DNA from: Streptomyces misionensis
GTDB taxonomy: Bacteria > Actinomycetota > Actinomycetes > Streptomycetales > Streptomycetaceae
Reading direction: 5' to 3'
Assembly: GCF_900104815.1 (NCBI RefSeq)
Contig: NZ_FNTD01000004.1
Coordinates: 3,116,501-3,180,500, forward strand
DNA: 64,000 nucleotides
The notes beneath the pieces were generated by a model that saw only the letters and a program-made list of their open reading frames with translations, had not been told where the DNA came from and ran no database searches. This document shows positions 1 through 64,000 of the stretch, one piece after another. The position numbers and the translations under genes are program-made. Positions within the stretch are counted from its first letter, which is position 1, and every line of letters begins with the position of its first letter.

Positions 1-255
1 CACCGGGCGGCGGCGGTACCGCCCCTGCTGTGCCACGGCACGGGCGACGCGGTGACCGTCCCGTCGCCGGACGGCGGCGACACCTGCGGCGGGCCCCGCT
101 GGGTGGTCGCCCCGGACGCGCGCCGGCCCTGGCTGCCGGGCCCGGAGGTGCTGCTGTGGGCGGCCGTGCGGGCGGCACGCACGGCGGTGCGGATATCGAT
201 TTTTCCTCCCGCCGACGAGGATGCTAAGGTCTACGACGTCAGCAGGCGCCGCTAG
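1..255 (+). CDS. C-terminal end of a DNA primase/polymerase-like protein (partial)
   Basis: The reading frame is open from the first base of the window and stops at TAG 253-255; only about 84 C-terminal residues are present. The visible part has a Trp-Val-Val-Ala-Pro-Asp segment, a PWLPGPEVLLWAAVRAAR helix and a basic end VYDVSRRR. From memory of the family, this resembles the C-terminus of the small bifunctional primase/polymerase proteins of Streptomyces, but the catalytic part lies outside the window, so the name is tentative. The stop codon lies inside the 5' half of the adjacent tRNA-Lys gene, so the mRNA and tRNA sequences overlap by 10 nt. Confidence 0.5.
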   Translation, partial: HRAAAVPPLLCHGTGDAVTVPSPDGGDTCGGPRWVVAPDARRPWLPGPEVLLWAAVRAARTAVRISIFPPADEDAKVYDVSRRR

Positions 256-319
256 CTCAGTTGGTTAGAGCAGCTGACTCTTAATCAGCGGGTCCGGGGT
301 TCGAGTCCCTGGCGGCGCA
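246..319 (+). tRNA. tRNA-Lys (anticodon CTT), copy 1
   Basis: A full cloverleaf can be drawn: 7-bp acceptor stem GCGCCGC/GCGGCGC with discriminator A319, D-arm, 5-bp anticodon stem GCTGA/TCAGC around loop CTCTTAA (anticodon CTT, reads AAG), and T-arm with TTCGAGT. CCA is not encoded. The 74 bases are identical to copies at 13169 and 16679. The promoter must lie within the upstream coding sequence, because the tRNA overlaps its stop codon. Confidence 0.97.
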
Positions 320-326
320 CGCGACG

Positions 327-382
327 GCGAGGGCGATTTACGACCGCAAAAAACGCGGCCGTAAATCGCCCTCGCTGTTTTT
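327..382 (+). terminator. Rho-independent terminator after tRNA-Lys copy 1
   Basis: A 16-bp perfect stem (327-342 with 360-375) encloses an A-rich loop and is followed by TG and a run of five T (378-382). It starts 7 nt after the tRNA, so it should end the tRNA transcript. Confidence 0.9.
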
Positions 383-478
383 GCGCGGCTTCGCCGGCGC
401 GTCGTGGGGGCTCCGCCACCCACACCCCCGCCACGGTCGGCCCCGCCGCCTTCGGCCCGGTGACCGCCGGCCGAAAAG

Positions 479-1738
479 TCACCCCGTGATCCGCTGTGTG
501 ATCTGCACGGTCCACGCCCCCGAGGCCGTCCGGTCCTCCGCCTCGATCTTCACGCCCGCGCCCGGGACGGTGAAACTCTCCCCCAGCGCGATCGGGGCGT
601 CCGCGAGGGGCGGGTAGACCGAGTCGTCCGGGCAGGCCGCGGTGTGCGGGTGGGCGTCGACCACCTCGACGGGACCGCCGCCGGACTCGGCGCCGCTGCG
701 CACCCGGTAGACAAGGATGCCCTCGCGGCAGGTGGTGCGGTCGTTGCCGGCGGCGGTGCGGGCCTCCACCGCGATGACGCTGTCCGGGCCGGTGCGCACC
801 ACCGCCAGCTTCAGCCCGTCGCCGAGACCGAAGGCGGGCGCCCCGGCGGCCCCCTGCACGGGGATGCCGGGCCCCGCCGCGAGGGGCTCCAGGGTGAGCC
901 GGGTCGGCCCGGCGCCGCGGACGCACATCACCTGGCGCGGATCCAGCCAGCCGAGCCGCCACTTGTGCCAGGCGAACATGTCGGGCGACAGGCCGAACTG
1001 GCTGCCCATCAGGTCCCAGTCGCCGACATAGGTGTCCCAGTCCCCCTTGCCGTCGGCCGGGCGGTGGTAGAGGTCGGGCAGGTCGAAGACGTGGCCGGTC
1101 TCATGGGCGAGGACCAGCCGGTCCGGCGGATGCTTCTCGAACACCGTGACGACCCGCCGTACGTCCGTGCCGTCCACGTGGACGGGCGTGTCCAGGTTGA
1201 CGACCTTGGTGGCGTCGGAGTCCACTCCGGGCGCGTCCGGGTCCGCGACGAGGTACACCACCTGGTAGCGGGAGAAGTCGACGGCTTTGTCGGCCACTTT
1301 GAAGGCGTCCCGCAGATACGCGGCCCGGTCCTCGGCGGCCCAGTCCCGCCGCACGGCGTACGCCGTGGACGGACGGGGCATACGCAACCAGTGGCCCAGC
1401 GGATGCGCGCGCAGGGTGAACCTGCCGTAGGAGGCCTGCTCGAAGTAGCGGCTGGTCTGCGGGAAGTGATCGGCGGTCAGCTCCGCCGGGGTGGTCTGCG
1501 GGACCGCGTCCGGGAACGACAGGAAGATCATGACGGCGTTCAGCGCCCTGGTGGGGCGGGCGTAGTCCGCGTCCCAGGTGTCCGCCCCCTCGGAGTGGCG
1601 GGCACCGGTGCGGTGCAGGGCGCACGGGGCCGTGGCGAAGGGCTCGGCGACCGACGGTCCGGCGATGATCGAGGTCGCGGCCAGCGCCGACAACGTGGTG
1701 CACACGGCGGCGGTGCTGCGCAGCAGGGGCACGGACAT
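479..1738 (-). CDS. Secreted M6-family metalloprotease
   Basis: About 419 residues. The N-terminus is a classical signal peptide (basic MSVPLLR, hydrophobic Ala/Leu stretch, Ala-x-Ala-like end), so the product should be exported. The zinc-binding signature HETGH lies near residues 211-215 and is followed by a DLMGSQFG segment and a Trp-rich stretch typical of M6 (immune inhibitor A-like) domain proteins. The start at 1738 is chosen because GGAGG sits 2-6 nt upstream of ATG and the signal peptide begins there; the longer upstream reading frame adds 48 residues without a ribosome site. It stands alone, divergent from the cyclic-di-GMP gene. The natural substrate is unknown. Confidence 0.85.
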   Translation of the reverse strand: MSVPLLRSTAAVCTTLSALAATSIIAGPSVAEPFATAPCALHRTGARHSEGADTWDADYARPTRALNAVMIFLSFPDAVPQTTPAELTADHFPQTSRYFEQASYGRFTLRAHPLGHWLRMPRPSTAYAVRRDWAAEDRAAYLRDAFKVADKAVDFSRYQVVYLVADPDAPGVDSDATKVVNLDTPVHVDGTDVRRVVTVFEKHPPDRLVLAHETGHVFDLPDLYHRPADGKGDWDTYVGDWDLMGSQFGLSPDMFAWHKWRLGWLDPRQVMCVRGAGPTRLTLEPLAAGPGIPVQGAAGAPAFGLGDGLKLAVVRTGPDSVIAVEARTAAGNDRTTCREGILVYRVRSGAESGGGPVEVVDAHPHTAACPDDSVYPPLADAPIALGESFTVPGAGVKIEAEDRTASGAWTVQITQRITG

Positions 1739-2061
1739 GACCTCCGGACGCGGTTCGACGGACCCGCACCCAGATTGCTGTGTTTCGCCACTCCATGTCC
1801 TGTTTGTCTGCACCGGAAGAGTGAGCACTCCCCATTCGGGCGCCAGGCGCACGACGGCGCACGACATCACCGCATCACTCACGGAACGTCACAACTGGTC
1901 GACGGCCTCAATAACCCGTCCAGGTGCGGGCAGAAACGATCTGTCAGAAAGTCCCACCGGTCCGGGAGACTGGACGGTGGCTGGAAGGGCCCGGGGCCAG
2001 CCTCTATGATCGGCACACTTTCCGGCACGGACAGAGATCGAGTGCACTGCGGGAGCGAGCG
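1739..2061. other. Intergenic region between divergent M6 protease and PAS-GGDEF-EAL genes
   Basis: 323 bp with no convincing gene. It must hold both divergent promoters. It is less GC-rich than the flanking genes (for example 1909-1950), as expected for promoters, but I cannot assign -35/-10 elements with confidence. A 473-codon plus-strand frame that crosses the protease gene and this region is an antisense shadow. Confidence 0.6.
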
Positions 2062-3867
2062 GTGAGCGGAACGTCCGAAGGGCCGACGCCCGCGGCAGAC
2101 CTCGACCGGTCAGCCGTCACAGACAGTGATCACACCACCTACGACCGTGTCTTCGGGGCGGCCCCGCTCGCCATGGCCGTCGTGGACCACGCGGGAATCG
2201 TCGTCCGCGCCAACCCCGCCTTCGGCGAACTCCTCGGCCTCGACTGCGCCTCCCTCGCCGGCCGGGCCGCCGCCGACCTGGTGGACCTGACCGCCGACGT
2301 CCGCTCCTGGCACGCCTACCGCGAGGTGCTGAGCGGCCGGCAGGCCCGGCTGCGCTGCACCCGCCGGCTGAAGCACCCCGGGGGCAACTCGGTGTGGGTG
2401 CAGCTCACCGTCGCCCCGCTGACCGACGGCGAGGCGGGCGTGCTGCTGTCCGTCGCCGACATCAGCGCCCGGCGCGAACTCCAGGCGCGGCTGCGGCACT
2501 TGCAGATGCACGACCCGGTGACCCGGCTGCCCAACCGCACCCTGTTCTTCGAGCGGTTGTCGGCCGCGCTGGAGGCGGAGTCGTACGAGCGCGGCGGCAC
2601 CGGCCGGATCGGACTGTGCTACCTGGACCTGGACGGGTTCAAGGCCGTCAACGACACCCTCGGCCACCGGGTCGGCGACCGGCTGCTCGCGGCCGTCGCC
2701 GAGCGGCTGACCACGGTCGCCGACGCGGCCGGGTACGCCCGCGCCGCCACCCCGCTGGTGGCCCGGCTCGGCGGCGACGAGTTCGCGCTGCTGGTGGAGG
2801 ACTCCACCGGCACCGAACAGCTCGCCGACCTCGCCGAGTCGGCGCTCAAGTCCCTTGAGGAGCCCTTCGACCTGGCCGGGCAGCGGCTGTCGCTGACGGC
2901 CTCCATCGGTGTGGTGGAACGCCACGCGGCGGGCACCACCGCGACCGGTCTGATGCAGGCGGCCGATACGACGCTCTACTGGGCGAAGGCCGACGGCAAG
3001 GCGCGCTGGACCCTGTTCGACCCCGAGCGCAACGCGCACCGGATGACCCGCCAGGCTCTCTCCTCCACCCTGCGCCCCGCCATCGAGCGCGGCGAGTTCG
3101 TGCTGGACTACCAGCCGCTGGTGGGCATGGAGGACGGCCGGCTGTCCGGGGTCGAGGCGCTGGTGCGCTGGCACCATCCGCAGTTCGGCACGCTGACGCC
3201 GAATCGGTTCATCGGGCTGGCCGAGGAGGACGGTTCGATCGTGCAGCTAGGCCGCTGGGCGCTGGTCACCGCCTGCCGGCAGGCCCGCCGCTGGCAGCTG
3301 GACCACCCCGGCGAGCCGCCGATCTTCGTCAGCGTGAACGTGGCCGTGCGCCAGGTGTGGGACTCCGACCTGGTGGCCGATGTGGCGCAGACCCTCGCGG
3401 AGACCGGGCTGGCCCCGCACCTGTTGCAGCTGGAGCTGACCGAGTCCGCGGTGATGGGCTCGGCGGGCCGCCCGCTCCAGGCGTTGCAGGCCCTGAGCGA
3501 CATGGGGGTGCGCATCGCCATCGACGACTTCGGCACCGGCTACTCCAACCTCGCCTACCTCAGCCGGCTGCCGGTCTCCGCGCTGAAGCTGGACGGTTCC
3601 TTCGTCCGCGGCTTCCAGTACGAGGAGGCGCCCAAGGGGGTGCCGCCGAACCCCGCCGACGAGGTGATCGTGGAGGCGATGATCCAGCTGGCCCACCGGC
3701 TCGGGCTGACGGTCACCGCCGAGTGCGTGGAGACCGCGGCACAGGCGAGCCGGCTGCGGCGGATCGGCTGCGACACCGGACAGGGCTGGCTGTACTCCCG
3801 CCCGGTGCCGCCGGACCGCATCTCCGAGCTGCTGGGCGCCCGCAGCTACGCGGCGGGAAAGCCCTGA
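2062..3867 (+). CDS. PAS-GGDEF-EAL cyclic-di-GMP turnover protein
   Basis: 601 residues, cytoplasmic, no membrane segment. Domains in order: PAS (about 20-130), GGDEF diguanylate cyclase (about 145-305) and EAL phosphodiesterase (about 325-590). The GGDEF motif is intact near residue 237 (LGGDEFALL), and the EAL motif is intact near 364 (VEALVRWHHP) with DDFGTGYSNLAYL near 487. Both synthesis and hydrolysis of cyclic di-GMP are therefore possible on sequence grounds; the PAS domain probably senses a small ligand or redox state. The architecture matches Streptomyces proteins such as RmdA and CdgA that affect development, but I cannot say which orthologue this is. GTG 2062 is preferred to an upstream ATG because GGGAG precedes it at suitable distance. 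Confidence 0.9.
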   Translation: MSGTSEGPTPAADLDRSAVTDSDHTTYDRVFGAAPLAMAVVDHAGIVVRANPAFGELLGLDCASLAGRAAADLVDLTADVRSWHAYREVLSGRQARLRCTRRLKHPGGNSVWVQLTVAPLTDGEAGVLLSVADISARRELQARLRHLQMHDPVTRLPNRTLFFERLSAALEAESYERGGTGRIGLCYLDLDGFKAVNDTLGHRVGDRLLAAVAERLTTVADAAGYARAATPLVARLGGDEFALLVEDSTGTEQLADLAESALKSLEEPFDLAGQRLSLTASIGVVERHAAGTTATGLMQAADTTLYWAKADGKARWTLFDPERNAHRMTRQALSSTLRPAIERGEFVLDYQPLVGMEDGRLSGVEALVRWHHPQFGTLTPNRFIGLAEEDGSIVQLGRWALVTACRQARRWQLDHPGEPPIFVSVNVAVRQVWDSDLVADVAQTLAETGLAPHLLQLELTESAVMGSAGRPLQALQALSDMGVRIAIDDFGTGYSNLAYLSRLPVSALKLDGSFVRGFQYEEAPKGVPPNPADEVIVEAMIQLAHRLGLTVTAECVETAAQASRLRRIGCDTGQGWLYSRPVPPDRISELLGARSYAAGKP

Positions 3868-3873
3868 CCGGCC

Positions 3874-4971
3874 CTACGCGGTGGGCAGTCCATAGGCGTC
3901 GGCGATCAACTCGTAGGAGCGAACGCGCAGTTCGCCCCGGTGGGCGTGGGTGGTGAGCATCAGCTCGTCGGCCCCGGTGCGCTTTTGCAGCTCGTCGAGG
4001 CCGGTCCGCACCTCGTCGGCGGTGCCGTACACCACGTTGGACGACCAGGAGTCGATGAACTCCTCCTCCATCGGGCCGAGTTCCTGCCGCTCGGCCTCCG
4101 CGGGGTCGGGGAACAGACCGGGGCGGCCGGTGCGCAGCCGGAGCATGTTCAGGCCCATCGCGCGGGTCTGGCGGCGCGCCTCGCCCTCCTCGTCGGTGGC
4201 CAGCGCGGAGACGCCGATCAGGGCGTACGGCTCGGCCAGCACCTCGGAGGGCCGGAAGGTCTGGCGGTACAGGTCGAGCGCGGGGATGGTGTTCTGCGCC
4301 GAGAAGTGGTGCGCGAAGGCGAACGGCAGGCCGAGCATGCCGGCCAGCTGGGCGGAGAACCCGGAGGAGCCGAGCAGCCAGATCGGCGGGCGGTGCGGGG
4401 ACTGGACCCCGCCCGGGGTGCTCCCCTGGATCGGGCCCGGGATGGCGTGGATGCGCCGGTAGGGGTGGCCGTCGGGGAAGTCGTCGTCGAGGAAGCGGGT
4501 CAGCTCGGCGAGCTGCTGCGGGAAGTCGTCGGCGCCCTCGTTCAGGGTGTCGGTGCGGCGCAGGGCCGCGGCCGTGGCGCCGTCGGTGCCGGGGGCCCGG
4601 CCGAGCCCGAGGTCGACCCGGCCCGGCGCCATCGCCTCCAGCGTGCCGAACTGCTCGGCGATCACCAGGGGGGCGTGGTTGGGCAGCATGACGCCGCCCG
4701 AGCCGAGCCGGATGCGGTCGGTGTGGGCGGCGAGGTGGGCGAGGATCACGGCCGGCGAGGAGGAGGCGACGCCGGGCATGGAGTGGTGCTCGGCGACCCA
4801 GTAGCGGTGGAACCCGCGGGCCTCGGTGAGCCGGGACAGCTCGACGCTGGTGCGCAGGGCGTCGGTGGCGGTGCGGCCCGCGCCGACGGTCACCAGGTCC
4901 AGCACGGAGAGGGGGACGGGCGCGGTGCCGTGCGTCGTTCCCCGGATCTCGTCTGCCTCGTCTGCCGACAC
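3874..4971 (-). CDS. LLM-class (luciferase-like) flavin-dependent oxidoreductase
   Basis: 365 residues, within the usual length for bacterial luciferase-like monooxygenases. It has the family features VLDLVTVGAG at the N-terminus, the RYWVAEHH segment, LGSGGVMLPNHAPLVIAEQF, and LGLGRAPGTD. Such enzymes use FMNH2 or F420H2 to oxidise small organic molecules; the substrate here is not predictable. GTG 4971 is chosen because GGAGG is placed 7-8 nt upstream; the open frame extends to 5067 without a second ribosome site. It is convergent with the cyclic-di-GMP gene (only 6 nt between stops) and co-directional with the downstream isomerase-like gene, 96 nt away. Confidence 0.85.
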   Translation of the reverse strand: MSADEADEIRGTTHGTAPVPLSVLDLVTVGAGRTATDALRTSVELSRLTEARGFHRYWVAEHHSMPGVASSSPAVILAHLAAHTDRIRLGSGGVMLPNHAPLVIAEQFGTLEAMAPGRVDLGLGRAPGTDGATAAALRRTDTLNEGADDFPQQLAELTRFLDDDFPDGHPYRRIHAIPGPIQGSTPGGVQSPHRPPIWLLGSSGFSAQLAGMLGLPFAFAHHFSAQNTIPALDLYRQTFRPSEVLAEPYALIGVSALATDEEGEARRQTRAMGLNMLRLRTGRPGLFPDPAEAERQELGPMEEEFIDSWSSNVVYGTADEVRTGLDELQKRTGADELMLTTHAHRGELRVRSYELIADAYGLPTA

Positions 4972-5067
4972 GGTGAGGGCCTCCTGTTCGCGGCGTGAGC
5001 TGTGCCGGAGGGTGACAACCGGGGGCGGCCCCCGGTTATTCCGCCGCCGGCCGCCCGGTCCCGGCAC

Positions 5068-5799
5068 TCAGACCTGGACCAGCGGTTCCCGGGTGAACAG
5101 CGTCCCCAGCTCCGGCGCGTTCACCCGCCGGTCGGCGAGCCGCAGGCCCTCCCACACGGTGACCTGGTTGGCGGTGAGCACCGGCTTGGACAGGGACTTC
5201 TCCAGCAGTCCGAGGCAGGCGGCCGTGTGCAGGGCGGTGTCCGGCAGCAGCACCGCGTCCGCGCCGGGGTCGTCCGCGGCCCGCGCGAGCGTCAGTACCT
5301 CCTCCTCGCCCCAGCGCGCCGCCTCGGCGGCGGTGACGACCCCCGAGGAGTGCACGGCGGTCACCTCCAGGCCGGCCGCCCGCAGGAACTCGGCGAACAG
5401 CGCGGTGACGTCCTCCGGGTAGGTGGCGCCCACGGCGACCCGCCGCACCCCCAGCTCACGGGCCGCGTGCACGAAGCCGAAGGACGTCGAGGAGGCCGGC
5501 ATCCCGGCCAGCCGGGCCAGCGTGCGCACCTGGTCCTGGGCGCCCTGCCAGCCGTGCACGAAGCCGCCGCTGGTGCACGCCCACACCACCGTCTCGGCAC
5601 CGGCCAGCCGCAGCCGCTCCATGCCCTCGCGCAGCCGCTCGGCGGAGCCCATCTCGCGCAGCGCGGCCACCCGCTGCGCGCCCTCGCCGATGTCGGTGTG
5701 GACCAGGTCCACCCGGATGTCGCTGCCCAGGAGCTGCTCGATGCGCGGATAGTCGTCCTCGGCGAAGTGGCCCGGGTAGAGGAATCCGAGTGCGGTCAT
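5068..5799 (-). CDS. Maleate isomerase / EutA-like Asp-Glu racemase superfamily enzyme
   Basis: 243 residues, the normal length for the maleate cis-trans isomerase group of the Asp/Glu racemase superfamily. The two expected catalytic cysteines are visible at about residue 75 (ACTSGGFVHG) and residue 195 (HTAACLG), each in one half of the two-lobed fold. Members include maleate isomerase, arylmalonate decarboxylase and EutA of ectoine utilisation. ATG 5799 follows AAGG; the frame upstream is only low-complexity. It is divergent from a dehydrogenase-amidase-EhuBCDA block, so a role in degrading the imported solute is likely by context. Exact reaction unknown. Confidence 0.8.
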   Translation of the reverse strand: MTALGFLYPGHFAEDDYPRIEQLLGSDIRVDLVHTDIGEGAQRVAALREMGSAERLREGMERLRLAGAETVVWACTSGGFVHGWQGAQDQVRTLARLAGMPASSTSFGFVHAARELGVRRVAVGATYPEDVTALFAEFLRAAGLEVTAVHSSGVVTAAEAARWGEEEVLTLARAADDPGADAVLLPDTALHTAACLGLLEKSLSKPVLTANQVTVWEGLRLADRRVNAPELGTLFTREPLVQV

Positions 5800-6401
5800 G
5801 TCCAGCCTTCCTGCGTCCGGTCGTGCGGTACGGGCCGTGTCCGGGCACCCTCGTGCGGCGGCGCCCGGTACGGTTCCACGGCTCGGGTACCCAGCCTCCG
5901 CGGCGCAGCCCACATCGCGACCTGGTTGGCCGAGAGCGGACGGCACGCGGGCCGTGCGGGGCGTCACCGGGGCGAGGCGCTCGGTGCCGGCCGGCGCGGT
6001 GCCGCGCCCGGGGCGCCGGAGGTGGTGACGCGGGGCCGGGCCCGGACCCGGATCACGGCCGCGCACCTCGCCCGCGGCCCCGCCGGGGAAGCCGCCCGGG
6101 GCGCGGGCGAGCGCTCCGGGGTCACGGCGGTCGGGGCGCGCACCGCCGTGCCTCCCGTCGGGGCCGCCCGGAAGGGCGCGTCCGTCGCGGGCACCGGCCG
6201 CACCCTCGAAGGACGGGGAGGACGGGGAGGACGGGGAGGCCGGGGAGGACGGGGAGGACGGGGACAACGGATGGCGGGAACGCCCGTGTTGACGACGGTG
6301 GGCCGGGGTGCGAGCGTGGACGATCCGTGCATCTCAGGCGTTCGCGGCGGCACCTCCGGACGCCTGGGCAGGCACCCCCTCGGACGACGGGAGCCGCGCC
6401 C
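5800..6401. other. Long divergent intergenic region
   Basis: 602 bp between the isomerase and dehydrogenase genes, unusually long for this window. It is extremely GC-rich. Open frames exist on both strands, but their predicted proteins are low-complexity Pro/Ser/Arg or Gly/Arg sequences with no family resemblance. It contains a short tandem repeat (6211-6264). The last 100 bp, with TTGACG at 6289-6294, is the least GC-rich stretch and the most likely place for the plus-strand promoter. Confidence 0.5.
6211..6264. repeat. Six tandem 9-bp units (GGACGGGGA)
   Basis: Exactly six copies of a 9-bp unit; five are GGACGGGGA and the fourth differs by one base (GGCCGGGGA). The array lies in the non-coding divergent region 138 bp before the dehydrogenase start. 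Confidence 0.95.
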
Positions 6402-7352
6402 ATGACGACCGTCCCCACCCTGCTCGTGCTGGACGCCGAGCCGCCGCCCCGGCTCGGCCGGCTGACCGGGCGCGCCCGGATCGTGCGCACGGACGCGGCG
6501 CACCTGGCCGAGCGGCTGCCCACGGCGGACGTGCTGCTGGTCTGGGACTTCACCTCGACCGCGGTGCGCGAGGCGTGGCCCGGCCCGGGGCCCCGGCCGC
6601 GCTGGGTGCACACGGCGAGCGCGGGCGTGGACCATCTGATGTGCCCGGAGCTGGCCGCCTCGCAGACGGTGGTCACCAACGCCCGAGGCGTCTTCGACCA
6701 GCCGATCGCCGAGTACGTGGCGGCCCTGGTGCTGGCCGTGGCCAAGGATCTGCCGCGCACCCTGGAGCAGCAGCGGGAGCGGGTGTGGCGGCACCGGGAG
6801 AGCCGGCGGGTGGCGGGTACCCGTGCCTGTGTGGTCGGTTCGGGTCCCATCGGCCGGGCGATCGTCCGGATGCTGAAGGCGCTGGGGGTGACGACGGCAC
6901 TCGTCGGGCGGGTGCCGCGGACCGGTGTGTACGGGCCGGCCGACCTGGACCGGCTGATCTCCCGCGCGGACTGGGTGATCGCGGCGGCGCCGCTGACGGA
7001 GGCCACGTACCGCATGTTCGACGCGCACCGGTTCGGCGTGATGCAGCCCTCGGCGTTCTTCGTCAACGTCGGGCGCGGGCAGCTGGTCGACGAGGAGGCG
7101 CTCGCGGGGGCCCTGTCCCGGCGCTGGATCGCGGGCGCCGCCCTGGACGTGTTCGCCGCCGAGCCGCTGCCCGCGGACAGCCCGCTGTGGGAGCTGCCGG
7201 GGCTGATCGTCTCCCCGCACATGAGCGGGGACACGGTCGGCTGGCGCGATGAACTGGGGCGGCAGTTCGTGGAGTTGTACGAGCGGTGGGCGGCGGGCAG
7301 ATCACTGGTGAACGTGGTCGACAAGACGCGTGGATACGTGCCCGGCCACTGA
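6402..7352 (+). CDS. D-isomer-specific 2-hydroxyacid dehydrogenase
   Basis: 316 residues, typical length. The NAD-binding Rossmann motif is seen as VVGSGPIGRAIVRML, and the catalytic set Arg-Glu-His is supported by VNVGRGQLVDEEAL and SPHMSGDT. It should reduce or oxidise a 2-keto/2-hydroxy acid using NAD(P)H; the substrate side is not recognisable. ATG 6402 has GGGAG eight bases upstream. It is followed after 15 nt by the amidase gene and then the EhuBCDA-like transporter, so it probably acts on a breakdown product of the imported compound. Confidence 0.85.
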   Translation: MTTVPTLLVLDAEPPPRLGRLTGRARIVRTDAAHLAERLPTADVLLVWDFTSTAVREAWPGPGPRPRWVHTASAGVDHLMCPELAASQTVVTNARGVFDQPIAEYVAALVLAVAKDLPRTLEQQRERVWRHRESRRVAGTRACVVGSGPIGRAIVRMLKALGVTTALVGRVPRTGVYGPADLDRLISRADWVIAAAPLTEATYRMFDAHRFGVMQPSAFFVNVGRGQLVDEEALAGALSRRWIAGAALDVFAAEPLPADSPLWELPGLIVSPHMSGDTVGWRDELGRQFVELYERWAAGRSLVNVVDKTRGYVPGH

Positions 7353-7367
7353 CCTCCTGGAGGGTGC

Positions 7368-8774
7368 ATGCAGCTCACCGACCTCACCGCCCGCCGGCTC
7401 CTGGACGGCTACCGCACGGGCGAGTTCACTCCGGTGGAGGCGACCGAGCAGGCACTGGCGCTGGCCCGGAACACCCAGTCGCGGGTGAACGCGTTCGTCC
7501 GGCTGACCGAGCGGGACGCGCTGGCGCGGGCGCGGGAGTCGGCCGGGCGCTGGCGGCGCGGGGAGCCGGCGGGGCTGCTGGACGGGGTGCCGGTGAGCGT
7601 GAAGGACCTGCTGCCGCTGCGCGGCCACCCCACGCTGCGCGGCTCGCGGGCCCTGTCCGAGCGGGGTGCCTGGGCGGAGGACGCGCCCTCGGTGGCGCGG
7701 CTGCGGGAGCACGGCGCGGTGGTCCTCGGCAAGACGACGACGCCCGAGTTCGGCTGGAAGGGGGTCACCGACTCGCCGCTGACCGGTGTCACCCGCAATC
7801 CGTACGACACCTCGCGCACCACCGGCGGCTCCAGCGGCGGCAGCGCGGCGGCGGTGGCGCTCGGCGCGGGCCCGCTGTCGCTGGGCACGGACGGCGGGGG
7901 CAGCATCCGGATCCCGGCCGCGTTCTGCGGGATCTTCGGGCTGAAGCCGACGTACGGCAGGGTGCCGCTGTACCCGGCGAGCCCGTTCGGCACGCTGGCC
8001 CACGCCGGGCCGATGGCCCGGGACGCGGCCGACGCGGCGCTGCTGCTCGACGTCGTCGCCGGGCCGGACGCCCGCGACTGGTCGGCGCTGCCGCCCGCAC
8101 CGGGCTCCTTCACCCACGCGCTGGCCGGGGGTGTGCGGGGGCTTCGGGTGGCGTACTCGCCGTCGTTCGGCGGGCAGGTGGCGGTGGCACCGGCGGTCGC
8201 GGCGGCGGTACGGCGGGCGGTGGCGCGGCTCGCGGACCTCGGCGCGTACGTCGAGGAGGCGGACCCCGACTTCAGCGATCCGGTGGAGGCGTTCGAGGTC
8301 CTGTGGTTCAGCGGCGCGGCCCGGATCGCCCAGCTGCTCTCCCCGCACCTGCGCAAGCTCCTCGACCCGGGGCTGGCGGAGGTCTGTGCGCGGGGGGCGC
8401 GGCTGAGCGCGCTGGACTATCTGGCGGCGGTGGACGCCCGGATGGATCTGGGCCGGCGGATGGGGCGGTTCCACGAGCGGTACGACCTGCTGGTGACGCC
8501 GACGCTGCCGCTGACGGCGTTCGAGGCGGGTGTGGAGGTGCCGAGGGGTTCGGCCCACCGGCGCTGGACCGGCTGGACGCCGTTCACCTACCCCTTCAAC
8601 CTCACCCAGCAGCCGGCCGCGTCGGTGCCGGTCGGCAGGGACGGGGACGGCCTGCCCGTCGGCCTCCAGCTCGTCGCCGCCCGCCACCGCGACGACCTGG
8701 TGCTGCGGGCCGCGCACGCGCTGTACGAGGCCGGGGTCGCGTGCCGCCCGGTGGTCACGCCCGCCGGGAACTGA
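7368..8774 (+). CDS. Amidase signature family hydrolase
   Basis: 468 residues, the standard size. The Ser-cisSer-Lys triad can be placed: Lys about 78 (VSVKDLLPL), cis-Ser about 154 within TGGSSGGSAAAVA, and nucleophile Ser about 178 in GTDGGGSIRIPAAFCG. The enzyme cleaves C-N amide bonds of a small substrate in the cytoplasm. GGAGG lies three bases before ATG 7368, and the gene follows the dehydrogenase by 15 nt, so the two are probably co-transcribed. In an ectoine-like pathway an amidase could open or deacylate an intermediate, but this is inference. Confidence 0.88.
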   Translation: MQLTDLTARRLLDGYRTGEFTPVEATEQALALARNTQSRVNAFVRLTERDALARARESAGRWRRGEPAGLLDGVPVSVKDLLPLRGHPTLRGSRALSERGAWAEDAPSVARLREHGAVVLGKTTTPEFGWKGVTDSPLTGVTRNPYDTSRTTGGSSGGSAAAVALGAGPLSLGTDGGGSIRIPAAFCGIFGLKPTYGRVPLYPASPFGTLAHAGPMARDAADAALLLDVVAGPDARDWSALPPAPGSFTHALAGGVRGLRVAYSPSFGGQVAVAPAVAAAVRRAVARLADLGAYVEEADPDFSDPVEAFEVLWFSGAARIAQLLSPHLRKLLDPGLAEVCARGARLSALDYLAAVDARMDLGRRMGRFHERYDLLVTPTLPLTAFEAGVEVPRGSAHRRWTGWTPFTYPFNLTQQPAASVPVGRDGDGLPVGLQLVAARHRDDLVLRAAHALYEAGVACRPVVTPAGN

Positions 8775-8886
8775 GCAGGCCGGAAGGGAGCGGCAGAGGT
8801 CTTCGGGGACGGGGTGACCGTCGGATCCTCCGGTGGGGGTTCTGTGGAGACCGGGGCGGGAACGGGCCGGCGGCCCCGGTGCGCGG

Positions 8887-8916
8887 GTGTCCGGCGTGGC
8901 GGCCCGCGCCGGACAC
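8887..8916. promoter_or_regulatory. Hairpin in the leader upstream of ehuB
   Basis: Perfect 10-bp inverted repeat GTGTCCGGCG / CGCCGGACAC with a 10-nt loop in the 284-bp gap between amidase and ehuB. A second, weaker hairpin (GCGCACGG 8934-8941 with CCGTGCGC 8953-8960) follows. Neither has a T-tract, so they may be a terminator of the amidase unit or leader structure for ehuB. Confidence 0.5.
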
Positions 8917-9018
8917 CGCCGCGCAGGTCAGGAGCGCACGGACGGTCAACTGCCGTGCGCGGCACCGCGGATCGCGTCGTCCGGACGGGACGGTGACGCT
9001 CCGTCCGGCCGGAAAACC

Positions 9019-9032
9019 GGGGTGCATACCCC
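9019..9032. promoter_or_regulatory. Small palindrome upstream of ehuB (possible operator)
   Basis: GGGGTGCATACCCC has arms GGGGT/ACCCC around GCAT and lies 27 bp before the ehuB start. It shares a central GCATA core with the larger palindrome at 12148-12171 next to the IclR gene, which makes it a weak operator candidate. Confidence 0.3.
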
Positions 9033-9058
9033 GGATTCGCTTGGGTAGCCGCGCCGCC

Positions 9059-9973
9059 ATGGCTGCACCACATGGGAACGGCATACACACTTTCCGGCCG
9101 CACCACAGACCCGGCCGGCGGACGTTTCTCCGCGGGATCGCGGCGCTCGGGGCGCTGGGCGCCGCGGGCTGCACGCGGGTGGCGGCCGCCGGCGGGAACG
9201 GCGGCGACCTGCTCGACCGGCTCCGCGCGCAGGGCGTCGTACGCCTCGGGATCGCCGGGGAGATCCCCTTCGGGTACATCGACAAGGACGGCCGTCTCAC
9301 CGGTGAGGCGCCCGAGCTGGCGAAGGCGGTCTTCAAGCGGCTCGGGGTGGACCGGGTGCAGCCGGTGCCGACCGAGTTCGGCTCGCTCGTCCCCGGCCTG
9401 AACTCGCAGCAGTTCGACGTGGTCGCGGCCGGCATGTACGTCAACGCCGACCGCTGCAAGCAGGTGATCTTCGCGGACCCGGACTACCAGATGCTGGATT
9501 CGTTCATCGTCCGCAAGGGGAACCCGAAGGGGTTGCACACCTATCAGGACGTCGTCGCGAAGAAGGCGAGGTTCGCGACCGGGACCGGGTTCGCCGAGAT
9601 CCAGTACGCCGTCGAGGCGGGCTACCGGCAGAGCGACATCCTGATCGTGCCGGACCAGGTGGCCGGGCTGAACGCGGTCGAGGCGGGACGGGTGGACGTG
9701 TTCGCGGGCACGGCGCTCACCACCCGCGAGGTCGTGAAGAAGTCCGCCAAGGCGGAGGCCACCGCCCCGTTCGCGCCGCTGGTCGGGGGCAAGCCCCATG
9801 TGGACGGCGGGGCGTTCGCGTTCCGGCCGACCGAGACGCGGCTGCGGGACGCCTTCAACGTGGAGCTGCGCGAGCTGAAGCGGACCGGGGAGCTGTTCCG
9901 GATCCTGCGGCCGTTCGGTTTCAGCAAGGCCGAGATGACGGACCTGACGGCGAAGGAGCTGTGCGGGCAATGA
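9059..9973 (+). CDS. ehuB: EhuB-like ectoine/polar amino acid ABC transporter substrate-binding protein
   Basis: 304 residues. The N-terminus has a twin-arginine motif RRTFLRGIAALGALGAAGC, indicating a Tat-exported lipoprotein with lipidated Cys. The mature part is a type II (SBP_bac_3) binding protein with family segments GEIPFGYID, TGEAPELAKAVFKRLG and AAGMYVNADRCKQV, which agree with the ectoine/hydroxyectoine-binding EhuB group. It captures the solute outside the membrane for EhuC/EhuD/EhuA. ATG 9059 has no strong ribosome site, so the start is uncertain. It overlaps ehuC by an ATGA junction. Confidence 0.78.
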   Translation: MAAPHGNGIHTFRPHHRPGRRTFLRGIAALGALGAAGCTRVAAAGGNGGDLLDRLRAQGVVRLGIAGEIPFGYIDKDGRLTGEAPELAKAVFKRLGVDRVQPVPTEFGSLVPGLNSQQFDVVAAGMYVNADRCKQVIFADPDYQMLDSFIVRKGNPKGLHTYQDVVAKKARFATGTGFAEIQYAVEAGYRQSDILIVPDQVAGLNAVEAGRVDVFAGTALTTREVVKKSAKAEATAPFAPLVGGKPHVDGGAFAFRPTETRLRDAFNVELRELKRTGELFRILRPFGFSKAEMTDLTAKELCGQ

Positions 9974-10689
9974 CCTCGGGCCTGTGGGAACTGGTGCTCA
10001 AGGGCGTCTGGACCACCCTCCAGCTGCTGGTGTTCAGCGCGCTGCTGGCCGCCGCGGTGTCCTTCGTGGTCGGCATGGCGCGCACCCACCGGTTGTGGAT
10101 CGTGCGCTTCGTGGCCGGCGTCTACACCGAGGTCTTCCGCGGCACCTCGGCGCTGGTGATGATCTTCTGGGTGTTCTTCGTGTTGCCGATCGCCTTCGGC
10201 TGGCAGCTGGTGCCGATGTGGGCGGGCACGCTGGCGCTGGGGCTGACGTACGGCGCGTACGGCTCGGAGATCGTGCGCGGGGCGCTGAACGCGGTGGACC
10301 CGGCGCAGCGCGAGGGCGGGATCGCGCTGAGCTTCACCCCGGCGCAGCGGATGCGGCTGATCGTGCTGCCGCAGGCGGTGCCGGAGATGATCCCCTCCTT
10401 CTGCAATCTGCTGATCGAGCTGCTCAAGGGCACCGCGCTGGTGTCGGTCATGGGCATGGGCGATCTGACGTTCAGCGCCAACCTGGTGCGGCTCGCGCTC
10501 CAGCGGAGCGCGGAGATCTACACGTACGTGCTGGTCATCTACTTCGTGATCGCCTTCGTGCTGACCCGGCTGATGCGCGGCCTGGAGAAGCGGCTGAAGG
10601 CCGGGATCGACAAGGACGCCGGCACGGAGCGGGCGGCGCGCGAGCTGAAGCGGGCACAGACGACCGGGGTGGGCGGTGGTGTCGCATGA
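9970..10689 (+). CDS. ehuC: EhuC-like amino acid/ectoine ABC transporter permease
   Basis: 239 residues with about five membrane helices and the permease loop signature EGGIALSFTPAQRMRLIVLPQA cut here to its core ALSFTPAQ...LPQAVPEMIP. It forms half of the membrane channel of a polar amino acid-type importer. Start ATG 9970 overlaps the ehuB stop (ATGA), and its own stop overlaps ehuD in the same way, so the genes are translationally coupled. Confidence 0.8.
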   Translation: MTSGLWELVLKGVWTTLQLLVFSALLAAAVSFVVGMARTHRLWIVRFVAGVYTEVFRGTSALVMIFWVFFVLPIAFGWQLVPMWAGTLALGLTYGAYGSEIVRGALNAVDPAQREGGIALSFTPAQRMRLIVLPQAVPEMIPSFCNLLIELLKGTALVSVMGMGDLTFSANLVRLALQRSAEIYTYVLVIYFVIAFVLTRLMRGLEKRLKAGIDKDAGTERAARELKRAQTTGVGGGVA

Positions 10690-11336
10690 CGTGGGACTGG
10701 CACGCGGTGAGCGACTTCATGCCCCACTTCTGGGACGGCCTGCTGGTCACCCTCCAGGCGCTGGCGCTGGGTTCGCTGCTGTCCTTCACCCTCGGTCTGG
10801 TGTGGACGCTGCTGATGCGGGCGCCGACCCGCTGGGTGCGCTGGCCGGTCGGGGTGGTCACGGAGTTCGTGCGCAACACCCCGCTGCTGGTGCAGCTGTT
10901 CTTCCTCTTCTACGTGCTGCCGGAGTGGGGGCTGACGTTCTCCGCGCTGACCACCGGCGTCTTCGCGATCGGCCTGCACTACTCGACGTACACCATGCAG
11001 GTCTACCGGGCCGGCATCGAGGCGGTGCCCGTCGGCCAGTGGGAGGCGGCGACCGCGCTGAACCTGCCGCGGCGGCGGACCTGGACCGCGGTGATCCTGC
11101 CGCAGGCGATCCGCCGGGTGGTGCCGGCGCTGGGCAACTACGTGATCTCCATGCTCAAGGACACACCGATGCTGATGGTGATCACCGTGCTGGAGATGCT
11201 GGGCCAGGCCCGGCTCTTCTCCCAGCAGCGCTTCCAGTTCACCGAGCCGCTCACCGTGATCGGCGTGGCCTTCGTCCTCATCTCCTACCTGGCCTCCCTT
11301 CTCCTGCGAGCCCTGGAGCGACGCCTTGTCCGTTGA
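10686..11336 (+). CDS. ehuD: EhuD-like amino acid/ectoine ABC transporter permease
   Basis: 216 residues with several hydrophobic helices and the HisMQ-type features EFVRNTPLLVQLFFLFY and EAATALNLP...VILPQAIRRV. It pairs with EhuC as the second channel subunit. ATG 10686 overlaps the ehuC TGA by 4 nt, and the 3' end overlaps the TTG start of the ATPase gene by 11 nt. Confidence 0.8.
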   Translation: MTWDWHAVSDFMPHFWDGLLVTLQALALGSLLSFTLGLVWTLLMRAPTRWVRWPVGVVTEFVRNTPLLVQLFFLFYVLPEWGLTFSALTTGVFAIGLHYSTYTMQVYRAGIEAVPVGQWEAATALNLPRRRTWTAVILPQAIRRVVPALGNYVISMLKDTPMLMVITVLEMLGQARLFSQQRFQFTEPLTVIGVAFVLISYLASLLLRALERRLVR

Positions 11337-12108
11337 GACCCGTACCGAGCCGTCCGTCACCGCCGCCCAGCCGGCCGATCTGATCCGCCTGGAGCAGGTC
11401 ACCAAGCGCTTCGGCGCGAACACCGTGCTCGACCACCTGGACTTCGCCGTCCAGCCCGGCAGGCACGTGACCCTGATCGGGCCGTCCGGCTCCGGCAAGA
11501 CCACGATCCTCAGACTCCTGATGACCCTGACCAAGCCGGACGAGGGGGTCATCACCGTCGACGGCGAGAGGCTGTTCCCGGCGCCGGAGAAGCGGGTCCG
11601 GGAGGTCCGCAAGAAGATCGGGATGGTGTTCCAGCACTTCAACCTGTTCCCGAACATGACGGTGCTGCGCAATCTGACCGAGGCGCCGGTGCAGGTCCTC
11701 GGCCTGTCCAAGGACGAGGCGGAGGAGCGGGCGCGGGGGCTGCTGGAGCTGGTGGGCCTCGCCGACAAGTGCGGGGCGCGCCCGGCCCAGCTGTCCGGCG
11801 GGCAGCAGCAGCGGGTGGCGATCGCGCGGGCGCTGGCGATGCGGCCGCGGGTGCTGCTGCTGGACGAGGTGACCTCCGCGCTCGACCCGGAGCTGGTCGC
11901 CGGCGTGCTCGATCTGCTGCGGGACATCGCGCGCAGCACCGACATCACCATGCTGTGCGTGACGCACGAGATGGGCTTCGCCCGGGACATCTCCGATCAG
12001 GTACTGATGTTCGACGGCGGCCGGGTGATCGAGTCGGGGCCGCCGGAGAAGATCTTCTCCGAGCCGGAGCAGGAACGCACCCGGGAGTTCCTGAGCGCGG
12101 TGCTGTGA
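11326..12108 (+). CDS. ehuA: EhuA-like ABC transporter ATP-binding protein
   Basis: 260 residues. Walker A GPSGSGKTT, Q-loop VFQHFNLFPNMTV, signature LSGGQQQRVAIARAL, Walker B LLLDEVTSALDPE and the switch His (VTHEMGFA) are all intact. It energises import through EhuC/EhuD. The TTG start at 11326 lies inside the end of ehuD, and the true start could also be a few codons later, but translational coupling makes TTG plausible. Confidence 0.83.
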   Translation: MSVETRTEPSVTAAQPADLIRLEQVTKRFGANTVLDHLDFAVQPGRHVTLIGPSGSGKTTILRLLMTLTKPDEGVITVDGERLFPAPEKRVREVRKKIGMVFQHFNLFPNMTVLRNLTEAPVQVLGLSKDEAEERARGLLELVGLADKCGARPAQLSGGQQQRVAIARALAMRPRVLLLDEVTSALDPELVAGVLDLLRDIARSTDITMLCVTHEMGFARDISDQVLMFDGGRVIESGPPEKIFSEPEQERTREFLSAVL

Positions 12109-12147
12109 GGGCCGCGGGCAACGGCCGAGGTCCAGCCATTGGGGCAT

Positions 12148-12171
12148 GACCCTGGCATATGCCAAAGGGTC
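12148..12171. promoter_or_regulatory. 24-bp near-palindrome, candidate IclR operator
   Basis: A perfect 12-bp palindrome TGGCATATGCCA (12153-12164) is flanked by GACCC and AAGGGTC, extending the dyad to about 24 bp with one inserted base. It lies in the gap between ehuA and the IclR gene, 151 bp before the latter, as expected for autoregulation. Confidence 0.5.
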
Positions 12172-12322
12172 GTCGCCGCAGTTCGGGCCGCCGCCGGGAG
12201 CGGGAGCGACGGATCGGAAACTTGTCAACGCCCTCTCCCCGGCGGCCGTTTGCCCGTTATCGTGGAAGCGCCGCACCGTCCGGAGATCCACGGCCCAGTA
12301 AGCGAGCGCAGGGGGGAACACC

Positions 12323-13081
12323 GTGGCGCTGATGCACGAGCCGACCGCCCCGTACCACTCGGCCCAGGACGCGCTGCGCGTGCTGGAGACCGTGGCGCGC
12401 ACCGCCACCGGGGTCACCGAGACCGGGCTGACCCGGCTCACCGGCCTCGGTCCCGGGCGGCTCGCCCCGCTGCTGCGGATGCTGCGCCGGGAGGGCTACG
12501 TCGAGCAGGTCGGCGGCGGCGCGTACGTCACCGGCGACACCCTGCGCCGCCTCACCTCGGCCGAGGACCGCGAGCGGGCCCTCGCCGACAAGCTCCAGCG
12601 CACCCTGGACCGGCTGCGCGACTCGGTCGGCGCGGCCGTCTACATCAGCCGCTACGTCGACGGCGAGGTGAAGGTCACCCAGTACGCCGCCGGACCCGGC
12701 ATGCCCGCGGTCAACGAGTGGGTGGACTTCCGCGTCTCCGCCCACGCCACGGCGGTCGGCAAGAGCCTGCTCACCCAGCTGGACCACAACGCCCGCCGCG
12801 ACCACCTGGCCCGGCACAAGATGGCCCGGCTCACCTCGCGCACCATCACCAGCGACAAGCTGCTGCTGTCCCGCCTGGAGTCCCAGCCGCCCACGGTGCC
12901 GGTGCTGGACCTCCAGGAGTACGCGGTGGGCACGGTCTGCGCGGCCGTCCCGATCACCGCGGGCGCCTCGGTGGGCTGCCTGGCGCTGTCGCTCCCGGTG
13001 GAGCACGCGCACCGGCTGAAGCGGGCCGCGGACGCGCTCAACCGGAACGCGGCACCGGTGCTGCTGTCGCTGGCTCTCTGA
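12323..13081 (+). CDS. IclR-family transcriptional regulator
   Basis: 252 residues: N-terminal winged helix-turn-helix (about 10-70, with GLTRLTGLGPGRLAPLLRML) and C-terminal IclR effector-binding domain (about 90-250, with SAHATAVGKSLL and a conserved-type PITAGASVGCLALSLP end). Such proteins usually bind a small metabolite and control the adjacent catabolic genes. GTG 12323 follows GGGGGGAACACC. Its position directly after ehuA on the same strand suggests it controls the Ehu/isomerase/amidase genes and itself. Confidence 0.85.
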   Translation: MALMHEPTAPYHSAQDALRVLETVARTATGVTETGLTRLTGLGPGRLAPLLRMLRREGYVEQVGGGAYVTGDTLRRLTSAEDRERALADKLQRTLDRLRDSVGAAVYISRYVDGEVKVTQYAAGPGMPAVNEWVDFRVSAHATAVGKSLLTQLDHNARRDHLARHKMARLTSRTITSDKLLLSRLESQPPTVPVLDLQEYAVGTVCAAVPITAGASVGCLALSLPVEHAHRLKRAADALNRNAAPVLLSLAL

Positions 13082-13084
13082 CGA

Positions 13085-13126
13085 CTCCCCGGGTGGTCAC
13101 GAGCACTCCCGGGGACCAGGTAGTAT
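13085..13126 (+). promoter_or_regulatory. Putative promoter of tRNA-Lys copy 2
   Basis: A TAGTAT -10-like element (13121-13126) is preceded by a block (CTCCCCGGGTGGTCA) that is also present, at the same distance, upstream of tRNA-Lys copy 3. The shared TGGTCA is 21 bp from the -10, too far for a normal -35, so its role is uncertain. The leader to the tRNA would be about 40 nt. Confidence 0.45.
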
Positions 13127-13168
13127 TTTCTTCGTCGCCGGCCGCGGAAAGCGGAAGGCGAGAGTCAC

Positions 13169-13242
13169 GCGCCGCTAGCTCAGTTGGTTAGAGCAGCTGA
13201 CTCTTAATCAGCGGGTCCGGGGTTCGAGTCCCTGGCGGCGCA
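13169..13242 (+). tRNA. tRNA-Lys (anticodon CTT), copy 2
   Basis: 74 bases identical to copies 1 and 3; cloverleaf as described for copy 1, anticodon CTT. It lies between the IclR gene and the convergent polysaccharide monooxygenase gene. Confidence 0.97.
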
Positions 13243-13249
13243 CAGCAAG

Positions 13250-13277
13250 AAGGCCCCTCACCTCGGTGAGGGGCCTT
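13250..13277. terminator. Bidirectional terminator between tRNA-Lys copy 2 and the AA10 gene
   Basis: 12-bp stem AAGGCCCCTCAC / GTGAGGGGCCTT with a short loop, 8 nt after the tRNA and 8 nt after the convergent CDS stop. A/T at the base of both arms allows use in both directions. Confidence 0.8.
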
Positions 13278-13285
13278 CCGCATGC

Positions 13286-13891
13286 CTAGAACGTGACGTC
13301 CGAGCACGCGTAGAACGCGTTGCCCGTGTCGGCGATCGTCCACACCGCGAGGATCACGTGGTGACCGGACAGGCCCGTGGGCAGGGTGCCGCTGTGGCTG
13401 AGCGTCGCCGGCGGCTGCTGACCGTTGTAGGGCACCGTCAGGAACGGCGTGAGGTTGAGGTCCGACCGGGACAGCGGGTGGTTCTGGTTCCAGCCCGGCT
13501 TGGTGACGTAGTACTTGAAGTCCGTCGTGGCGTGCCGGGCGGTGAACTGCCAGCGGAAGGTGTACGACTGCCCGCCGGTCACCTTGGTGGTGGGCCAGGC
13601 CGCGCCGGACGGGGCGGTCGGCGAGCTGAGCTGGGTGAAGCGGTCCACCCCGCCGTTGCAGAGCTGGCCGTCGGCGGGCCCGGCGGCCGGGAAGCCCTTG
13701 GGGCCCTCGACGCTCTGCGGCTCGTACTGGATGTCGCCGCAGCCCTTGACCGTGCCGTCGGCGCAGAGCTTCTGCCTGCTGACGGGGAGATCGGTGTAGC
13801 CGTGCCCGCTGGCGCCGCCGGTGGAGAGCGCGAACGCTCCGGCGGTCACCACTCCGAGCACGACCGCGGACATCTTCGTCTTGGTGCGCAT
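13286..13891 (-). CDS. Secreted AA10 lytic polysaccharide monooxygenase (chitin-binding type)
   Basis: 201 residues. A signal peptide ends ...GGASG just before HGYTD, so the mature protein begins with the copper-binding histidine; the second histidine of the brace is in GHHVILAVW. Other AA10 features are the CADGTVKGCGDIQYEP and GGQSYTFRW segments. The enzyme oxidatively cleaves crystalline polysaccharide, probably chitin, outside the cell. The C-terminus ends in YACSDVTF with no extra binding module. A DasR-type operator (13939-13954) lies 48 bp upstream, so control by amino-sugar phosphate through DasR is expected. Confidence 0.93.
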   Translation of the reverse strand: MRTKTKMSAVVLGVVTAGAFALSTGGASGHGYTDLPVSRQKLCADGTVKGCGDIQYEPQSVEGPKGFPAAGPADGQLCNGGVDRFTQLSSPTAPSGAAWPTTKVTGGQSYTFRWQFTARHATTDFKYYVTKPGWNQNHPLSRSDLNLTPFLTVPYNGQQPPATLSHSGTLPTGLSGHHVILAVWTIADTGNAFYACSDVTF

Positions 13892-13938
13892 ACTGCCGCT
13901 CCTGGAGAACGTGGGGAGTTCGGTGAGCCGTGCAGAGG

Positions 13939-13954
13939 GTAGGTCTAGACCAAC
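13939..13954. promoter_or_regulatory. DasR-type operator (dre) of the AA10 gene
   Basis: The core GGTCTAGACC (13942-13951) is a perfect 10-bp palindrome and extends to CCA on one side. It matches the core of the known dre consensus ACTGGTCTAGACCACT; the outer bases are less well matched. Placed 48 bp before the monooxygenase start. Confidence 0.75.
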
Positions 13955-14014
13955 TCACAGGTTATGGGCGGCACTTGAGCATGTCCATACCAGTGGCAGA
14001 AGCGAACGGACCGG

Positions 14015-15145
14015 CTACGCCCGCTCGCCGCGGCCCGCGCAGAACGCCACCGTCAGGTCCCGCACCAGCACCTTGCGCTCGGAGTCGTCCAGCTCGACCA
14101 GCCCGCGCGTGGTCAGCCGGGTCACCGTGTCCTCCACGGAGTCCACGACCGAGCTGAGCATGCTGGCCCGCTGCCGGGCCTCCAGCGCGGCGATCCGGCG
14201 GCGCTGCATCGCGTCCGCGATCTGCGGGGCGTACTCCGCCCGCAGCGGCCGCACGGAGAACACCTCCAGACCGGCCGGCGCGGTCTCCGCCACCACCAGC
14301 CGGGTCAGCGCCTCCCCGGCCACCGCGGGCCCGCCCCGGCTGCCGACCGCCGGCTCCACCGGCACCCGGGCCAGCGCCGCCTCCACGCACTCGCGCAGAT
14401 ACCGCTCGTGGTCCTCCAGGCCCAGCACCGCCCGCGCGGTGTCCCGCACCCGCCACACCACCAGCACCACCACCCGCACCGCCAGCCCGCCCGGGTCCGC
14501 CGCGGGCATCGCCTCGCTGCGCCAGTGGCGCAGCCGCACGTCCACCCGCCTGCGGCGCAGCAGCGGGTTGACCCAGAGCAGCCCGGTGCGCCGGACGGTG
14601 CCCCGGTAGCGGCCGAACAGGCCCACCACCCAGGCCCGGCCGGTGCGGCCCCGGGCCAGCCCGCCGAAACCGGCCGCGCCGAGCAGCCCGGCCCCGGCGT
14701 ACGCCGCCCACTGCGCCGGTCCGAGGCCCGGGTCCGCGGGCGCCGGCAGCCGCAGCGCCTGCACGGCGAGCGGCGGCAGCACCCCGGCCCACCAGGACGC
14801 GGCCAGCGCGCCGGTGACCCCGCAGGCCCCGGCGAGCACCCCGGCCGCCCCGGGCAGCACCCGCGCCGGGCGCTCGCGCAGCTCCGGGTCGACCCGGGGC
14901 AGCGGGCGCCGCCGCTCGGCCGGACGGCTCGTGCGCGGCAGCTCGCCCGTGCCCTGGCGGCGCCCCACGACGGCGGGCCGCGGCGGCGTCCCGTCCGGAC
15001 CGGGATCGTCGCGGAAGAGCAGATGGACCGGGATCTCGGTGGTGGACTCGTTCCGGATCAGCCGGGCCGGGCGGGTGCCGGTGGCCGTGGCGGCCTGCGG
15101 TCGCTCCTCGGATCCGGACGGTGTGTGCGAGGTGGTCGTACTCAT
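14015..15145 (-). CDS. SPFH (band 7/stomatin-like) domain membrane protein
   Basis: 376 residues. The first about 90 are polar and Pro/Arg-rich, followed by two or more hydrophobic segments (about 90-160) and an SPFH domain with RTGLLWVNPLLRRRRVDVRL and a coiled C-terminal part RRRIAALEARQRASML. SPFH proteins assemble into membrane-associated oligomers and organise membrane domains; the specific role is unknown. ATG 15145 has GGAGG six bases upstream; the frame extends 20 codons further without a ribosome site. Confidence 0.8.
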   Translation of the reverse strand: MSTTTSHTPSGSEERPQAATATGTRPARLIRNESTTEIPVHLLFRDDPGPDGTPPRPAVVGRRQGTGELPRTSRPAERRRPLPRVDPELRERPARVLPGAAGVLAGACGVTGALAASWWAGVLPPLAVQALRLPAPADPGLGPAQWAAYAGAGLLGAAGFGGLARGRTGRAWVVGLFGRYRGTVRRTGLLWVNPLLRRRRVDVRLRHWRSEAMPAADPGGLAVRVVVLVVWRVRDTARAVLGLEDHERYLRECVEAALARVPVEPAVGSRGGPAVAGEALTRLVVAETAPAGLEVFSVRPLRAEYAPQIADAMQRRRIAALEARQRASMLSSVVDSVEDTVTRLTTRGLVELDDSERKVLVRDLTVAFCAGRGERA

Positions 15146-15212
15146 GGGTGCCTCCAGCCTCCGCGCCAGATGCGTCATGAAAATGGGTGAACAGGGGGGC
15201 GACACCGGACAG

Positions 15213-16502
15213 TCACGCGAACAGGCGGCGCCAGGTCTCCGGGCCCGGACTGCCGTCGGCCGCGCCGCCCCGCCAGCCCTGGGAACGCTGGAAGGCGGCC
15301 ACCGCCCGCCGGTCCGCCTCGCCCCACCGCGGGCCGGGCCCGGTGTCGTAGAACCGGCCGAACCCCTGGGTCACCAGCTGGGCCCCGAGCCGGGTGATGT
15401 GGTCGTTGCTCTGCCCCGGGCGGAAGTACGCCTTGCCGGGGTAACCCGGCACCCCGTGCGAGGCGGGGCCGTCCTCGTCCGGGGCGATGTCCCGGCCCCC
15501 GCCGGAGACGAGCAGCGCCCAGGTGCGCGGGCCCGGCAGCCCGTCGGCCTCCTCGTCGCTCCAGCCCTGCGCCCGCTGGAACGCCTCGGTGGCCCGCCGG
15601 TCGCCCTCGCTCCAGACCGGCCCCGGGCCCTTCGGGTAGTACGGTCCCGCGCCCCGGGCCACCAGCATCTGCCCCAGCCGGGTGACGTGGGCGTTGTACG
15701 CGCCGGGCCCGAAGGACGCGGCGCCCGGGAAGAGGTCCGTGACCTTGCCGTCCGCCGCCTCGGGGCCGGGACTGCCGTCGGTCAGGCCCTTGTAGCGGTA
15801 GGGGACGTACCCGCCGGTGTGGTTCCAGTAGGGGTACGGCGTGGTCTGGGAGCGGGTGTGCGGGGGCGTCTGCTCGTAGACCTTGTAGTAGGTGTGCGTG
15901 TAGTCCGTCCAGCCGCCGAAGATCACCACGTGGGAGCCCTGCTGGGGGTCGGCCGTGTTGTGGTGGAGCAGGATGTCGCCGGGCTGGAGCTGGGACTTCT
16001 TGATCCTCACGCCGTACTTGGCGAGGCTGCCGGTCCACTGGTTGCTGTTCAGCCCCCAGGCCATGGAGACGTAGCCGGAGCAGTCCTGCCGGTAGCCGTC
16101 GGTCCAGTAGCGGCTCATGCTGTACGGCACCTTGGCGGTCACCCACGACCTGGCCCGCTTGATGATGGCGTCGCGGGTGGTGCGCGGGGTGCCGACGCCT
16201 CCGGGCGCGGCCGGTCTGCCGGCCGGGCCGTGCAGCGGGGACTCGGTGCCCTGGGGGGTGTCGGGCTCGCCGTCGCCGGGGACGGCCTGGCGGTGCGGTC
16301 CGTGGCCGGCGGTGAGGGCGGTCGCCGGGGGCGTCGCGCCGAGCGCGGCGGACACGGCGGCGACGAGGACCATGCCGCGGGCCGCGGGACGGTGGCCGAT
16401 CCGGCCGGGCAGCGGGCGGCGGGGGGTGCGCCGCCGGTGGACACAGCCGGGACAGCCGCAGTCACGCGCGGGTTCGAACTCCTCGAACGCCGGAGCGGCC
16501 AT
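15213..16502 (-). CDS. NlpC/P60-like cell-wall protein with two peptidoglycan-binding domains
   Basis: 429 residues. A short N-terminal cytoplasmic Cys-rich segment (CGCPGCVHRRR) precedes one hydrophobic signal/anchor segment (about residues 45-65). The central part has a papain-like catalytic Cys context YRQDCSGYVSMAWGL and a GSHVVIFGGW His segment, fitting an NlpC/P60 or related amidase/endopeptidase fold. Two C-terminal repeats, each with a RLG...LV...GPGP.W...D..A..AFQR..GW pattern, are PG_binding_1 domains. It likely trims or binds cell-wall peptidoglycan. ATG 16502 is preceded by GAGG; the upstream 47 codons of open frame lack a ribosome site. Confidence 0.78.
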   Translation of the reverse strand: MAAPAFEEFEPARDCGCPGCVHRRRTPRRPLPGRIGHRPAARGMVLVAAVSAALGATPPATALTAGHGPHRQAVPGDGEPDTPQGTESPLHGPAGRPAAPGGVGTPRTTRDAIIKRARSWVTAKVPYSMSRYWTDGYRQDCSGYVSMAWGLNSNQWTGSLAKYGVRIKKSQLQPGDILLHHNTADPQQGSHVVIFGGWTDYTHTYYKVYEQTPPHTRSQTTPYPYWNHTGGYVPYRYKGLTDGSPGPEAADGKVTDLFPGAASFGPGAYNAHVTRLGQMLVARGAGPYYPKGPGPVWSEGDRRATEAFQRAQGWSDEEADGLPGPRTWALLVSGGGRDIAPDEDGPASHGVPGYPGKAYFRPGQSNDHITRLGAQLVTQGFGRFYDTGPGPRWGEADRRAVAAFQRSQGWRGGAADGSPGPETWRRLFA

Positions 16503-16620
16503 GCGATCTGCCTCACATTCATGGTGTTTTCGTCCGCTTGTGTGCACGTTGATCAGTTTTCCAACTCTGGCCGAGGCGCGCACTTTGACGGTCCGAATGA
16601 TGTACGGCACCCCCCGCGGA

Positions 16621-16663
16621 CTCCCCCGGGTGGTCATCAGCACCCCCGCAGGTCAGGTAGAGT
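16621..16663 (+). promoter_or_regulatory. Putative promoter of tRNA-Lys copy 3
   Basis: A TAGAGT -10-like element (16658-16663) ends 15 nt before the tRNA. The upstream block CTCCCCCGGGTGGTCA is nearly the same as that of copy 2 and keeps the same 27-bp offset from the -10, supporting a shared promoter or activator site. Confidence 0.5.
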
Positions 16664-16678
16664 TCTCTCTGTCAGCAG

Positions 16679-16752
16679 GCGCCGCTAGCTCAGTTGGTTA
16701 GAGCAGCTGACTCTTAATCAGCGGGTCCGGGGTTCGAGTCCCTGGCGGCGCA
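16679..16752 (+). tRNA. tRNA-Lys (anticodon CTT), copy 3
   Basis: Identical over 74 bases to copies 1 and 2. The 8 nt before it (GTCAGCAG) are also the same as before copy 1. Confidence 0.97.
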
Positions 16753-16758
16753 CCGACA

Positions 16759-16794
16759 CGGAAAGGCCCCTCGCAGCAGCGAGGGGCCTTTCCG
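16759..16794. terminator. Bidirectional terminator after tRNA-Lys copy 3
   Basis: 16-bp stem CGGAAAGGCCCCTCGC / GCGAGGGGCCTTTCCG with a 4-nt loop, between the tRNA and the convergent sortase gene stop. Confidence 0.8.
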
Positions 16795-16809
16795 CATGCC
16801 GGGCCACGG

Positions 16810-17460
16810 TCACCCCGTGGCGCCGGTGAGGTACGCCGAGACGACCACGTTCGCCGTGTAGGCGCCGTCGCGGAAGCCGCCGCCGCAGGTGATCAGGCGC
16901 AGCTCGGCCCGGCCGGGCACACGCGGCGCGTAGGCCTGCCGGGCGTCGAAACCGGTACGGGGCAGGACGCGGACGTCCTCGACGGTGAACCGGGCGACCC
17001 TGCCGTCCGAGCGGACCACCCGCACCGCGGCGCCGGGGGTGAGGGTGCGCAGCCGGTGGAACACGGCGGGCCGGGTGTCGGTGTCGAGGTGGCCCACCAT
17101 CAGGGCGGCACCGCTCGCGCCCGGCCGGGTCCCGGCGCCGTACCAGCCGACCACGCCCGGCTGGCCGAAGGGCGGCGGGTCGAGCGCGCCGCGCCCGTCC
17201 AGACCGCGGGTCACCACCGGCGCCTGGACGCCGAGCCGGGGGATGTCGATGCGCTGGGGCAGCGCCTTCGGCAGCGGCCGCGCGGGGGGTGGCAGCCGGA
17301 CGGGCGCGGTGGCGCCGAGGGCGAACAGATCGCCGGTCTCCGGGTGCCGTGCCTCCTGGGGTACGGCGGTGACGGCCCGCCCCCACAGCCACAGCCCGAG
17401 CAGCAGCACCGCCCAGGTCAGGGCGGTGCACAGACGGCCGCGGAGGTGCTCTTCGCGCAT
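16810..17460 (-). CDS. Class F sortase
   Basis: 216 residues. One N-terminal membrane segment (about 10-30), then a sortase beta-barrel. The catalytic His is in MVGHLDTDTR and the catalytic Cys in LRLITCGGG; an Arg follows in the barrel. Class F sortases are the actinobacterial housekeeping-like or substrate-specific transpeptidases that attach surface proteins. Start ATG 17460 lies 8 nt after the stop of the upstream surface-protein gene, with GAGGG before it, so the two genes are one operon and the neighbour is a probable partner or substrate. Confidence 0.85.
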   Translation of the reverse strand: MREEHLRGRLCTALTWAVLLLGLWLWGRAVTAVPQEARHPETGDLFALGATAPVRLPPPARPLPKALPQRIDIPRLGVQAPVVTRGLDGRGALDPPPFGQPGVVGWYGAGTRPGASGAALMVGHLDTDTRPAVFHRLRTLTPGAAVRVVRSDGRVARFTVEDVRVLPRTGFDARQAYAPRVPGRAELRLITCGGGFRDGAYTANVVVSAYLTGATG

Positions 17461-17468
17461 CCGCGCCC

Positions 17469-18035
17469 TCAGTGCGGGCGGCGGCCGCGGCGGGCGCGCA
17501 GCCCCACGGCGACGGCGGCGATCGAGGCCAGCGCGAGCCCGGTCAGGGCCTGGGCGGTCTCCGGTCCGCTCCCGCTGGTGGCGACGGTGGCGAACCGGGC
17601 GGTGGCGCCACCGCCGGCGTCGACCGGGGCGACGGGTGTGGCGGGGGGCCCGCCGGGCTGCCCCTGGGCGCTCGCGCCGGCTCCTTCGGCGGCTCCTTTC
17701 GCCACGACCGTGATGGTGCCGTCGACCACCCGGTCCGCGCAGGTGACCTTGACGTCGTAGGCACCCGGCCCGACGGAGGAGCCCACGCGGGTCTCGCCGG
17801 ACAAGGTGCCCCCGGCGCCGGTCAGCCGGGCGTCGCTGACGAAGGCGCGTGAGGCGGCGGTGGCCTGTCTCCCGGTGCAGCCGACGACCCGCAGGGTCAC
17901 GTCGGTCCCCGGCGCGGGGGACTCGGGCACGGCGGCGAGGGTGCCGCCGCCCGCCGCGTGGGCCGCCTGGGCCGCCGGTCCGAGCGCGGCGACGGCCAGC
18001 AGGCCGCTGCACACAGTGAGGGGTAGTGAGCCCAT
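17469..18035 (-). CDS. Secreted, C-terminally membrane-anchored surface protein next to sortase
   Basis: 188 residues. Signal peptide (MGSLPLTVCSGLLAVAALG), an Ig-like beta domain with two Cys (VVGCTGRQ and VTCADR), a low-complexity Gly/Pro/Ala linker, then a C-terminal hydrophobic helix and basic tail RARRGRRPH. This layout is that of a sortase substrate or partner, but no LPxTG or LAxTG motif precedes the helix, so covalent sorting cannot be asserted. GGAGG precedes ATG 18035 and lies in a hairpin (18039-18062). Confidence 0.7.
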   Translation of the reverse strand: MGSLPLTVCSGLLAVAALGPAAQAAHAAGGGTLAAVPESPAPGTDVTLRVVGCTGRQATAASRAFVSDARLTGAGGTLSGETRVGSSVGPGAYDVKVTCADRVVDGTITVVAKGAAEGAGASAQGQPGGPPATPVAPVDAGGGATARFATVATSGSGPETAQALTGLALASIAAVAVGLRARRGRRPH

Positions 18036-18038
18036 CGT

Positions 18039-18062
18039 GAACCTCCAGACATCAGGAGGTTC
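18039..18062 (-). promoter_or_regulatory. RNA hairpin sequestering the ribosome binding site
   Basis: On the minus strand GAACCTCC and GGAGGTTC form a perfect 8-bp stem with an 8-nt loop. The right arm is the Shine-Dalgarno sequence of the surface-protein gene starting at 18035. Folding would block initiation. Confidence 0.55.
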
Positions 18063-18137
18063 CCCCGGCCCGGGCGCCCCCGCACCTCGGGGGGCGCCGC
18101 GCTGCTCCGTCCGGGTGATGGCCGGACCCGGCCGGGC

Positions 18138-18917
18138 TCAGACGAGGTCGACGAGGTCCGCGATGGAGTCGACGATCTGGGAGGGCCGGAAGGGGTGGCG
18201 GTCCACCTCGGCGATCCGGGTGACCCCGCTGAGCACCAGGAAGGTGCGCATCCCGGCCTCCAGGCCCGCGAGCACGTCGGTGTCCATGCGGTCGCCGATC
18301 ATCGCGGAGGTCTCGGAGTGGGCGCCGATCGCGTTCAGGCCCGCGCGCATCATCAGCGGGTTGGGCTTGCCGACGAAGTACGGGCTGCGGCCGGTCGCGG
18401 CGGTGATCAGGGCGGCGACCGAGCCGGTGGCGGGCAGGTCGCCGTCGGTGGAGGGGCCGACGTTGTCGGGGTTGGTGGCGATGAACCGGGCGCCGGCGTT
18501 GATCAGCCGGACGGCCTTGGTCAGGGCCTCGAAGGAGTAGGTGCGGGTCTCGCCGAGGATCACGAAGTCGGGCTCGTGGTCGGTGAGTATGTAGCCGATG
18601 TCGTGCAGCGCGGTGGTCAGGCCGGCCTCGCCGATGACGTAGGCGCTGCCGCCCGGGCGCTGGTCGTTCAGGAACTGGGCGGTGGCCAGGGCCGAGGTCC
18701 AGATGTTCTCGGTCGGCACGTCCAGGCCCATGCGGCGCAGCCGGGCGTGCAGGTCGCGGGCGGTGTAGATGGAGTTGTTGGTGAGGACCAGGAAGGGGCG
18801 GCCCGAGTCGCGCAGCTTCTTCAGGAAGGCCTCGGCGCCGGGGATCGGCACACCCTCGTGGATCAGGACGCCGTCCATGTCGGTGAGCCACGATTCGATG
18901 GGCTTGCGGTCTGCCAT
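18138..18917 (-). CDS. HAD-IIA family hydrolase (NagD-like phosphatase)
   Basis: 259 residues, typical of NagD/p-nitrophenylphosphatase proteins. The motif I nucleophile is in WLTDMDGVLIHEG, motif II is LTNNS, and the distal motif is GKPNPLMM ... IGDRMDTDVLAGLEAG. It dephosphorylates a small phosphorylated metabolite in the cytoplasm; the natural substrate is not determinable. It is a single gene on the same strand as the phosphonate-type operon but separated from it by 119 nt. Confidence 0.88.
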   Translation of the reverse strand: MADRKPIESWLTDMDGVLIHEGVPIPGAEAFLKKLRDSGRPFLVLTNNSIYTARDLHARLRRMGLDVPTENIWTSALATAQFLNDQRPGGSAYVIGEAGLTTALHDIGYILTDHEPDFVILGETRTYSFEALTKAVRLINAGARFIATNPDNVGPSTDGDLPATGSVAALITAATGRSPYFVGKPNPLMMRAGLNAIGAHSETSAMIGDRMDTDVLAGLEAGMRTFLVLSGVTRIAEVDRHPFRPSQIVDSIADLVDLV

Positions 18918-19036
18918 GTTGTGCGTCTCCTGGCATGCGTGCGGTCAACGGACGGGGGCGCCGGAACCACGGCGTACCGACGCCCCCCAGCGTAGCCAGA
19001 CCCGGCCGATCCGTACCCCGGAGTCCGGCCAGGCGA

Positions 19037-20092
19037 TCAGCTGCCCGTCGCGGACTTCCAGTCGTCGACGTAGGACGCGAGGTTCTTGTCGATGTCGTTC
19101 CAGTCGGGCTGGAAGAACTCGACGCCGTCCATCAGCTCGGCGAGTGCGGCGGCGTTGGCGTCGGTGGCCTTGGCGTCCTCGCGGACGGCGAAGCCGCCGC
19201 CGACCGAGCTGACCTCGGCCTGGGCCCGCTGTGACAGCATGAAGTCGAGCAGCTTCCTGCCGTTGGCGCCGTGCGGGGCCTTGGAGACGAGCCCGGCCGC
19301 GTACGGCAACGCGAAGGTGGAGGGCTTGCCGTCCTTGCCGGCCGGGAACCAGATGCCGAGGTTGGGCATGGTCTTGGACTGCGCGTAGTTCATCTGCACG
19401 TCGCCGTTGGCGACCAGCAGCTCGCCCTTGTCCACCTTGGGCGCCAGTTTGCCGGTGGAGGCGGACGGCCCGACGTTGTTGGCCTGGAGCTTCTTCAGGT
19501 AGGCGAGGGCCTGGTCCTTGCCGCCGAGGTCGTGCATGGCCTGGATGAGCACGGCCGTGCCGTCGCCGGCCACGCCCGGGGTGGAGTACTGCAACTTGTT
19601 CTTGTACCTGGCGTCGAGCAGGTCGTCCCAGGTCTTCGGCGCCTGCTTCAGCTCCTTCTTGTTGTAGACGAAGCCGAAGTAGTTGTTGACGACGGCCGTC
19701 CACGTGCCGTCGGGGGCCTTGTCGGCCCCGCTGACCGCCGTGGAGTCCTTGGGCTCGTACTTCTCCAGCAGGCCCTTGCCGTCCGCCTCCTGGATGAACG
19801 GCGGCAGGGTGACCAGCACATCGGCCTGCGGGTTGCTCTTCTCGCGGACGGCGCGCTGCACCACCTCGCCGGAGCCGCCCTCGACGTACTTGACCTTGAT
19901 GCCGGTCTTCTTGGTGAAGTCCGCGAAGACCTTGTCGTACCAGCCGTCCCCGTTCTCGCCCTTGAGGCCGTCCGCGCTGTAGACGGTGACCTCCTTGGCG
20001 TCGGAGGCGGCGGAGGAGCCGCCGCAGGCGGACAGCGCGGGGGTGGCGAGCAGGGCGAGGGCTATGGCGAGGCAGACGCGGGTTCTGGGCAT
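19037..20092 (-). CDS. 2-aminoethylphosphonate-type ABC transporter substrate-binding lipoprotein
   Basis: 351 residues. The lipobox LSACGG after a hydrophobic segment predicts a lipoprotein. The mature protein is an iron/thiamine/phosphonate-type (SBP_bac_1/6) receptor starting EVTVYSADGLKGENGDGWYD, the pattern seen in 2-aminoethylphosphonate-binding PhnS-like proteins. ATG 20092 is favoured because AGGAG precedes it, whereas GTG 20119 lacks a ribosome site. It is the last gene of the unit that begins with the HutC-type regulator at 25613. Confidence 0.75.
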   Translation of the reverse strand: MPRTRVCLAIALALLATPALSACGGSSAASDAKEVTVYSADGLKGENGDGWYDKVFADFTKKTGIKVKYVEGGSGEVVQRAVREKSNPQADVLVTLPPFIQEADGKGLLEKYEPKDSTAVSGADKAPDGTWTAVVNNYFGFVYNKKELKQAPKTWDDLLDARYKNKLQYSTPGVAGDGTAVLIQAMHDLGGKDQALAYLKKLQANNVGPSASTGKLAPKVDKGELLVANGDVQMNYAQSKTMPNLGIWFPAGKDGKPSTFALPYAAGLVSKAPHGANGRKLLDFMLSQRAQAEVSSVGGGFAVREDAKATDANAAALAELMDGVEFFQPDWNDIDKNLASYVDDWKSATGS

Positions 20093-20147
20093 GGCGGAAC
20101 GGACTCCTGGCGTTTTCACGGCGGTCGGGAGGGAGACGGCGGGAGGG

Positions 20148-20945
20148 TCAGCGGTACGACGCCCGGGTGCGGACCCGGGAGACGGCGAACAGGACGAGCA
20201 GGGTGGCGGCCATCAGCACCATGGCGACGGCGGAGCCGCTGAACAGGGCGCCCCGGTCGGTGGCCGCGTAGATCAGGACGGGCAGCGGGGTCCAGTCCGG
20301 GGGATAGAGCATCATCGTGGCGCTCAGCTCGCCCATGGACAGGGCGAAGCAGAGTCCGGCGGCCGCGGTGAGGGAGGGCAGCAGCAGGGGCAGCCGCACC
20401 CGCCACAGCACATGGGAGGGCCGGGCGCCCAGGGAGGCGGCGGCCTGCTCGTAGGCCGGGTCCAGGCGGGTGATCGCCGCCGACACGGACTGGTGGGCGA
20501 AGGCGGTGACCAGCACGGTGTGCGCGACGATCACGATCCACCGGGTGCCGTTGAGCAGCAGCGGCGGCTGCGAGAAGGCCACCAGGACGGACAGGCCCAC
20601 GACCACCGAGGGCACCGCGACCGGCAGCACGAACAGGGCGTCCAGCACCCGCTTGCCGCGCTTGCCCAGGGCCGCCCCGGCGAGCGCGGCCCAGGTGCCG
20701 GCGGCCAGCGCGAGGAGGCTGGCCCCGGCGGCCGTGAGCAGGCTGGTGACGAGCGCCTGGAGCGCCTCGCCCCGGGTCGCGGCGCGGTAGTTGGCGAGCG
20801 TCGGGCCCGAGGGCAGGACGCTGGACCAGTGGGTGGCGAAGGAGGCGCCCAGCACCACCAGCAGGGGCAGCGCGAACAGCGGCAGGAAGAGGACGAGGAA
20901 CACCGCCCACAGGGCCCACCTGGCCCCTCGGCTATGCACCAGCAC
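20148..20945 (-). CDS. ABC transporter permease (2-aminoethylphosphonate type)
   Basis: 265 residues, about six membrane helices, with the binding-protein-dependent permease loop EQAAASLGARPSHVLWRVRLP. It forms a channel half with the preceding permease. GTG 20945 overlaps the upstream permease gene by 14 nt, indicating translational coupling. Confidence 0.8.
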   Translation of the reverse strand: MLVHSRGARWALWAVFLVLFLPLFALPLLVVLGASFATHWSSVLPSGPTLANYRAATRGEALQALVTSLLTAAGASLLALAAGTWAALAGAALGKRGKRVLDALFVLPVAVPSVVVGLSVLVAFSQPPLLLNGTRWIVIVAHTVLVTAFAHQSVSAAITRLDPAYEQAAASLGARPSHVLWRVRLPLLLPSLTAAAGLCFALSMGELSATMMLYPPDWTPLPVLIYAATDRGALFSGSAVAMVLMAATLLVLFAVSRVRTRASYR

Positions 20946-21810
20946 GACGGCTCACCACCCGGTAGAGGCCGTAAAGACCCACGGAGATCAGGACGTTGAC
21001 GACGGCGACCACACAGGCGCCCGGGTAGTCGGACTCCAGGATCGCCTTGCTGTAGACGAGCATCGGCAGGGTGGTGACGCCCTTCGCGCCGGTGAACAGC
21101 ACGATGCCGAACTCGTTGAGGCAGAGCACCAGGACGAGGCTGCCGCCGGCCGCGAGCGCGGGCAGCGCCTCCGGCAGGATCACCTTCCGCACGATCCGCG
21201 GCGCCCGCGCCCCCAGCGAACCGGCCGCCTCCAGCTGGGCGGTGTCCAGCTGCGAGAAGGCGGCGAGCAGGGGCCGCATGACGAACGGCGTGAAGTAGGT
21301 GACTTCCGCGAGCAGCACGCCCCAGGGCGTGTTCAGGAACTGGAAGGGCCCCTGCGCCGCGCCGGTCAGCCCGGTCCACGCGCCGTTGGCCATGCCGACG
21401 CTGCCGTAGACGAACAGCAGGGCCAGCGTGATCAGGAAGGACGGGAAGGACAGGAACACGTCGACGAACCGCGCCACCGCCTTCGCCCCGGGGAACGGCA
21501 CGAACGCGATCACCAGGGCCAGCAGGAACCCGAGCACGAGGCACCCGGCGGTGGCGGCGAGGGCCAGCCACACGGTGGTCCACAGCGCCTGCCGGAACGC
21601 CTCCGAGGCGAACACGTCGGCGTACGGCCGGAGGGAGGTCCCGCCGCTGTCGGGCCGGAAGGACTGCCGCACCACGAGGGCGAGCGGGTAGAGGAAGAAG
21701 AGGGCCAGGAGGGCGACGGGGGGAAGGGCCCGGACGAACGCCCCGAGGGAACGCGGGGAGCCGTCCGCGCCGGCGCGGACGACCCGCGCCTTGCGCACCG
21801 CCTCAGCCAT
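20932..21810 (-). CDS. ABC transporter permease (2-aminoethylphosphonate type)
   Basis: 292 residues, about six membrane helices, with the permease loop LEAAGSLGARAPRIVRKVILP. It is the other half of the channel. The start overlaps the ATPase gene stop by 8 nt and the stop overlaps the next permease, so transporter genes are tightly coupled. Confidence 0.8.
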   Translation of the reverse strand: MAEAVRKARVVRAGADGSPRSLGAFVRALPPVALLALFFLYPLALVVRQSFRPDSGGTSLRPYADVFASEAFRQALWTTVWLALAATAGCLVLGFLLALVIAFVPFPGAKAVARFVDVFLSFPSFLITLALLFVYGSVGMANGAWTGLTGAAQGPFQFLNTPWGVLLAEVTYFTPFVMRPLLAAFSQLDTAQLEAAGSLGARAPRIVRKVILPEALPALAAGGSLVLVLCLNEFGIVLFTGAKGVTTLPMLVYSKAILESDYPGACVVAVVNVLISVGLYGLYRVVSRRAGA

Positions 21811-22849
21811 GGCCGACCCCCGCGGGCAGCAGCACCGCGTCGTCGGAGGCGAAGTGCAGCGCGACCTCGGCCCCCCGCGCCGGCGGGTCCCGCAGCTCGC
21901 GGACGTCCGCCATGACGTCGTGCTCGCCGACCTTCACATGGACCCGGTGCGTGGCCCCCCGCCACTGGATCTCCTGGACCACGCCGGTGAGCTGGTTCGG
22001 CCCCGTGCCGAGCCCGACCAGGTGCGGCCGGACGCACAGGGTGGCCCGCGCCCCCGCGACGGCCCCCGCCGTGTCGACCTTCACCTCCCGGCCGGCGATG
22101 TCGACGCCCCCGGCACCGACCGTCACCGGCAGCAGGTTCGCGCCGCCCACGAAGGACGCGGTGAACGCGTCGGTGGGCGCCCGGTACAGCTCCCTGGGTG
22201 TTCCGCAGGCACGCAGCCGCGCCTTGTCCATCACCGCGATCCGGTCGGCGAGGGTCAGCGCCTCGACCTGGTCGTGGGTGACGTACAGCATGGTGACGTC
22301 CGGCAACTCGCGGTGCAGCCGGGCGAGTTCGGCGAGCATCCCGGAGCGCAGCCGGGCGTCGAGCGCGGACAGCGGCTCGTCCAGGAGGAGCACGCCGGGC
22401 CGGATGGCGAGCGCGCGGGCGATGGCGACGCGCTGCTGCTGCCCGCCGGACAGCTCGCGCGGATGACGGCGGGCGTAGGCGGCCATGCCGGTCATCTCCA
22501 GTGCCTCGCCGACCCGTTGCCGTATCTCGCTCCTGGCCGTCCCCCGGGCCTTGAGGCCGAAGGCCACGTTCTCGTCCACCCGCATGTGCGGGAAGAGCGC
22601 GTACTGCTGGACGACCATCCCGATGCCCCGCCGGTACGGCGGCAGGTCCGTCACGTCCCGGCCGCCGAGGAACACCCGCCCGGACGCGGGCCGGACGAAC
22701 CCGGCGACCGCCCGCAGCGCGGTGGTCTTGCCGGAGCCGGACGGCCCGAGGAGCGCCATGACCTCGCCGGGCTCGACGGCCAGCTCGAGGGAGTCGAGGA
22801 CGACATTGCCGTCGTAGGCGACCGTGACGGAATCGAAGCGGATGCTCAT
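21803..22849 (-). CDS. ABC transporter ATP-binding protein (2-aminoethylphosphonate type)
   Basis: 348 residues: nucleotide-binding domain with Walker A GPSGSGKTTALRA, LSGGQQQRVAIARAL, Walker B LLLDEPLSALDA and switch His in YVTHDQVEAL, then a C-terminal TOBE-type domain (about 270-345). This length and C-terminal domain fit the phosphonate/iron/polyamine importer group. ATG 22849 begins MSIRFDSVTVAYDG; the longer frame to 22939 overlaps the hydrolase gene and is not used. Confidence 0.85.
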   Translation of the reverse strand: MSIRFDSVTVAYDGNVVLDSLELAVEPGEVMALLGPSGSGKTTALRAVAGFVRPASGRVFLGGRDVTDLPPYRRGIGMVVQQYALFPHMRVDENVAFGLKARGTARSEIRQRVGEALEMTGMAAYARRHPRELSGGQQQRVAIARALAIRPGVLLLDEPLSALDARLRSGMLAELARLHRELPDVTMLYVTHDQVEALTLADRIAVMDKARLRACGTPRELYRAPTDAFTASFVGGANLLPVTVGAGGVDIAGREVKVDTAGAVAGARATLCVRPHLVGLGTGPNQLTGVVQEIQWRGATHRVHVKVGEHDVMADVRELRDPPARGAEVALHFASDDAVLLPAGVGHG

Positions 22850-22850
22850 C

Positions 22851-23549
22851 TCACCGGGCTCCCGCGAGCAGCGCCGGCAGTCCGGCCACGGAGTCCAGGA
22901 CGTGGGTGGCACCGGCGGCGCGGAACTGCTCGTCGCCATGGGCCCCGGTGCGCACGCCCGCGACCAGTCCGGCGCCCGCGCGCACCCCGCTGAGCACGTC
23001 GTACGAGGTGTCGCCGACGACGGCGACCTGCCGTACGTCCTCGGCCGCCTTGGTGCGGACGAAGGCCTCCAGGACCATGTCCGGGAAGGGCCGCCCGCGC
23101 CCGCCGGCGTCGGCCGGGCACAGGGTGAGCGGCACCAGGTCCCGCCAGCCGAGGGCGGCGAGGACGGCGTCCTGGGTGATCCGGGCGAAGCCGGTGGTCA
23201 GCACCACGCCGCGGCCGCTCGCGAGCAGTTCCTCGATGGCCTCGCGGGCACCGGGGACGGGGGCGATCAGCCCGGCGTCGACCAGCTCGCCGTACGCCTT
23301 CTCGAAGGCGGCGTTGGCGCGCCGGGCGCGCTCCTCGTCCCCGAACAGGTGCCGGAAGACGGAGATCTTGGACTCGCCCATGGTGGCGCGGACGTAGGCG
23401 AGGTGCTCGGCGTGCTCGGCGGTGCCCTCCCGGACGCCGAGTTCGGCGGCGGCCTCGGCGAAGGCGCGCTCCACGAGCCCGCCGTCGGCGACGGTGGTGC
23501 CGGCCATGTCGAGGACGACGAGGCGGATGTCGGTGGTGGTGTCGGTCAT
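22851..23549 (-). CDS. Phosphonatase-like HAD hydrolase
   Basis: 232 residues. The motif VVLDMAGTTVADGG is characteristic of phosphonoacetaldehyde hydrolase (PhnX)-like proteins, in which an Ala replaces the Asp after the nucleophile. A lysine is present in ATMGESKISVFRHLFG, the place where PhnX has its Schiff-base lysine, and VVGDTSYDVLSGV is the distal HAD motif. It should cleave the C-P bond of a phosphonoaldehyde or a related compound. One nucleotide separates it from the ATPase gene. No PhnW transaminase is found nearby, so the substrate may be produced by the adjacent FAD oxidoreductase. Confidence 0.83.
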   Translation of the reverse strand: MTDTTTDIRLVVLDMAGTTVADGGLVERAFAEAAAELGVREGTAEHAEHLAYVRATMGESKISVFRHLFGDEERARRANAAFEKAYGELVDAGLIAPVPGAREAIEELLASGRGVVLTTGFARITQDAVLAALGWRDLVPLTLCPADAGGRGRPFPDMVLEAFVRTKAAEDVRQVAVVGDTSYDVLSGVRAGAGLVAGVRTGAHGDEQFRAAGATHVLDSVAGLPALLAGAR

Positions 23550-23556
23550 GGGGTGT

Positions 23557-24681
23557 TCACCAGCCCAGTTCGTTCGCGGTGGTCTCGGCTATCGCGGGGG
23601 AGCAGGTCATGCCCCGGCCGCCGGGCCCGGTGACCAGCCATACCCCGTCGCTCACCTGCTGGCGGTGCACCACGCGGCTCTTGTCGGCGCACTGCGCGTA
23701 CACCCCCGCCCAGCGGTGCCGGATGCGCGGCAGCGGCCGGCCGAGCAGGGTCTCCACGACGCCCTTCAGGTGCTCGTACGGCTCCTCGACGGTGTCGAAG
23801 GCGAAGGGATGCTCGTACTCGTGGGTGTCGCCGATGGTCAGACCGCCGTCGGCGCGCTGCACCATGAGCAGCTGCATCTTGTGCGCGGCCGCGGTCCGCG
23901 GCTGCGGCTGGCCGGCGTTGAGCGCGTCCAGGGCCGGGGAGGCGTAGGCGGGGTAGTAGCGGAAGCTGTCGCCGTCGGCCACCGAGGTGGGCAGCGCCTC
24001 GCCCAGCGGGTCGGTCTGCATCATCTGCAACCGGACCCGGCGCACCGGCAGTCCGGGGCCGGCCAGCTCGCGGACCAGACCGCCGAGCCACGCGCCGGTG
24101 GCCAGCACGACCGCGTCGGCGTGGTGCACGTCCCCGTGGTCGTCGCGGACGGCTCCGGCGCCGACCACGTCCCGGACCTCGCGGCCCGGCAGGAAGGTGT
24201 AGCGGGGGGACCTGCGCAGTTCCTCGCGCAGGGCGCGCTGGGCGGTGCGGGGCTCGACCGCCGCGTCCCGCTCGCAGTGCAGGGCCGCGATGAACTCGCC
24301 GCGCAGCGCCGGGTTGAGCGTGCGGGCCTCGCCCGGGGTCAGCAGTGCGTAGCCGCGGGCGGCGGCGTCGGGGCGGGCCACGGCGGCCTCGGCCACGGCC
24401 AGTTCGAGGTCCGTGCGCACCGGGGTGAGCGAGCCGTTGGCGCGGAAGCCCAGCGCGGGCACCCGGCCGCCGATCTCCTCCCACAGCTCCCGCGCCCGCA
24501 GCGCGGTCTCCAGCTCCTCGCCCCCCGCCCGGCCGCTCACCCAGATCTGCCCGAAGTTGCGCAGCGACGCGCCGCGCGCCTCCGCCTCGCGCTCGATCTG
24601 TACGACCTCGTGGCCACGTTCGATTGCTTGCCAGGCGTGCATGGTGCCGACCACGCCGCCTCCGACGACTGTCACTCTCAC
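23557..24681 (-). CDS. FAD-dependent oxidoreductase of phosphonate gene clusters (TIGR03364-like)
   Basis: 374 residues, DAO family. The N-terminal VRVTVVGGGVVGTMHAWQA is the FAD-binding GxGxxG region, and a C-terminal GPGGRGMTCSPAIAE segment closes the FAD site. Proteins of this type accompany phosphonatase-like hydrolases in 2-aminoethylphosphonate clusters and are thought to oxidise an amino group, giving the aldehyde for the hydrolase. GTG 24681 matches the family N-terminus; there is no good Shine-Dalgarno sequence, so the start is less certain. A HutC-type operator candidate is 75-90 bp upstream. Confidence 0.78.
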   Translation of the reverse strand: MRVTVVGGGVVGTMHAWQAIERGHEVVQIEREAEARGASLRNFGQIWVSGRAGGEELETALRARELWEEIGGRVPALGFRANGSLTPVRTDLELAVAEAAVARPDAAARGYALLTPGEARTLNPALRGEFIAALHCERDAAVEPRTAQRALREELRRSPRYTFLPGREVRDVVGAGAVRDDHGDVHHADAVVLATGAWLGGLVRELAGPGLPVRRVRLQMMQTDPLGEALPTSVADGDSFRYYPAYASPALDALNAGQPQPRTAAAHKMQLLMVQRADGGLTIGDTHEYEHPFAFDTVEEPYEHLKGVVETLLGRPLPRIRHRWAGVYAQCADKSRVVHRQQVSDGVWLVTGPGGRGMTCSPAIAETTANELGW

Positions 24682-24756
24682 GGCGCCAACGGTGCTCGGG
24701 GGCGGGTAACCGAAGACGTCCGCGCGTCGACGGGACGGTGAACGACCCTCCAAGTT

Positions 24757-24769
24757 TGGGCTAGACCCG
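24757..24769. promoter_or_regulatory. Candidate HutC/DasR/PhnF-type operator upstream of the FAD oxidoreductase
   Basis: On the minus strand the site reads GGGTCTAGCCC; its core GGTCTAGCCC differs at one base from the perfect GGTCTAGACC palindrome bound by DasR and close to the PhnF-type TGGTATAGACCA. It lies between the regulator gene and the first catabolic gene. Confidence 0.55.
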
Positions 24770-24857
24770 TTATCTCGTCGTTACACAAGAGGGTGCCCGT
24801 AGCGGATCGAACGCGACGAAACGGCGGAACGGCACCGGAAAGGGGGAGGGGTTCCGC

Positions 24858-25613
24858 TCAACCCTGGAGGTGTGTGGTGAAGGAGAACCGGTCGCCCCGG
24901 TACAGCGACCGCACCCGCTCCAGGGGGCGGCCGTCGGCGTCCCGGGAGACCCGGTGGATCAGCAGCATGGGGAGCGCGGGCGGGGTGCCGATGAGCAGCG
25001 CCTCGCGGGGGGTGGCGAGCACGGTCTCGATGCGCTCGTCGGCGTCGCCGAAGGTGATGCCCTGGGCGGCGAGATAGCCGTAGAAGGAGGAGTCGGCGTC
25101 GAAGTCGGAGTCCAGCCGGGGTACCCGCTCGACGGCCACGTACGTGCTCTCCAGACCGACCCGCTCCTCGTCGGCGAGCAGCACCCGCTCCAGGTGCCAG
25201 ACGGGCTCGCCCCGGGTCAGCCCGGTCTCGGCGGCGAGCGGGCCGGGGCAGGGGAACCGGTCCAGGGTGACGAGCGCCCGGCCCGGGGTACGGCCCTGCC
25301 GGCGCACCCCCTCGGTGTAGCTGGCCAGGGACAGCGGCTGCGCCAGCTTGGGTCCGGCGACCACCGTCCCGCGCCCGCGCCTGCGCAGCCGCCCCTCCAG
25401 CACCAGTTCCCGCACGGCCTGCCGCACGGTCTCGCGGGCGACGTCGTACCGCTCCGCGAGGTCCCGCTCGGTCGGGATGACGCTGTCCTCCCCCAGCTCC
25501 TCCAGCAGCGCGGCGATCCGGGCCTTCACCGCGTAGTACTTCGGGATCCGCCCGTGCTCGGGGACGCCGGACCGGACGGGGGCACCTGGGGCCTGCTCAT
25601 AGGGGTAGTCCAC
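24858..25613 (-). CDS. HutC/GntR-family regulator (UTRA domain), DasR/PhnF-like
   Basis: 251 residues. The GntR winged helix (about 25-90) includes IPTERDLAERYDVARETVRQ and a wing region RRRGRGTVV; the UTRA effector-binding domain covers about 95-245 with YTEGVRRQGRTPGR and the end RVRSLYRGDRFSF. It resembles DasR in both halves, which explains a GGTCTAG-type operator. By position it should repress the phosphonate unit downstream until the substrate is present. GTG 25613 has no clear ribosome site. Confidence 0.83.
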   Translation of the reverse strand: MDYPYEQAPGAPVRSGVPEHGRIPKYYAVKARIAALLEELGEDSVIPTERDLAERYDVARETVRQAVRELVLEGRLRRRGRGTVVAGPKLAQPLSLASYTEGVRRQGRTPGRALVTLDRFPCPGPLAAETGLTRGEPVWHLERVLLADEERVGLESTYVAVERVPRLDSDFDADSSFYGYLAAQGITFGDADERIETVLATPREALLIGTPPALPMLLIHRVSRDADGRPLERVRSLYRGDRFSFTTHLQG

Positions 25614-25676
25614 GCAGGGATCGTCGCAGACGGGAGCCCTCGGGGCGGTGAGGGGTGGGGAGTTGGGGCCGCCCGG

Positions 25677-26777
25677 TCAGCGGCGCCTGCGGGCCACCAG
25701 GAACGCGGCGCCGGCCACACAGAGCAGGGCGCCGGCCGCGGCGAACAGTCCGTGGGTGAGGCCGGGCCCGGTCCGGGCCAGCTCCCGGGCGCGCTCCCCG
25801 GCCTCCTGCGCGTCCTTCGCGAAGGGGAGGGAGGGGTTGGCGGGGGCCGCGCCGTCGATGTCCTGGGACGACCGGCCGGTGGCGGTACCGGCGCCCGGGC
25901 TCGCCTGGGTGCCCGCGCTCGCTTCCGTGCCCGTGCCCGTACTCGCATCCGTGCCCGTGCCCGTACTCGTTCCCGTGCCGGTACCGGTGTCCGTACTCGT
26001 TCCCGTGCCGGTGCCGGCGCTCTCCTCCGGCAGGTGCTGTGCGACCGGGGTGCGGTCCGTGTCCGGGCTCGCGGTGGTCTCCCCCGCGCCGTCGCCCGGC
26101 GTGCCGACGCCGAACCGGTAGACGTTGGACTCCCCGACCCAGTCCCCGTCCCGGCCCCGGCGCTGCACGGCGGCGGCTTTCGCGGTGACCTGGTCGGGGA
26201 CGGCGGCGTCACGGGTGAGCGCCAGCCGGACCCGCACGCTGAGGGTCTTGCCGGGCGGCACGGTGAAGCCGCCGAATCCGGGTGCGTCCAGCACGCCGAT
26301 CAACTCCTTCTCGTCGCTGCTCTCGAATGCCACCGACCGGATGCGGGATCCGTCGTGGAAGTCCAGGCGCGCCTGCTCCGGCCGCAGCGCGTGCCGGTCG
26401 TCGACGAGGACGACGACCGGGTGGACGGCGGCGCAGGAGCGGGTGGTGGTGTTGGTGAGGTCGATGTACCAGGTGCCGCGACCGCCGCCCGGCCGGTACG
26501 AGTCGGGGCCGCCGCGGATCCGGGTGGCCAGCGGGAAGTCCCGTTCGCCCGGCGCCGCGCAGGACGGCGAGGGCCCCGCGCCGACGGCGGCCGCCGGCCC
26601 GGGGACGAGGACGGCGGCCACGGCGAGACCCAGGGCGCGCAGGGTCAGGGGGCGGGGCGGCAGGCGGTGGGGTGGCAGGGGGCGCGCGGTCGGGAGACGG
26701 GGGGACGGGGTGCGGAGGAAGCGGAACAGGGACGGGGACGAGCGCAGGGGCGGGTGCAGGGGCGTGCACAGTCGCAT
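25677..26777 (-). CDS. LAxTG-motif cell-wall-anchored surface protein
   Basis: About 366 residues. N-terminal signal region with hydrophobic LRALGLAVAAVLVPG; a folded domain with three Cys; a Thr/Gly/Ser-rich repeat stalk (GTGT-type, 25925-26010); and a C-terminal LARTG motif followed by a hydrophobic helix and RRRR. LAxTG is the class E sortase signal of Streptomyces, so covalent cell-wall attachment is predicted. The function of the exposed domain is unknown. ATG 26777 is uncertain because no ribosome site is visible. No class E sortase gene is in the window; the sortase at 16.8 kb is class F. Confidence 0.7.
   Translation of the reverse strand: MRLCTPLHPPLRSSPSLFRFLRTPSPRLPTARPLPPHRLPPRPLTLRALGLAVAAVLVPGPAAAVGAGPSPSCAAPGERDFPLATRIRGGPDSYRPGGGRGTWYIDLTNTTTRSCAAVHPVVVLVDDRHALRPEQARLDFHDGSRIRSVAFESSDEKELIGVLDAPGFGGFTVPPGKTLSVRVRLALTRDAAVPDQVTAKAAAVQRRGRDGDWVGESNVYRFGVGTPGDGAGETTASPDTDRTPVAQHLPEESAGTGTGTSTDTGTGTGTSTGTGTDASTGTGTEASAGTQASPGAGTATGRSSQDIDGAAPANPSLPFAKDAQEAGERARELARTGPGLTHGLFAAAGALLCVAGAAFLVARRRR
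25925..26010. repeat. Short tandem repeat coding for a Gly/Thr stalk
   Basis: Degenerate tandem units related to GTGCCCGT and CCGTACTCGT (plus-strand reading) inside the surface-protein gene. They encode alternating Gly-Thr/Ser-Thr residues, so unit number may vary between strains without frameshift only in multiples of three bases. Confidence 0.8.
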
Positions 26778-26861
26778 GAACACATGACCATGCCGGTGCG
26801 GGCCCCGAATCCCGCGGCGCCACTCCGGTGGCGCCCCGCACATCCCCCCGATCGGCCGAGG

Positions 26862-27137
26862 TCAGGGGCGGCAGGCCCGCTGGGCCGCGGACGCGGTCGC
26901 GTCCCGCTCGGCCTCGGCCCGGCGCAGCGCCCGCTCCTGCGAGATGTCCGGGTGGCCGCCGTCGGCGATGCCGCGCAGCAGGTCCGCCTTCATGGCGTCG
27001 TAGGAGCGCTCCGCCCGCTCGGCGGCCGCAAGGGCCCGGTCGCAGCCGGTGTCCGCCCGGGCCGCCGGGGCCGGGACGGAGAGCGCGAGCAGCGTCACGG
27101 CACCGGCCGTGAGCGCGGAAAGCCGCGTGGACGGCAT
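26862..27137 (-). CDS. Small secreted protein of unknown function
   Basis: 91 residues with a signal peptide (MPSTRLSALTAGAVTLLALS, then Ala-rich cleavage region) and a mature alpha-helical part rich in Ala/Arg/Glu bearing two Cys (TGCDRAL and AQRACRP) that could form a disulphide. ATG 27137 has GGAGG at the right distance. It is followed on the same strand by the surface-protein gene (84-nt gap) and preceded by another small secreted protein (14-nt gap). Family not recognised. Confidence 0.7.
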   Translation of the reverse strand: MPSTRLSALTAGAVTLLALSVPAPAARADTGCDRALAAAERAERSYDAMKADLLRGIADGGHPDISQERALRRAEAERDATASAAQRACRP

Positions 27138-27151
27138 GGGAACCTCCGGGG

Positions 27152-27481
27152 TCAGGAGACCAGCGTGACCACTCGGCCACCGCTCCGTACGTCGGCGCAG
27201 GCCTGGTACGGGTCGGGGTCCCCCTGCCGTTCCCCGCACACCCACCGGGACCCGGCCGCGTGCACCTCGGCGGCCCGGCCCTTCGTATAGGCGGCCGCGA
27301 CGTCGAGCGCCGCCCCGCAGGGCACGCTCCGGGCCGCCATCACCCCGAGCCCGGAGGCGCGGTCCACCCCGCAGTACGCGTAGCCCGTACCCTGCGCCGC
27401 GAGGGCCTGCGCGACCCCCGGCGACCAGAGCACTCCCGCGCCCACCAGCACGGTGACGATCCTCAGCCTGAGCGCCTTCAC
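27152..27481 (-). CDS. Small secreted protein of unknown function
   Basis: 109 residues. An N-terminal membrane/signal segment (IVTVLVGAGVLWSPGVAQAL) is followed by a mature part with four Cys (AYCGV, VPCGA, VCGER, QACAD), likely two disulphides. GTG 27481 follows GGAGGTGCGGT. It is 14 nt before the next small secreted gene and downstream of the ROK regulator (85-nt gap). Not recognised. Confidence 0.68.
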   Translation of the reverse strand: MKALRLRIVTVLVGAGVLWSPGVAQALAAQGTGYAYCGVDRASGLGVMAARSVPCGAALDVAAAYTKGRAAEVHAAGSRWVCGERQGDPDPYQACADVRSGGRVVTLVS

Positions 27482-27566
27482 ACCGCACCTCCTTCCCCTG
27501 GAGCAACAGCAACCCCACGAGTACCCCGGCACGAACACCCGCTTGCACGCCGTCCGACCGCCCCCG

Positions 27567-28712
27567 TCACGCCCCCGCTCGCCCGAACAACTCCCCCAGC
27601 ACCAGCTCCGCGGCCCCCTCTCCCACGGCCGCCTCGCCCCGGGCCGCCACCCGTACCGGCACCCCCTCCCGTACCCCTTCGCGGACCGTCCGCGCCGCCA
27701 GCACCTCGGCGACGCCCCGCACGTACGGCTCCGGGTCCGCCGCCACCGTCCGCCCCCCGAGCAGTACCCGGTCGATGTCCAGCAGCCCCACCAGGTTCCC
27801 GGCGCCCACCCCGAGCACCCGCGCCGCCGTGGCCACCTCGCCCCGCGCCACGGCGGACAGGCACAGCGCCTCCAGGCACCCCCGGTCCCCGCACTCACAG
27901 CGCGGCCCGTCCAGCTGGATGACCTGGTGCCCGAACTCCCCCGCCCCGGTCCGCGCCCCCCGGTGCACCCGCCCGTCGATCACGAGCCCGGCGCCGAGCC
28001 CCGTACCGAGGTGCAGATAGGCGAAGGACCCGCCCTCGCCCGCGACCGCCAGCCCCACCGCCGCCGCGTTGGTGTCCTTGTCCACGATCACCGGCACCCC
28101 CAGCCGCTCCCGCAGCGCGTCCCGCAGCGGAAAACCGTCCCACCCCGGGTAACCCGTGACCCGGTGCAGCACCCCGCGCACATGGTCGAGCGGCCCGGGC
28201 AGCGCGACCCCCACCCCCAGCAGCGAGTCCGCCTCGGCGAGCGACCCGAACTCCCCGAGGCACTCCCGCACCAGCCCGGTCACCTCCGCCGCGACCGTCC
28301 CCAGCACGGCCTCCGACCCGGCCCCCAGGTCCAGCGCCCCGCGCCGCTCCCCCACCACGGCCCCGTCCAGGCGTATCAGCACCACCCGCAGCTCGTCCCG
28401 GTCGACATGGACCCCGACCGCGTGCCCGGCCTCCGGCACCAGCCGCAGCACGGTCCGCGGCTTGCCCCCGGTGGACGCCCGCCGCCCGGCCTCCGCCGCG
28501 AGTCCCGCCTCCCGCAGCCGTCCGGTGATCTTGCTGACGGCCTGCGGGGTCAGCCCGGTCCGCTCGGCCAGCTCCAGCCGGCTGATCCCCGCCGCCCCGG
28601 CCCCCCGCAGCAGACCGAGCACGAGCGCGCTGTTGTGCGACCGCACCGCGCCCACGTCCGCCCCGGTCCCGGCCCGTCCGCCCCTCGCCCTGTTCATGCT
28701 CACACGCCCCAT
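27567..28712 (-). CDS. ROK-family transcriptional regulator
   Basis: About 381 residues: N-terminal winged helix (about 25-85, SRLELAERTGLTPQAVSKIT) and a ROK sugar-kinase-like domain with VIVDKDTNAAAVG, LHLGTGLGAGLVIDG and the zinc motif region GEFGHQV...CECGDRGCLE. The kinase-like domain usually senses a sugar. It is divergent from a Gfo/Idh/MocA oxidoreductase with only 48 bp between starts, and a large palindrome fills that gap, so it most likely represses both genes. Start ATG 28712 or 28697; both are possible. Confidence 0.85.
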   Translation of the reverse strand: MGRVSMNRARGGRAGTGADVGAVRSHNSALVLGLLRGAGAAGISRLELAERTGLTPQAVSKITGRLREAGLAAEAGRRASTGGKPRTVLRLVPEAGHAVGVHVDRDELRVVLIRLDGAVVGERRGALDLGAGSEAVLGTVAAEVTGLVRECLGEFGSLAEADSLLGVGVALPGPLDHVRGVLHRVTGYPGWDGFPLRDALRERLGVPVIVDKDTNAAAVGLAVAGEGGSFAYLHLGTGLGAGLVIDGRVHRGARTGAGEFGHQVIQLDGPRCECGDRGCLEALCLSAVARGEVATAARVLGVGAGNLVGLLDIDRVLLGGRTVAADPEPYVRGVAEVLAARTVREGVREGVPVRVAARGEAAVGEGAAELVLGELFGRAGA

Positions 28713-28727
28713 TGTCCCCACCGCTTG

Positions 28728-28754
28728 CACTTTGGCAACGGCGTTGCGAAAGTG
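28728..28754. promoter_or_regulatory. ROK operator palindrome between divergent genes
   Basis: 27-bp inverted repeat with arms CACTTTGGCAAC and GTTGCGAAAGTG around a 3-bp centre (11 of 12 bases pair). The right arm ends 6 bp before the oxidoreductase ATG and overlaps its GGGAG ribosome site. Confidence 0.75.
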
Positions 28755-28760
28755 GGAGTC

Positions 28761-29831
28761 ATGACTGCCGCCACACCCTTCCGCGTCGGCCTGATCGGTT
28801 ACGGTCTCGCCGGCTCCGTCTTCCACGCCCCGTTGATCGCCGCGACCGAGGGCCTCGCCCTGGACACGGTCGTCACCTCCGACCCGGAGCGGCAGCGGCA
28901 GGTCCGCGGCGAGTTCCCTGACGTGACGCTCGCCGCGACCCCCGACGAGCTGTTCGCCCGCGCGGCCGAGCTGGACCTGGTCGTCATCGCCTCCCCGAAC
29001 AAGACCCACGTCCCGCTCGCGACCGCCGCTCTGAAGGCGGGCCTGCCCGTGGTCGTGGACAAGCCGGTCGCCGGCACCGCGGCCGAGGCCCGGGCGCTCG
29101 CCGCCCTCGCCGAGGACCGCGGCCTGCTGCTGTCGGTCTTCCAGAACCGCCGCTGGGACAACGACTTCCTGACCCTGCGCGCCCTCCTCGCGGACGGCGC
29201 GCTCGGCGAGGTCCGCCGGTTCGAGTCCCGCTTCGAGCGCTGGCGCCCGAAGCCCAAGGGCGGCTGGCGCGAGTCGGGCGACCCGGCGGAGATCGGCGGC
29301 CTGCTCTACGACCTCGGCAGCCACGTCGTCGACCAGGCCCTGGTCCTGTTCGGCCCGGCCACCGAGGTGTACGCCGAGGCGGACGTCCGCCGCCCGGGCG
29401 CCGAGGCCGACGACGACACCTTCATCGCCCTCACCCACGCCTGCGGCGTCCGCTCCCACCTCTACGTGTCCGCGACGACCTCCCAGCTCGGCCCGCGCTT
29501 CCGCGTGCTGGGCTCGGAGGCGGGCTATGTGAAGTACGGCCTCGACCCCCAGGAGGGCGCCCTGCGCGAGGGCCTGCGCCCGGGCCCCAAGTGGGGCGCC
29601 GAGCCCGCGTCGCTGCACGGCCGCATCGGCGCCGGCGAGTCGCCGCTGACCGGTGGCGGCACCCCCGTACCGACCCTGCCCGGCGACTACCCGGCGTACT
29701 ACGCGGCCGTCGCCGCCGCCCTCGCCGGCGCGGGGCCGAACCCGGTGACCGCCCTGGAGGCGGCCGCCGCCCTCGACGTACTGGAGGCGGCCCGCAGGTC
29801 CGCCCAGGAGAAAGTGACGGTGAGCCTCTGA
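28761..29831 (+). CDS. Gfo/Idh/MocA-family oxidoreductase
   Basis: 356 residues. N-terminal NAD(P) Rossmann motif VGLIGYGLAGSVFHAP and the family EKP-like motif as VVVDKPVAGT; C-terminal alpha/beta domain with GGLLYDLGSHVVDQAL. It oxidises or reduces a sugar or inositol-type polyol. GGGAG precedes ATG 28761 closely. Its divergent ROK regulator and the operator palindrome suggest substrate-induced expression. The next gene starts within its stop codon. Confidence 0.88.
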   Translation: MTAATPFRVGLIGYGLAGSVFHAPLIAATEGLALDTVVTSDPERQRQVRGEFPDVTLAATPDELFARAAELDLVVIASPNKTHVPLATAALKAGLPVVVDKPVAGTAAEARALAALAEDRGLLLSVFQNRRWDNDFLTLRALLADGALGEVRRFESRFERWRPKPKGGWRESGDPAEIGGLLYDLGSHVVDQALVLFGPATEVYAEADVRRPGAEADDDTFIALTHACGVRSHLYVSATTSQLGPRFRVLGSEAGYVKYGLDPQEGALREGLRPGPKWGAEPASLHGRIGAGESPLTGGGTPVPTLPGDYPAYYAAVAAALAGAGPNPVTALEAAAALDVLEAARRSAQEKVTVSL

Positions 29832-30331
29832 TGTCCCAGTCGACCACTGCCGAACTCGCGCCCGCGCCCACCATCGAGGAGCTGGAGGAACAGGAACGCC
29901 GCCTGGTGTTCCAGCGCTTCGGCTACGAGGACGCGTGGGCCCTCGGCTCCCTCCTGGTGGAGATGGCCCGCGAGCGCCGGCTGCCCATCGCCATCGACAT
30001 CCACCGCGCCGGCCAGCAGCTCTTCCACGCGGCCCTGCCCGGCTCCACCCCGGACAACGACGCCTGGATCGACCGCAAGCGCCGGGTGGCCGTGCGCTAC
30101 GGCGCCCCCTCCTACCTGGTCGGGTCCCGCTTCCGCGCCAAGGGCACCACGTTCGAGCACTCCTCCCGCCTCGACCCCGACGTCTACGCGGCCCACGGCG
30201 GCTCCTTCCCCATCCGGGTGGCGGACGTCGGCGTCATCGGCGCGGTGACCGTCTCCGGTCTGCCGCAGGTGGAGGACCACCGGCTGGTGGTGGCGGCGCT
30301 GGAGAAGTTCCTCGGCACGTCGGCGGGCTGA
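29831..30331 (+). CDS. UPF0303 heme-degrading-domain (HbpS/GlcG-like) protein
   Basis: 166 residues; the central part with IAIDIHRAGQQLFHAALPG and a C-terminal GVIGAVTVSGLPQVEDH fits the UPF0303/HbpS-like fold sometimes called the heme-degrading domain. Catalytic activity is not established for most members. ATG 29831 uses the last base of the oxidoreductase stop (TGATG), so the two genes are coupled; a shared pathway is likely but not identifiable. Confidence 0.8.
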   Translation: MSQSTTAELAPAPTIEELEEQERRLVFQRFGYEDAWALGSLLVEMARERRLPIAIDIHRAGQQLFHAALPGSTPDNDAWIDRKRRVAVRYGAPSYLVGSRFRAKGTTFEHSSRLDPDVYAAHGGSFPIRVADVGVIGAVTVSGLPQVEDHRLVVAALEKFLGTSAG

Positions 30332-30459
30332 GCGGTCTCGGCCGGCCGGGGGAACCTCGGCCTCGGGGGAGAACCGCGGGAATCAGCGGCGGCGCCCTCC
30401 GGTTGGCAGTGGGCAGTGATGATCACAGCACAGCCCCACCACCCGGAGGGATCGCCCGT

Positions 30460-31335
30460 ATGAGTGACACCACAGGCCCGCTGAAGCAGCGCATCGGCCG
30501 GTACGGCGTCTGGGACGTCGCGCTGCGCGCGGAGGAGCCCGACCGTCGCGCCGAACAGGACGAGGCCGCCGCCGAGCTGGAGGAACTCGGCTACGGCGCC
30601 ATCTGGCTGGGCGGCAACAGCACCGCCGCGAACGCCGCCCCGCTCATCGGGGCGACCGGCCGGATCACCGTCGGCACCAGCATCCAGAGCGTCTGGCAGC
30701 GGGAGGCCGCCGAGACCGCCGCCGACTTCGCCGAGCTGGAGTCGGCCCACCCCGGCCGCTTCGTGCTGGGCCTCGGGGTGAGCCACGGCCCCATGGTGCA
30801 GGGCTACCAGCGGCCGTACGCCGCGATGGTCGGCTACCTGGACGAGCTGGACAAGGCGGGCCTGCCCGCCGACCGGCGGGTGCTGGCCGCCCTCGGCCCC
30901 AAGATGCTGAAGCTGTCCGGTGACCGGGCGGCCGGTGCCATCCCCTACCTCGTCACCCCCGAGCACACCGCCAAGGCCCGCGAGATCCTCGGTGAACGGC
31001 CGCTGCTGGCGCCGGAGTTGAAGGTCGTCCTGGAAGCGGACCCGGCCCGCGCCCGCGAGATCGCCCGCGCCTACCTCTCGCGCTACCTCAAGCTCCCCAA
31101 CTACACCAACAACTTCCTGCGCCTGGGCTTCACCGAGGCCGACGTGGCCGACGGCGGCAGCGACCAGCTCATCGACGCGGTCTTCGCCTGGGGCGACGAC
31201 GCCCGCGTCCGCGAGCGCGTCGACGCCTTCCACGAGGCGGGCGCCGACCACGTGGCCCTCCAGGTGGTCACCGAGAACACCGGCAGCGCCCTGCCGAGGG
31301 AGGAATGGCGCCGCCTCGCCGCGCTGCTGGGCTGA
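30460..31335 (+). CDS. LLM-class F420-dependent oxidoreductase (TIGR03620-like)
   Basis: 291 residues with LEELGYGAIWLGG near the N-terminus, RITVGTSIQSVWQR, and GRFVLGLGVSHGPMVQGY, the pattern of the F420-dependent LLM group. It should carry out a two-electron redox reaction with F420; substrate unknown. ATG 30460 has GGAGG nine bases upstream. It stands alone and is convergent with the fumarylacetoacetase-family gene. Confidence 0.83.
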   Translation: MSDTTGPLKQRIGRYGVWDVALRAEEPDRRAEQDEAAAELEELGYGAIWLGGNSTAANAAPLIGATGRITVGTSIQSVWQREAAETAADFAELESAHPGRFVLGLGVSHGPMVQGYQRPYAAMVGYLDELDKAGLPADRRVLAALGPKMLKLSGDRAAGAIPYLVTPEHTAKAREILGERPLLAPELKVVLEADPARAREIARAYLSRYLKLPNYTNNFLRLGFTEADVADGGSDQLIDAVFAWGDDARVRERVDAFHEAGADHVALQVVTENTGSALPREEWRRLAALLG

Positions 31336-31347
31336 CGCCGGACCCAC

Positions 31348-31372
31348 GGGGAACCGCGCACCGCGGTTCCCC
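31348..31372. terminator. Bidirectional hairpin between convergent genes
   Basis: Perfect 11-bp stem GGGGAACCGCG / CGCGGTTCCCC with a 3-nt loop between the LLM and fumarylacetoacetase-family stops. No T-tract on either side, which is common for Streptomyces terminators. Confidence 0.75.
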
Positions 31373-31396
31373 GGACTCCGGGCCGACGACGGAGGG

Positions 31397-32251
31397 CTAC
31401 GCGTCCTTCAGCACCTGCCGCTGCCGGCCGAGCCCCTCGACCTCCAGCTCGACCACGTCCCCGGCCCTCAGGTACGGCTTCGGCTCGGGCCGCCCCATCG
31501 CCACCCCGGCGGGCGTCCCGGTGTTGATCACATCGCCGGGGTACAGCGTCATGAACCGGCTCACGTACCGCACCACCTCCCCCACCGGGAAGATCTGCTC
31601 CGCCGTCGTACCGTCCTGCTTCAGCTCCCCGTTGACCCACAGCCTCAGCGCCAGCCGCTGCGGGTCCGGCACCTCGTCGGCCGTCACCAGCCACGGGCCC
31701 AGCGGGTTGAACGTCTCGCAGTTCTTGCCCTTGTCCCAGGTCCCGCCGCGCTCCATCTGGAACTCCCGCTCGGAGACGTCGTGCGCGACGGCGTACCCGG
31801 CGACATGCGCGAGCCCTTCCTCGGCCGACTCCAGATGACGGGCCGTGCGCCCGATGACGACCGCCAGCTCCACCTCCCAGTCGGTCTTGGCGGAGCCGCG
31901 CGGCACGAGCACGGTGTCGTCCGGACCGACGACGGTGTCCGGCGCCTTGAGGAAGACGACCGGCTCCGCGGGCGGCTCGGCACCGGTCTCCCGGGCGTGG
32001 TCGTGGTAGTTGAGCCCGATGCACACGATCTTGCCGATGCGGCCGAGCGGGGGCCCGATCCGCAGCCCCGGGTCCAGCGCGGGCAGCTCACCGGAGCCGG
32101 CCGCCGCCCGTACCCGGGCCAGCGCGGCCTCGTCGGCGAGGAGTGCGCCGTCGATGTCGTCCACGAGTGCGGACAGGTCACGCAGGGTCCCGCCGGCGTC
32201 GAGCAGCGCCGGGCGTTCCGCCCCCGCCGTACCGACTCGCAGCAGCTTCAT
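31397..32251 (-). CDS. Fumarylacetoacetate hydrolase-family protein
   Basis: 284 residues. The catalytic domain includes IVCIGLNYHDHARETG, the metal-binding acidic residues in DWEVELAVVIG and HVAGYAVAHDVSERE, and VINTGTPAGVAMG. Members hydrolyse or isomerise C-C bonds of 2-keto-type acids from aromatic degradation. ATG 32251 follows AGGAGA at 8 nt. No related pathway gene is adjacent, so the substrate is open. Confidence 0.88.
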   Translation of the reverse strand: MKLLRVGTAGAERPALLDAGGTLRDLSALVDDIDGALLADEAALARVRAAAGSGELPALDPGLRIGPPLGRIGKIVCIGLNYHDHARETGAEPPAEPVVFLKAPDTVVGPDDTVLVPRGSAKTDWEVELAVVIGRTARHLESAEEGLAHVAGYAVAHDVSEREFQMERGGTWDKGKNCETFNPLGPWLVTADEVPDPQRLALRLWVNGELKQDGTTAEQIFPVGEVVRYVSRFMTLYPGDVINTGTPAGVAMGRPEPKPYLRAGDVVELEVEGLGRQRQVLKDA

Positions 32252-32394
32252 GGTCACCATCTCCTTCGATCGCGGAGGCGCCCGACCGACGGGTGCAGCC
32301 ATCGGAGGACTGGATGATCCTCCAAGCCCCCCGCCCGGCCCGCAAGACCCTGTTCAGGGAGTGGACCGTGACCGAGCGCCGCCCGCGGGCGCCG

Positions 32395-33111
32395 CTACCG
32401 GTACAGCGCGGCCCGCTCCACCGCGCTCCAGGTCGTACTGGTGACGACGTACAGCGCGGCGGCGAGCGGTACGACGGCCACGGTGACCAGGGTGAGGAAG
32501 GACAGGAACGGCATCACCTTGCCGACCGCGCCGAGCCCCGGCACCGCCTCGCCGCCGGCGGCGGCCATGACCGGGTTCTGCGCCATCTGCCGCCTGGTGC
32601 GCAGGTAGGTGAAGGTGGCGACCACGGCGACCAGCGCGAACAGCCCGAGGTAGACCAACCCGGCCCCGCCGAACAGCCCGTCCCCGGCGAGCGCGTCGGC
32701 CCACCGGCCGCCGAGCGGCGCCGCGAACAGCCGGTGGGCGAGCAGCTCGCCGCCCGCGCCGCCGGCGCCGGAGAACAGGTGGTAGAGCAGGAAGAAGGCG
32801 GGGAGCTGGAGCAGGCCCGGCAGGATGCCGGACAGCGGCGAGACCTTTTCCTCGGTGTGCAGCTCCAGCACCGCCTGCCGCAGCCGCTCGGGGTCCTTGG
32901 CGTGCCGCCGGCGCAGCTCGGCGATCCTCGGCTGGAGCGCGGCCCGGGCCCGCTGGCCGCGGGCGGCGGCGCGGGAGAGGGGGTGGACGAGCAGGCGTAC
33001 GAGCGCGGTGAACAGGACGATCGCGGCGGCGGTCGCGGAGGCGTGGCAGAGCGGTGCGAGCAGGTCGGCGAGCCGCTCGACCAGGTGCGCGAACACGGAG
33101 AAGACGGACAT
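32395..33111 (-). CDS. YidC/Oxa1-family membrane protein insertase (paralogue)
   Basis: 238 residues. The insertase core is seen as an N-terminal helix (ATAAAIVLFTALVRLLVHPL), a cytoplasmic helical hairpin LQPRIAELRRRHAKDPERLR, and later helices with GILPGLLQLPAFFLLYHL. It lacks the long periplasmic domain, as Gram-positive YidC does, and is not in the usual rpmH-rnpA-yidC setting, so it is a second copy. GGAGGG precedes ATG 33111. It follows the small DUF6412-like gene on the same strand. Confidence 0.83.
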   Translation of the reverse strand: MSVFSVFAHLVERLADLLAPLCHASATAAAIVLFTALVRLLVHPLSRAAARGQRARAALQPRIAELRRRHAKDPERLRQAVLELHTEEKVSPLSGILPGLLQLPAFFLLYHLFSGAGGAGGELLAHRLFAAPLGGRWADALAGDGLFGGAGLVYLGLFALVAVVATFTYLRTRRQMAQNPVMAAAGGEAVPGLGAVGKVMPFLSFLTLVTVAVVPLAAALYVVTSTTWSAVERAALYR

Positions 33112-33216
33112 GGGTGAGCCCTCCGGGGGTCTCGTCGTGCCGGAATGCGAAGTGAGGGTTCGGCAGGACGACCCGCGCGGGGTCACGGAGGGACGGTGGT
33201 GCGTGCCCGGTGTGCC

Positions 33217-33531
33217 CTACGCGGCGGTCGCCGGCAGGGTCCGTCCGGGCGCCCTGGGCCGGCGGCGGCCGGGGGCGTCGGGGTCGCGCTGGGGCAGGAA
33301 GGCGGTGCGCCGGGCCCGGTCGCGTATCGCGGTGCGCACCCGGGTGGGCGGCACGGCGGGCACGGAGCGGGCGGCCAGGTGGGTGCACAGCGCGAGGGCG
33401 GAGCCGGCGGCGGCGGTCGCGGCGAGGGCGACGGCGGTGGTGAGGCCGCCGGTGTCGAGGAGCGCGAGGGAGAGCAGCAGGAACAGGGGGGCCAGCAGGA
33501 ACGCGACGGCACGGCTGCGCTCGCGGCTCAT
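33217..33531 (-). CDS. Small membrane protein (DUF6412-like) upstream of YidC paralogue
   Basis: 104 residues: two N-terminal hydrophobic helices (about 8-50) and a basic C-terminal tail with Arg-rich stretches. GGAGG precedes ATG 33531. It accompanies the YidC paralogue (105 nt away), as DUF6412 proteins are remembered to do in Streptomyces; function unknown. Confidence 0.65.
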   Translation of the reverse strand: MSRERSRAVAFLLAPLFLLLSLALLDTGGLTTAVALAATAAAGSALALCTHLAARSVPAVPPTRVRTAIRDRARRTAFLPQRDPDAPGRRRPRAPGRTLPATAA

Positions 33532-33587
33532 CGCTTCCCCCTCCTCCGACCGGCGTCTCTCCCCGGCCGATTATGCCCGATCGCCAC

Positions 33588-34115
33588 TCACGCCTGTTCG
33601 GTCTCCAGCGGCTCCAGCAGCCGCTTCGGCTTCAGCAGGGCGCGGCTGACCGGGTCCGCCGGGTCGGGATCGAGTCCGGGGCCCGGCTCCATGACAACGT
33701 CCGCGACCGGCACGATGGTTCCGCACAGGGCGCATTCGCCGTACGGCCCGATCTCGGTGCCGCACGCGGCGTGCCGGAAGTAGCGCAGCCGGGCCCCGTC
33801 GAACTGCTCGCGGCCCCAGTTGCCCAGCGAGCGCAGGGTGGGCCACAGGGCGATGCCGCGCTCGGTGACGACGTACTCGTCCCGGGGCGGCGACTGCTGG
33901 TAGCGGCGCTTTTCGAGGATGCCCTCGGCGGTCAGCGTCTGCAGCCGGGCGGCCAGGACGGCGCGCGGGATGCCGAGGTGGACCAGGAAGTCGTTGTAGC
34001 GCCGCACGCCGTAGAGCGCGTCCCGGACGACGAGCAGCGTCCAGCGCTCGCCGACGACTTCGAGCGCGCGGGCGATCGAGCACTCCTGTGTCGCGTAGTC
34101 CTTGCCCAGTGCCAT
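33588..34115 (-). CDS. HxlR-family transcriptional regulator (divergent from MFS exporter)
   Basis: 175 residues. HxlR winged helix with CSIARALEVVGERWTLLVVR and RRYNDFLVHLGIPRAVL; the C-terminal extension has two Cys pairs (HAACGTEIG and ECALCGT) that could bind zinc or sense oxidants. It is divergent from the MFS gene at 34257, and two GGTTCA-type inverted repeats lie between them, so it probably represses the exporter. ATG 34115 lies close behind GGGGGG. Confidence 0.85.
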   Translation of the reverse strand: MALGKDYATQECSIARALEVVGERWTLLVVRDALYGVRRYNDFLVHLGIPRAVLAARLQTLTAEGILEKRRYQQSPPRDEYVVTERGIALWPTLRSLGNWGREQFDGARLRYFRHAACGTEIGPYGECALCGTIVPVADVVMEPGPGLDPDPADPVSRALLKPKRLLEPLETEQA

Positions 34116-34146
34116 GCCCCCCACTGTAAGCGACTTTCCGTCCGAT

Positions 34147-34163
34147 GGTTCAGTCATTGAACC
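34147..34163. promoter_or_regulatory. Operator 1 between HxlR and MFS genes
   Basis: Perfect inverted repeat GGTTCA-N5-TGAACC. A second, shorter version lies 28 bp away, suggesting paired binding of the HxlR dimer. Confidence 0.6.
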
Positions 34164-34191
34164 TAACGTGTTACGGTGACCGGGACAGCAA

Positions 34192-34203
34192 GGTTCAATG
34201 AAC
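34192..34203. promoter_or_regulatory. Operator 2 between HxlR and MFS genes
   Basis: GTTCAATGAAC (34193-34203) is an 11-bp palindrome sharing the GGTTCA/TGAAC half-sites of operator 1 but with a 1-bp centre. Confidence 0.5.
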
Positions 34204-34256
34204 GAACTGATGCCCTTCGGTCCGGCAGCGCGGGCCGGGGCGGGACAGGACTTGCC

Positions 34257-35678
34257 ATGACCGGGCTCGATTCCACCGCCGTACGGCAGGCGCGTACGGC
34301 GCGTGCGGGGGGAGGTGCGCAGCACGGCCCGGACACCCCCGTCCGCCCCCGCGCCACCCTCGCCCTCACCAGCGCGGCGACCGCCGTGACCCTGATGAAC
34401 TACACCGCCCCGATGGTCACGCTGCCGCAGACGGCGGCCGCCCTGCACACCTCGCTCTCCGCCCAAGCCTGGCTCCTGAACGGCACCCCGCTCGGCCTCG
34501 CCGCCCTGCTCCTGGTGGCCGGCAGCCTCGCCGACGACTACGGCCGCCGCCGGATCTTCCTCAGCGGCACCCTGGCCCTGGGCCTGACCACCGCCCTCGG
34601 CGCACTGTCCACGTCCACCTGGCAGTTCACCCTGGCCCGCATCGCCCAGGGCGCCGCGAGCGCGGCCCTGCTGGCCAGCGGCCTCGGCCTGATCGTGCAC
34701 GCCTTCCCGAGCCCGCGCGGCCGGCTGCACGCGACCGGCGTCTGGGGCGCCTTCGTCAGCGGCGGCATCGCGGCGGGCCCCCTGGTCGCCGCGTCACTGC
34801 CCGACTGGCGCGTCGGCTACGGCGCCCTCGGCGCCCTCGCCCTGCTCCTGGCCGCGCTCGGCACCCGCACCCTCACCGAGTCCCGCGCGCCCCGCGGCGG
34901 CCGCCCCGACATCCTCGGCGCACTCACCTTCGGCACCGCCCTGACCGCCCTGGTCGCGGCCCTCACCCTGGGCCGCGACGGCTGGCTGCGGGCCCCGGTG
35001 GGCCTGCTGCTCGCGGCGGCGGTGCTGCTGGTCGGCGCGTTCGTCGCGGTGGAACGCCGCTCCGCGACCCCGATGATCGACCTCGGTCTGCTGCGCCGCC
35101 CCCGCTTCCTGTCCTCCTCCGCGGGCGGCCTGTTCACCGGCCTCGCCGTGATCGCCCCCTTCAGCTACCTGCCCGCCGTGGTGCAGCAGGCCATGCACCT
35201 GTCCCCGCTGGCCACGGCCGGCCTGCTGCTGCTCTGGTCCGGGCTGAGCTTCGCCGTCGCCCTCCAGGTCAAGCGACTGCCCGGCCGGATACCGCCGCGC
35301 GCGCAACTGGCCCTGGGCTTCGCCCTGCACATGGTCGCCGTCCTGACGATGCTCGGGGCCGTCGGCGCGGGCTCCTGGACCCGGCTGCTGCCCGGTCTCG
35401 CCATCGGCGGCGTGGGCAGCGGCCTGCTCAACGGCGCCCTGCCGCTGCTCGCCGTCGACTCCGTCCCGCGCGAACGCGCCGCCATGGGCTCCGGCGCCCA
35501 GCAGACCCTGCGCTACATCGGCTCCAGCGCCGGCGTCGCCCTCACCATCGCCCTCGCCACCTCGGACGGCGACCTCGCCCACGGCACGGACATCGCCCTG
35601 GTGGTGTCGGCGGGGCTGGCGCTGGCGGGGGCGGTGGGGGTGATGGTGGCGCGGGAGCGCGACGGGCAGCGGGCCTGA
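34257..35678 (+). CDS. MFS drug-type exporter (14-TM, DHA2-like)
   Basis: 473 residues with 12-14 predicted membrane helices. Motif A is seen as GSLADDYGRRRIF and motif C-like GLIVHAFPSPRGR region follows. Similar transporters export drugs or secondary metabolites by proton antiport. ATG 34257 has AGGAC upstream. Expression is probably repressed by the divergent HxlR protein. It ends adjacent (no gap) to the convergent TIGR03943-type gene. Confidence 0.83.
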   Translation: MTGLDSTAVRQARTARAGGGAQHGPDTPVRPRATLALTSAATAVTLMNYTAPMVTLPQTAAALHTSLSAQAWLLNGTPLGLAALLLVAGSLADDYGRRRIFLSGTLALGLTTALGALSTSTWQFTLARIAQGAASAALLASGLGLIVHAFPSPRGRLHATGVWGAFVSGGIAAGPLVAASLPDWRVGYGALGALALLLAALGTRTLTESRAPRGGRPDILGALTFGTALTALVAALTLGRDGWLRAPVGLLLAAAVLLVGAFVAVERRSATPMIDLGLLRRPRFLSSSAGGLFTGLAVIAPFSYLPAVVQQAMHLSPLATAGLLLLWSGLSFAVALQVKRLPGRIPPRAQLALGFALHMVAVLTMLGAVGAGSWTRLLPGLAIGGVGSGLLNGALPLLAVDSVPRERAAMGSGAQQTLRYIGSSAGVALTIALATSDGDLAHGTDIALVVSAGLALAGAVGVMVARERDGQRA

Positions 35679-36497
35679 CTAGTGCTGATCGGACGGGTCG
35701 GTGACGCGGCCGGTCGGCGTGCGGCCGCCGATGCCGGTCCAGGGCCCGCCCGCCCGTGTGGTGGGCAACGGAAGGGCGTCCTGGTAGCCGTTGACCGGCC
35801 GGGGCACCTTCGTGACCGTACGGGCGTCCAGCACGACCTGTGCCGAGCCGGTGCCCAGGGTGCCCGCGGGGTGCCAGCTCCCGGTGACCGACACCCAGGT
35901 GTCGGCGGCGAGCACGGGCCCGCCGTAGATCCGCACCTTCACCGACTGGGCGTCCGCGGCACAGCAGTTGATGATGATGCGGGTCAGGTCCCAGCCGTCC
36001 TTCCCGTGCGGCGTGACGATCCCGGTCATCGAGACGGTGCGCCCCTTGATGGCCCGCGAACGGTCCTGCCGTACCCGGCGGGTGAAGTCGGACAGGGTCA
36101 TCGGCAGCGGCGAGGTGGCGGGCAGCGGGGCGAACGTGCGCTGCCCGCTGACGGGTTCGGCCGGCTGCCGGGAGGCGGTGTAGGCGCCGAGGGCGGGCGG
36201 CGCGTAGCAGAGCAGGCTAAGCACAGGCAGCAGCAACAGCCAGGCGACGCGCGGCATACCGGAGTGGTCGTGCCCGTGCCCGTGCTCGTGTCCGTGCTCC
36301 TCGGAGTCCCGCCGCCGCCCCTTCCGGTCGAGGACGGCGCCGGCGACCCCCAGCAGGACCAGCACCACGCCCGACGCGATGAGCAGGGGCCGCATGCTCT
36401 CCTTGACGTAACGCAGGCACAGGTCGGAGACGAGGGAGATGCGCAGCAGCCCGAGCCCGCACAGCACGAGCAGTCCCGCCTGGAACGACCGTTTCAC
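35679..36497 (-). CDS. TIGR03943/YcgQ-like membrane protein
   Basis: 272 residues. Two membrane segments in the N-terminal 90 residues flank a His-rich stretch (HGHEHGHGHDH), then a C-terminal domain with IINCCAADAQ, a conserved Cys-Cys. This is the TIGR03943 (UPF0703) layout, known as YcgQ in Bacillus. The His-rich loop suggests a metal-related role. GTG 36497 overlaps the stop of the upstream permease gene by 4 nt, so the two proteins probably act as a complex. Confidence 0.8.
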   Translation of the reverse strand: MKRSFQAGLLVLCGLGLLRISLVSDLCLRYVKESMRPLLIASGVVLVLLGVAGAVLDRKGRRRDSEEHGHEHGHGHDHSGMPRVAWLLLLPVLSLLCYAPPALGAYTASRQPAEPVSGQRTFAPLPATSPLPMTLSDFTRRVRQDRSRAIKGRTVSMTGIVTPHGKDGWDLTRIIINCCAADAQSVKVRIYGGPVLAADTWVSVTGSWHPAGTLGTGSAQVVLDARTVTKVPRPVNGYQDALPLPTTRAGGPWTGIGGRTPTGRVTDPSDQH

Positions 36498-37537
36498 AGG
36501 AGTGCGCCTCCGATCAGCGCGCTGCACACGACGGCGACCACGAGGGTGGCGGCGCAGAACCGCACGGCGAAGGCCCGCCCGAAGGTGCCCGCCTGCAAGG
36601 CGATCAGCTTCAGGTCGACCATGGGACCCACCACCATGAACGCCAGCCGCGCGACCGGCGGGAACCCGGTGAGCGAGGCGGCGAGGAAGGCGTCCGCCTC
36701 CGAGCAGACGGCGAGCAGCACGGCGAGGGCGGCCAGGAAGAGCACGGACAGCCAGGGCGTCCCGGCGAACGTGTCGAGCACGGAGCGCGGGACGGCGACG
36801 TTGAAGGTGGCCGCCGCCATCGCGCCGAGCACGAGGAACCCGCCGGCGTGCAGGAAGTCGTGCTGGAAGCCGAGCCGGAACTCGTTCCAGCGGCTGTGGC
36901 CCGCCTGGTGCCCGGTGTGCCGTACGGCCGGCCGCAGCCACTCGCTCCGCCCGAACCGCAGCCACAGCCAGCCCATGACGACGGCGGTGGCGAGCGAGGC
37001 CAGCAGCCGGGCCAGCACCATGGCCGGGTCGCCGGGGAAAGCGATCGCGGTGGCGGTGAGCACGACGGGGTTGACGGCCGGCGCGGACAGCAGGAACGCG
37101 AACGCCGCGGCCGGGGTGACCCCGCGCCCGATGAGGCTGCTGGCGACGGGCACCGAGGCGCACTCGCAGCCCGGCAGCACGACCCCCGCCACCCCGGCCA
37201 CCGGCACGGCGAGCACCGGCCGCCGCGGCAGCATCCGCCGGAACACCCGCTCGGGCACGAAGGCGTTGATCGCCCCGGACAGGGCCGTGCCCAGCAGCAG
37301 GAACGGCAACGCCTGCACGGTGACCGCCAGACACACGGTCCGCCACGCCTGCACCGCCGGGGCGTCGCCCCACCGCCCGACGAGGAAGAGCAGGGTCCCG
37401 GGCACGACGGCGGCGCCGACGAGCAGCAACGGCCAGAACCGGGGCGGCGCGCTCGCGGCCGTCGCCTCCGCCGCCGTCCCCTCCCGCCCCGCCGGACCGT
37501 CCTGATCGGCGTGGACCAGCTCCCCCGTCAACCGCAT
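36494..37537 (-). CDS. UPF0718/YcgR-like permease
   Basis: 347 residues with about eight membrane helices and the family features GVVLPGCECASVPVASSL (a Cys-x-Cys in a helix) and CSEADAFLAASLTGFP. These permeases pair with TIGR03943 proteins and are suspected to move metal ions or small anions; the substrate is unknown. ATG 37537 follows GGGG. Two direct repeats (37556-37583) lie just upstream and may be its control site. Confidence 0.8.
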   Translation of the reverse strand: MRLTGELVHADQDGPAGREGTAAEATAASAPPRFWPLLLVGAAVVPGTLLFLVGRWGDAPAVQAWRTVCLAVTVQALPFLLLGTALSGAINAFVPERVFRRMLPRRPVLAVPVAGVAGVVLPGCECASVPVASSLIGRGVTPAAAFAFLLSAPAVNPVVLTATAIAFPGDPAMVLARLLASLATAVVMGWLWLRFGRSEWLRPAVRHTGHQAGHSRWNEFRLGFQHDFLHAGGFLVLGAMAAATFNVAVPRSVLDTFAGTPWLSVLFLAALAVLLAVCSEADAFLAASLTGFPPVARLAFMVVGPMVDLKLIALQAGTFGRAFAVRFCAATLVVAVVCSALIGGALL

Positions 37538-37555
37538 CCCGACCCCACGTCCAGA

Positions 37556-37583
37556 TGTCCACACGGACGGGTGTCCACGTGGA
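37556..37583. repeat. Direct repeats upstream of the permease operon
   Basis: TGTCCACACGGA (37556-37567) and TGTCCACGTGGA (37572-37583) match at 10 of 12 positions, 16 bp apart, so they face the same side of the helix within about one and a half turns. The second contains the palindrome TCCACGTGGA. Confidence 0.6.
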
Positions 37584-37710
37584 TGTCGCTGTCGGCACCG
37601 AAGATAGCGACCGCACCTGTGCACGGGTGCCGCGCACCCCGGTACCGCCCGCGGGTGCCTGCCCCCACCGCGCCTCACGTTTGTCGGCGCCCGGCAGTAC
37701 GGTGTCCCCC

Positions 37711-38721
37711 ATGCGCCCCGACACGCCTGCCGAGAACGTCGACCACACCGCCGAAGCGGCACGCCTGGAGCGGACCGCCGGCCTGTACCCGGAGGACGCC
37801 GAGGCCCTGCTCCTGCGGGCGGCGGCCCACCTGGAGCTGTCCGGCGACCGCCCCGCGGCCACCACCCTCTACGACCGCCTGCTGTCCACCCCCGGCATCC
37901 TGGAGAACCCGTCCCTGGTGCGGGCCCTGAAGGCGGCCAACCTCTGGGAGTACGGCCATGAGGCGGAGGCCAGGGCGATCATCGAGGGCATCCGCGCCAC
38001 GGCCCCGCGCGACCCCGGCCCGTGGCTGATCGTCGCGGAGTCCCTGGAGTCCCACGACGAGCTGGAGGCGGCGGAGGACACCTTCACGGAGGCGGCGCGG
38101 CTCCTGCTGCCCGACACCCCGGAGACCCCGCTCCCCCTGCACCCCCTCCTCTACGGCCGCCACCGCGTCCGCCGCATGCGGGGCCTGCCGCACGACGACT
38201 GGGACACCCTGGCCGACACCCTGCACACCGGCCCGGTCACCCTGGACGAACTGCACGACCCGAAACGCGTCTGGTCCCTGGGCTCCGACAACCCCGCCGA
38301 GCTCCAGGCCGAGATCTCCCGCCTCCGCGCCGAACTGGGCACCTACCGCGAGGCCCTCTCCCGCCCCTTCCCGGTCGCCGTCCTGCACTGGCCGGCCCCG
38401 GAACTGGCGGAACTCCTCTCGGCCTACCCCGCCCTCGCCACGGAGTACCCCTCCCACGAGGCCCACCTCGCGACCATAGAGTCCTCCCTGCGCGAACTCT
38501 CCTCCTCCGGCACGGCCAACCTCGGCATCGTCACCGGCACCGTCCCCTCCTACGAAGCCTTCGCCGCCTCCGAGGCCACCTCCCCGGACGACCCGACCCT
38601 GCTCCCCCAATACGCCACGACCCTGGCCTCCAGGGGCCGCGCGGTGGCTTGGCCGCCGGGGGTGGGGGTGGGGTGTTGGTGCGGGTCGGAGGAGGCGTAT
38701 GAGGGGTGTCACGGCGTTTAG
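37711..38721 (+). CDS. SEC-C motif protein with TPR-like N-terminus
   Basis: 336 residues. The N-terminal half is helical and Ala/Leu-rich with tetratricopeptide-like pattern (LLLRAAAHLELSGD, ALKAANLWEYGHEAEARA). The C-terminus ends in a SEC-C zinc motif CWCGSEEAYEGCHG. SEC-C motifs mediate protein or nucleic-acid contacts, as in SecA. Probably a cytoplasmic adaptor of unknown partner. ATG 37711 has only a weak ribosome site (ACGGTG). It is the last ordinary gene before the low-GC island. Confidence 0.78.
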   Translation: MRPDTPAENVDHTAEAARLERTAGLYPEDAEALLLRAAAHLELSGDRPAATTLYDRLLSTPGILENPSLVRALKAANLWEYGHEAEARAIIEGIRATAPRDPGPWLIVAESLESHDELEAAEDTFTEAARLLLPDTPETPLPLHPLLYGRHRVRRMRGLPHDDWDTLADTLHTGPVTLDELHDPKRVWSLGSDNPAELQAEISRLRAELGTYREALSRPFPVAVLHWPAPELAELLSAYPALATEYPSHEAHLATIESSLRELSSSGTANLGIVTGTVPSYEAFAASEATSPDDPTLLPQYATTLASRGRAVAWPPGVGVGCWCGSEEAYEGCHGV

Positions 38722-38842
38722 CCCCCTCGCACACCGTTCAACGCCCGCGCACGGCCCCTGCTGTCAGTAGCTGCTGTTACAACTGATCCATGCCGGCACG
38801 CCAGGTCGTGCCCGCGCATCACGAGGGATTGGGGGAGCAGCC

Positions 38843-41800
38843 GTGGCAGAGCCGATCGCGGGCGTCTACGAGAAGCTGATCACGCAGGATGTGCGCGATG
38901 AGTTGGCTCGCTTTGAGGCGGCCGGTTGGACAGCCATTGACGCCGAAGTCAGTGCCGAGTCGGCGCCCCATGTCCTGGCTCGCTACATCGGTGATGCGGT
39001 CGGGCAGAAGTTGGCCCAGCTTCCGCCCGAGGAACGCGTCAAAACGGCGAATCGCGTCCTTGAGGCGCTGGCGGCTACCAGCCCCACTGATGTGAGCACC
39101 ACGGACACGGATGCGGCGAGCACGATTGTCGATGGCCCGCGGCAACTGCTCACTTTGGCTAGGCAGGAGGCGCCAGGTGTATACACACTGCGCCCCTTGA
39201 CCCCGCTGTCCGAAACCTCGCTCATCACCAACTCCCCAGAAGATGTGAGTCTCGGCGCCGAGCTCAGGGCGGAGCTTGCTACGGCAGACCGCATCGACCT
39301 GCTCTGCGCGTTCGTGAAGTGGTACGGCATTCGCGTTCTGGAAGACTCACTACACGCGGCGCGGGAGCGTGGCGTACCGATCCGAGTGATCACGACCACG
39401 TACATCGGTGCCACCGACCGCCATGCACTCGACCGTCTGGTTCGCGACTTCGGCGCCACGGTCAAGGTCAACTATGAGATCCGCTCCACCCGGCTGCACG
39501 CTAAGGCCTGGTTGTTCAGGCGCAACACCAGCTTTGATACGGCGTACGTCGGCAGCTCCAACCTCTCGAAGGCAGCCCTTCTCGACGGCTTGGAGTGGAA
39601 TGTGCGGCTGTCGTCCGTGGCGACACCTGCGGTCCTCGACAAGTTTGAGGCGACGTTCGATGCGTACTGGAGCGATCCAGCCTTCGAGACGTACGATCCT
39701 GACATCCACGGCACTCGCCTCGATCAGGCATTGGCCCAGGCCAGCGGAGCCACCTCGGGCACGGACGTGAAGATCAGCCTTTCCGGCCTAGAAGTGCGCC
39801 CCTATCCCCACCAGCAAGACATGCTGGAACGGCTCACAGTCGAGCGGGAGTTTCGCAACCGGCATCGCAACCTCCTCGTCGCGGCGACCGGCACCGGGAA
39901 AACGGTCATGGCCGCACTGGACTACCGCAACCTGTGCCGCAAGCACGATGGTGCTGGCCGACCGACGCTGCTGTTCGTAGCCCACCGCAAGGAGATCCTC
40001 AAGCAGTCGCTTCGTACCTACCGAGAGGTGCTGGACGATGCGTCGTTTGGTGAGCTACTGCACGCAGGGCAGGACCCGCAGGAGTGGAACCACGTCTTCG
40101 CCAGCGTCCAGTCCCTCAATGTTCGGCGCCTGGAACAACTGGCTCCCCGTCACTTCGACATCATCGTCATCGACGAGTTCCACCACGCCACCGCTACCAC
40201 CTACCAGCGGGTGATCGACCACTTCACGCCGAGGGAACTGCTGGGCCTGACAGCCACCCCGGAGCGCATGGATGGGCTCAATGTGCAAGATGAGTTCTTC
40301 GAGGGGCGCATCGCCGCCGAGATGCGGCTCTGGGAAGCCCTGGAAAACGACCTGCTCTGCCCCTTCCACTACTTCGGCATCCCCGACGGCACCGATCTGA
40401 CAAATCTCGGTTGGCAGCGGGGCTCCTACACCGACCAGGACCTGGACAACCTCTACACGGGCAACGACGCGCGCGCTCGGATCGTGCTGAAGCAGATCCG
40501 AGACAAGGTCTCCCGCCCGGGCGCCATGCGGGCGCTGGGTTTCTGCGTGACCAAGGCGCACGCCCACTTTATGGCTGACTTCTTCCGGAAGGCCGGCCTC
40601 AACGCGGTGGCGCTCGACAGTGACTCACCCTCCAGCGTGCGGGCCCAGGCACTGGCTGACCTGCGGGACGGCAAGATCCAAGTCATCTTCTCCGTCGACC
40701 TGTTCAACGAGGGCCTTGATATCCCTGACGTCGACACCTTGCTGCTGCTGCGCCCCACCAACAGCGCCACCGTCTTCCTCCAGCAGCTGGGTCGAGGGCT
40801 GAGGCGAACCGAGACGAAACCCGTGCTCACGGTCCTCGATTTCATCGGACAGCACCGAGCCGAGTTCCGCTTCGAGGAGCAGTTCCGCGCACTGACCAAC
40901 CTGTCCCGCAACCGCCTCCTGGAACACATCCAGCGCGACTTCCCTCAGCTGCCGTCCGGGTGCCAAATCATCCTCGAAGGCAAGTCGAAGGACATTGTCA
41001 TCGAGAACATCCGGACCCAGCTGGGCGCCACAGTGAAGACGTTGGTGAAGGAGGTCAAGACCTATGGCACTCCACGCCTGGCCGACTACCTCCAAGAGAG
41101 CCGTCGAGAGATCAAGGAGCTCTACAAGAGCGACAACTCGTGGACGACGGTGCTGCGCCGCGCCGGCCTCATCGACGAACCGGCCTCCGCTGCGGAGGCT
41201 GCGCTCCTCAAGCGGATCCACGCCTTCCTTCACGTAGACGACCCGGAGCGTGCGGCTGCCTACCTCCGGCTGCTGCAAGACGACGCACCTGCGTACGAGG
41301 ACCTGAGTCCGACGGACCAGACGTACGCCCGCATGCTGTTCTTCAACCTGTGGGATAACGCGGGCGGCTTCACCACCTACCAGGAGGGATTGGAGTCTCT
41401 TCGTCCCCAGCGAGCCTTCCGGGACGAGCTCCGACAGGTGATTTCCCATGTCATGGATCAGGCCGACCACATCCCCCTCCCGCTGACTGGGCGCCTCAAC
41501 GAGGTGCCGCTGCGGGTGCACAGCGCCTACAACCGCTCGGAGATCCTGGCCGCACTTGGCGTCGCCCGCTTCGATGGGCAAATGCCACGATCCTTCGCGC
41601 AAGGGGTGCAATGGGTCGAGGAGCTGCAAACAGACGCCCTGCTCATCACGCTGGAAAAGAACGAGAAGGACTTCTCACCCACCATCCGCTACAAGGACTA
41701 CGCCCTGAGCCAAGAGCTCTTCCACTGGGAGTCCCAGAACGCGACAGCCGCCAACTCGCCCACCGGCCTGCGCTACCAACACCACAGAGAACGCGGCAGC

Positions 41801-41986
41801 CACGTCCTCCTCTTCATGCGGCGCTACAAGAACACCGACATCGGCAAACCTCAACCATGGATACTCCTCGGCCCCGCAACGTACGAACACCACACCGGCA
41901 GCAAGCCCATGTCCATCACCTGGCGCCTCCAGCATGACCTCCCAGCCGATGTGTGGACCTACGCGGCAATCACTGCCGCTAGTTGA
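38843..41986 (+). CDS. PLD-like nuclease / SF2 helicase / DUF3427 fusion protein
   Basis: 1047 residues. Domains in order: N-terminal helical region (1-120); phospholipase D-like nuclease domain (about 130-290) with one HxK motif RLHAKAW (H219, K221) and GSSNLSK (about 237); SF2 DEAD/DEAH helicase with Walker A ATGTGKT (about 348-354), DEFHH (about 443) and motif VI QQLGRGLRR (about 645); C-terminal DUF3427-like region (about 720-1040). Similar multidomain proteins are seen in defence or restriction islands, where the helicase moves on DNA and the PLD domain cuts. GTG 38843 follows GGGGGAG. GC is clearly lower than in flanking genes. It is followed after 38 nt by the SRA-like gene, suggesting one system. 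Confidence 0.82.
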   Translation: MAEPIAGVYEKLITQDVRDELARFEAAGWTAIDAEVSAESAPHVLARYIGDAVGQKLAQLPPEERVKTANRVLEALAATSPTDVSTTDTDAASTIVDGPRQLLTLARQEAPGVYTLRPLTPLSETSLITNSPEDVSLGAELRAELATADRIDLLCAFVKWYGIRVLEDSLHAARERGVPIRVITTTYIGATDRHALDRLVRDFGATVKVNYEIRSTRLHAKAWLFRRNTSFDTAYVGSSNLSKAALLDGLEWNVRLSSVATPAVLDKFEATFDAYWSDPAFETYDPDIHGTRLDQALAQASGATSGTDVKISLSGLEVRPYPHQQDMLERLTVEREFRNRHRNLLVAATGTGKTVMAALDYRNLCRKHDGAGRPTLLFVAHRKEILKQSLRTYREVLDDASFGELLHAGQDPQEWNHVFASVQSLNVRRLEQLAPRHFDIIVIDEFHHATATTYQRVIDHFTPRELLGLTATPERMDGLNVQDEFFEGRIAAEMRLWEALENDLLCPFHYFGIPDGTDLTNLGWQRGSYTDQDLDNLYTGNDARARIVLKQIRDKVSRPGAMRALGFCVTKAHAHFMADFFRKAGLNAVALDSDSPSSVRAQALADLRDGKIQVIFSVDLFNEGLDIPDVDTLLLLRPTNSATVFLQQLGRGLRRTETKPVLTVLDFIGQHRAEFRFEEQFRALTNLSRNRLLEHIQRDFPQLPSGCQIILEGKSKDIVIENIRTQLGATVKTLVKEVKTYGTPRLADYLQESRREIKELYKSDNSWTTVLRRAGLIDEPASAAEAALLKRIHAFLHVDDPERAAAYLRLLQDDAPAYEDLSPTDQTYARMLFFNLWDNAGGFTTYQEGLESLRPQRAFRDELRQVISHVMDQADHIPLPLTGRLNEVPLRVHSAYNRSEILAALGVARFDGQMPRSFAQGVQWVEELQTDALLITLEKNEKDFSPTIRYKDYALSQELFHWESQNATAANSPTGLRYQHHRERGSHVLLFMRRYKNTDIGKPQPWILLGPATYEHHTGSKPMSITWRLQHDLPADVWTYAAITAAS

Positions 41987-42024
41987 ACAACTCCGGTGTC
42001 AGTGCGATCAGTTAACGTCAGTGC

Positions 42025-43023
42025 ATGGGCATAGCTTCGATCGCACCTGGGCTTCTGACTACCCGAGCAGAGATGGACCAGCTGTTCGGCGGAGGGCACC
42101 AGGGAGGGATCCTCCCGTCTAAAACCACCCCAAATATCCTCATCTACGTAGACCATGACAGTGGTAAGCAGTACGGCTACGAGGATGGTTGGCTGGCAGA
42201 GGACGACGAGCTCGGGCCGATCTTCGAGTACACGGGTCAAGGCACCAGCGGAGACCAAACGTTTCTGGGGACGAAGGGGTCTCGCAACGCCGCCGTCCTG
42301 TACCACGCAGAGGCCGGAAGGGCCCTGCACGTCTTTGTGGCAGAGGGCAAGGTTCCCGGCTCAAGCTCCAGCGCCAAGCAGCAGCGGTACATCGGCGAGT
42401 TCGCCTTGGACCCCACCCTGCCTTACACCGTACGCGAGGCGCACGGAAAGGGTCAGAAACAGCGCCGCATCATCGTCTTCCGCCTGCGACCCAAGGGGGC
42501 GTTTGAGCGTCTATCCAAGGACGCCGTTACCCGCGCAGAAACGACGACTGCACATAGGGTCTTGGCGAGCGTCGCAGAGCCCAAGATGCAGGAACCCAAG
42601 CGGGTCGCCGCCAAGAAAAAACTGGTATCGGAAAGCCGACGCGCGGCTCAGCCCAGCGTCATTGCCGAGCACCGTCAATCGGAGCTTCGAGACGCATACC
42701 TAAAGAAACTCACTGCGCAAGGGCACGAGGTATGCGCCCTACAAATAAAGATCGCCAACACCACGACCACGCTCACGACCGATCTCTACGACGCCACCGC
42801 ACACGAGCTCTATTCGGTGCGGGGGGAGAGCTCCCGCGAGGAGGTGCGTGCGGCGGTAGGTCAGCTCAAAGACTACGTACGCCACCTAAGGCCGCACCCT
42901 CCCAAGTTGGTGACGCTGCTTCCAGAGAAGCCACAGGATGACTTGACGAACCTTCTTCACACAGAAGAGATCGATCTAGTTTTCCGAGACGGTAGCGCTT
43001 ACACGCGCTGCACAGCGAAGTAG
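42025..43023 (+). CDS. SRA-like modified-DNA reader with degenerate PD-(D/E)XK domain
   Basis: 332 residues. The N-terminal half (about 15-155) has FGGGHQGGILPSKTTPN, QRYIGEFALDP and IIVFRLRP, a pattern of the SRA/YDG-like domains of type IV and HNH restriction proteins that bind modified bases. The C-terminal domain (about 215-325) resembles restriction nucleases with LTTDLYD (about 250-256) and REEVRAAVGQLKDY, but where active relatives have E-A-K this protein has S-V-R (about 265-267), so cleavage may be lost or changed. ATG 42025 has no ribosome site; two GTCAGTGC repeats (41998, 42017) precede it. Confidence 0.7.
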   Translation: MGIASIAPGLLTTRAEMDQLFGGGHQGGILPSKTTPNILIYVDHDSGKQYGYEDGWLAEDDELGPIFEYTGQGTSGDQTFLGTKGSRNAAVLYHAEAGRALHVFVAEGKVPGSSSSAKQQRYIGEFALDPTLPYTVREAHGKGQKQRRIIVFRLRPKGAFERLSKDAVTRAETTTAHRVLASVAEPKMQEPKRVAAKKKLVSESRRAAQPSVIAEHRQSELRDAYLKKLTAQGHEVCALQIKIANTTTTLTTDLYDATAHELYSVRGESSREEVRAAVGQLKDYVRHLRPHPPKLVTLLPEKPQDDLTNLLHTEEIDLVFRDGSAYTRCTAK

Positions 43024-43032
43024 GCGGTGGTT

Positions 43033-43986
43033 ATGGCGACCTCACCGGAACATGAATACCTTTCGAATGCCGCGCTCCGCATCATGGAGAGTGCATCGAA
43101 CTCTGGCCTCTTTGGTTACACCGAAGGCCAACGCAAGCTTTTTGATTTCTCCTGCGACCTCAAGAAGGATTGGTCAAAGGTAGTCGTAGGGCAGACACTA
43201 TGGAAGCACGATGGCGACGGCATCGACAAAGACGTTAGGACACTCCTTAACGAGCGGGATGTCGCAGCCGCTGTTTATATAGCGCGCCACAAAAGCCGTC
43301 TTCGGTCACGCTTCGCCGAGGTGACACAGTCTTATCTCGACACGCCCATGCGAGATCGACTGTCCCGCTTGCGCGTCTTCTGGGTCCCGGCGGATTTCAG
43401 CACCACCGATGAAGAAGTCGTAGCATCGACCTATAGAGCCTTGCAGGAGGAGATCACGCGTGACCTCCTCCTGCAAGTTACCCTCGGCGGGCTGACGCCG
43501 CGGGATGTCATCCGATTCGCATCCTCCAGGCGCCCCGGCCTCCCGATCGCCATCCTTTCGCACATAAAGGCGAACGGTCATCGCAGCCACAAAAGCACGG
43601 CAACGGCGCTAGGCCAAACCTCTGGCCCCGTAGGGTACGAAACCGACCGTCTCTTCATGACAGGTTTCCTGGAAAGCGAAAGTCTGCAGGGTGGCGTATA
43701 CAGAATCACCGCGAGCGGCCTGGCGATGCTCGACATCTGCTCACGCCTGCGCGATTACCTCAACGGCAACCTCGGCGAGGAAAACAAAAATGCGCACCTC
43801 GAGTATATATGCAGCTTGTTGGGCATCGACTATCCGTCAATACCCATCGACACTCCTCTCATAGGAGAGGACGTCGTACACCAACTACAAAACCCCACCT
43901 TCCTTCTTCTGCAGCATGTAGCCCAAGCTGATTCAGAAGGCTCTGTCGATTGGCCTGCTCCGTACTTCGCCTTGCCGTCGAATTAG
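43033..43986 (+). CDS. Unrecognised protein of the island, winged-helix-like C-terminal part
   Basis: 317 residues; I do not recognise the family. The N-terminal 120 residues mix alpha and beta with a FDFSCDLKKDWSKVVVGQ segment. Residues about 175-235 (ILSHIKANGHRSHKSTA... then GVYRITASGLAMLDI) look like a winged helix. The gene follows the SRA-like gene by 9 nt and has the lowest GC in the window, with many A/T-ending codons. GTG 43027 is an alternative start. A near-perfect 36-bp palindrome (43441-43476) lies within it and is translated as LQEEITRDLLLQ. Confidence 0.6.
   Translation: MATSPEHEYLSNAALRIMESASNSGLFGYTEGQRKLFDFSCDLKKDWSKVVVGQTLWKHDGDGIDKDVRTLLNERDVAAAVYIARHKSRLRSRFAEVTQSYLDTPMRDRLSRLRVFWVPADFSTTDEEVVASTYRALQEEITRDLLLQVTLGGLTPRDVIRFASSRRPGLPIAILSHIKANGHRSHKSTATALGQTSGPVGYETDRLFMTGFLESESLQGGVYRITASGLAMLDICSRLRDYLNGNLGEENKNAHLEYICSLLGIDYPSIPIDTPLIGEDVVHQLQNPTFLLLQHVAQADSEGSVDWPAPYFALPSN
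43441..43476. repeat. 36-bp near-perfect palindrome inside a coding sequence
   Basis: Arms TTGCAGGAGGAGATCACG and CGTGACCTCCTCCTGCAA pair over 18 bp with a single mismatch and no loop. Both strands translate to almost the same peptide (LQEE[I/V]TRDLLLQ). Confidence 0.95.
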
Positions 43987-44011
43987 CCTGCCCGGCACAC
44001 GGCCGGGCAGG
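43987..44011. terminator. Hairpin closing the island operon
   Basis: 9-bp stem CCTGCCCGG / CCGGGCAGG with a 7-nt loop directly after the stop codon of the third island gene and 4 nt before the convergent DUF2267 stop. Confidence 0.8.
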
Positions 44012-44014
44012 TCA

Positions 44015-44671
44015 TCACAGGGCTGCGGAGGAGCTGGCCGTCGTCACCAGCTCCGCCCTCCCGAACAGCAGCGCGTACCCCGGCGGGAGTTGGGCCAGGA
44101 TGCGGGTGGTCAGGGAGGTGCCGATGGTCTGGGCGAGGGTGCTCAGGACCGAGCTGACGTCCCAGCGGGCCGTGGCCGGGGTCGCGCCCTCGATGCGGGT
44201 GGCTATCGACTCCACGAACTCGCGTGCCGTCAGCGGGTGGGTCGCCGGGATCTGGGCGGCGATCACCCGGCCGGCCTCGCGGGGCAGGGCCTGGGCCAGG
44301 GCGACGCGTTCGTCGCCGGTCACATGGCCACCGAGGGCCGACAGGACGATGCGGGTGACGCGCTCGGCCTCCGCCCGTGTCGTGTACTGACCCACCTCGC
44401 GGACGGACTCGGTCAGTTCCTGCCAGCGGGCCGAGTCGGTGGTTCCCCGCTTCGTCGCCGTCTCGGTGGTTCCCCGATTCGGCACCGTCTCGGCCAGTCC
44501 CGGCTTCGGCGCCGTCCCGGTGGTTCCCCGCTTCGGCGCCGTCGCGGTGGTTCCCCGCTTCGTCACCGCCTCGGCGGTTCCCCGATTCGGCGCCGTCTCA
44601 ACAGTTCCCGGCTTCGTCGCCGCCTCTGCGGTTCTCGGCTTCGTCAGCGTCGTGGTCGCCGTCGTCGTCAT
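44015..44671 (-). CDS. DUF2267 protein with Thr/Lys-rich repeat N-terminus
   Basis: 218 residues. The C-terminal about 130 residues form a DUF2267 domain (WQELTESVREVGQYTTRAEA start, EFVESIATRIEG middle, LLFGRAEL end). The N-terminal about 75 residues are a low-complexity repeat of about 10 residues with KRGTT or NRGTT cores, probably disordered. DUF2267 proteins often cluster with small heat-shock and dormancy genes, and here Hsp18 lies upstream on the same strand. ATG 44671 is preferred because AGGAG stands 8 nt before it; ATG 44677 is too close. Confidence 0.75.
   Translation of the reverse strand: MTTTATTTLTKPRTAEAATKPGTVETAPNRGTAEAVTKRGTTATAPKRGTTGTAPKPGLAETVPNRGTTETATKRGTTDSARWQELTESVREVGQYTTRAEAERVTRIVLSALGGHVTGDERVALAQALPREAGRVIAAQIPATHPLTAREFVESIATRIEGATPATARWDVSSVLSTLAQTIGTSLTTRILAQLPPGYALLFGRAELVTTASSSAAL
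44433..44640. repeat. About 30-bp degenerate tandem repeat coding region
   Basis: Repeated blocks such as CGGTGGTTCCCCGCTTCG recur about every 30 bp (six to seven units), encoding the RGTT-type repeats of the DUF2267 protein. Confidence 0.85.
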
Positions 44672-44901
44672 CGTCATGGCTCCTTTCCGGGGCACGTCGG
44701 GCGGTGCCGGGGGTCCGGTAGATCCAGTGGTTCGGTACCCCGCCGGGGCGCCGGCCGACCGGGACGGGTGGGCAGTACCCGGGGCCGAACGGCAGGGGGC
44801 GGGCGGGGCCCGGGGGCCCGCCCACCGGCCGGGGCGGTGAGCGGGGCCGTCTCCGGGTGCCTCACCGGAACCGGCCCCGCTCACCGCCCCGTGGGCGTGC
44901 G

Positions 44902-45327
44902 TCAGCCGCTGATCTGCTTGCGGGAGTCCGATCCGCCGGTGATCTGGATGCGGCGGGGCTTGGCCTGTTCGGCCACCGGGATGCGCAGGGTCAGCACGCC
45001 GGACTCGTACGAGGCGTCGATGCGGTCCGTGTCGAGCGTGTCGCCGAGGAAGAGCTGGCGGGTGAAGCTGCCCGTGGGCCGCTCGGCCACCAGCACCTCC
45101 GCGCCCTCAGGGGCGGGGCTGCGGCGCTCGGCGCGGACGTTGAGGACGTTGCGTTCGACGTCCAGCTCGATCGTCTCGGGGTCGATGCCCGGCAGGTCGA
45201 AATGGACCAGGAAGTCGTCGCCTGCCCGGTAGGCGTCCATCGGCATCGCGGACGGGCGGGCGGTGTTGCCGAGGACCTGCTGCGCGAGTCGGTCGAATTC
45301 GCGGAACGGGTCGGTGCGCATGAGCAT
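44902..45327 (-). CDS. Hsp20/Hsp18-family small heat-shock protein
   Basis: 141 residues: N-terminal MLMRTDPFREFDRLAQQVLG, alpha-crystallin domain (about 40-130) with FLVHFDLPGIDPETIELDVE, ASYESGVLTLRIPV near the end. It binds unfolding proteins and delays aggregation. Actinomycete Hsp18 proteins have this start. A near-consensus promoter (TTGTCA-N17-TATATA, 45379-45407) lies 52 bp upstream. No CIRCE or HAIR repressor site was seen. Confidence 0.92.
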   Translation of the reverse strand: MLMRTDPFREFDRLAQQVLGNTARPSAMPMDAYRAGDDFLVHFDLPGIDPETIELDVERNVLNVRAERRSPAPEGAEVLVAERPTGSFTRQLFLGDTLDTDRIDASYESGVLTLRIPVAEQAKPRRIQITGGSDSRKQISG

Positions 45328-45378
45328 CACAGGTCACTCCTCTCTTCAGGCGCTGGGGTGCGATGCCCTACGGCTTCT

Positions 45379-45407
45379 TATATAGCTCGGAGCCGGAAAG
45401 TTGACAA
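45379..45407 (-). promoter_or_regulatory. Promoter of the Hsp18 gene
   Basis: Reading the minus strand: TTGTCA (45407-45402), 17-bp spacer, TATATA (45384-45379). This is close to the vegetative sigma consensus and unusual for its strength in this GC-rich genome. Confidence 0.75.
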
Positions 45408-45430
45408 GCCTCGACTCAGCTTCCGTATCT
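45401..45430 (+). promoter_or_regulatory. Divergent promoter of the small membrane-protein gene
   Basis: TTGACA (45401-45406) with a 17-18-bp spacer to CGTATC/GTATCT (45424-45430). Its -35 overlaps the -35 of the Hsp18 promoter on the other strand. Confidence 0.5.
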
Positions 45431-45500
45431 GCCCAGGCCGGCGCGTTAGCCTCGGGGGCGAGATGAGGGGTATCTCCCCCTACGACTTTCGGAGGCACTC

Positions 45501-45803
45501 ATGGCCAAGGTTCCCAGCGCTGTCGTCGCCGCGAGCGGGCTCGTCGGCGGGTACGGGGTGGCCCGCTGGACCAAGAAGCGTCAGCTCGGCGGGGCCGTGC
45601 TGGCCGTCGCCGGTGCCGCCGCGGCCCAGCAGTGGCGCAAGCAGGCCGGCGGCAAGGCCGCGGGCGCGCTGACCGCCGCCTACGTCGCCGCGTTCGCCGG
45701 TTCCCACCCGCTGGCCAAGAAGGTCGGCGCCTGGCCCTCGGTCTTCGGTGTCGCGGGCGCCGTCGCCCTCGCCTCCTGGGCCGTCGCCGACCGCAGGGCC
45801 TAG
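45501..45803 (+). CDS. Small alanine-rich membrane protein of unknown function
   Basis: 100 residues with two or three hydrophobic segments (AVVAASGLVGGYGVA, LGGAVLAVAGAAAA, VFGVAGAVALASWAVA) and Lys/Arg between them. CGGAGG precedes ATG 45501. It is divergent from Hsp18 with a shared promoter region, so it may belong to the stress response. Family not recognised. Confidence 0.72.
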   Translation: MAKVPSAVVAASGLVGGYGVARWTKKRQLGGAVLAVAGAAAAQQWRKQAGGKAAGALTAAYVAAFAGSHPLAKKVGAWPSVFGVAGAVALASWAVADRRA

Positions 45804-45867
45804 AATCCGGCCACGCCACCGTGCCGGTCGCGGCCGCCGGCGAGCGGCTGCGACCGGCGCGTGCGCG

Positions 45868-46239
45868 TCAGGACCGGTCCGCCGCGCCCTCCGGCCCCCT
45901 CGGCGCGGCCGGCCGCTCGCGGCCCCACGCGGCCAGCGGCCGGAGCGCGTCGTTGAGGCGCCTGCCGTCCTCGGTCAGCGAGTACTCCACGCGGGGCGGC
46001 ACCTCGTCGTAGGAGACGCGGTGCACGACACCGTCCGCTTCCAGCTCCCGCAGGTGGGAGGCGAGCACCTTCTCGGTGATCCCCGGCAGCAGCCGGCGCA
46101 GCTCACCGAAGCGACGGCAGGGGTGCTCGTGGAGCGCCCAGAGGATCAGCACCTTCCACTTGCCGCCGATCACCTCCATCGCGGTGTCGATCCCGCAGAC
46201 GTGTCCGTCCGGGGCGCCCGGCCGGTTCAGTGTCGTCAT
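45868..46239 (-). CDS. HxlR-family transcriptional regulator
   Basis: 123 residues with CGIDTAMEVIGGKWKVLILW and LLPGITEKVLASHLRELEADG, the standard HxlR winged helix with one Cys near the N-terminus that may sense reactive electrophiles. It is divergent from the imine-reductase gene, and an 11-bp-arm inverted repeat at 46276-46301 lies between them, so it is probably a repressor of that gene. Confidence 0.88.
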   Translation of the reverse strand: MTTLNRPGAPDGHVCGIDTAMEVIGGKWKVLILWALHEHPCRRFGELRRLLPGITEKVLASHLRELEADGVVHRVSYDEVPPRVEYSLTEDGRRLNDALRPLAAWGRERPAAPRGPEGAADRS

Positions 46240-46275
46240 GCCCCACCCTTTCGACGTGCTCGCTCACCCCGGGGT

Positions 46276-46301
46276 AAGCACCCACTCCGAAGTGCGTACT
46301 T
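46276..46301. promoter_or_regulatory. HxlR operator candidate
   Basis: AAGCACCCACT-N4-AGTGCGTACTT: inverted repeat with 9 of 11 positions paired, in the divergent region 35 bp before the imine-reductase start. Confidence 0.6.
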
Positions 46302-46335
46302 GATCACCTCCGGCCCCGTGACCAGCCTCATCGGC

Positions 46336-47217
46336 ATGACACGAAACGCCGTTGGGAAAACCCCCGTCACGCTGCTCGGCCTCGGTGCGATGGGCACCGC
46401 CCTGGCGCGCGCCTGGCTCGCCGCCGGGCACCCGCTCACCGTCTGGAACCGCACCCCGGCCCGCGCCGCGGCACTCGCCGCCGAGGGCGCACGGGTCGCG
46501 GACACCGCCGCCGAGGCGGTCGCCGCGAACACCCTCACCGTCGTCTGCCTGCTGGACGATACCTCGGTCGACGAGGCGCTGGCCGGCGCCGGCCTCGTCG
46601 GCCGGGACCTGGTCAACCTGACCACCAGCACCCCCGCCCAGGCCCGCGCCCGCGCCGAGTGGGCCCGCGAGCGCGGCGCCCGCTACCTGGACGGCGGGAT
46701 CATGGCCGTCCCTCCGATGATCGGCGTCCCGGACACCGGCGGCTACGTCTTCTACAGCGGCTCGCGGGAACTGTTCGAGCGGCACCGGGCGACCCTCGGC
46801 GTGCCGGCCGGCACCACCTACGTCGGCGCGGACGCGGGCCACGCGGCCCTGCACGACGTGGCCCTGCTCAGTGCCATGTACGGGATGTTCGCCGGGGCCG
46901 CGCACGCCTTCGCCCTGATCCGCGAGGAGGACATCGACCCCGCGGCGCTCGCCCCGCTGCTCGCCGACTGGCTCACCGCGATGGCCCCGGCCGTCCACCA
47001 GACCGCCGGCCATCTGCGCAGCGGCGACTACACCGAGGGCGTCGTCTCCAACCTCGCCATGCAGGTGGCCGGCACGCCGACCTTCCTGCGCACCGCCGAG
47101 GAGCAGGGCGTCAGCCCGGAACTGCTCGGCCCCTACTTCGAGCTGATGCGCCGCCGCCTGGCCGAGGGCAGCGGCGAGGAGGGCCTGACGGGCGTGATCG
47201 ACCTGCTCGTGGGCTGA
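46336..47217 (+). CDS. Imine-reductase-like NAD(P)-binding oxidoreductase
   Basis: 293 residues. Rossmann motif VTLLGLGAMGTALARAWLA with NRTPARA after beta-2 (NADPH preference) and the imine-reductase-type segment ARYLDGGIMAVPPMIG, then an all-helical C-terminal dimer domain. Enzymes of this kind reduce cyclic imines; the physiological substrate is unknown. ATG 46336 has no clear ribosome site. Divergent from an HxlR regulator, which suggests induction by a toxic or secondary compound. Confidence 0.82.
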   Translation: MTRNAVGKTPVTLLGLGAMGTALARAWLAAGHPLTVWNRTPARAAALAAEGARVADTAAEAVAANTLTVVCLLDDTSVDEALAGAGLVGRDLVNLTTSTPAQARARAEWARERGARYLDGGIMAVPPMIGVPDTGGYVFYSGSRELFERHRATLGVPAGTTYVGADAGHAALHDVALLSAMYGMFAGAAHAFALIREEDIDPAALAPLLADWLTAMAPAVHQTAGHLRSGDYTEGVVSNLAMQVAGTPTFLRTAEEQGVSPELLGPYFELMRRRLAEGSGEEGLTGVIDLLVG

Positions 47218-47256
47218 CCGGCCGCACCGTCACGGCACCCCCTCGCCGCGAGCGCC

Positions 47257-48978
47257 TCACGGCCTGCTCGCCGCCGGCGGTGGTGGTGCCGAGGGGCCCT
47301 GGGAGCGGCCGCCGGAGGGCCGGGTGCCGTCGCCCACCGCCGTCAGCGGGCGCGCGACGTCCTCCAGGGAGCGGCGTTCCGCCCGTACCGCCAGGGCCGC
47401 CGCCACCAGCCCCGCCGCGCACATCAGGGACGCGCCGATGCAGAACGCCAGCACCGTGTCGCCGACCCGGCCGGTGCTGGTGAGGTCGGCGAAGAGCAGG
47501 GGGCCGCTGATGCCGCCGGCCGCGGTGCCCAGGGCGTAGAAGAAGGCGATCGACATCGCCCTGGTCTCCATCGGGAAGATCTCCGACACCGTCAGATACG
47601 CGCTGGACGCGCCCGCCGAGGCGAAGAACAGGACCGCGCACCAGCACGCCGTCAGCGTCGCCGCGTCGAGCACGCCCCGGTCGAACAGCCAGGCCGTGCC
47701 GAACAGCAGCAGGCCCGACAGCAGATAGGTGGAGGAGATCATCACCCGGCGGCCGACCGTGTCGAAGAGCTTGCCGAGCAGCAGCGGACCGCAGAAGTTG
47801 CCCACCGCGATCACCGCGAAGTAGTAGCCGGTACGGTCGCTCGGCACACCGAAGAACTTGGTCAGGATGGCGCCGAAGCCGAAGGTGATCGCGTTGTACA
47901 GGAACGCCTGGCCGATGAAGAGCGAGAAGCCGAGCACGGCCCGCCTGCGGTAGCGGCCGAAGACCGTACGGGCGATCTCCGCGAACGTGACGCTCTTGCG
48001 CTGGTGGATCTCCAGACACGCGTCGGTCGCGGGCAGCCGGGTGCCCTTCTCCGCCTCCACCTGCCGCTCGATGCCGGAGACGATCTCCTCCGCCTCCCGG
48101 TCGCGGCCGTGGATCAGCAGCCAGCGCGGACTCTCCGGCACGTGCCGCCGTACCAGGAGGATCACCAGCGCCAGTACGGCGCCCAGCGCGAAGGTCAGGC
48201 GCCAGCCGACGTTCATCGGCAGCAGGCCGGTGTTCAGCGCGACGATGGACAGCAGCGAGCCGCCCACCGCGCCCAGCCAGAAGCTGCCGTTGATGACCAG
48301 GTCGACCCGGCCGCGGTAGTTCGCCGGGATCAGCTCGTCGATCGCCGAGTTGATCGCCGCGTACTCACCGCCGATACCGAAACCGGTCAGGAACCGGAAC
48401 AGGAAGAACCACCAGGCCTCCCACGAGACCGCGGTCAGCGCCGTCGCCACCAGATACACCGCAAGCGTGATCATGAACAGCTTCTTGCGGCCGAACCGGT
48501 CGGTCAGCCGGCCCCAGAACAGGGCGCCCACACAGGCACCCGCCACGTACAGCGCGGCGGCCACACCCGTGATCTGACCGGACGTGATCGACAGACCGCT
48601 GCCCGGTTCGGCCAGACGGCTGGCGATGTTGCCGACGACCGTGACCTCCAGGCCGTCGAGGATCCACACCGTGCCCAGTCCGATGACGATCGTCCAGTGC
48701 CAGCGGGACCAGGGAAGGCGGTCCAGGCGCGCGGGAATGTCCGTGGTGATGGTCCGGCCGCCGCCGTCGGCCCGGCCGGCTGCCCCGGCGCCCGTCCGGT
48801 CGGCTCTGCCGGTCAGGTCGCCCCCGCCGGTCCCACCGGTCCCGCCGGTCCCGCCGCCGGAGCGGGCGTCGTCCGCCCGCCCGCCGCCACCGCCGCGCCC
48901 GTCCTCCCGAGCCCGTCGTCCCGCACCACCGGCCCCGGCCGCCCCGGCCCCCGGCGCCCCCATCTCGGCTCCTGTCAT
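47257..48978 (-). CDS. MFS transporter (sugar/metabolite porter type) with Gly-rich N-terminus
   Basis: 573 residues, longer than usual because of a roughly 75-residue Gly/Ala/Arg-rich N-terminal extension. Twelve membrane helices follow; motif GRLTDRFGRKKLFM after TM2 and FLTGFGIGGEYAAINS are typical of the sugar-porter/SP-like MFS group. A cytoplasmic loop carries PESPRWLL. ATG 48978 is chosen for GGAGGG upstream. Substrate unknown. The N-terminal tail is low complexity and may be a disordered extension. Confidence 0.83.
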   Translation of the reverse strand: MTGAEMGAPGAGAAGAGGAGRRAREDGRGGGGGRADDARSGGGTGGTGGTGGGDLTGRADRTGAGAAGRADGGGRTITTDIPARLDRLPWSRWHWTIVIGLGTVWILDGLEVTVVGNIASRLAEPGSGLSITSGQITGVAAALYVAGACVGALFWGRLTDRFGRKKLFMITLAVYLVATALTAVSWEAWWFFLFRFLTGFGIGGEYAAINSAIDELIPANYRGRVDLVINGSFWLGAVGGSLLSIVALNTGLLPMNVGWRLTFALGAVLALVILLVRRHVPESPRWLLIHGRDREAEEIVSGIERQVEAEKGTRLPATDACLEIHQRKSVTFAEIARTVFGRYRRRAVLGFSLFIGQAFLYNAITFGFGAILTKFFGVPSDRTGYYFAVIAVGNFCGPLLLGKLFDTVGRRVMISSTYLLSGLLLFGTAWLFDRGVLDAATLTACWCAVLFFASAGASSAYLTVSEIFPMETRAMSIAFFYALGTAAGGISGPLLFADLTSTGRVGDTVLAFCIGASLMCAAGLVAAALAVRAERRSLEDVARPLTAVGDGTRPSGGRSQGPSAPPPPAASRP

Positions 48979-49121
48979 CGGCTCCCTCCTCGTCGAAGGA
49001 CGCCCCTCCTGCGCGGAGAGGCGACAGCTCGACGGGTGCCCCTGTCCTGCCGATTCAGGCGGCCGAGGCGGCGAACAGGCCCCGGACCGGCCGCCGTACG
49101 CCACCCGGCGTCATCCGGCCG

Positions 49122-50435
49122 TCAGCCGCCCACCGCCCGCGACACCGTGAAGATCAGCAGTCCCGCCAGTGATCCCACCACCGTGCCATTGATCCGGATG
49201 AACTGCAGATCGCGGCCGATGTGCGCCTCGATCTTCCGGGTGGTGTGCTCCGCGTCCCAGCCCGCCACGGTGTCCGTGATGAGCGAGGTGATCTCCTTGC
49301 GGTAGGTGGACACCACGTGCACCGCCGCCCCCTCCACCCAGCTGTCCACCTTCTCCTGCACCTTCGGCTCGTGCGCCATCCGCTCGCCCAGCGACAGCAG
49401 CGCCGCCCGCAACCGCATCCGCAGCTCGCTGCGCTCGTCCTCCGCCGCCGCCACGATCATCGACCGCACGGCCGTCCACGCGGACGCGATCAGATCCTGC
49501 ACCTCGCCACGGCCCAGCACCTCGCCCTTGAGCCGCTCCACCCGCGCCCGGGTCTCGGTGTCCGACTGGAGATCGGAGGCGAAATCCGTGAGGAAACGGT
49601 CCAGCGCGCCACGCGCCGGATGCGACGGCATGTCCCGCATCTCCGCACAGAAACGCAGCAACTCCTTGTAGACCCGCTCCCCGACCTTGCGGTCCACGAA
49701 CCGCGGGGTCCAGCCGGGCGCCCCGCCCTGCACCGCCCCCATCACGTTGTCGCCGTGCAGCACCAGCCAGTCGTGCGCACGCGAGACCACCAGGTCCACC
49801 GCCCGCTTGTGACCACCGTCCGCGACGACCTTCTCCAGCAGCTTGCCCAGCCCCGGCGCGATCTCCCGGGCACCCGCCCGCCGGGTGATCGCCTCCCCCA
49901 CCACCGCCTGCACATCGGAGTCCCGCAACACCGTGAGCGCGCCCCGCAACGCCGTCGCCAGCTCCGCCGTCACCCGGTCCGCGTGCTCCGGCTCGGCCAG
50001 CCAGGCACCCAGCCGGCTGCCGATGCCCACCGCCCGCAGCCGCTGCCGCACCACGTCCCGGGACAGGAAGTTCTCCCCCACGAACTCGCCCAGCGAGACA
50101 CCCAGCTGGTCCTTCTTCGTCGGGATGATCGCCGTGTGCGGGATCGGCAGACCGAGGGGGTGCCGGAACAGCGCCGTGACCGCGAACCAGTCCGCCAGCG
50201 CACCCACCATGCCCGCCTCCGCCGCCGCGGAGACGTAGTCCGCCCACGCGCCCGCACCCGCGCCCTGGGCCACCTTGGCCAGCACGTAGACCACGGCCAC
50301 CAGCAACAGCAGGCCCGTCGCGGTCGCCTTCATGCGCCGCACCCCGCGCCGGCGCTCCTCGTCGGCCGGAGTGAAGGCCGTCATCGTCCGGTACGACGCG
50401 GCCGGCCCGGCCGTTTCCGTCTCGGTAGGTTCCAT
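49122..50435 (-). CDS. DUF445 membrane protein
   Basis: 437 residues. An N-terminal membrane helix (GLLLLVAVVYVLA) is followed by AGMVGALADWFAVTALFRHPLGLPIPHTAIIP, here noted only by its core ADWFAVTALFRHP, which is diagnostic for DUF445. A second membrane segment is at the C-terminus (SLAGLLIFTVSRAV). Function unknown. ATG 50435 follows GGAG. It is divergent from the SGNH hydrolase gene. Confidence 0.85.
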   Translation of the reverse strand: MEPTETETAGPAASYRTMTAFTPADEERRRGVRRMKATATGLLLLVAVVYVLAKVAQGAGAGAWADYVSAAAEAGMVGALADWFAVTALFRHPLGLPIPHTAIIPTKKDQLGVSLGEFVGENFLSRDVVRQRLRAVGIGSRLGAWLAEPEHADRVTAELATALRGALTVLRDSDVQAVVGEAITRRAGAREIAPGLGKLLEKVVADGGHKRAVDLVVSRAHDWLVLHGDNVMGAVQGGAPGWTPRFVDRKVGERVYKELLRFCAEMRDMPSHPARGALDRFLTDFASDLQSDTETRARVERLKGEVLGRGEVQDLIASAWTAVRSMIVAAAEDERSELRMRLRAALLSLGERMAHEPKVQEKVDSWVEGAAVHVVSTYRKEITSLITDTVAGWDAEHTTRKIEAHIGRDLQFIRINGTVVGSLAGLLIFTVSRAVGG

Positions 50436-50629
50436 CAGCTCCACCCGCTCGGTGATACCGCACACAATTGTCCCTTGCCGACAGACCACCGGAACGGAAC
50501 GGGAGTTCCGGGCGTCTGTCCCGGCGGGGGAACGGACGGGGGCCAACGGCGCACCCCGGCCCATGACGCATCATGGACTCATCAAGACCGGAGCCCGGGG
50601 CTCCCTCGCCCGAGGAGAACGACACAAGC

Positions 50630-52006
50630 GTGACCAGGCGTCATGACCGGGCCCCGGGGCAGGCCCGCACACAGCACCGCGCGAAGTACCTCACCCTGCT
50701 CGGCGCGCTCCTCGCGCTCGTCATCGCCGTGTGCGCCGGCATCTACGTCACCGCCGCACCCGGCCGCGGCACCCCCATCGGCACCCTCGCCGACGGCCGC
50801 CCCCACCGCGACTCCTCCGCCGCTCCCGTCTCCACCGGCACCTGGGTCGGTTCCTGGGCCACCGCCCCCGTCGGCGGCGAACCCGGCACCGAGACGACCG
50901 GCCTCGCGGGCCACTCGGTACGCAACGTCGTCCACGCCGACGCCGGCGGCACCAGCGCCCGCATCACCCTCTCCAACCTCTACGGCCAGTCCCCCCTGGA
51001 CATCACCCACGCCACGATCGCCCTGTCCGCCGGGGACACCACCGCCGCCGCCGACGCCGACACCATGCGCCGGCTCACCTTCAACGGCGCCACCGGCGTC
51101 GTCATACCCGCCGGCGAGGAAGCCGTCAGCGACGCCGTCCACCTGCTCATACCCCACGGCACCGACGTCCTGGTCACCACCTACTCCCCCACCCCCTCCG
51201 GACCGGTCACCTACCACCCGCACGCCCGGCAGATCTCCTACGTCGCCACCGGCGACCGCACCGAGGACTCCACCGGCACCCCCTACACCCAGCAGACGCC
51301 CTACTGGCGCTACGTCACCGCCCTCGACGTGCTGAGCAACGAGGCCGACGGCACCGTCGTCGTCTTCGGCGACTCCATCACCGACGGCATCACCTCCACC
51401 ACCAACGCCAACCGCCGCTGGCCCGACCTGCTCGGCGGCCGGCTGCGCACCGCGCTCCAGGACGGACGGCGACTCCCGCGCTACAGCGTCGTCAACGAAG
51501 GCATCAGCGGCAACCAGGTCCTCGCCGACGGCCTCGGCCGCCCCGCGGAGAACCAGAGCGGACTCGACCGCTTCGGACGCGACGCGCTCTCCCGCACCAA
51601 CGTCAAGGTGGTCGTCGTCGACCTCGGCATCAACGACATCCTGCGCAACCCCCGCCTCGCCGACCCCGACCGCGTCCTCGGCGGCCTGCGCACCCTCGTC
51701 CGCGACGCCCACGCCCGCGGACTGAAGGTCGTCGGCGCCACCCTGATGCCCTTCCAGGGCCACCGGGGCTGGACCCCCGCCCGCGAGGCGGTCCGCCGGC
51801 AGATCAACGCGGAGATCCGCGCGGGCGGCGTGTACGACGCGGTCGTCGACTTCGACCAGGCGCTCCGCGACCCCTACGACCCGCGCCGGCTGCGCCCCGA
51901 CTACGACTCCGGCGACCATCTGCACCCCGACGACCGGGGCTTCGCGAAGATGGCCGAGGTCTTCGACCTGCGCACGCTCAAGGGCGCGGGGCAGGCGGAG
52001 CTGTGA
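50630..52006 (+). CDS. SGNH/GDSL-family secreted esterase or lipase
   Basis: About 458 residues. One N-terminal membrane/signal segment (LTLLGALLALVIAVCAGIYV) then an extracellular domain. SGNH blocks: nucleophile in VVFGDSITDGI, Gly block EGISGNQVLADG, Asn in VDLGINDILRN, and catalytic Asp-x-x-His as SGDHLHPDD. It hydrolyses an ester on lipids or carbohydrates. Start GTG 50630 is the first codon of the basic N-terminus; ATG 50573 would add 19 polar residues and neither start has an ideal ribosome site. Confidence 0.85.
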   Translation: MTRRHDRAPGQARTQHRAKYLTLLGALLALVIAVCAGIYVTAAPGRGTPIGTLADGRPHRDSSAAPVSTGTWVGSWATAPVGGEPGTETTGLAGHSVRNVVHADAGGTSARITLSNLYGQSPLDITHATIALSAGDTTAAADADTMRRLTFNGATGVVIPAGEEAVSDAVHLLIPHGTDVLVTTYSPTPSGPVTYHPHARQISYVATGDRTEDSTGTPYTQQTPYWRYVTALDVLSNEADGTVVVFGDSITDGITSTTNANRRWPDLLGGRLRTALQDGRRLPRYSVVNEGISGNQVLADGLGRPAENQSGLDRFGRDALSRTNVKVVVVDLGINDILRNPRLADPDRVLGGLRTLVRDAHARGLKVVGATLMPFQGHRGWTPAREAVRRQINAEIRAGGVYDAVVDFDQALRDPYDPRRLRPDYDSGDHLHPDDRGFAKMAEVFDLRTLKGAGQAEL

Positions 52007-52031
52007 GCGCGGGGCGAGGAATACTGGCGGC

Positions 52032-52634
52032 ATGACCCGCTTGATCCTCGCCACCCGCAACGCCGGAAAGATCACCGAGCTGAGGGCCATCCTGGCCGAC
52101 GCCGGACTCCCCCACGAACTGGTCGGCGCCGACGCCTACCCCGAGGTCCCCGACGTCAAGGAGACCGGCGTCACCTTCGCCGAGAACGCCCTGCTCAAGG
52201 CGCACGCGCTGGCACAGGCCACCGGGCTGCCAGCGGTCGCCGACGACTCCGGCCTGTGCGTGGACGTCCTCAACGGCGCCCCGGGCATCTTCTCGGCCCG
52301 CTGGTCCGGCCGCCACGGCGACGACCAGGCCAACCTCGACCTGCTGCTGGCCCAGCTCTCCGACATCGCCGAGGAACACCGCGGCGCGCACTTCGCCTGC
52401 GCCGCCGCCCTGGCCCTGCCGGACGGCACGGAACGGGTGGTCGAGGGCCAGCTGCGCGGCACCCTGCGGCACGCCCCGGCGGGCACGGGCGGCTTCGGCT
52501 ACGACCCGATCCTCCAGCCCGACGGCGAGACCCGGACCTGCGCCGAACTGACCGCCGCCGAGAAGAACGCCATCAGCCACCGTGGCAAGGCGTTCCGGAC
52601 CCTGGTACCGGTGGTGCGGGAGCTGGTGGGCTGA
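52032..52634 (+). CDS. rdgB: RdgB/HAM1 non-canonical purine NTP pyrophosphatase
   Basis: 200 residues, standard length. The N-terminal nucleotide-binding motif is TRNAGKITEL, with AENALLKAHALA and DDSGLCVDVLNGAPG following, and the end pattern FGYDPIL and SHRGKAF. It hydrolyses dITP, XTP and similar nucleotides to monophosphates, cleaning the nucleotide pool. In many Streptomyces rdgB lies beside rph; here it is separated from rph by about 10 kb. Confidence 0.93.
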   Translation: MTRLILATRNAGKITELRAILADAGLPHELVGADAYPEVPDVKETGVTFAENALLKAHALAQATGLPAVADDSGLCVDVLNGAPGIFSARWSGRHGDDQANLDLLLAQLSDIAEEHRGAHFACAAALALPDGTERVVEGQLRGTLRHAPAGTGGFGYDPILQPDGETRTCAELTAAEKNAISHRGKAFRTLVPVVRELVG

Positions 52635-52641
52635 GCGTGGA

Positions 52642-52670
52642 AGAGGGGCTGCCCGACGGGCAGCCCCTCT
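52642..52670. terminator. Bidirectional terminator between rdgB and the TAG tRNA
   Basis: 13-bp stem AGAGGGGCTGCCC / GGGCAGCCCCTCT with a 3-nt loop; it can serve rdgB on the plus strand and the tRNA on the minus strand. Confidence 0.8.
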
Positions 52671-52677
52671 GTGCGCA

Positions 52678-52752
52678 TGGGCCCGGTGGGACTCGAACCC
52701 ACGACACACCGGACCTAAACCGGCGCCCTCTTGCCAGCTGGGGTACGGGCCC
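52678..52752 (-). tRNA. Class I-shaped tRNA with anticodon TAG (Leu by anticodon, isotype doubtful)
   Basis: 75 nt. Acceptor stem GGGCCCG/CGGGCCC with discriminator A, D-arm with GG in the loop and a weak stem, anticodon stem GCCGG/CCGGT around loop TTTAGGT (anticodon TAG, reads CUA), a five-base variable loop GTGTC, and T-arm GTGGG-TTCGAGT-CCCAC. Bacterial tRNA-Leu normally has a long class II variable arm; this one does not. It could be charged by another synthetase. TAGAGT at 52772-52767 (minus strand) is a plausible -10. Confidence 0.85.
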
Positions 52753-52920
52753 TCGACGCTGCGCCTACTCTACTGGCGCCGCGCGGAGTTTGTGACCGGC
52801 GCCCGCACCGCGCCAGATGCCGGTGAGCGCCGGGCAGTTGGGACCCGGCAGCCGTGGGTTCTCCCGCCGGTCCCCTCGATGCGGTCGGACCTCCGGCCGG
52901 ACCGGAAGCCCTCGCCCGGG

Positions 52921-52964
52921 AAGAAGAAAGCCGGCCCGCCTCCGGAGTTCCGGGGTGGGCCGGC
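52921..52964 (-). terminator. Terminator of bcp
   Basis: On the minus strand a GCCGGCCC...GGGCCGGC stem with a smaller inner stem is followed by TTTCTTCTT (52929-52921), 17 nt after the bcp stop. Confidence 0.75.
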
Positions 52965-52981
52965 GGTGGGGGCGGGAGGGG

Positions 52982-53449
52982 TCAGATCCCGAGGTCTTTG
53001 ATGATCTTGGCGACGTGGCCGGTGGCGCGGACGTTGTAGAGGGCGCGTTCGACGGTGCCCTGTTCGTCGATGACGAACGTGGAGCGGATGACGCCCATGT
53101 ACGTCTTGCCGTAGTTCTTCTTCTCGCCGTAGGCGCCGTAGGCCTCGGTGACCTTCTTGTCGGGGTCGGCGAGGAGGGTGACCTTGAGGGATTCCTTCTC
53201 GCGGAACCTGGCCAGCTTCTCGGGGGCGTCCGGGGAGATGCCGATGACGTCGTAGCCGGCGCCGGCCAGCAGGTCGAGGTTGTCGGTGAAGTCGCAGGCC
53301 TGCTTGGTGCAGCCGGGGGTGAGTGCCGCGGGGTAGAAGTAGACGATGACCTTGCGGCCCTTGTGGTCCGCGAGGGAGACCTCGTTCCCGTCGGCGTCGG
53401 GGAGGGTGAAGGCGGGGGCCACGTCCCCCGGCTGGAGTCGCTCGCTCAT
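52982..53449 (-). CDS. bcp: Thiol peroxidase of the Bcp/PrxQ family
   Basis: 155 residues. Peroxidatic Cys in TPGCTKQAC with the resolving Cys five residues later, the hallmark of Bcp, and FTLPDADGNEVSLADHKG before it. It reduces hydrogen peroxide and organic hydroperoxides with thioredoxin in the cytoplasm. ATG 53449 starts MSERLQPGDVAPAF. It is divergent from the DUF3618 gene by 104 bp. Confidence 0.93.
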   Translation of the reverse strand: MSERLQPGDVAPAFTLPDADGNEVSLADHKGRKVIVYFYPAALTPGCTKQACDFTDNLDLLAGAGYDVIGISPDAPEKLARFREKESLKVTLLADPDKKVTEAYGAYGEKKNYGKTYMGVIRSTFVIDEQGTVERALYNVRATGHVAKIIKDLGI

Positions 53450-53553
53450 CGGACCAGCGTAACCGGGGGGCCTTGCGGTGCGGCGCGGGCCGGAGCTGAC
53501 AAACTGTTCGGAACAGCAACAGCTCAATCCCGGCAGACTTCGGAGGCCGTACG

Positions 53554-53880
53554 GTGGCGGACACGGCGGACACCAGAACCCCGGCGCAGATCGAGGCGGA
53601 CATCAAGCGCCGCCGCGAAGTGCTGGCCGAGACCCTCGACGAGATCGGGGTGCGGGTGCACCCGAAGACGATCATCGGGGATGCGAAGGCCAAGGCCGTC
53701 GCCAATATCGACCACACGATGGGCCGCGCGTATGTGCAGGTCAACCGGGTGGTGAGCGATGTCAGGGCGCAGTTCGCGGATGAGCACGGGCGGCTGCGCA
53801 TGGACCGGGTGCTGCCGGTGGCGCTCGTCGTCGTCGGGGTCGGGGGCCTGCTCGCCCTGTCCCGGCGGCGCGGGCGCTGA
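53554..53880 (+). CDS. DUF3618 membrane protein
   Basis: 108 residues. The family helix TPAQIEADIKRRREVLAETL near the N-terminus is typical of DUF3618, and one membrane helix (VLPVALVVVGVGGLLAL) precedes an Arg-rich end. Function unknown. GTG 53554 has CGGAGG at the right distance. It precedes the GroES-like gene on the same strand. Confidence 0.82.
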   Translation: MADTADTRTPAQIEADIKRRREVLAETLDEIGVRVHPKTIIGDAKAKAVANIDHTMGRAYVQVNRVVSDVRAQFADEHGRLRMDRVLPVALVVVGVGGLLALSRRRGR

Positions 53881-53935
53881 CGGCGACGGCCACCCGGGCG
53901 ACGACGGGCGCGCGGAAGGCAGGTAGGTTCGAGGC

Positions 53936-54295
53936 GTGAGCGCCAACAGAAACCAGCAGAGCACCCCGCAGCACGACAAGCTGCCCATCCGGATGCTGCA
54001 CGACCGGGTGCTGGTCAAGCAGGAGTCCGGTGAGGGCGAGCGGCGGTCCGGGGGCGGCATTCTGATTCCCGCGACGGCGGCGGTCGGGCGTCGGCTGGCC
54101 TGGGCCGAGGTCGTCGCGGTCGGTCAGAACGTACGGACCGTGGAGCCCGGTGACCGGGTGCTGTTCGATCCTGAGGACCGGGCCGAGGTCGAGGTGCGGG
54201 GCGTGGCGTACGTGCTGATGCGCGAGCGTGATCTGCACGCCGTGGCCGCGGACCGGTTCGAGGGGTCGCAGGACTCCACCGGGCTGTATCTGTGA
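53936..54295 (+). CDS. GroES-family (Cpn10-like) protein
   Basis: 119 residues, slightly longer than GroES. The Cpn10 fold is supported by LPIRMLHDRVLVKQE, GGILIP in the mobile-loop region, EVVAVGQNV and VEPGDRVLFDPED. It is not beside groEL, so it is a stand-alone paralogue with unknown chaperonin partner. GTG 53936 is preceded by a GAGG-type ribosome site. A 32-bp palindromic terminator follows. Confidence 0.83.
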   Translation: MSANRNQQSTPQHDKLPIRMLHDRVLVKQESGEGERRSGGGILIPATAAVGRRLAWAEVVAVGQNVRTVEPGDRVLFDPEDRAEVEVRGVAYVLMRERDLHAVAADRFEGSQDSTGLYL

Positions 54296-54326
54296 GGCCG
54301 TAGCGTCCGGCGCGGGACGCGTGCGA

Positions 54327-54358
54327 GAAGGGCTGGTGACCATGGTCACCAGCCCTTC
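54327..54358. terminator. Perfect 32-bp palindromic terminator
   Basis: GAAGGGCTGGTGACCA and its exact complement form a 16-bp arm dyad with no loop spacer, followed by a T-containing stretch (TTGTCGTGCTTTT). It separates the GroES-like gene from the guanidine riboswitch. Confidence 0.8.
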
Positions 54359-54389
54359 TTGTCGTGCTTTTGCTAGCTTCGGAGGTGAG

Positions 54390-54432
54390 CCCGACGAGAC
54401 GCGCCGTACCGGGATGCAGGCAAAGACGACGC
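54390..54432 (+). promoter_or_regulatory. Guanidine-III riboswitch (ykkC-III)
   Basis: The sequence from 54390 to 54432 follows the known guanidine-III aptamer closely: CCCGACGAG, then GCGCCGTACCGGG, then GGCAAAGACGACGC. CCCG (54390-54393) pairs with CGGG (54410-54413) and the ACGAG and GACGAC elements build the pseudoknot-type ligand pocket. It ends 37 nt before an SMR exporter gene. CGTCGT (54445-54450) could pair with GACGACG as an alternative, linking ligand binding to access of the CGGAGG ribosome site (54457-54462). Confidence 0.9.
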
Positions 54433-54469
54433 ACCGCGGAGAAACGTCGTTCGTCTCGGAGGTGCCGTC

Positions 54470-54790
54470 GTGGCCTGGGTTCTGCTTGTCGTGGCCGGTC
54501 TGCTGGAGGTCGGCTGGTCGGTCGGCATGAAGTACAGCGAGGGTTTCACCCGGCCGGTGCCCAGTGTGCTCACCGGCGCGGGGATCGTCGCGAGCATGGT
54601 GCTGCTGTCGTACGCCGCGAGGACCCTGCCGATCGGTACGGCCTACGGGGTGTGGGTCGGGATCGGCGCGGCCGGTGCGGCGGTGCTCGGCATGGTGGTG
54701 CTCGGTGAGCCGGTCACCGCCGCCCGGATCTTCTTCGTGTGTCTGCTGCTGGTCGCCGTCGTGGGGCTGAAGGCGACCGGCGGTCATTGA
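54470..54790 (+). CDS. SMR-family guanidinium exporter (Gdx/SugE-like)
   Basis: 106 residues, four membrane helices. The essential Glu is in AGLLEVGWSVGMKYSEG at residue 13, and helix 3 has PIGTAYGVWVGIGAAG. This pattern and the guanidine-III riboswitch identify it as the guanidinium/proton antiporter group rather than a broad drug exporter. GTG 54470 follows CGGAGG. Confidence 0.92.
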   Translation: MAWVLLVVAGLLEVGWSVGMKYSEGFTRPVPSVLTGAGIVASMVLLSYAARTLPIGTAYGVWVGIGAAGAAVLGMVVLGEPVTAARIFFVCLLLVAVVGLKATGGH

Positions 54791-54797
54791 GCCGGGC

Positions 54798-57700
54798 TCA
54801 GAGCCCGGTTCCCGTGCCTCCCGGTCCGGTGCCCGTGCCGGTGCCGTCCGTCGTGCCGCCGCCGGTGGCCGTGCCGCCGCCGGGGGTGCCGCCGCCCGGT
54901 GCGCCGCCGGTGCCGGGGTCGCCGCCGGTCGCGGCGCCGCCGGTGCCCGGGTCGCCGGCGGTGGTGCCGCCGTCGGTGGCCGGGGTGCCGCCGGTCGCGG
55001 CACCGCCGGTCGCGGCGCCGCCGGTGCCCGTGTCACCCGCGGTGGTGCCGCCGTCGGTGGGGGTGCCGCTGGGGGTGCCGCTCGGGGTGCCGGTGCCGCC
55101 GTTGTCCTGGCCGTCGGTGCCGGTGGACTGGCTCGGGTCGCCCGGGCCGGGCGGCTGCGGCTGGTCGGCGCCGGGCTGGAGCTGGAGGTCGAAGCTCGCG
55201 ACGGCGCTGTTCTGGAGGGCGTCGTGGGTGTACTGGGCCCAGATCTGGGTGGGCGGGCCGCCACCGTTCATGCGGGCCTGGCCGAGGGCGCCGTACAGCG
55301 GCATGTGCTTGGCGGTGACCGGGTCCTGTCCCATCACGGAGACCACCGTGGCGAGGTCGGGGGTGTAGCCGGCGAACCAGGCGGCGGTGTCGTTCTCGGC
55401 GGTGCCGGTCTTGCCGGCCGCCGGACGGCCCGCGGCCTTGGCGGCGGTGGCGGTGCCGCCCTCGACCACGCTCTGCAGCATGGAGGTGGTGGTGTCGGCG
55501 GCGGCCCGGCTGACGGCCTGCTTGACCGGCTGGTCGGGCAGCGTGACGTCGTCGGTGCCGTTCCGGGTGACCTTCTTGACCAGGGTGTACGTGCCGTGCT
55601 TGCCGTGGTTGGCGAGCGTGGCGTACGCCTCCGCCATGTCCAGGACGCTGGCGGTGGCGGTGCCGAGCGCGATGGAGGGGTAGGGCTGGAGGTCCGGGGT
55701 GTCCGAGGGGATGCCCAGGTTGATCGCGGTCTGCTTGACCTTGGAGGGGCCGACGTCGACGGCCATCTGCGCGTACACCGCGTTCACCGAGAGGTCGGTG
55801 GCCTTGGTGACGGTGATCTGGCCGTACGACTTCTGGTCCTCGTTCTGCGGGGCGTAGCCGCCGCCGCTCCAGCCCTGTACGGGGCGCTCGTTGGTGCCGT
55901 CGTACTGGGTGTTCGGGGTGATGGGGCGGCCGTCCTGGGTGGTGGAGCCGTTCTGCACCGCGGAGGTGAAGACGAAGGGCTTGAAGGTGGAGCCCACCTG
56001 GAAGTCGCCGCGGGTCGCGCCGTTGGTGTACTGCTGCACGTAGTCGATGCCGCCGTACATCGCGACGACCTCGCCGGTCTTGGGGTCGACGGAGGCGCCG
56101 CCGGCCCGGACGTAGCTGTCGACCTTGTTGTTCTTCTTGTCCAGCTTGGAGACCAGCTGGTCGTCGACGGCCTTGACGAAGGCGTCCTGGCGGGGCTTCT
56201 GGATGGTGGTGGTGATGCGGTAGCCGCCGGCCGCGAGCTGGTCGGCGTCGATGATGTTGTTGGTGGTCAGGTACTGCTTGACCGCCTCGACGAGGTAGCC
56301 GCGCTGGCCGGACAGGCCGGTGGAGGTCGTCTGCTCCTTGGGCATCGGGAACTTCATGCCGGCGCGCTCGGACTGGCTGAGCCAGCCCTGCTTGACCATG
56401 CCGTCCAGGACGTAGTTCCAGCGGGCCACGGCGGCGGACTTGTTCTCGGGGTGGGCGACGACGTCGTACTCGCTGGGCGCGTTGACGAGCGCGGCGAGGT
56501 AGGCGGCGCGGGCGGGGTCGAGGTCCTTGGCGTCGCGGCCGTAGTAGGCCTGGGCGGCGGCCTGGATGCCGTAGGCGTTGCGGCCGAAGTAGCTGGTGTT
56601 GAGGTAGCCCTCGAGGATGTCGTCCTTGGACTTGTTCCGGTCGAGCTTGATCGAGATGAAGAACTCCTTGGCCTTGCGGGTGACCGTCTGTTCCTGGGCC
56701 AGGTAGTAGTTCTTCACGTACTGCTGGGTGATCGTGGAGCCGGACTGCTTGCCCTTGCCGGTCGCGGTGTTCCAGGCGGCGCGGATCATCGCCTTGGGGT
56801 CGACGGCGGACTCGGTGTAGAAGTCCCGGTCCTCGGCGGCCAGTACGGCGTGCTGGGCGGCCTTGGAGACCTGGGCGAGGGAGACGTTCTCGCGGTTGAT
56901 CTCGCCGTCGCGGGCGAGCTGGGAGCCGTCGGCGTAGAGGTAGACGTTGCCCTGTTTGGTGGCGAGGGCGTTGGCCGGCGGGATGTTGACGAGCGAGTAG
57001 CCCACGAAGAACAGGCCGACGATCGCGAGCACGGCGACGATGAAGGTGCCGAGCACCATCCGCCAGGTGGGCAGGAGCCGTCGCCAGCCGGTGCGCTTGG
57101 GCCGCTTGGGCTTCTTGCCCTTGCCCTTGCCGGCGCCGGGGTCGTCCGAGGCGGCGGCGAGGGCGGTGGTCTGGGCTTCGGGGGCGTGGGCGGTCTGCCG
57201 GGGTCCGGTGCCGGAGTCGGGCCGACCGGGGGTGGGGCCGGGGCCGCCGGGGGTGGCGGTGCCGGCCGCGGAGCCGGCGGCTGCCGTGCCCGCGGCTCCG
57301 GCCGCGCCCGCCTTCCCGGTGGCCGCGGCGGCGGGTCCGGCGGCGGCCGCGGCGCCTGCCGCTCGGGCGGTCCGGGCGGGGCCGCCCGGACGGGTGCCGG
57401 TGGTGTGGGTGGTGGGGCCGGTCGCCTCGGGTCCGCTCGCGGGGTTCGCCGCGGCGGGGCCGTTCGGCTCGCCCTTGCGCGGGGCGGTGACGCGGCGCAG
57501 CACCTGGGTGGTCTCGGGCGTGCCCGGGCCGGACTCGCCGGACTCCTTGGGCTCGCGGGGCGGCGTGATCCGGCGCAGCACCTGGGTGCTCTCGGCGGAC
57601 TGCTGCTTATCGGGCGTGCGGGCGCCGGGCACCTGCGGCTTCTCGGCGGCGGGCGTGCCGGAGCCGCGTCGGTCGGTGCCCTCCGGTGCGGAGGCCGAGG

Positions 57701-58355
57701 TGGCGCCGGTGTCCGTGCGGGCGTCGCGGGCGGCCTGCCGGGCGCGGGCCATGGAGGCCGTGCGGTCCTGGGGCGCGGGAACGGAACGACGGGTTCCGGT
57801 GTCCGCGGCGTCCGTCGCGGTGTCCTCGGTGTCCCGCTCGCCACGGGCGCCCCGGTCCTCGCGGGACGTCTCGGAGCCGCGGGCGTCCCGGGCGTCACCG
57901 GCGTCCGCGGCCTTTTCGGCACCGGCGCTCTTCGCGGCGCCGGTCGGGCTTCCCGCCTTGCGGGACTCCCGGGCGGCCCGGGCGTCGCCCGCGCCGTCGG
58001 TGTCGTCGGTCGCGTCGACGCGCTGGGATCGCCCGGTGTCCTCGGCCCGTCCGGCGCGCCCGGCCTGCCGCTCGGTCCGGTCGCCGCCCTCGGCCCGGCC
58101 GGTGTCCCCGGCCTTCCCGGTGTCCTCGGCCCGGCGGCCGGCGGACCGCGCCCGCCCGGTCCCCTCCGGCTCCGCGGCCCGGTCCTCGGACCGGTCGGCG
58201 CGCCCGGACCCCTCGGTGTCCTTGCTCCGGCTGGTCCTCTCGGTGCCCTCCGGGGTGTCGGGGGTGGCCCCCGGGGTCCCTGGCCCCTCAGCCGGCAGCG
58301 GCTTCTTCGGTGCCACGCCTTCCTTCGGCTGCTGCGGCTGTGGCTCGTCGCTCAT
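54798..58355 (-). CDS. Class A penicillin-binding protein with very long disordered N-terminus
   Basis: 1185 residues. Residues 1 to about 420 are polar low-complexity (Glu/Arg/Gly/Ala/Thr) with two STQVLRRIT-like repeats, followed by one membrane helix (VLGTFIVAVLAIVGLFFVGY). The transglycosylase domain carries EDRDFYTESAVDPKAM; the transpeptidase domain has GSTFKPF (SxxK), LSVNAVYAQ (SxN) and AGKTGTAEN (KTG), all intact. A 120-residue Gly/Thr-rich tail ends the protein. It polymerises and crosslinks peptidoglycan. ATG 58355 starts MSDEPQPQ; AGGAG lies 12 nt upstream, so initiation may be weak. Confidence 0.9.
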   Translation of the reverse strand: MSDEPQPQQPKEGVAPKKPLPAEGPGTPGATPDTPEGTERTSRSKDTEGSGRADRSEDRAAEPEGTGRARSAGRRAEDTGKAGDTGRAEGGDRTERQAGRAGRAEDTGRSQRVDATDDTDGAGDARAARESRKAGSPTGAAKSAGAEKAADAGDARDARGSETSREDRGARGERDTEDTATDAADTGTRRSVPAPQDRTASMARARQAARDARTDTGATSASAPEGTDRRGSGTPAAEKPQVPGARTPDKQQSAESTQVLRRITPPREPKESGESGPGTPETTQVLRRVTAPRKGEPNGPAAANPASGPEATGPTTHTTGTRPGGPARTARAAGAAAAAGPAAAATGKAGAAGAAGTAAAGSAAGTATPGGPGPTPGRPDSGTGPRQTAHAPEAQTTALAAASDDPGAGKGKGKKPKRPKRTGWRRLLPTWRMVLGTFIVAVLAIVGLFFVGYSLVNIPPANALATKQGNVYLYADGSQLARDGEINRENVSLAQVSKAAQHAVLAAEDRDFYTESAVDPKAMIRAAWNTATGKGKQSGSTITQQYVKNYYLAQEQTVTRKAKEFFISIKLDRNKSKDDILEGYLNTSYFGRNAYGIQAAAQAYYGRDAKDLDPARAAYLAALVNAPSEYDVVAHPENKSAAVARWNYVLDGMVKQGWLSQSERAGMKFPMPKEQTTSTGLSGQRGYLVEAVKQYLTTNNIIDADQLAAGGYRITTTIQKPRQDAFVKAVDDQLVSKLDKKNNKVDSYVRAGGASVDPKTGEVVAMYGGIDYVQQYTNGATRGDFQVGSTFKPFVFTSAVQNGSTTQDGRPITPNTQYDGTNERPVQGWSGGGYAPQNEDQKSYGQITVTKATDLSVNAVYAQMAVDVGPSKVKQTAINLGIPSDTPDLQPYPSIALGTATASVLDMAEAYATLANHGKHGTYTLVKKVTRNGTDDVTLPDQPVKQAVSRAAADTTTSMLQSVVEGGTATAAKAAGRPAAGKTGTAENDTAAWFAGYTPDLATVVSVMGQDPVTAKHMPLYGALGQARMNGGGPPTQIWAQYTHDALQNSAVASFDLQLQPGADQPQPPGPGDPSQSTGTDGQDNGGTGTPSGTPSGTPTDGGTTAGDTGTGGAATGGAATGGTPATDGGTTAGDPGTGGAATGGDPGTGGAPGGGTPGGGTATGGGTTDGTGTGTGPGGTGTGL

Positions 58356-58554
58356 GTCGTGCACGGACTCCTGTTTCGCGTCGTACGTTCCCGTACGCCT
58401 CGTACGCCTTGCCCCCCGTTTTGAAGACTCTCGCACCTGGCGTTCCGTTCCCGGATTCCGGCACGCTTCCGCAGGGAAATGCGTGGCCGGCCGCCGGGCC
58501 TTCGGACTAGGCTCCTGCGCTTCGGTGTCGAGCGGTCCGAGGAGGTCGACTGGC

Positions 58555-59355
58555 GTGGGCGCGGGACGGTTGTACGCCGCTGTCGCGTTGGGGGGATTCA
58601 GACGGTACGCGACCTACAGGGCTGCCACTGCGGCAGGGGTGTTCACCAATACGGTCTTCGGGCTGATTCTCGTCTGCACCTACCGGGCGCTGTGGGACGT
58701 GAAGCCGCATCTGGGCGGGTATGACCAGGCTCAGGCCATCACCTACGTATGGCTGGGGCAGGCCCTGTTGTCGACGCTCGCGATCGGTGGCGGGGGCGTC
58801 GAGGACGAGCTGATGGAACGCATCCGTACGGGGGACGTGGCGATCGATCTGTACCGGCCGGCCGATCTCCAGCTGTGGTGGCTGGCCGCGGACCTGGGCC
58901 GGGCCTTCTTCCAGCTGCTGGGGCGGGGTGTGGTGCCGTTCGCGTTCGGCGCGCTGGTCTTCCCGGCGTACCTGCCGGCGGACGCGGGCAGGTGGGCGGC
59001 GTTCCTGGTGGCCGTGGTGCTGGCGATGCTCGTCGGTTTCGGGCTGCGCTATCTGGTGGCGCTGAGCGCGTTCTGGCTGCTGGACGGCACCGGCGTGACC
59101 CAGATGGCGTTGCTGCTCGGCTACTTCTGCTCGGGCATGCTGCTGCCGCTGAACGTGTTCCCGGGCGCGCTCGGCACGGCCGTGCGGGCCCTGCCCTGGT
59201 CCTCGCTGCTCCAGGCGCCGGCGGACGTCCTGCTCGGGCACGGGGATCCGCTGGGCACCTATCTGTTCCAGGGCGCGTGGGCGGTGGTGCTGCTCGGTGC
59301 CGGGCGGCTGCTCCAGTCGGCGGCGACGCGGCGGGTGGTGGTGCAGGGTGGCTGA
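58555..59355 (+). CDS. ABC-2 family transporter permease
   Basis: 266 residues with about six membrane helices and the family segment GGVEDELMERIRTGDVAIDLYRP, cut here to EDELMERIRTGDVAIDL. It belongs to the ABC-2 (DUF990-like) permeases of three-gene exporters. GTG 58555 follows GAGGAGG. It overlaps the next permease gene by 8 nt, and an ATPase gene follows, forming a single operon. Confidence 0.83.
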   Translation: MGAGRLYAAVALGGFRRYATYRAATAAGVFTNTVFGLILVCTYRALWDVKPHLGGYDQAQAITYVWLGQALLSTLAIGGGGVEDELMERIRTGDVAIDLYRPADLQLWWLAADLGRAFFQLLGRGVVPFAFGALVFPAYLPADAGRWAAFLVAVVLAMLVGFGLRYLVALSAFWLLDGTGVTQMALLLGYFCSGMLLPLNVFPGALGTAVRALPWSSLLQAPADVLLGHGDPLGTYLFQGAWAVVLLGAGRLLQSAATRRVVVQGG

Positions 59356-60169
59356 GCGCGGGCGGCTCGCACAGGGGCTGCGGGCGTACCGGCTGATCGC
59401 CGGGATGTGGATCAGGTCGACGATGGCGTACCGGGCGTCGTTCGCCATGACGACGTTCGGGAGCTTCGCGGCGACGTTCTTCGACTTCGTGGCGATCATG
59501 CTGATGTTCTCGCGGGTGGACGCCCTGGGCGGCTGGTCGCTGCCCGAAGTGGCGTTCCTGTACGGCCTGTCGGCGGTCTCCTTCGGTCTGGCGGACCTGC
59601 TGATCGGGTCGATGGACCGGCTGGGCCGGCGGTTGCGGGACGGCACGCTGGACGCGCTGCTGGTGCGGCCGGCGCCGGTGCTTGCGCAAGTGGCGGCGGA
59701 CCGGTTCGCGCTGCGGCGCCTGGGCCGGCTGACGCAGGGCTCGCTGGTGCTGGGCTGGGCGCTGAGCCGGCTGCACGTCGACTGGACGGCGGGGAAGCTG
59801 CTGCTGATGCCGCTGACGCTGCTGAGCGGCTGCGCGATCTTCTGCGCGGTGTTCGTGGCCGGGGCGGCGTTCCAGTTCGTGGCGCAGGACGCGTCGGAGG
59901 TGCAGAACGCGTTCACGTACGGCGGTACGACGCTGCTCCAGTACCCGCCGACGGTGTTCGGGAAGGAGCTGGTGCGCGGGGTGACCTTCGTGCTGCCGCT
60001 GGCCTTCGTCAACTGGCTGCCCGCGTCGTACGTGCTGGGGCGGCCGTATCCGCTGGAGCTGCCGGAGTGGGTGGCGGGGGCGCCGCCGCTGGTGGCGGTG
60101 GTCTGCTGCGTGCCGGCCGGGCTGGCCTGGCGGGCGGGTCTTCGTTCGTATCGGAGCACAGGGAGTTAG
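59348..60169 (+). CDS. ABC-2 family transporter permease
   Basis: 273 residues, about six membrane helices, with DLLIGSMDRLGRRLRDGTLD matching the corresponding segment of its partner. Together the two permeases should form a heterodimeric channel. GTG 59348 lies in the end of the previous gene. The exported substrate is unknown. Confidence 0.82.
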   Translation: MAERGRLAQGLRAYRLIAGMWIRSTMAYRASFAMTTFGSFAATFFDFVAIMLMFSRVDALGGWSLPEVAFLYGLSAVSFGLADLLIGSMDRLGRRLRDGTLDALLVRPAPVLAQVAADRFALRRLGRLTQGSLVLGWALSRLHVDWTAGKLLLMPLTLLSGCAIFCAVFVAGAAFQFVAQDASEVQNAFTYGGTTLLQYPPTVFGKELVRGVTFVLPLAFVNWLPASYVLGRPYPLELPEWVAGAPPLVAVVCCVPAGLAWRAGLRSYRSTGS

Positions 60170-60171
60170 CC

Positions 60172-61134
60172 ATGGACGGCTTCATCGAGCTGGACGGGGT
60201 GGAGAAGGTCTTCTCGGTGCGCCGCAAGACCGGGTTCCTCAGGCGGGAGCGGCAGGAGGTGCGGGCGGTGGACTCGCTGTCGTTCACCGTGGCGCGCGGG
60301 GAGATGGTGGGCTACATCGGGCCGAACGGCGCCGGGAAGTCGACCACGATCAAGATGCTGACCGGCATCCTGACGCCGAGCGGGGGGCGGCTGCGGGTGG
60401 CGGGGATCGATCCCTCGCGGGAGCGGTCGCGCCTCGCGCAGCGCATCGGGGTGGTGTTCGGGCAGCGCACCACGCTGTGGTGGGACCTGCCGCTGATCGA
60501 CTCCTACCGGCTGGCCCACCGCATGTACCGGATCCCGGACGCCCGTTACCGGGAGAACCTGGACCGTCTGGTCGAACTGCTGGAGCTGCGGAGCCTGTTG
60601 GACACGCCGGTGCGGCAGCTGTCGCTGGGGCAGCGGATGCGCGGGGACATCGCGGCGGCGCTGCTGCACGATCCGGAGGTGCTGTACCTGGACGAGCCGA
60701 CGATCGGCCTGGACGTCGTCTCGAAGGCCAAGGTACGGGGCTTCCTGCGGGAGTTGAACGCCGCGCAGGGCACGACGGTGCTGCTGACCACCCACGACCT
60801 CCAGGACATCGAGCAGTTGTGCTCCCGGGTGATGGTGATCGACCACGGGCGGCTGATGTACGACGGTCCGCTCGCCGGGCTGCACGAGGCCGGGGAGAGC
60901 GAGCGGACGCTGGTGGTGGACCTGGAGCGGGAGCTGCCGCCGGTGGAGGTGCCGTCGGCGCGGGTGGTGCGCGTCGAGGGGCCCCGGCAGTGGCTGGCGT
61001 TCCCGGCGGGGCAGTCGGCGGCGCCGGTGGTCGCGCGGCTGGCGGCGGAGTATCCGCTGGTGGACCTGTCGGTGCGGGAGCCCGACATCGAGGCCGTCAT
61101 CGCCAAGATGTACGCGGAGAAGGCGGTCTCGTAG
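60172..61134 (+). CDS. ABC transporter ATP-binding protein (ABC-2 exporter)
   Basis: 320 residues. Walker A GPNGAGKSTTIKML, signature LSLGQRMRGDIAAALL, Walker B VLYLDEPTIGLD and switch His TTHDLQDIEQL are intact; the C-terminal about 80 residues form an accessory domain. It powers the two upstream permeases. ATG 60172 follows GGGAG, two nucleotides after the permease stop. Confidence 0.87.
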   Translation: MDGFIELDGVEKVFSVRRKTGFLRRERQEVRAVDSLSFTVARGEMVGYIGPNGAGKSTTIKMLTGILTPSGGRLRVAGIDPSRERSRLAQRIGVVFGQRTTLWWDLPLIDSYRLAHRMYRIPDARYRENLDRLVELLELRSLLDTPVRQLSLGQRMRGDIAAALLHDPEVLYLDEPTIGLDVVSKAKVRGFLRELNAAQGTTVLLTTHDLQDIEQLCSRVMVIDHGRLMYDGPLAGLHEAGESERTLVVDLERELPPVEVPSARVVRVEGPRQWLAFPAGQSAAPVVARLAAEYPLVDLSVREPDIEAVIAKMYAEKAVS

Positions 61135-61143
61135 GCTGCTGTC

Positions 61144-61941
61144 ATGACCGACGACGCACGTGCGGAGCTGCGCGCTTCCGATGCCGACCGGGACCGGGTG
61201 GCCGAGGTGCTGCGCGACGCCCTCGCCGAAGGGCGCCTCGACATGGAGGAGTTCGAGGAACGGCTGGAGGCGGCGTACCGGGCGCGTACGTACGGGGAGC
61301 TGGCGCCGCTCACCCGGGATCTGCCCGCGGGCGCCCCGGCCGCGCCGGTCTCCTTCGTCAAGCAGCCCGCGCCGGACGGTGGTTGGGCGTCCCGGATCGT
61401 CGGCGGGGAGGGCTCCTCGTCCGGCGGGGTGGCGATCCTGTCGGGGTTCGAGCGCAAGGGCCGCTGGACCGTGCCCAGGCGCTTCAACTGCTTCACGTTC
61501 ATGGGCGGCGGCGAGATCGACCTGCGTGAGGCGGACTTCGCCGACCGCGAGGTGGAGATCAACGTGGTGGCGGTCATGGGCGGGGTCCAGGTGATCGTGC
61601 CGCCGGGGGTCGAGGTCGTGGTGCGCGGCATCGGGATCATGGGCGCCTTCGAGCATCCCCGGGAGGACGGGCCGCCGGAGCCGGGGGCGCCGCGGGTGGT
61701 CATCGGCGGGTTCGCCTTCTGGGGCGGGGTCGGGGTGGCCCGCAAGGTGACGCGGGCGGAGCGGCAGCGGCTGAAGGAGCAGCGCCGGCAGGAGCGGCTG
61801 GAGCGCCGGGAGGGCCGGCGCGGGCTGCCCCGGTCGTCGCGCGAGGAGTGGCGCGAGGCGCACCGCGAGCGCCACGAGGAACTGCGGGAGCGCCGCGAGG
61901 AGTGGCGGGAGCGGCGCGAGGAGCGGCGTCGGGGGCTCTGA
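61144..61941 (+). CDS. DUF1707 protein with LiaF-like domain and charged tail
   Basis: 265 residues. DUF1707 at the N-terminus (ELRASDADRDRVAEVLRDAL and GRLDMEEFEERLEAAY), a central LiaF/SHOCT-type beta domain (FTFMGGGEIDLREADF, VAVMGGVQVIVPPGVEV), and a very charged Arg/Glu helix tail of about 60 residues, probably coiled coil. Envelope-stress sensing is known for related LiaF-type domains. It follows the ATPase gene by 9 nt, so it may be part of that operon. Confidence 0.83.
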   Translation: MTDDARAELRASDADRDRVAEVLRDALAEGRLDMEEFEERLEAAYRARTYGELAPLTRDLPAGAPAAPVSFVKQPAPDGGWASRIVGGEGSSSGGVAILSGFERKGRWTVPRRFNCFTFMGGGEIDLREADFADREVEINVVAVMGGVQVIVPPGVEVVVRGIGIMGAFEHPREDGPPEPGAPRVVIGGFAFWGGVGVARKVTRAERQRLKEQRRQERLERREGRRGLPRSSREEWREAHRERHEELRERREEWRERREERRRGL

Positions 61942-61974
61942 GGAGCGCCGTGCCGGGCGGCGGGGGCGGTGTGG

Positions 61975-62385
61975 CTACGTGGTGCACACCTTGGTCAGCT
62001 CGCCCGCCGCGTCCGTGACCGGCCCGACGTCCGGCGTGCGGTCGCCGTCCTTCAGTGCCGTGCGGACCCGGCCGACGGCCCGGTCGAGGTCGTCGACGGC
62101 CTGGTTGACGTCGGCGCTGTCCGTCTTGTCGCCGATCCGGCGCAGATTGGTCTCGATGGAGTCGAGCGCGGAGTCGGCCCGCCGGGGGTCGTGCGCGGCG
62201 TCCTCCACGGCCTGCTGGAGGTCGGTGACGCTGTCGGCGATGGTGTCGGCGGTCTGCACGCAGTCCAGGGCCTTGTCCACGGGGCCGCAGCCGGTGAGGG
62301 CGGTGGTGAGCGCGGCGGTCGCCACGACGGTGGCGACGGCGGCGAGACGGCCTCGGCGTCGGCTGGCGCCCATGGTGGTGTTCAC
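61975..62385 (-). CDS. Predicted lipoprotein of unknown function
   Basis: 136 residues. A signal peptide with lipobox (ALTTALTGC) gives a lipidated Cys; the mature part is helical and acidic with pairs of Cys (DCVQTAD and KVCTT). GTG 62385 or ATG 62373 are possible starts. It lies alone between the DUF1707 gene (convergent) and rph (same strand). Not recognised. Confidence 0.72.
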   Translation of the reverse strand: MNTTMGASRRRGRLAAVATVVATAALTTALTGCGPVDKALDCVQTADTIADSVTDLQQAVEDAAHDPRRADSALDSIETNLRRIGDKTDSADVNQAVDDLDRAVGRVRTALKDGDRTPDVGPVTDAAGELTKVCTT

Positions 62386-62476
62386 CCTCTCCTGATGTCC
62401 CCTGGTGCGGTACGGGTGCGCGGCGGGCCGGGCACCCGTACCGGTAGGACGCGAGGGGGGCGCCGTGGGTTGCCCG

Positions 62477-63214
<738 letters not shown>

Positions 63215-63241
63215 GGCATGGAGCCTATCCGCAGATGCGGA

Positions 63242-63272
63242 AGGGGCTCCTCCCGCGTCGGGAAGAGCCCCT
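63242..63272 (-). terminator. Terminator-like hairpin between PTS EIIB gene and rph
   Basis: Stem AGGGGCTC/GAGCCCCT with an inner CCCG/CGGG extension between the EIIB stop and the rph start. It may end the EIIB transcript. Confidence 0.65.
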
Positions 63273-63294
63273 GTCCGTGCGTCCCGGGGGGACG

Positions 63295-63528
63295 TCACAT
63301 CATGTCTTCGATCTCCGCGGCGATCGGGTCGGCGTCCGTGCCGATGACGACCTGGACGGCGCTGCCCATCTTGACGACGCCGTGGGCGCCGGCGGCCTTC
63401 AGGGCCGCGTCGTCGACCAGCGAGGGGTCGGAGACCTCGGTGCGCAGCCGGGTGATGCAGCCCTCGATCTCCTCGATGTTGTCGATCCCGCCGAGGCCGG
63501 CGACGATCTTCTCAGCCTTGGTGGCCAT
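63295..63528 (-). CDS. nagF: PTS glucose/N-acetylglucosamine-type EIIB component
   Basis: 77 residues, a stand-alone EIIB domain. The phosphorylated Cys is in [14 protein letters not shown], and the preceding [11 protein letters not shown] is typical of the Glc/GlcNAc family. It passes phosphate to the incoming sugar at the membrane EIIC. The order rph-EIIB-EIIC is that of NagF/NagE in Streptomyces, so N-acetylglucosamine is the likely sugar. ATG 63528 follows GAAGGAAC. Divergent from the EIIC gene. Confidence 0.85.
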
Positions 63529-63646
63529 GTTCCTTCTCCCTGATCCGAACCGCTTTGTCGCAGTAACCCACAGTTGGCCCATCTTCGCGAGCGGTCATGC
63601 CGTCCGTGCCGAATGATGGCGATCACGACAGCGGAACCGTCCGCCG

Positions 63647-63662
63647 ACTGGTCTACACCAGC
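63647..63662. promoter_or_regulatory. DasR-type operator (dre) of the PTS EIIC gene
   Basis: ACTGGTCTACACCAGC matches 13 of 16 positions of the dre consensus ACTGGTCTAGACCACT, with the left half ACTGGTCTA perfect. It lies 51 bp before the EIIC start and 119 bp before the divergent EIIB start. Confidence 0.8.
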
Positions 63663-63712
63663 GGGGGTACGGGCGCCAAACCGCGTCCGAGTCGAGTGGC
63701 CGGAGGACGCCC

Positions 63713-64000
63713 ATGGGCGAGGGGAGCGCGACCGGCGGCGGGGGCGGGGCCGGCGCGGTGCGGGAGCGCTGGGGCCGGCTGTTCCAGGGGCTGCAGAAGA
63801 TGGGGCGCAGCCTGCAACTGCCGATCGCGGTGCTGCCGGCCGCGGGCCTGCTGATCGGCCTCGGGCAGCCGGGCGTGGTGGGCGAGGGCGGGCTGGGCTG
63901 GACCGCGGCGGCCAAGGTGATGCGGGGCGCGGGCGGGGCGCTGCTCGACGGTTCGCTGGGGCTGCCGCTGCTGTTCTGCGTGGGCGTGGCGATCGGCATG
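63713..64000 (+). CDS. PTS EIIC component, N-terminal part (runs off the window)
   Basis: Only the first 96 codons are present. The start ATG 63713 has GGAGG six bases upstream. The sequence has an amphipathic RWGRLFQGLQKMGRSLQLPI segment followed by the first membrane helices (AVLPAAGLLIGLG and GLPLLFCVGVAIG), characteristic of Glc/GlcNAc-family EIIC proteins. It should be the N-acetylglucosamine permease (NagE type), induced by loss of DasR from the adjacent dre site. Confidence 0.85.
   Translation, partial: MGEGSATGGGGGAGAVRERWGRLFQGLQKMGRSLQLPIAVLPAAGLLIGLGQPGVVGEGGLGWTAAAKVMRGAGGALLDGSLGLPLLFCVGVAIGM

What the first reader, a model, noticed from the sequence alone, without database searches (positions are those of the whole stretch)
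38843..43986. Three-gene low-GC island that may be an undescribed type IV-like restriction or defence system
Seen: three consecutive same-strand genes (gaps 38 and 9 nt) with clearly lower GC and A/T-ending codons, bounded by ordinary genes and closed by a hairpin. They encode a PLD + SF2 helicase + DUF3427 protein, an SRA-like reader with a PD-(D/E)XK-like domain, and an unknown protein with a winged-helix-like part. Known: SRA-like domains read modified bases, PLD domains can be nucleases (as in BfiI), and SF2 helicases translocate DNA in restriction systems. Inference: the set recognises modified foreign DNA through the second protein and cuts it with the first; the third could regulate or be an effector.
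Basis: partly seen in the sequence, partly recalled or inferred. Interest (0 to 1): 0.75.

Follow-up and report, generated by a model that had tools for sequence, protein, structure and literature searches.

The report
Restriction enzyme with dead-nuclease reader module
A low-GC cassette in a Streptomyces chromosome pairs a known kind of enzyme that shreds DNA carrying modified cytosine with two extra proteins, a modified-base reader that has lost its own cutting site and an uncharacterised nuclease-like partner, and so looks like an undescribed accessory module of a familiar defence.

Summary
The three genes, the GC drop and the closing hairpin are real. Gene A is not new: it is a full-length SauUSI-type (type IV) restriction enzyme with PLD nuclease, SF2 motor and its own SRA/DUF3427 reader. 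In 73 of 91 A-bearing Streptomyces genomes no B was found beside it. Gene B is an SRA reader fused to a PD-(D/E)XK domain whose catalytic Glu and Lys are replaced by Ser264 and Arg266. Gene C matched no family; its model pairs a PaqCI-like endonuclease fold with a MarR-type winged helix. B and C pair closely: all 13 distinct full-length B with a neighbouring C have lost the cutting residues, against 1 of 44 B with neither A nor C seen nearby. A second lineage (A then B, no C) lost the site separately. B-C also occurs in a draft genome without detectable A, and distant C homologues stand without A or B. The cassette sits in a hotspot that elsewhere holds A alone or SRA-HNH enzymes. Best reading: a self-sufficient type IV enzyme plus a split module in which B reads modified DNA and C acts. 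C lacks the canonical catalytic Lys, so whether C cuts is open. New variant of a known kind; untested experimentally.

The parts
38843..41986 (+). Gene A: SauUSI-type (type IV) restriction enzyme, 1047 aa
   Evidence: Pfam PLDc_2, ResIII, Helicase_C, DUF3427; PADLOC PDLC03659 mREase_IV 1869.9 bits; PDB 7clg SauUSI 279 bits
39341..39670 (+). A: PLD nuclease domain (residues 167-276), H219, K221, S238, N240, E251
   Evidence: these five residues identical in 154 of 154 aligned A proteins
39794..40804 (+). A: SF2 motor (residues 318-654)
   Evidence: Walker A Lys and Walker B Asp/Glu in 154 of 154
41312..41965 (+). A: DUF3427 / SRA-type reader (residues 824-1041); D952 and W962 align with SauUSI D858 and W868
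   Evidence: both residues in 153 of 154, one gap
42025..43023 (+). Gene B: SRA reader fused to a PD-(D/E)XK domain that lacks its catalytic residues, 332 aa
   Evidence: relatives carry PF26348, named ScoMcrA-like SRA by a source; model m3112035706bb, pLDDT 78; folds
42025..42519 (+). B: SRA domain (residues 1-165)
42673..43014 (+). B: PD-(D/E)XK fold (residues 217-330); D253, Q280, Y284 kept
42814..42822 (+). B: lost catalytic E-x-K, here Ser264-Val-Arg266
43027..43986 (+). Gene C: no family matched; start probably ATG 43033
   Evidence: no Pfam, NCBIfam or PADLOC match for the window protein that is significant; homologues; model m606212e10266, pLDDT 82.6
43030..43482 (+). C: PaqCI-like endonuclease fold (residues 2-152); R36, D40, C43, Q56, H61, K68, D69, R71, E98 conserved
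43519..43776 (+). C: MarR-type winged helix (about residues 165-250)
43987..44011 (+). Hairpin after C, 10-bp stem, no T-run
   Evidence: read
37555..38721 (+). Hotspot left border: TPR/SEC-C-like gene (f4), ordinary GC
   Evidence: weak TPR/SEC-C hits; within the stretch in 28 of 35 A-bearing loci examined
44015..45330 (-). Hotspot right border: DUF2267 gene and Hsp20-like gene
   Evidence: DUF2267; same order in L067, L070, L074, L089, L094, L149, L150; the name Hsp20 is recalled, not from a call

Best explanation
The cassette is a modification-dependent (type IV) restriction locus made of two parts. A is a complete SauUSI-type enzyme: its C-terminal SRA (DUF3427) finds modified cytosine, the SF2 motor translocates, and dimeric PLD domains cut. 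This is inferred from the solved and assayed homologue; domains and active-site residues are shown here. B and C are a split accessory unit: B binds modified cytosine with its SRA and no longer cuts, because its PD-(D/E)XK residues are lost; C adds sequence-type DNA binding through its winged helix and is the acting partner through its PaqCI-like N-terminal domain. Shown: domain anatomy, B's catalytic loss and its association with C, pairing of B with C, and conservation of C's own residues also in stand-alone relatives. Inferred: that B and C bind each other, that B still binds modified DNA, and that C cuts or otherwise acts on what B finds.
For: A: full-length match to type IV models and to SauUSI, active-site and reader residues identical in 153-154 of 154. 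B: SRA and PD-(D/E)XK folds; of 72 distinct full-length B, 13 of 13 with C adjacent are dead, 7 of 8 with A upstream and no C are dead, 0 of 7 with A downstream or divergent are dead, 1 of 44 with neither is dead. Partly independent check by shared contig length: 37 of 67 dead B share a contig length with a C, 0 of 52 intact B do (120 listed of 211 B hits). In 82-row trees without the motif columns the loss needs at least 3 changes, and putting all dead B in one clade is rejected (p-AU 0.003) while the two C-bearing clades may be one (0.248). SRA signature stays invariant in 25 of 25. B-C without A: S. benahoarensis, L095, no A at E<=1e-60 in that genome. C residues R36, D40, C43, Q56, H61, K68, D69, R71 hold in at least 103 of 106 rows, trio and stand-alone alike.
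Against: C lacks the canonical Lys: PaqCI uses D54, E73, K75 (passages), and by eye C offers D40, Gln56 and Leu58; I could not superpose the structures. Foldseek itself gave no significant match for C (best E 0.057); the PaqCI match is from the second aligner, rmsd 4.6 A, 7% identity. Dead B also occurs with A but without C (7 of 8), which C cannot explain. L114 keeps an intact B directly downstream of A. The association rests on few evolutionary events. No interaction or activity was measured.
Confidence: 0.45

Rival explanations
1. B and C are accessory subunits of A: B adds a second modified-base reader and C a DNA-binding handle that steer or anchor A, the only canonical nuclease of the cassette.
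For: A lies upstream on the same strand in 12 of 13 B-C loci, with A-B gaps of 39-43 nt in those measured by ORF; a separate A-B lineage without C also lost B's site (7 of 8; p-AU 0.003); A's nuclease residues are invariant.
Against: A stands without adjacent B in 73 of 91 Streptomyces genomes and in most class-level genomes (42 of 296 with A; 20 of 296 with B); B-C exists where no A was found; in A-B loci without C the gap is 0.7-2.6 kb.
Confidence: 0.3
2. C is mainly a transcription regulator of the cassette (winged helix), and B a modification sensor feeding it.
Against: The N-terminal domain is the best conserved part of C and matches an endonuclease domain, not a ligand-binding regulator; C is the last gene of the cassette.
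Confidence: 0.15
3. B and C are passengers or decaying relics beside a working A.
For: Low GC and hotspot location; B's catalytic loss; a fragmentary A-B in L096.
Against: Intact ORFs and 60-94% identical homologues in many species, invariant SRA signature, invariant polar residues in C.
Confidence: 0.1

Closest known systems
SauUSI (Staphylococcus aureus; PDB 7CLG)
   Same: Gene A has the same order: PLD nuclease, SF2 motor, C-terminal SRA/DUF3427; catalytic H, K, S, N, E and reader Asp/Trp align (passages of PMC7913695)
   Different: The position of SauUSI Glu126 in its HxKx4E motif is Arg here (153 of 154; Lys in 1); SauUSI works as a single polypeptide (PMC3874153 passage), whereas here B and C follow in the same cassette
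ScoA3I (SCO2863) of Streptomyces coelicolor
   Same: Listed beside SauUSI with in vivo restriction of m5C DNA (PMC3874153 Table 1 passage); SCO2863 is a putative helicase in a 65.9% GC islet absent from S. lividans (PMC1934918 passages). Probably the tested Streptomyces relative of A
ScoMcrA SRA domain (5zmn, 5zmm) and SRA-HNH enzymes (TagI, ScoA3IV)
   Different: B is fused to a PD-(D/E)XK domain, not HNH, and that domain has lost its catalytic pair
MspJI-type SRA-like + PD-(D/E)XK enzymes
   Different: rmsd is 13.9 A, i.e. domains agree but not their arrangement; B lacks the catalytic residues
PaqCI N-terminal endonuclease domain (8epx, 8em1)
   Different: 7-8% identity; C keeps the Asp but not Glu73/Lys75 equivalents by eye; PaqCI is a sequence-specific Type IIS enzyme (passages)

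Membership tests
SauUSI-type type IV restriction enzyme (gene A) | PLD + SF2 + DUF3427/SRA in one chain | tested here: met
SauUSI-type type IV restriction enzyme (gene A) | Conserved PLD catalytic residues | tested here: met
   H219, K221, S238, N240, E251 in 154 of 154; the Glu126 position is Arg
SauUSI-type type IV restriction enzyme (gene A) | ATP-dependent cleavage of 5mC/5hmC DNA | not testable with these tools
   needs enzyme assays
ScoA3I (SCO2863) | Orthology by sequence | not tested
   SCO2863 sequence not obtained; PADLOC model origin not shown
SRA-nuclease modification-dependent endonuclease (gene B) | SRA fold | tested here: met
SRA-nuclease modification-dependent endonuclease (gene B) | Active nuclease site | tested here: not met
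   Ser264, Arg266 in place of Glu, Lys
PD-(D/E)XK nuclease of PaqCI type (gene C) | Fold | tested here: inconclusive
PD-(D/E)XK nuclease of PaqCI type (gene C) | D...(D/E)xK triad | tested here: inconclusive
   D40 and Gln56 invariant or nearly so, no Lys two residues on; correspondence judged by eye

The most novel reading that the evidence does not exclude
B-C is a new two-subunit modification-dependent system: a reader whose own nuclease has been switched off and a new nuclease family (C, with an unorthodox site built on D40, Gln56, His61, Lys68, Arg71) that has taken over, and which in other actinobacteria works with other partners or alone.
Probability: 0.35. Interest if true: 0.65.

Novelty: new variant of a known kind. 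Interest (0 to 1): 0.5.

Why it matters
Type IV enzymes are a main barrier to moving DNA into Streptomyces. If B-C works as read here, it shows a reader-nuclease enzyme being split and its cutting handed to a partner, at least twice tied to neighbouring nucleases, and it adds an unnamed candidate nuclease family (C). The hotspot gives a simple way to find further modification-dependent systems: look between the TPR/SEC-C gene and the DUF2267/Hsp20-like pair.

Tried and rejected
Rejected: that A is new; that B cuts; that the trio is a chance neighbourhood.

Corrected on the way: the ORF-based table misplaced A relative to B in L091 and L114, because open-frame starts were overlong; one search repeats it with domain coordinates and replaces it, and my notebook entry is superseded. 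A printed remark that C numbering is shifted by 2 is wrong; numbering is from the GTG. Dropped rows: B fragments (such as L096, dead motif, beside C) are not among the 72; six long-branch rows were left out of the 82-row tree (L117, L119, L121, L122, L140, L141); 16 database B rows in the trees were picked by hand. Some B loci were read with only about 1.5 kb of flank; for those Streptomyces genomes A and C were looked for, but for class-level genomes C was not searched. The clades tested by AU were named after a first tree was seen. Gene calls come from a simple caller of my own.

Led nowhere: plasmids hold no close copy of C (1 record, 33.7% identity, Agrobacterium) and only B relatives of 27-38% (14 records); a larger genus draw found the same 8 C genomes; promoter scan 0. 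Fold families not listed by the second aligner are not excluded. Nine paper searches ran in open-access PMC only; DUF3427 occurs in 2 papers there, and none of the passages I read describes a DUF3427-SRA-C trio.
Full report
What is there. The window lies in a Streptomyces-type genome of 8.47 Mb (the closest homologues of all three proteins are from S. misionensis, 94-97% identical). Three same-strand genes, A (38843-41986), B (42025-43023) and C (43027 or more likely 43033 to 43986), stand out by composition and end at a 10-bp hairpin.

Gene A. Pfam finds PLDc_2, ResIII, Helicase_C and DUF3427. PADLOC's type IV model PDLC03659 matches residues 102-1046 with 1869.9 bits, and SauUSI (7clg) residues 141-675 with 279 bits in all. 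Comparing coordinates, 18 of the 91 have a B within about 3 kb and 73 do not. A is thus a known, self-sufficient kind of enzyme. A review (PMC3874153, passages) lists ScoA3I, Sco2863, next to SauUSI as restricting m5C in vivo, and PMC1934918 (passages) calls SCO2863 a putative helicase in a low-GC islet; that A is its orthologue is likely but untested.

The loss follows the neighbours. Among 72 distinct full-length B from genome loci: with C downstream, 13 of 13 dead (12 also have A upstream; 1, L095, has no A); with A upstream but no C, 7 of 8 dead (exception L114); with A downstream or divergent, 0 of 7 dead; with neither nearby, 1 of 44 dead (L141, a distant row). From the protein database, 37 of 67 dead B share a contig length with some C, and none of 52 intact B does (an indirect sign; 120 of 211 B hits listed). 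On a tree of 82 B built without the motif columns the state changes 3 times. The window clade and the Q-x-K clade, both with C, may be one (p-AU 0.248); adding the A-then-B clade is rejected (p-AU 0.003; the clades were named after a first tree). So there are at least two losses, one tied to C and one to A without C. Rows near the base of the window clade have lost Glu but keep Lys, so Glu seems to go first. The SRA signature is invariant in 25 of 25 aligned B. The number of independent events is small, and shared descent carries much of the count.

Distribution of C. In 295 Streptomyces genomes C occurs in 8, in 5 as A-B-C; the other 3 have no A or B next to it. A draw of 392 genomes found the same 8. 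Of 21 loci in named genomes, 10 hold close C (52-90% identity): 7 with intact-length A or B upstream as A-B-C or A-(B)-C, one (L096) with broken A and B, one (L095) B-C without A, one (L088) cut by the contig end; one (L105) is a fragment; 10 hold distant C (32-42%) without A or B in the stretch. Of the 11 genomes of L095 and the distant C, 1 has A and 2 have B at the limits used. Neighbours of stand-alone C include an nSTAND3-Mrr protein (PADLOC candidate PDC-S73, Frankia), an HNH protein, and on an Agrobacterium plasmid a PD-(D/E)XK/UvrD pair; many others are ordinary or unknown, so defence enrichment is suggestive, not shown.

Hotspot. The same TPR/SEC-C-like gene lies in the stretch of 28 of 35 A-bearing loci, and the DUF2267/Hsp20-like pair bounds several on the other side. 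Between them other genomes hold A alone, A with an SRA-HNH enzyme (G020), or an SRA-HNH enzyme and no A (G003). Several forms of modification-dependent restriction thus use one site.

Interpretation. A reads and shreds modified DNA by itself (inferred from SauUSI). B-C is an added reader-plus-partner unit in which B has stopped cutting. I favour C as the acting partner (0.45) over B-C as subunits of A (0.3), because B-C persists without A and C's conserved residues hold where B is absent; the A-B lineage without C and C's missing Lys speak against. The A part is already known; B-C as a unit is not described in the passages I read or found by the searches named above.

Noticed in passing
window 246-320, 13169-13243, 16679-16754: Three tRNA-Lys (CTT) genes with the same Rfam score within 17 kb; could be duplicated attachment sites of integrated elements.
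   Followed up: no
window 54371-54435: Guanidine-III riboswitch (38.2 bits).
   Followed up: no
L062-L065, L076, L077: Intact B next to a divergently placed DUF6602 protein with NucC/PD-(D/E)XK-like PADLOC matches, with A in four of these six loci: another B partnership.
   Followed up: partly
L054-L059, L066: A, a 0.7-2.6 kb spacer with short or opposite-strand ORFs, then a B dead at the Lys position.
   Followed up: partly
L149, L150, L073: SRA-HNH enzyme in the same hotspot, with A (L150, L073) or without (L149).
   Followed up: partly
L072 11265-12740: 491-aa protein with a weak B match (20 bits) beside A, ending in an HNH-like stretch by eye.
   Followed up: no
L096; L091: Broken A and B upstream of C in S. 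afghaniensis (L096), and an A frame running past its usual end in S. violaceus (L091).
   Followed up: no
L102 7522-11053: Frankia: nSTAND3 protein with Mrr_cat domain directly upstream of a distant C, both low GC3; possible other C system.
   Followed up: partly
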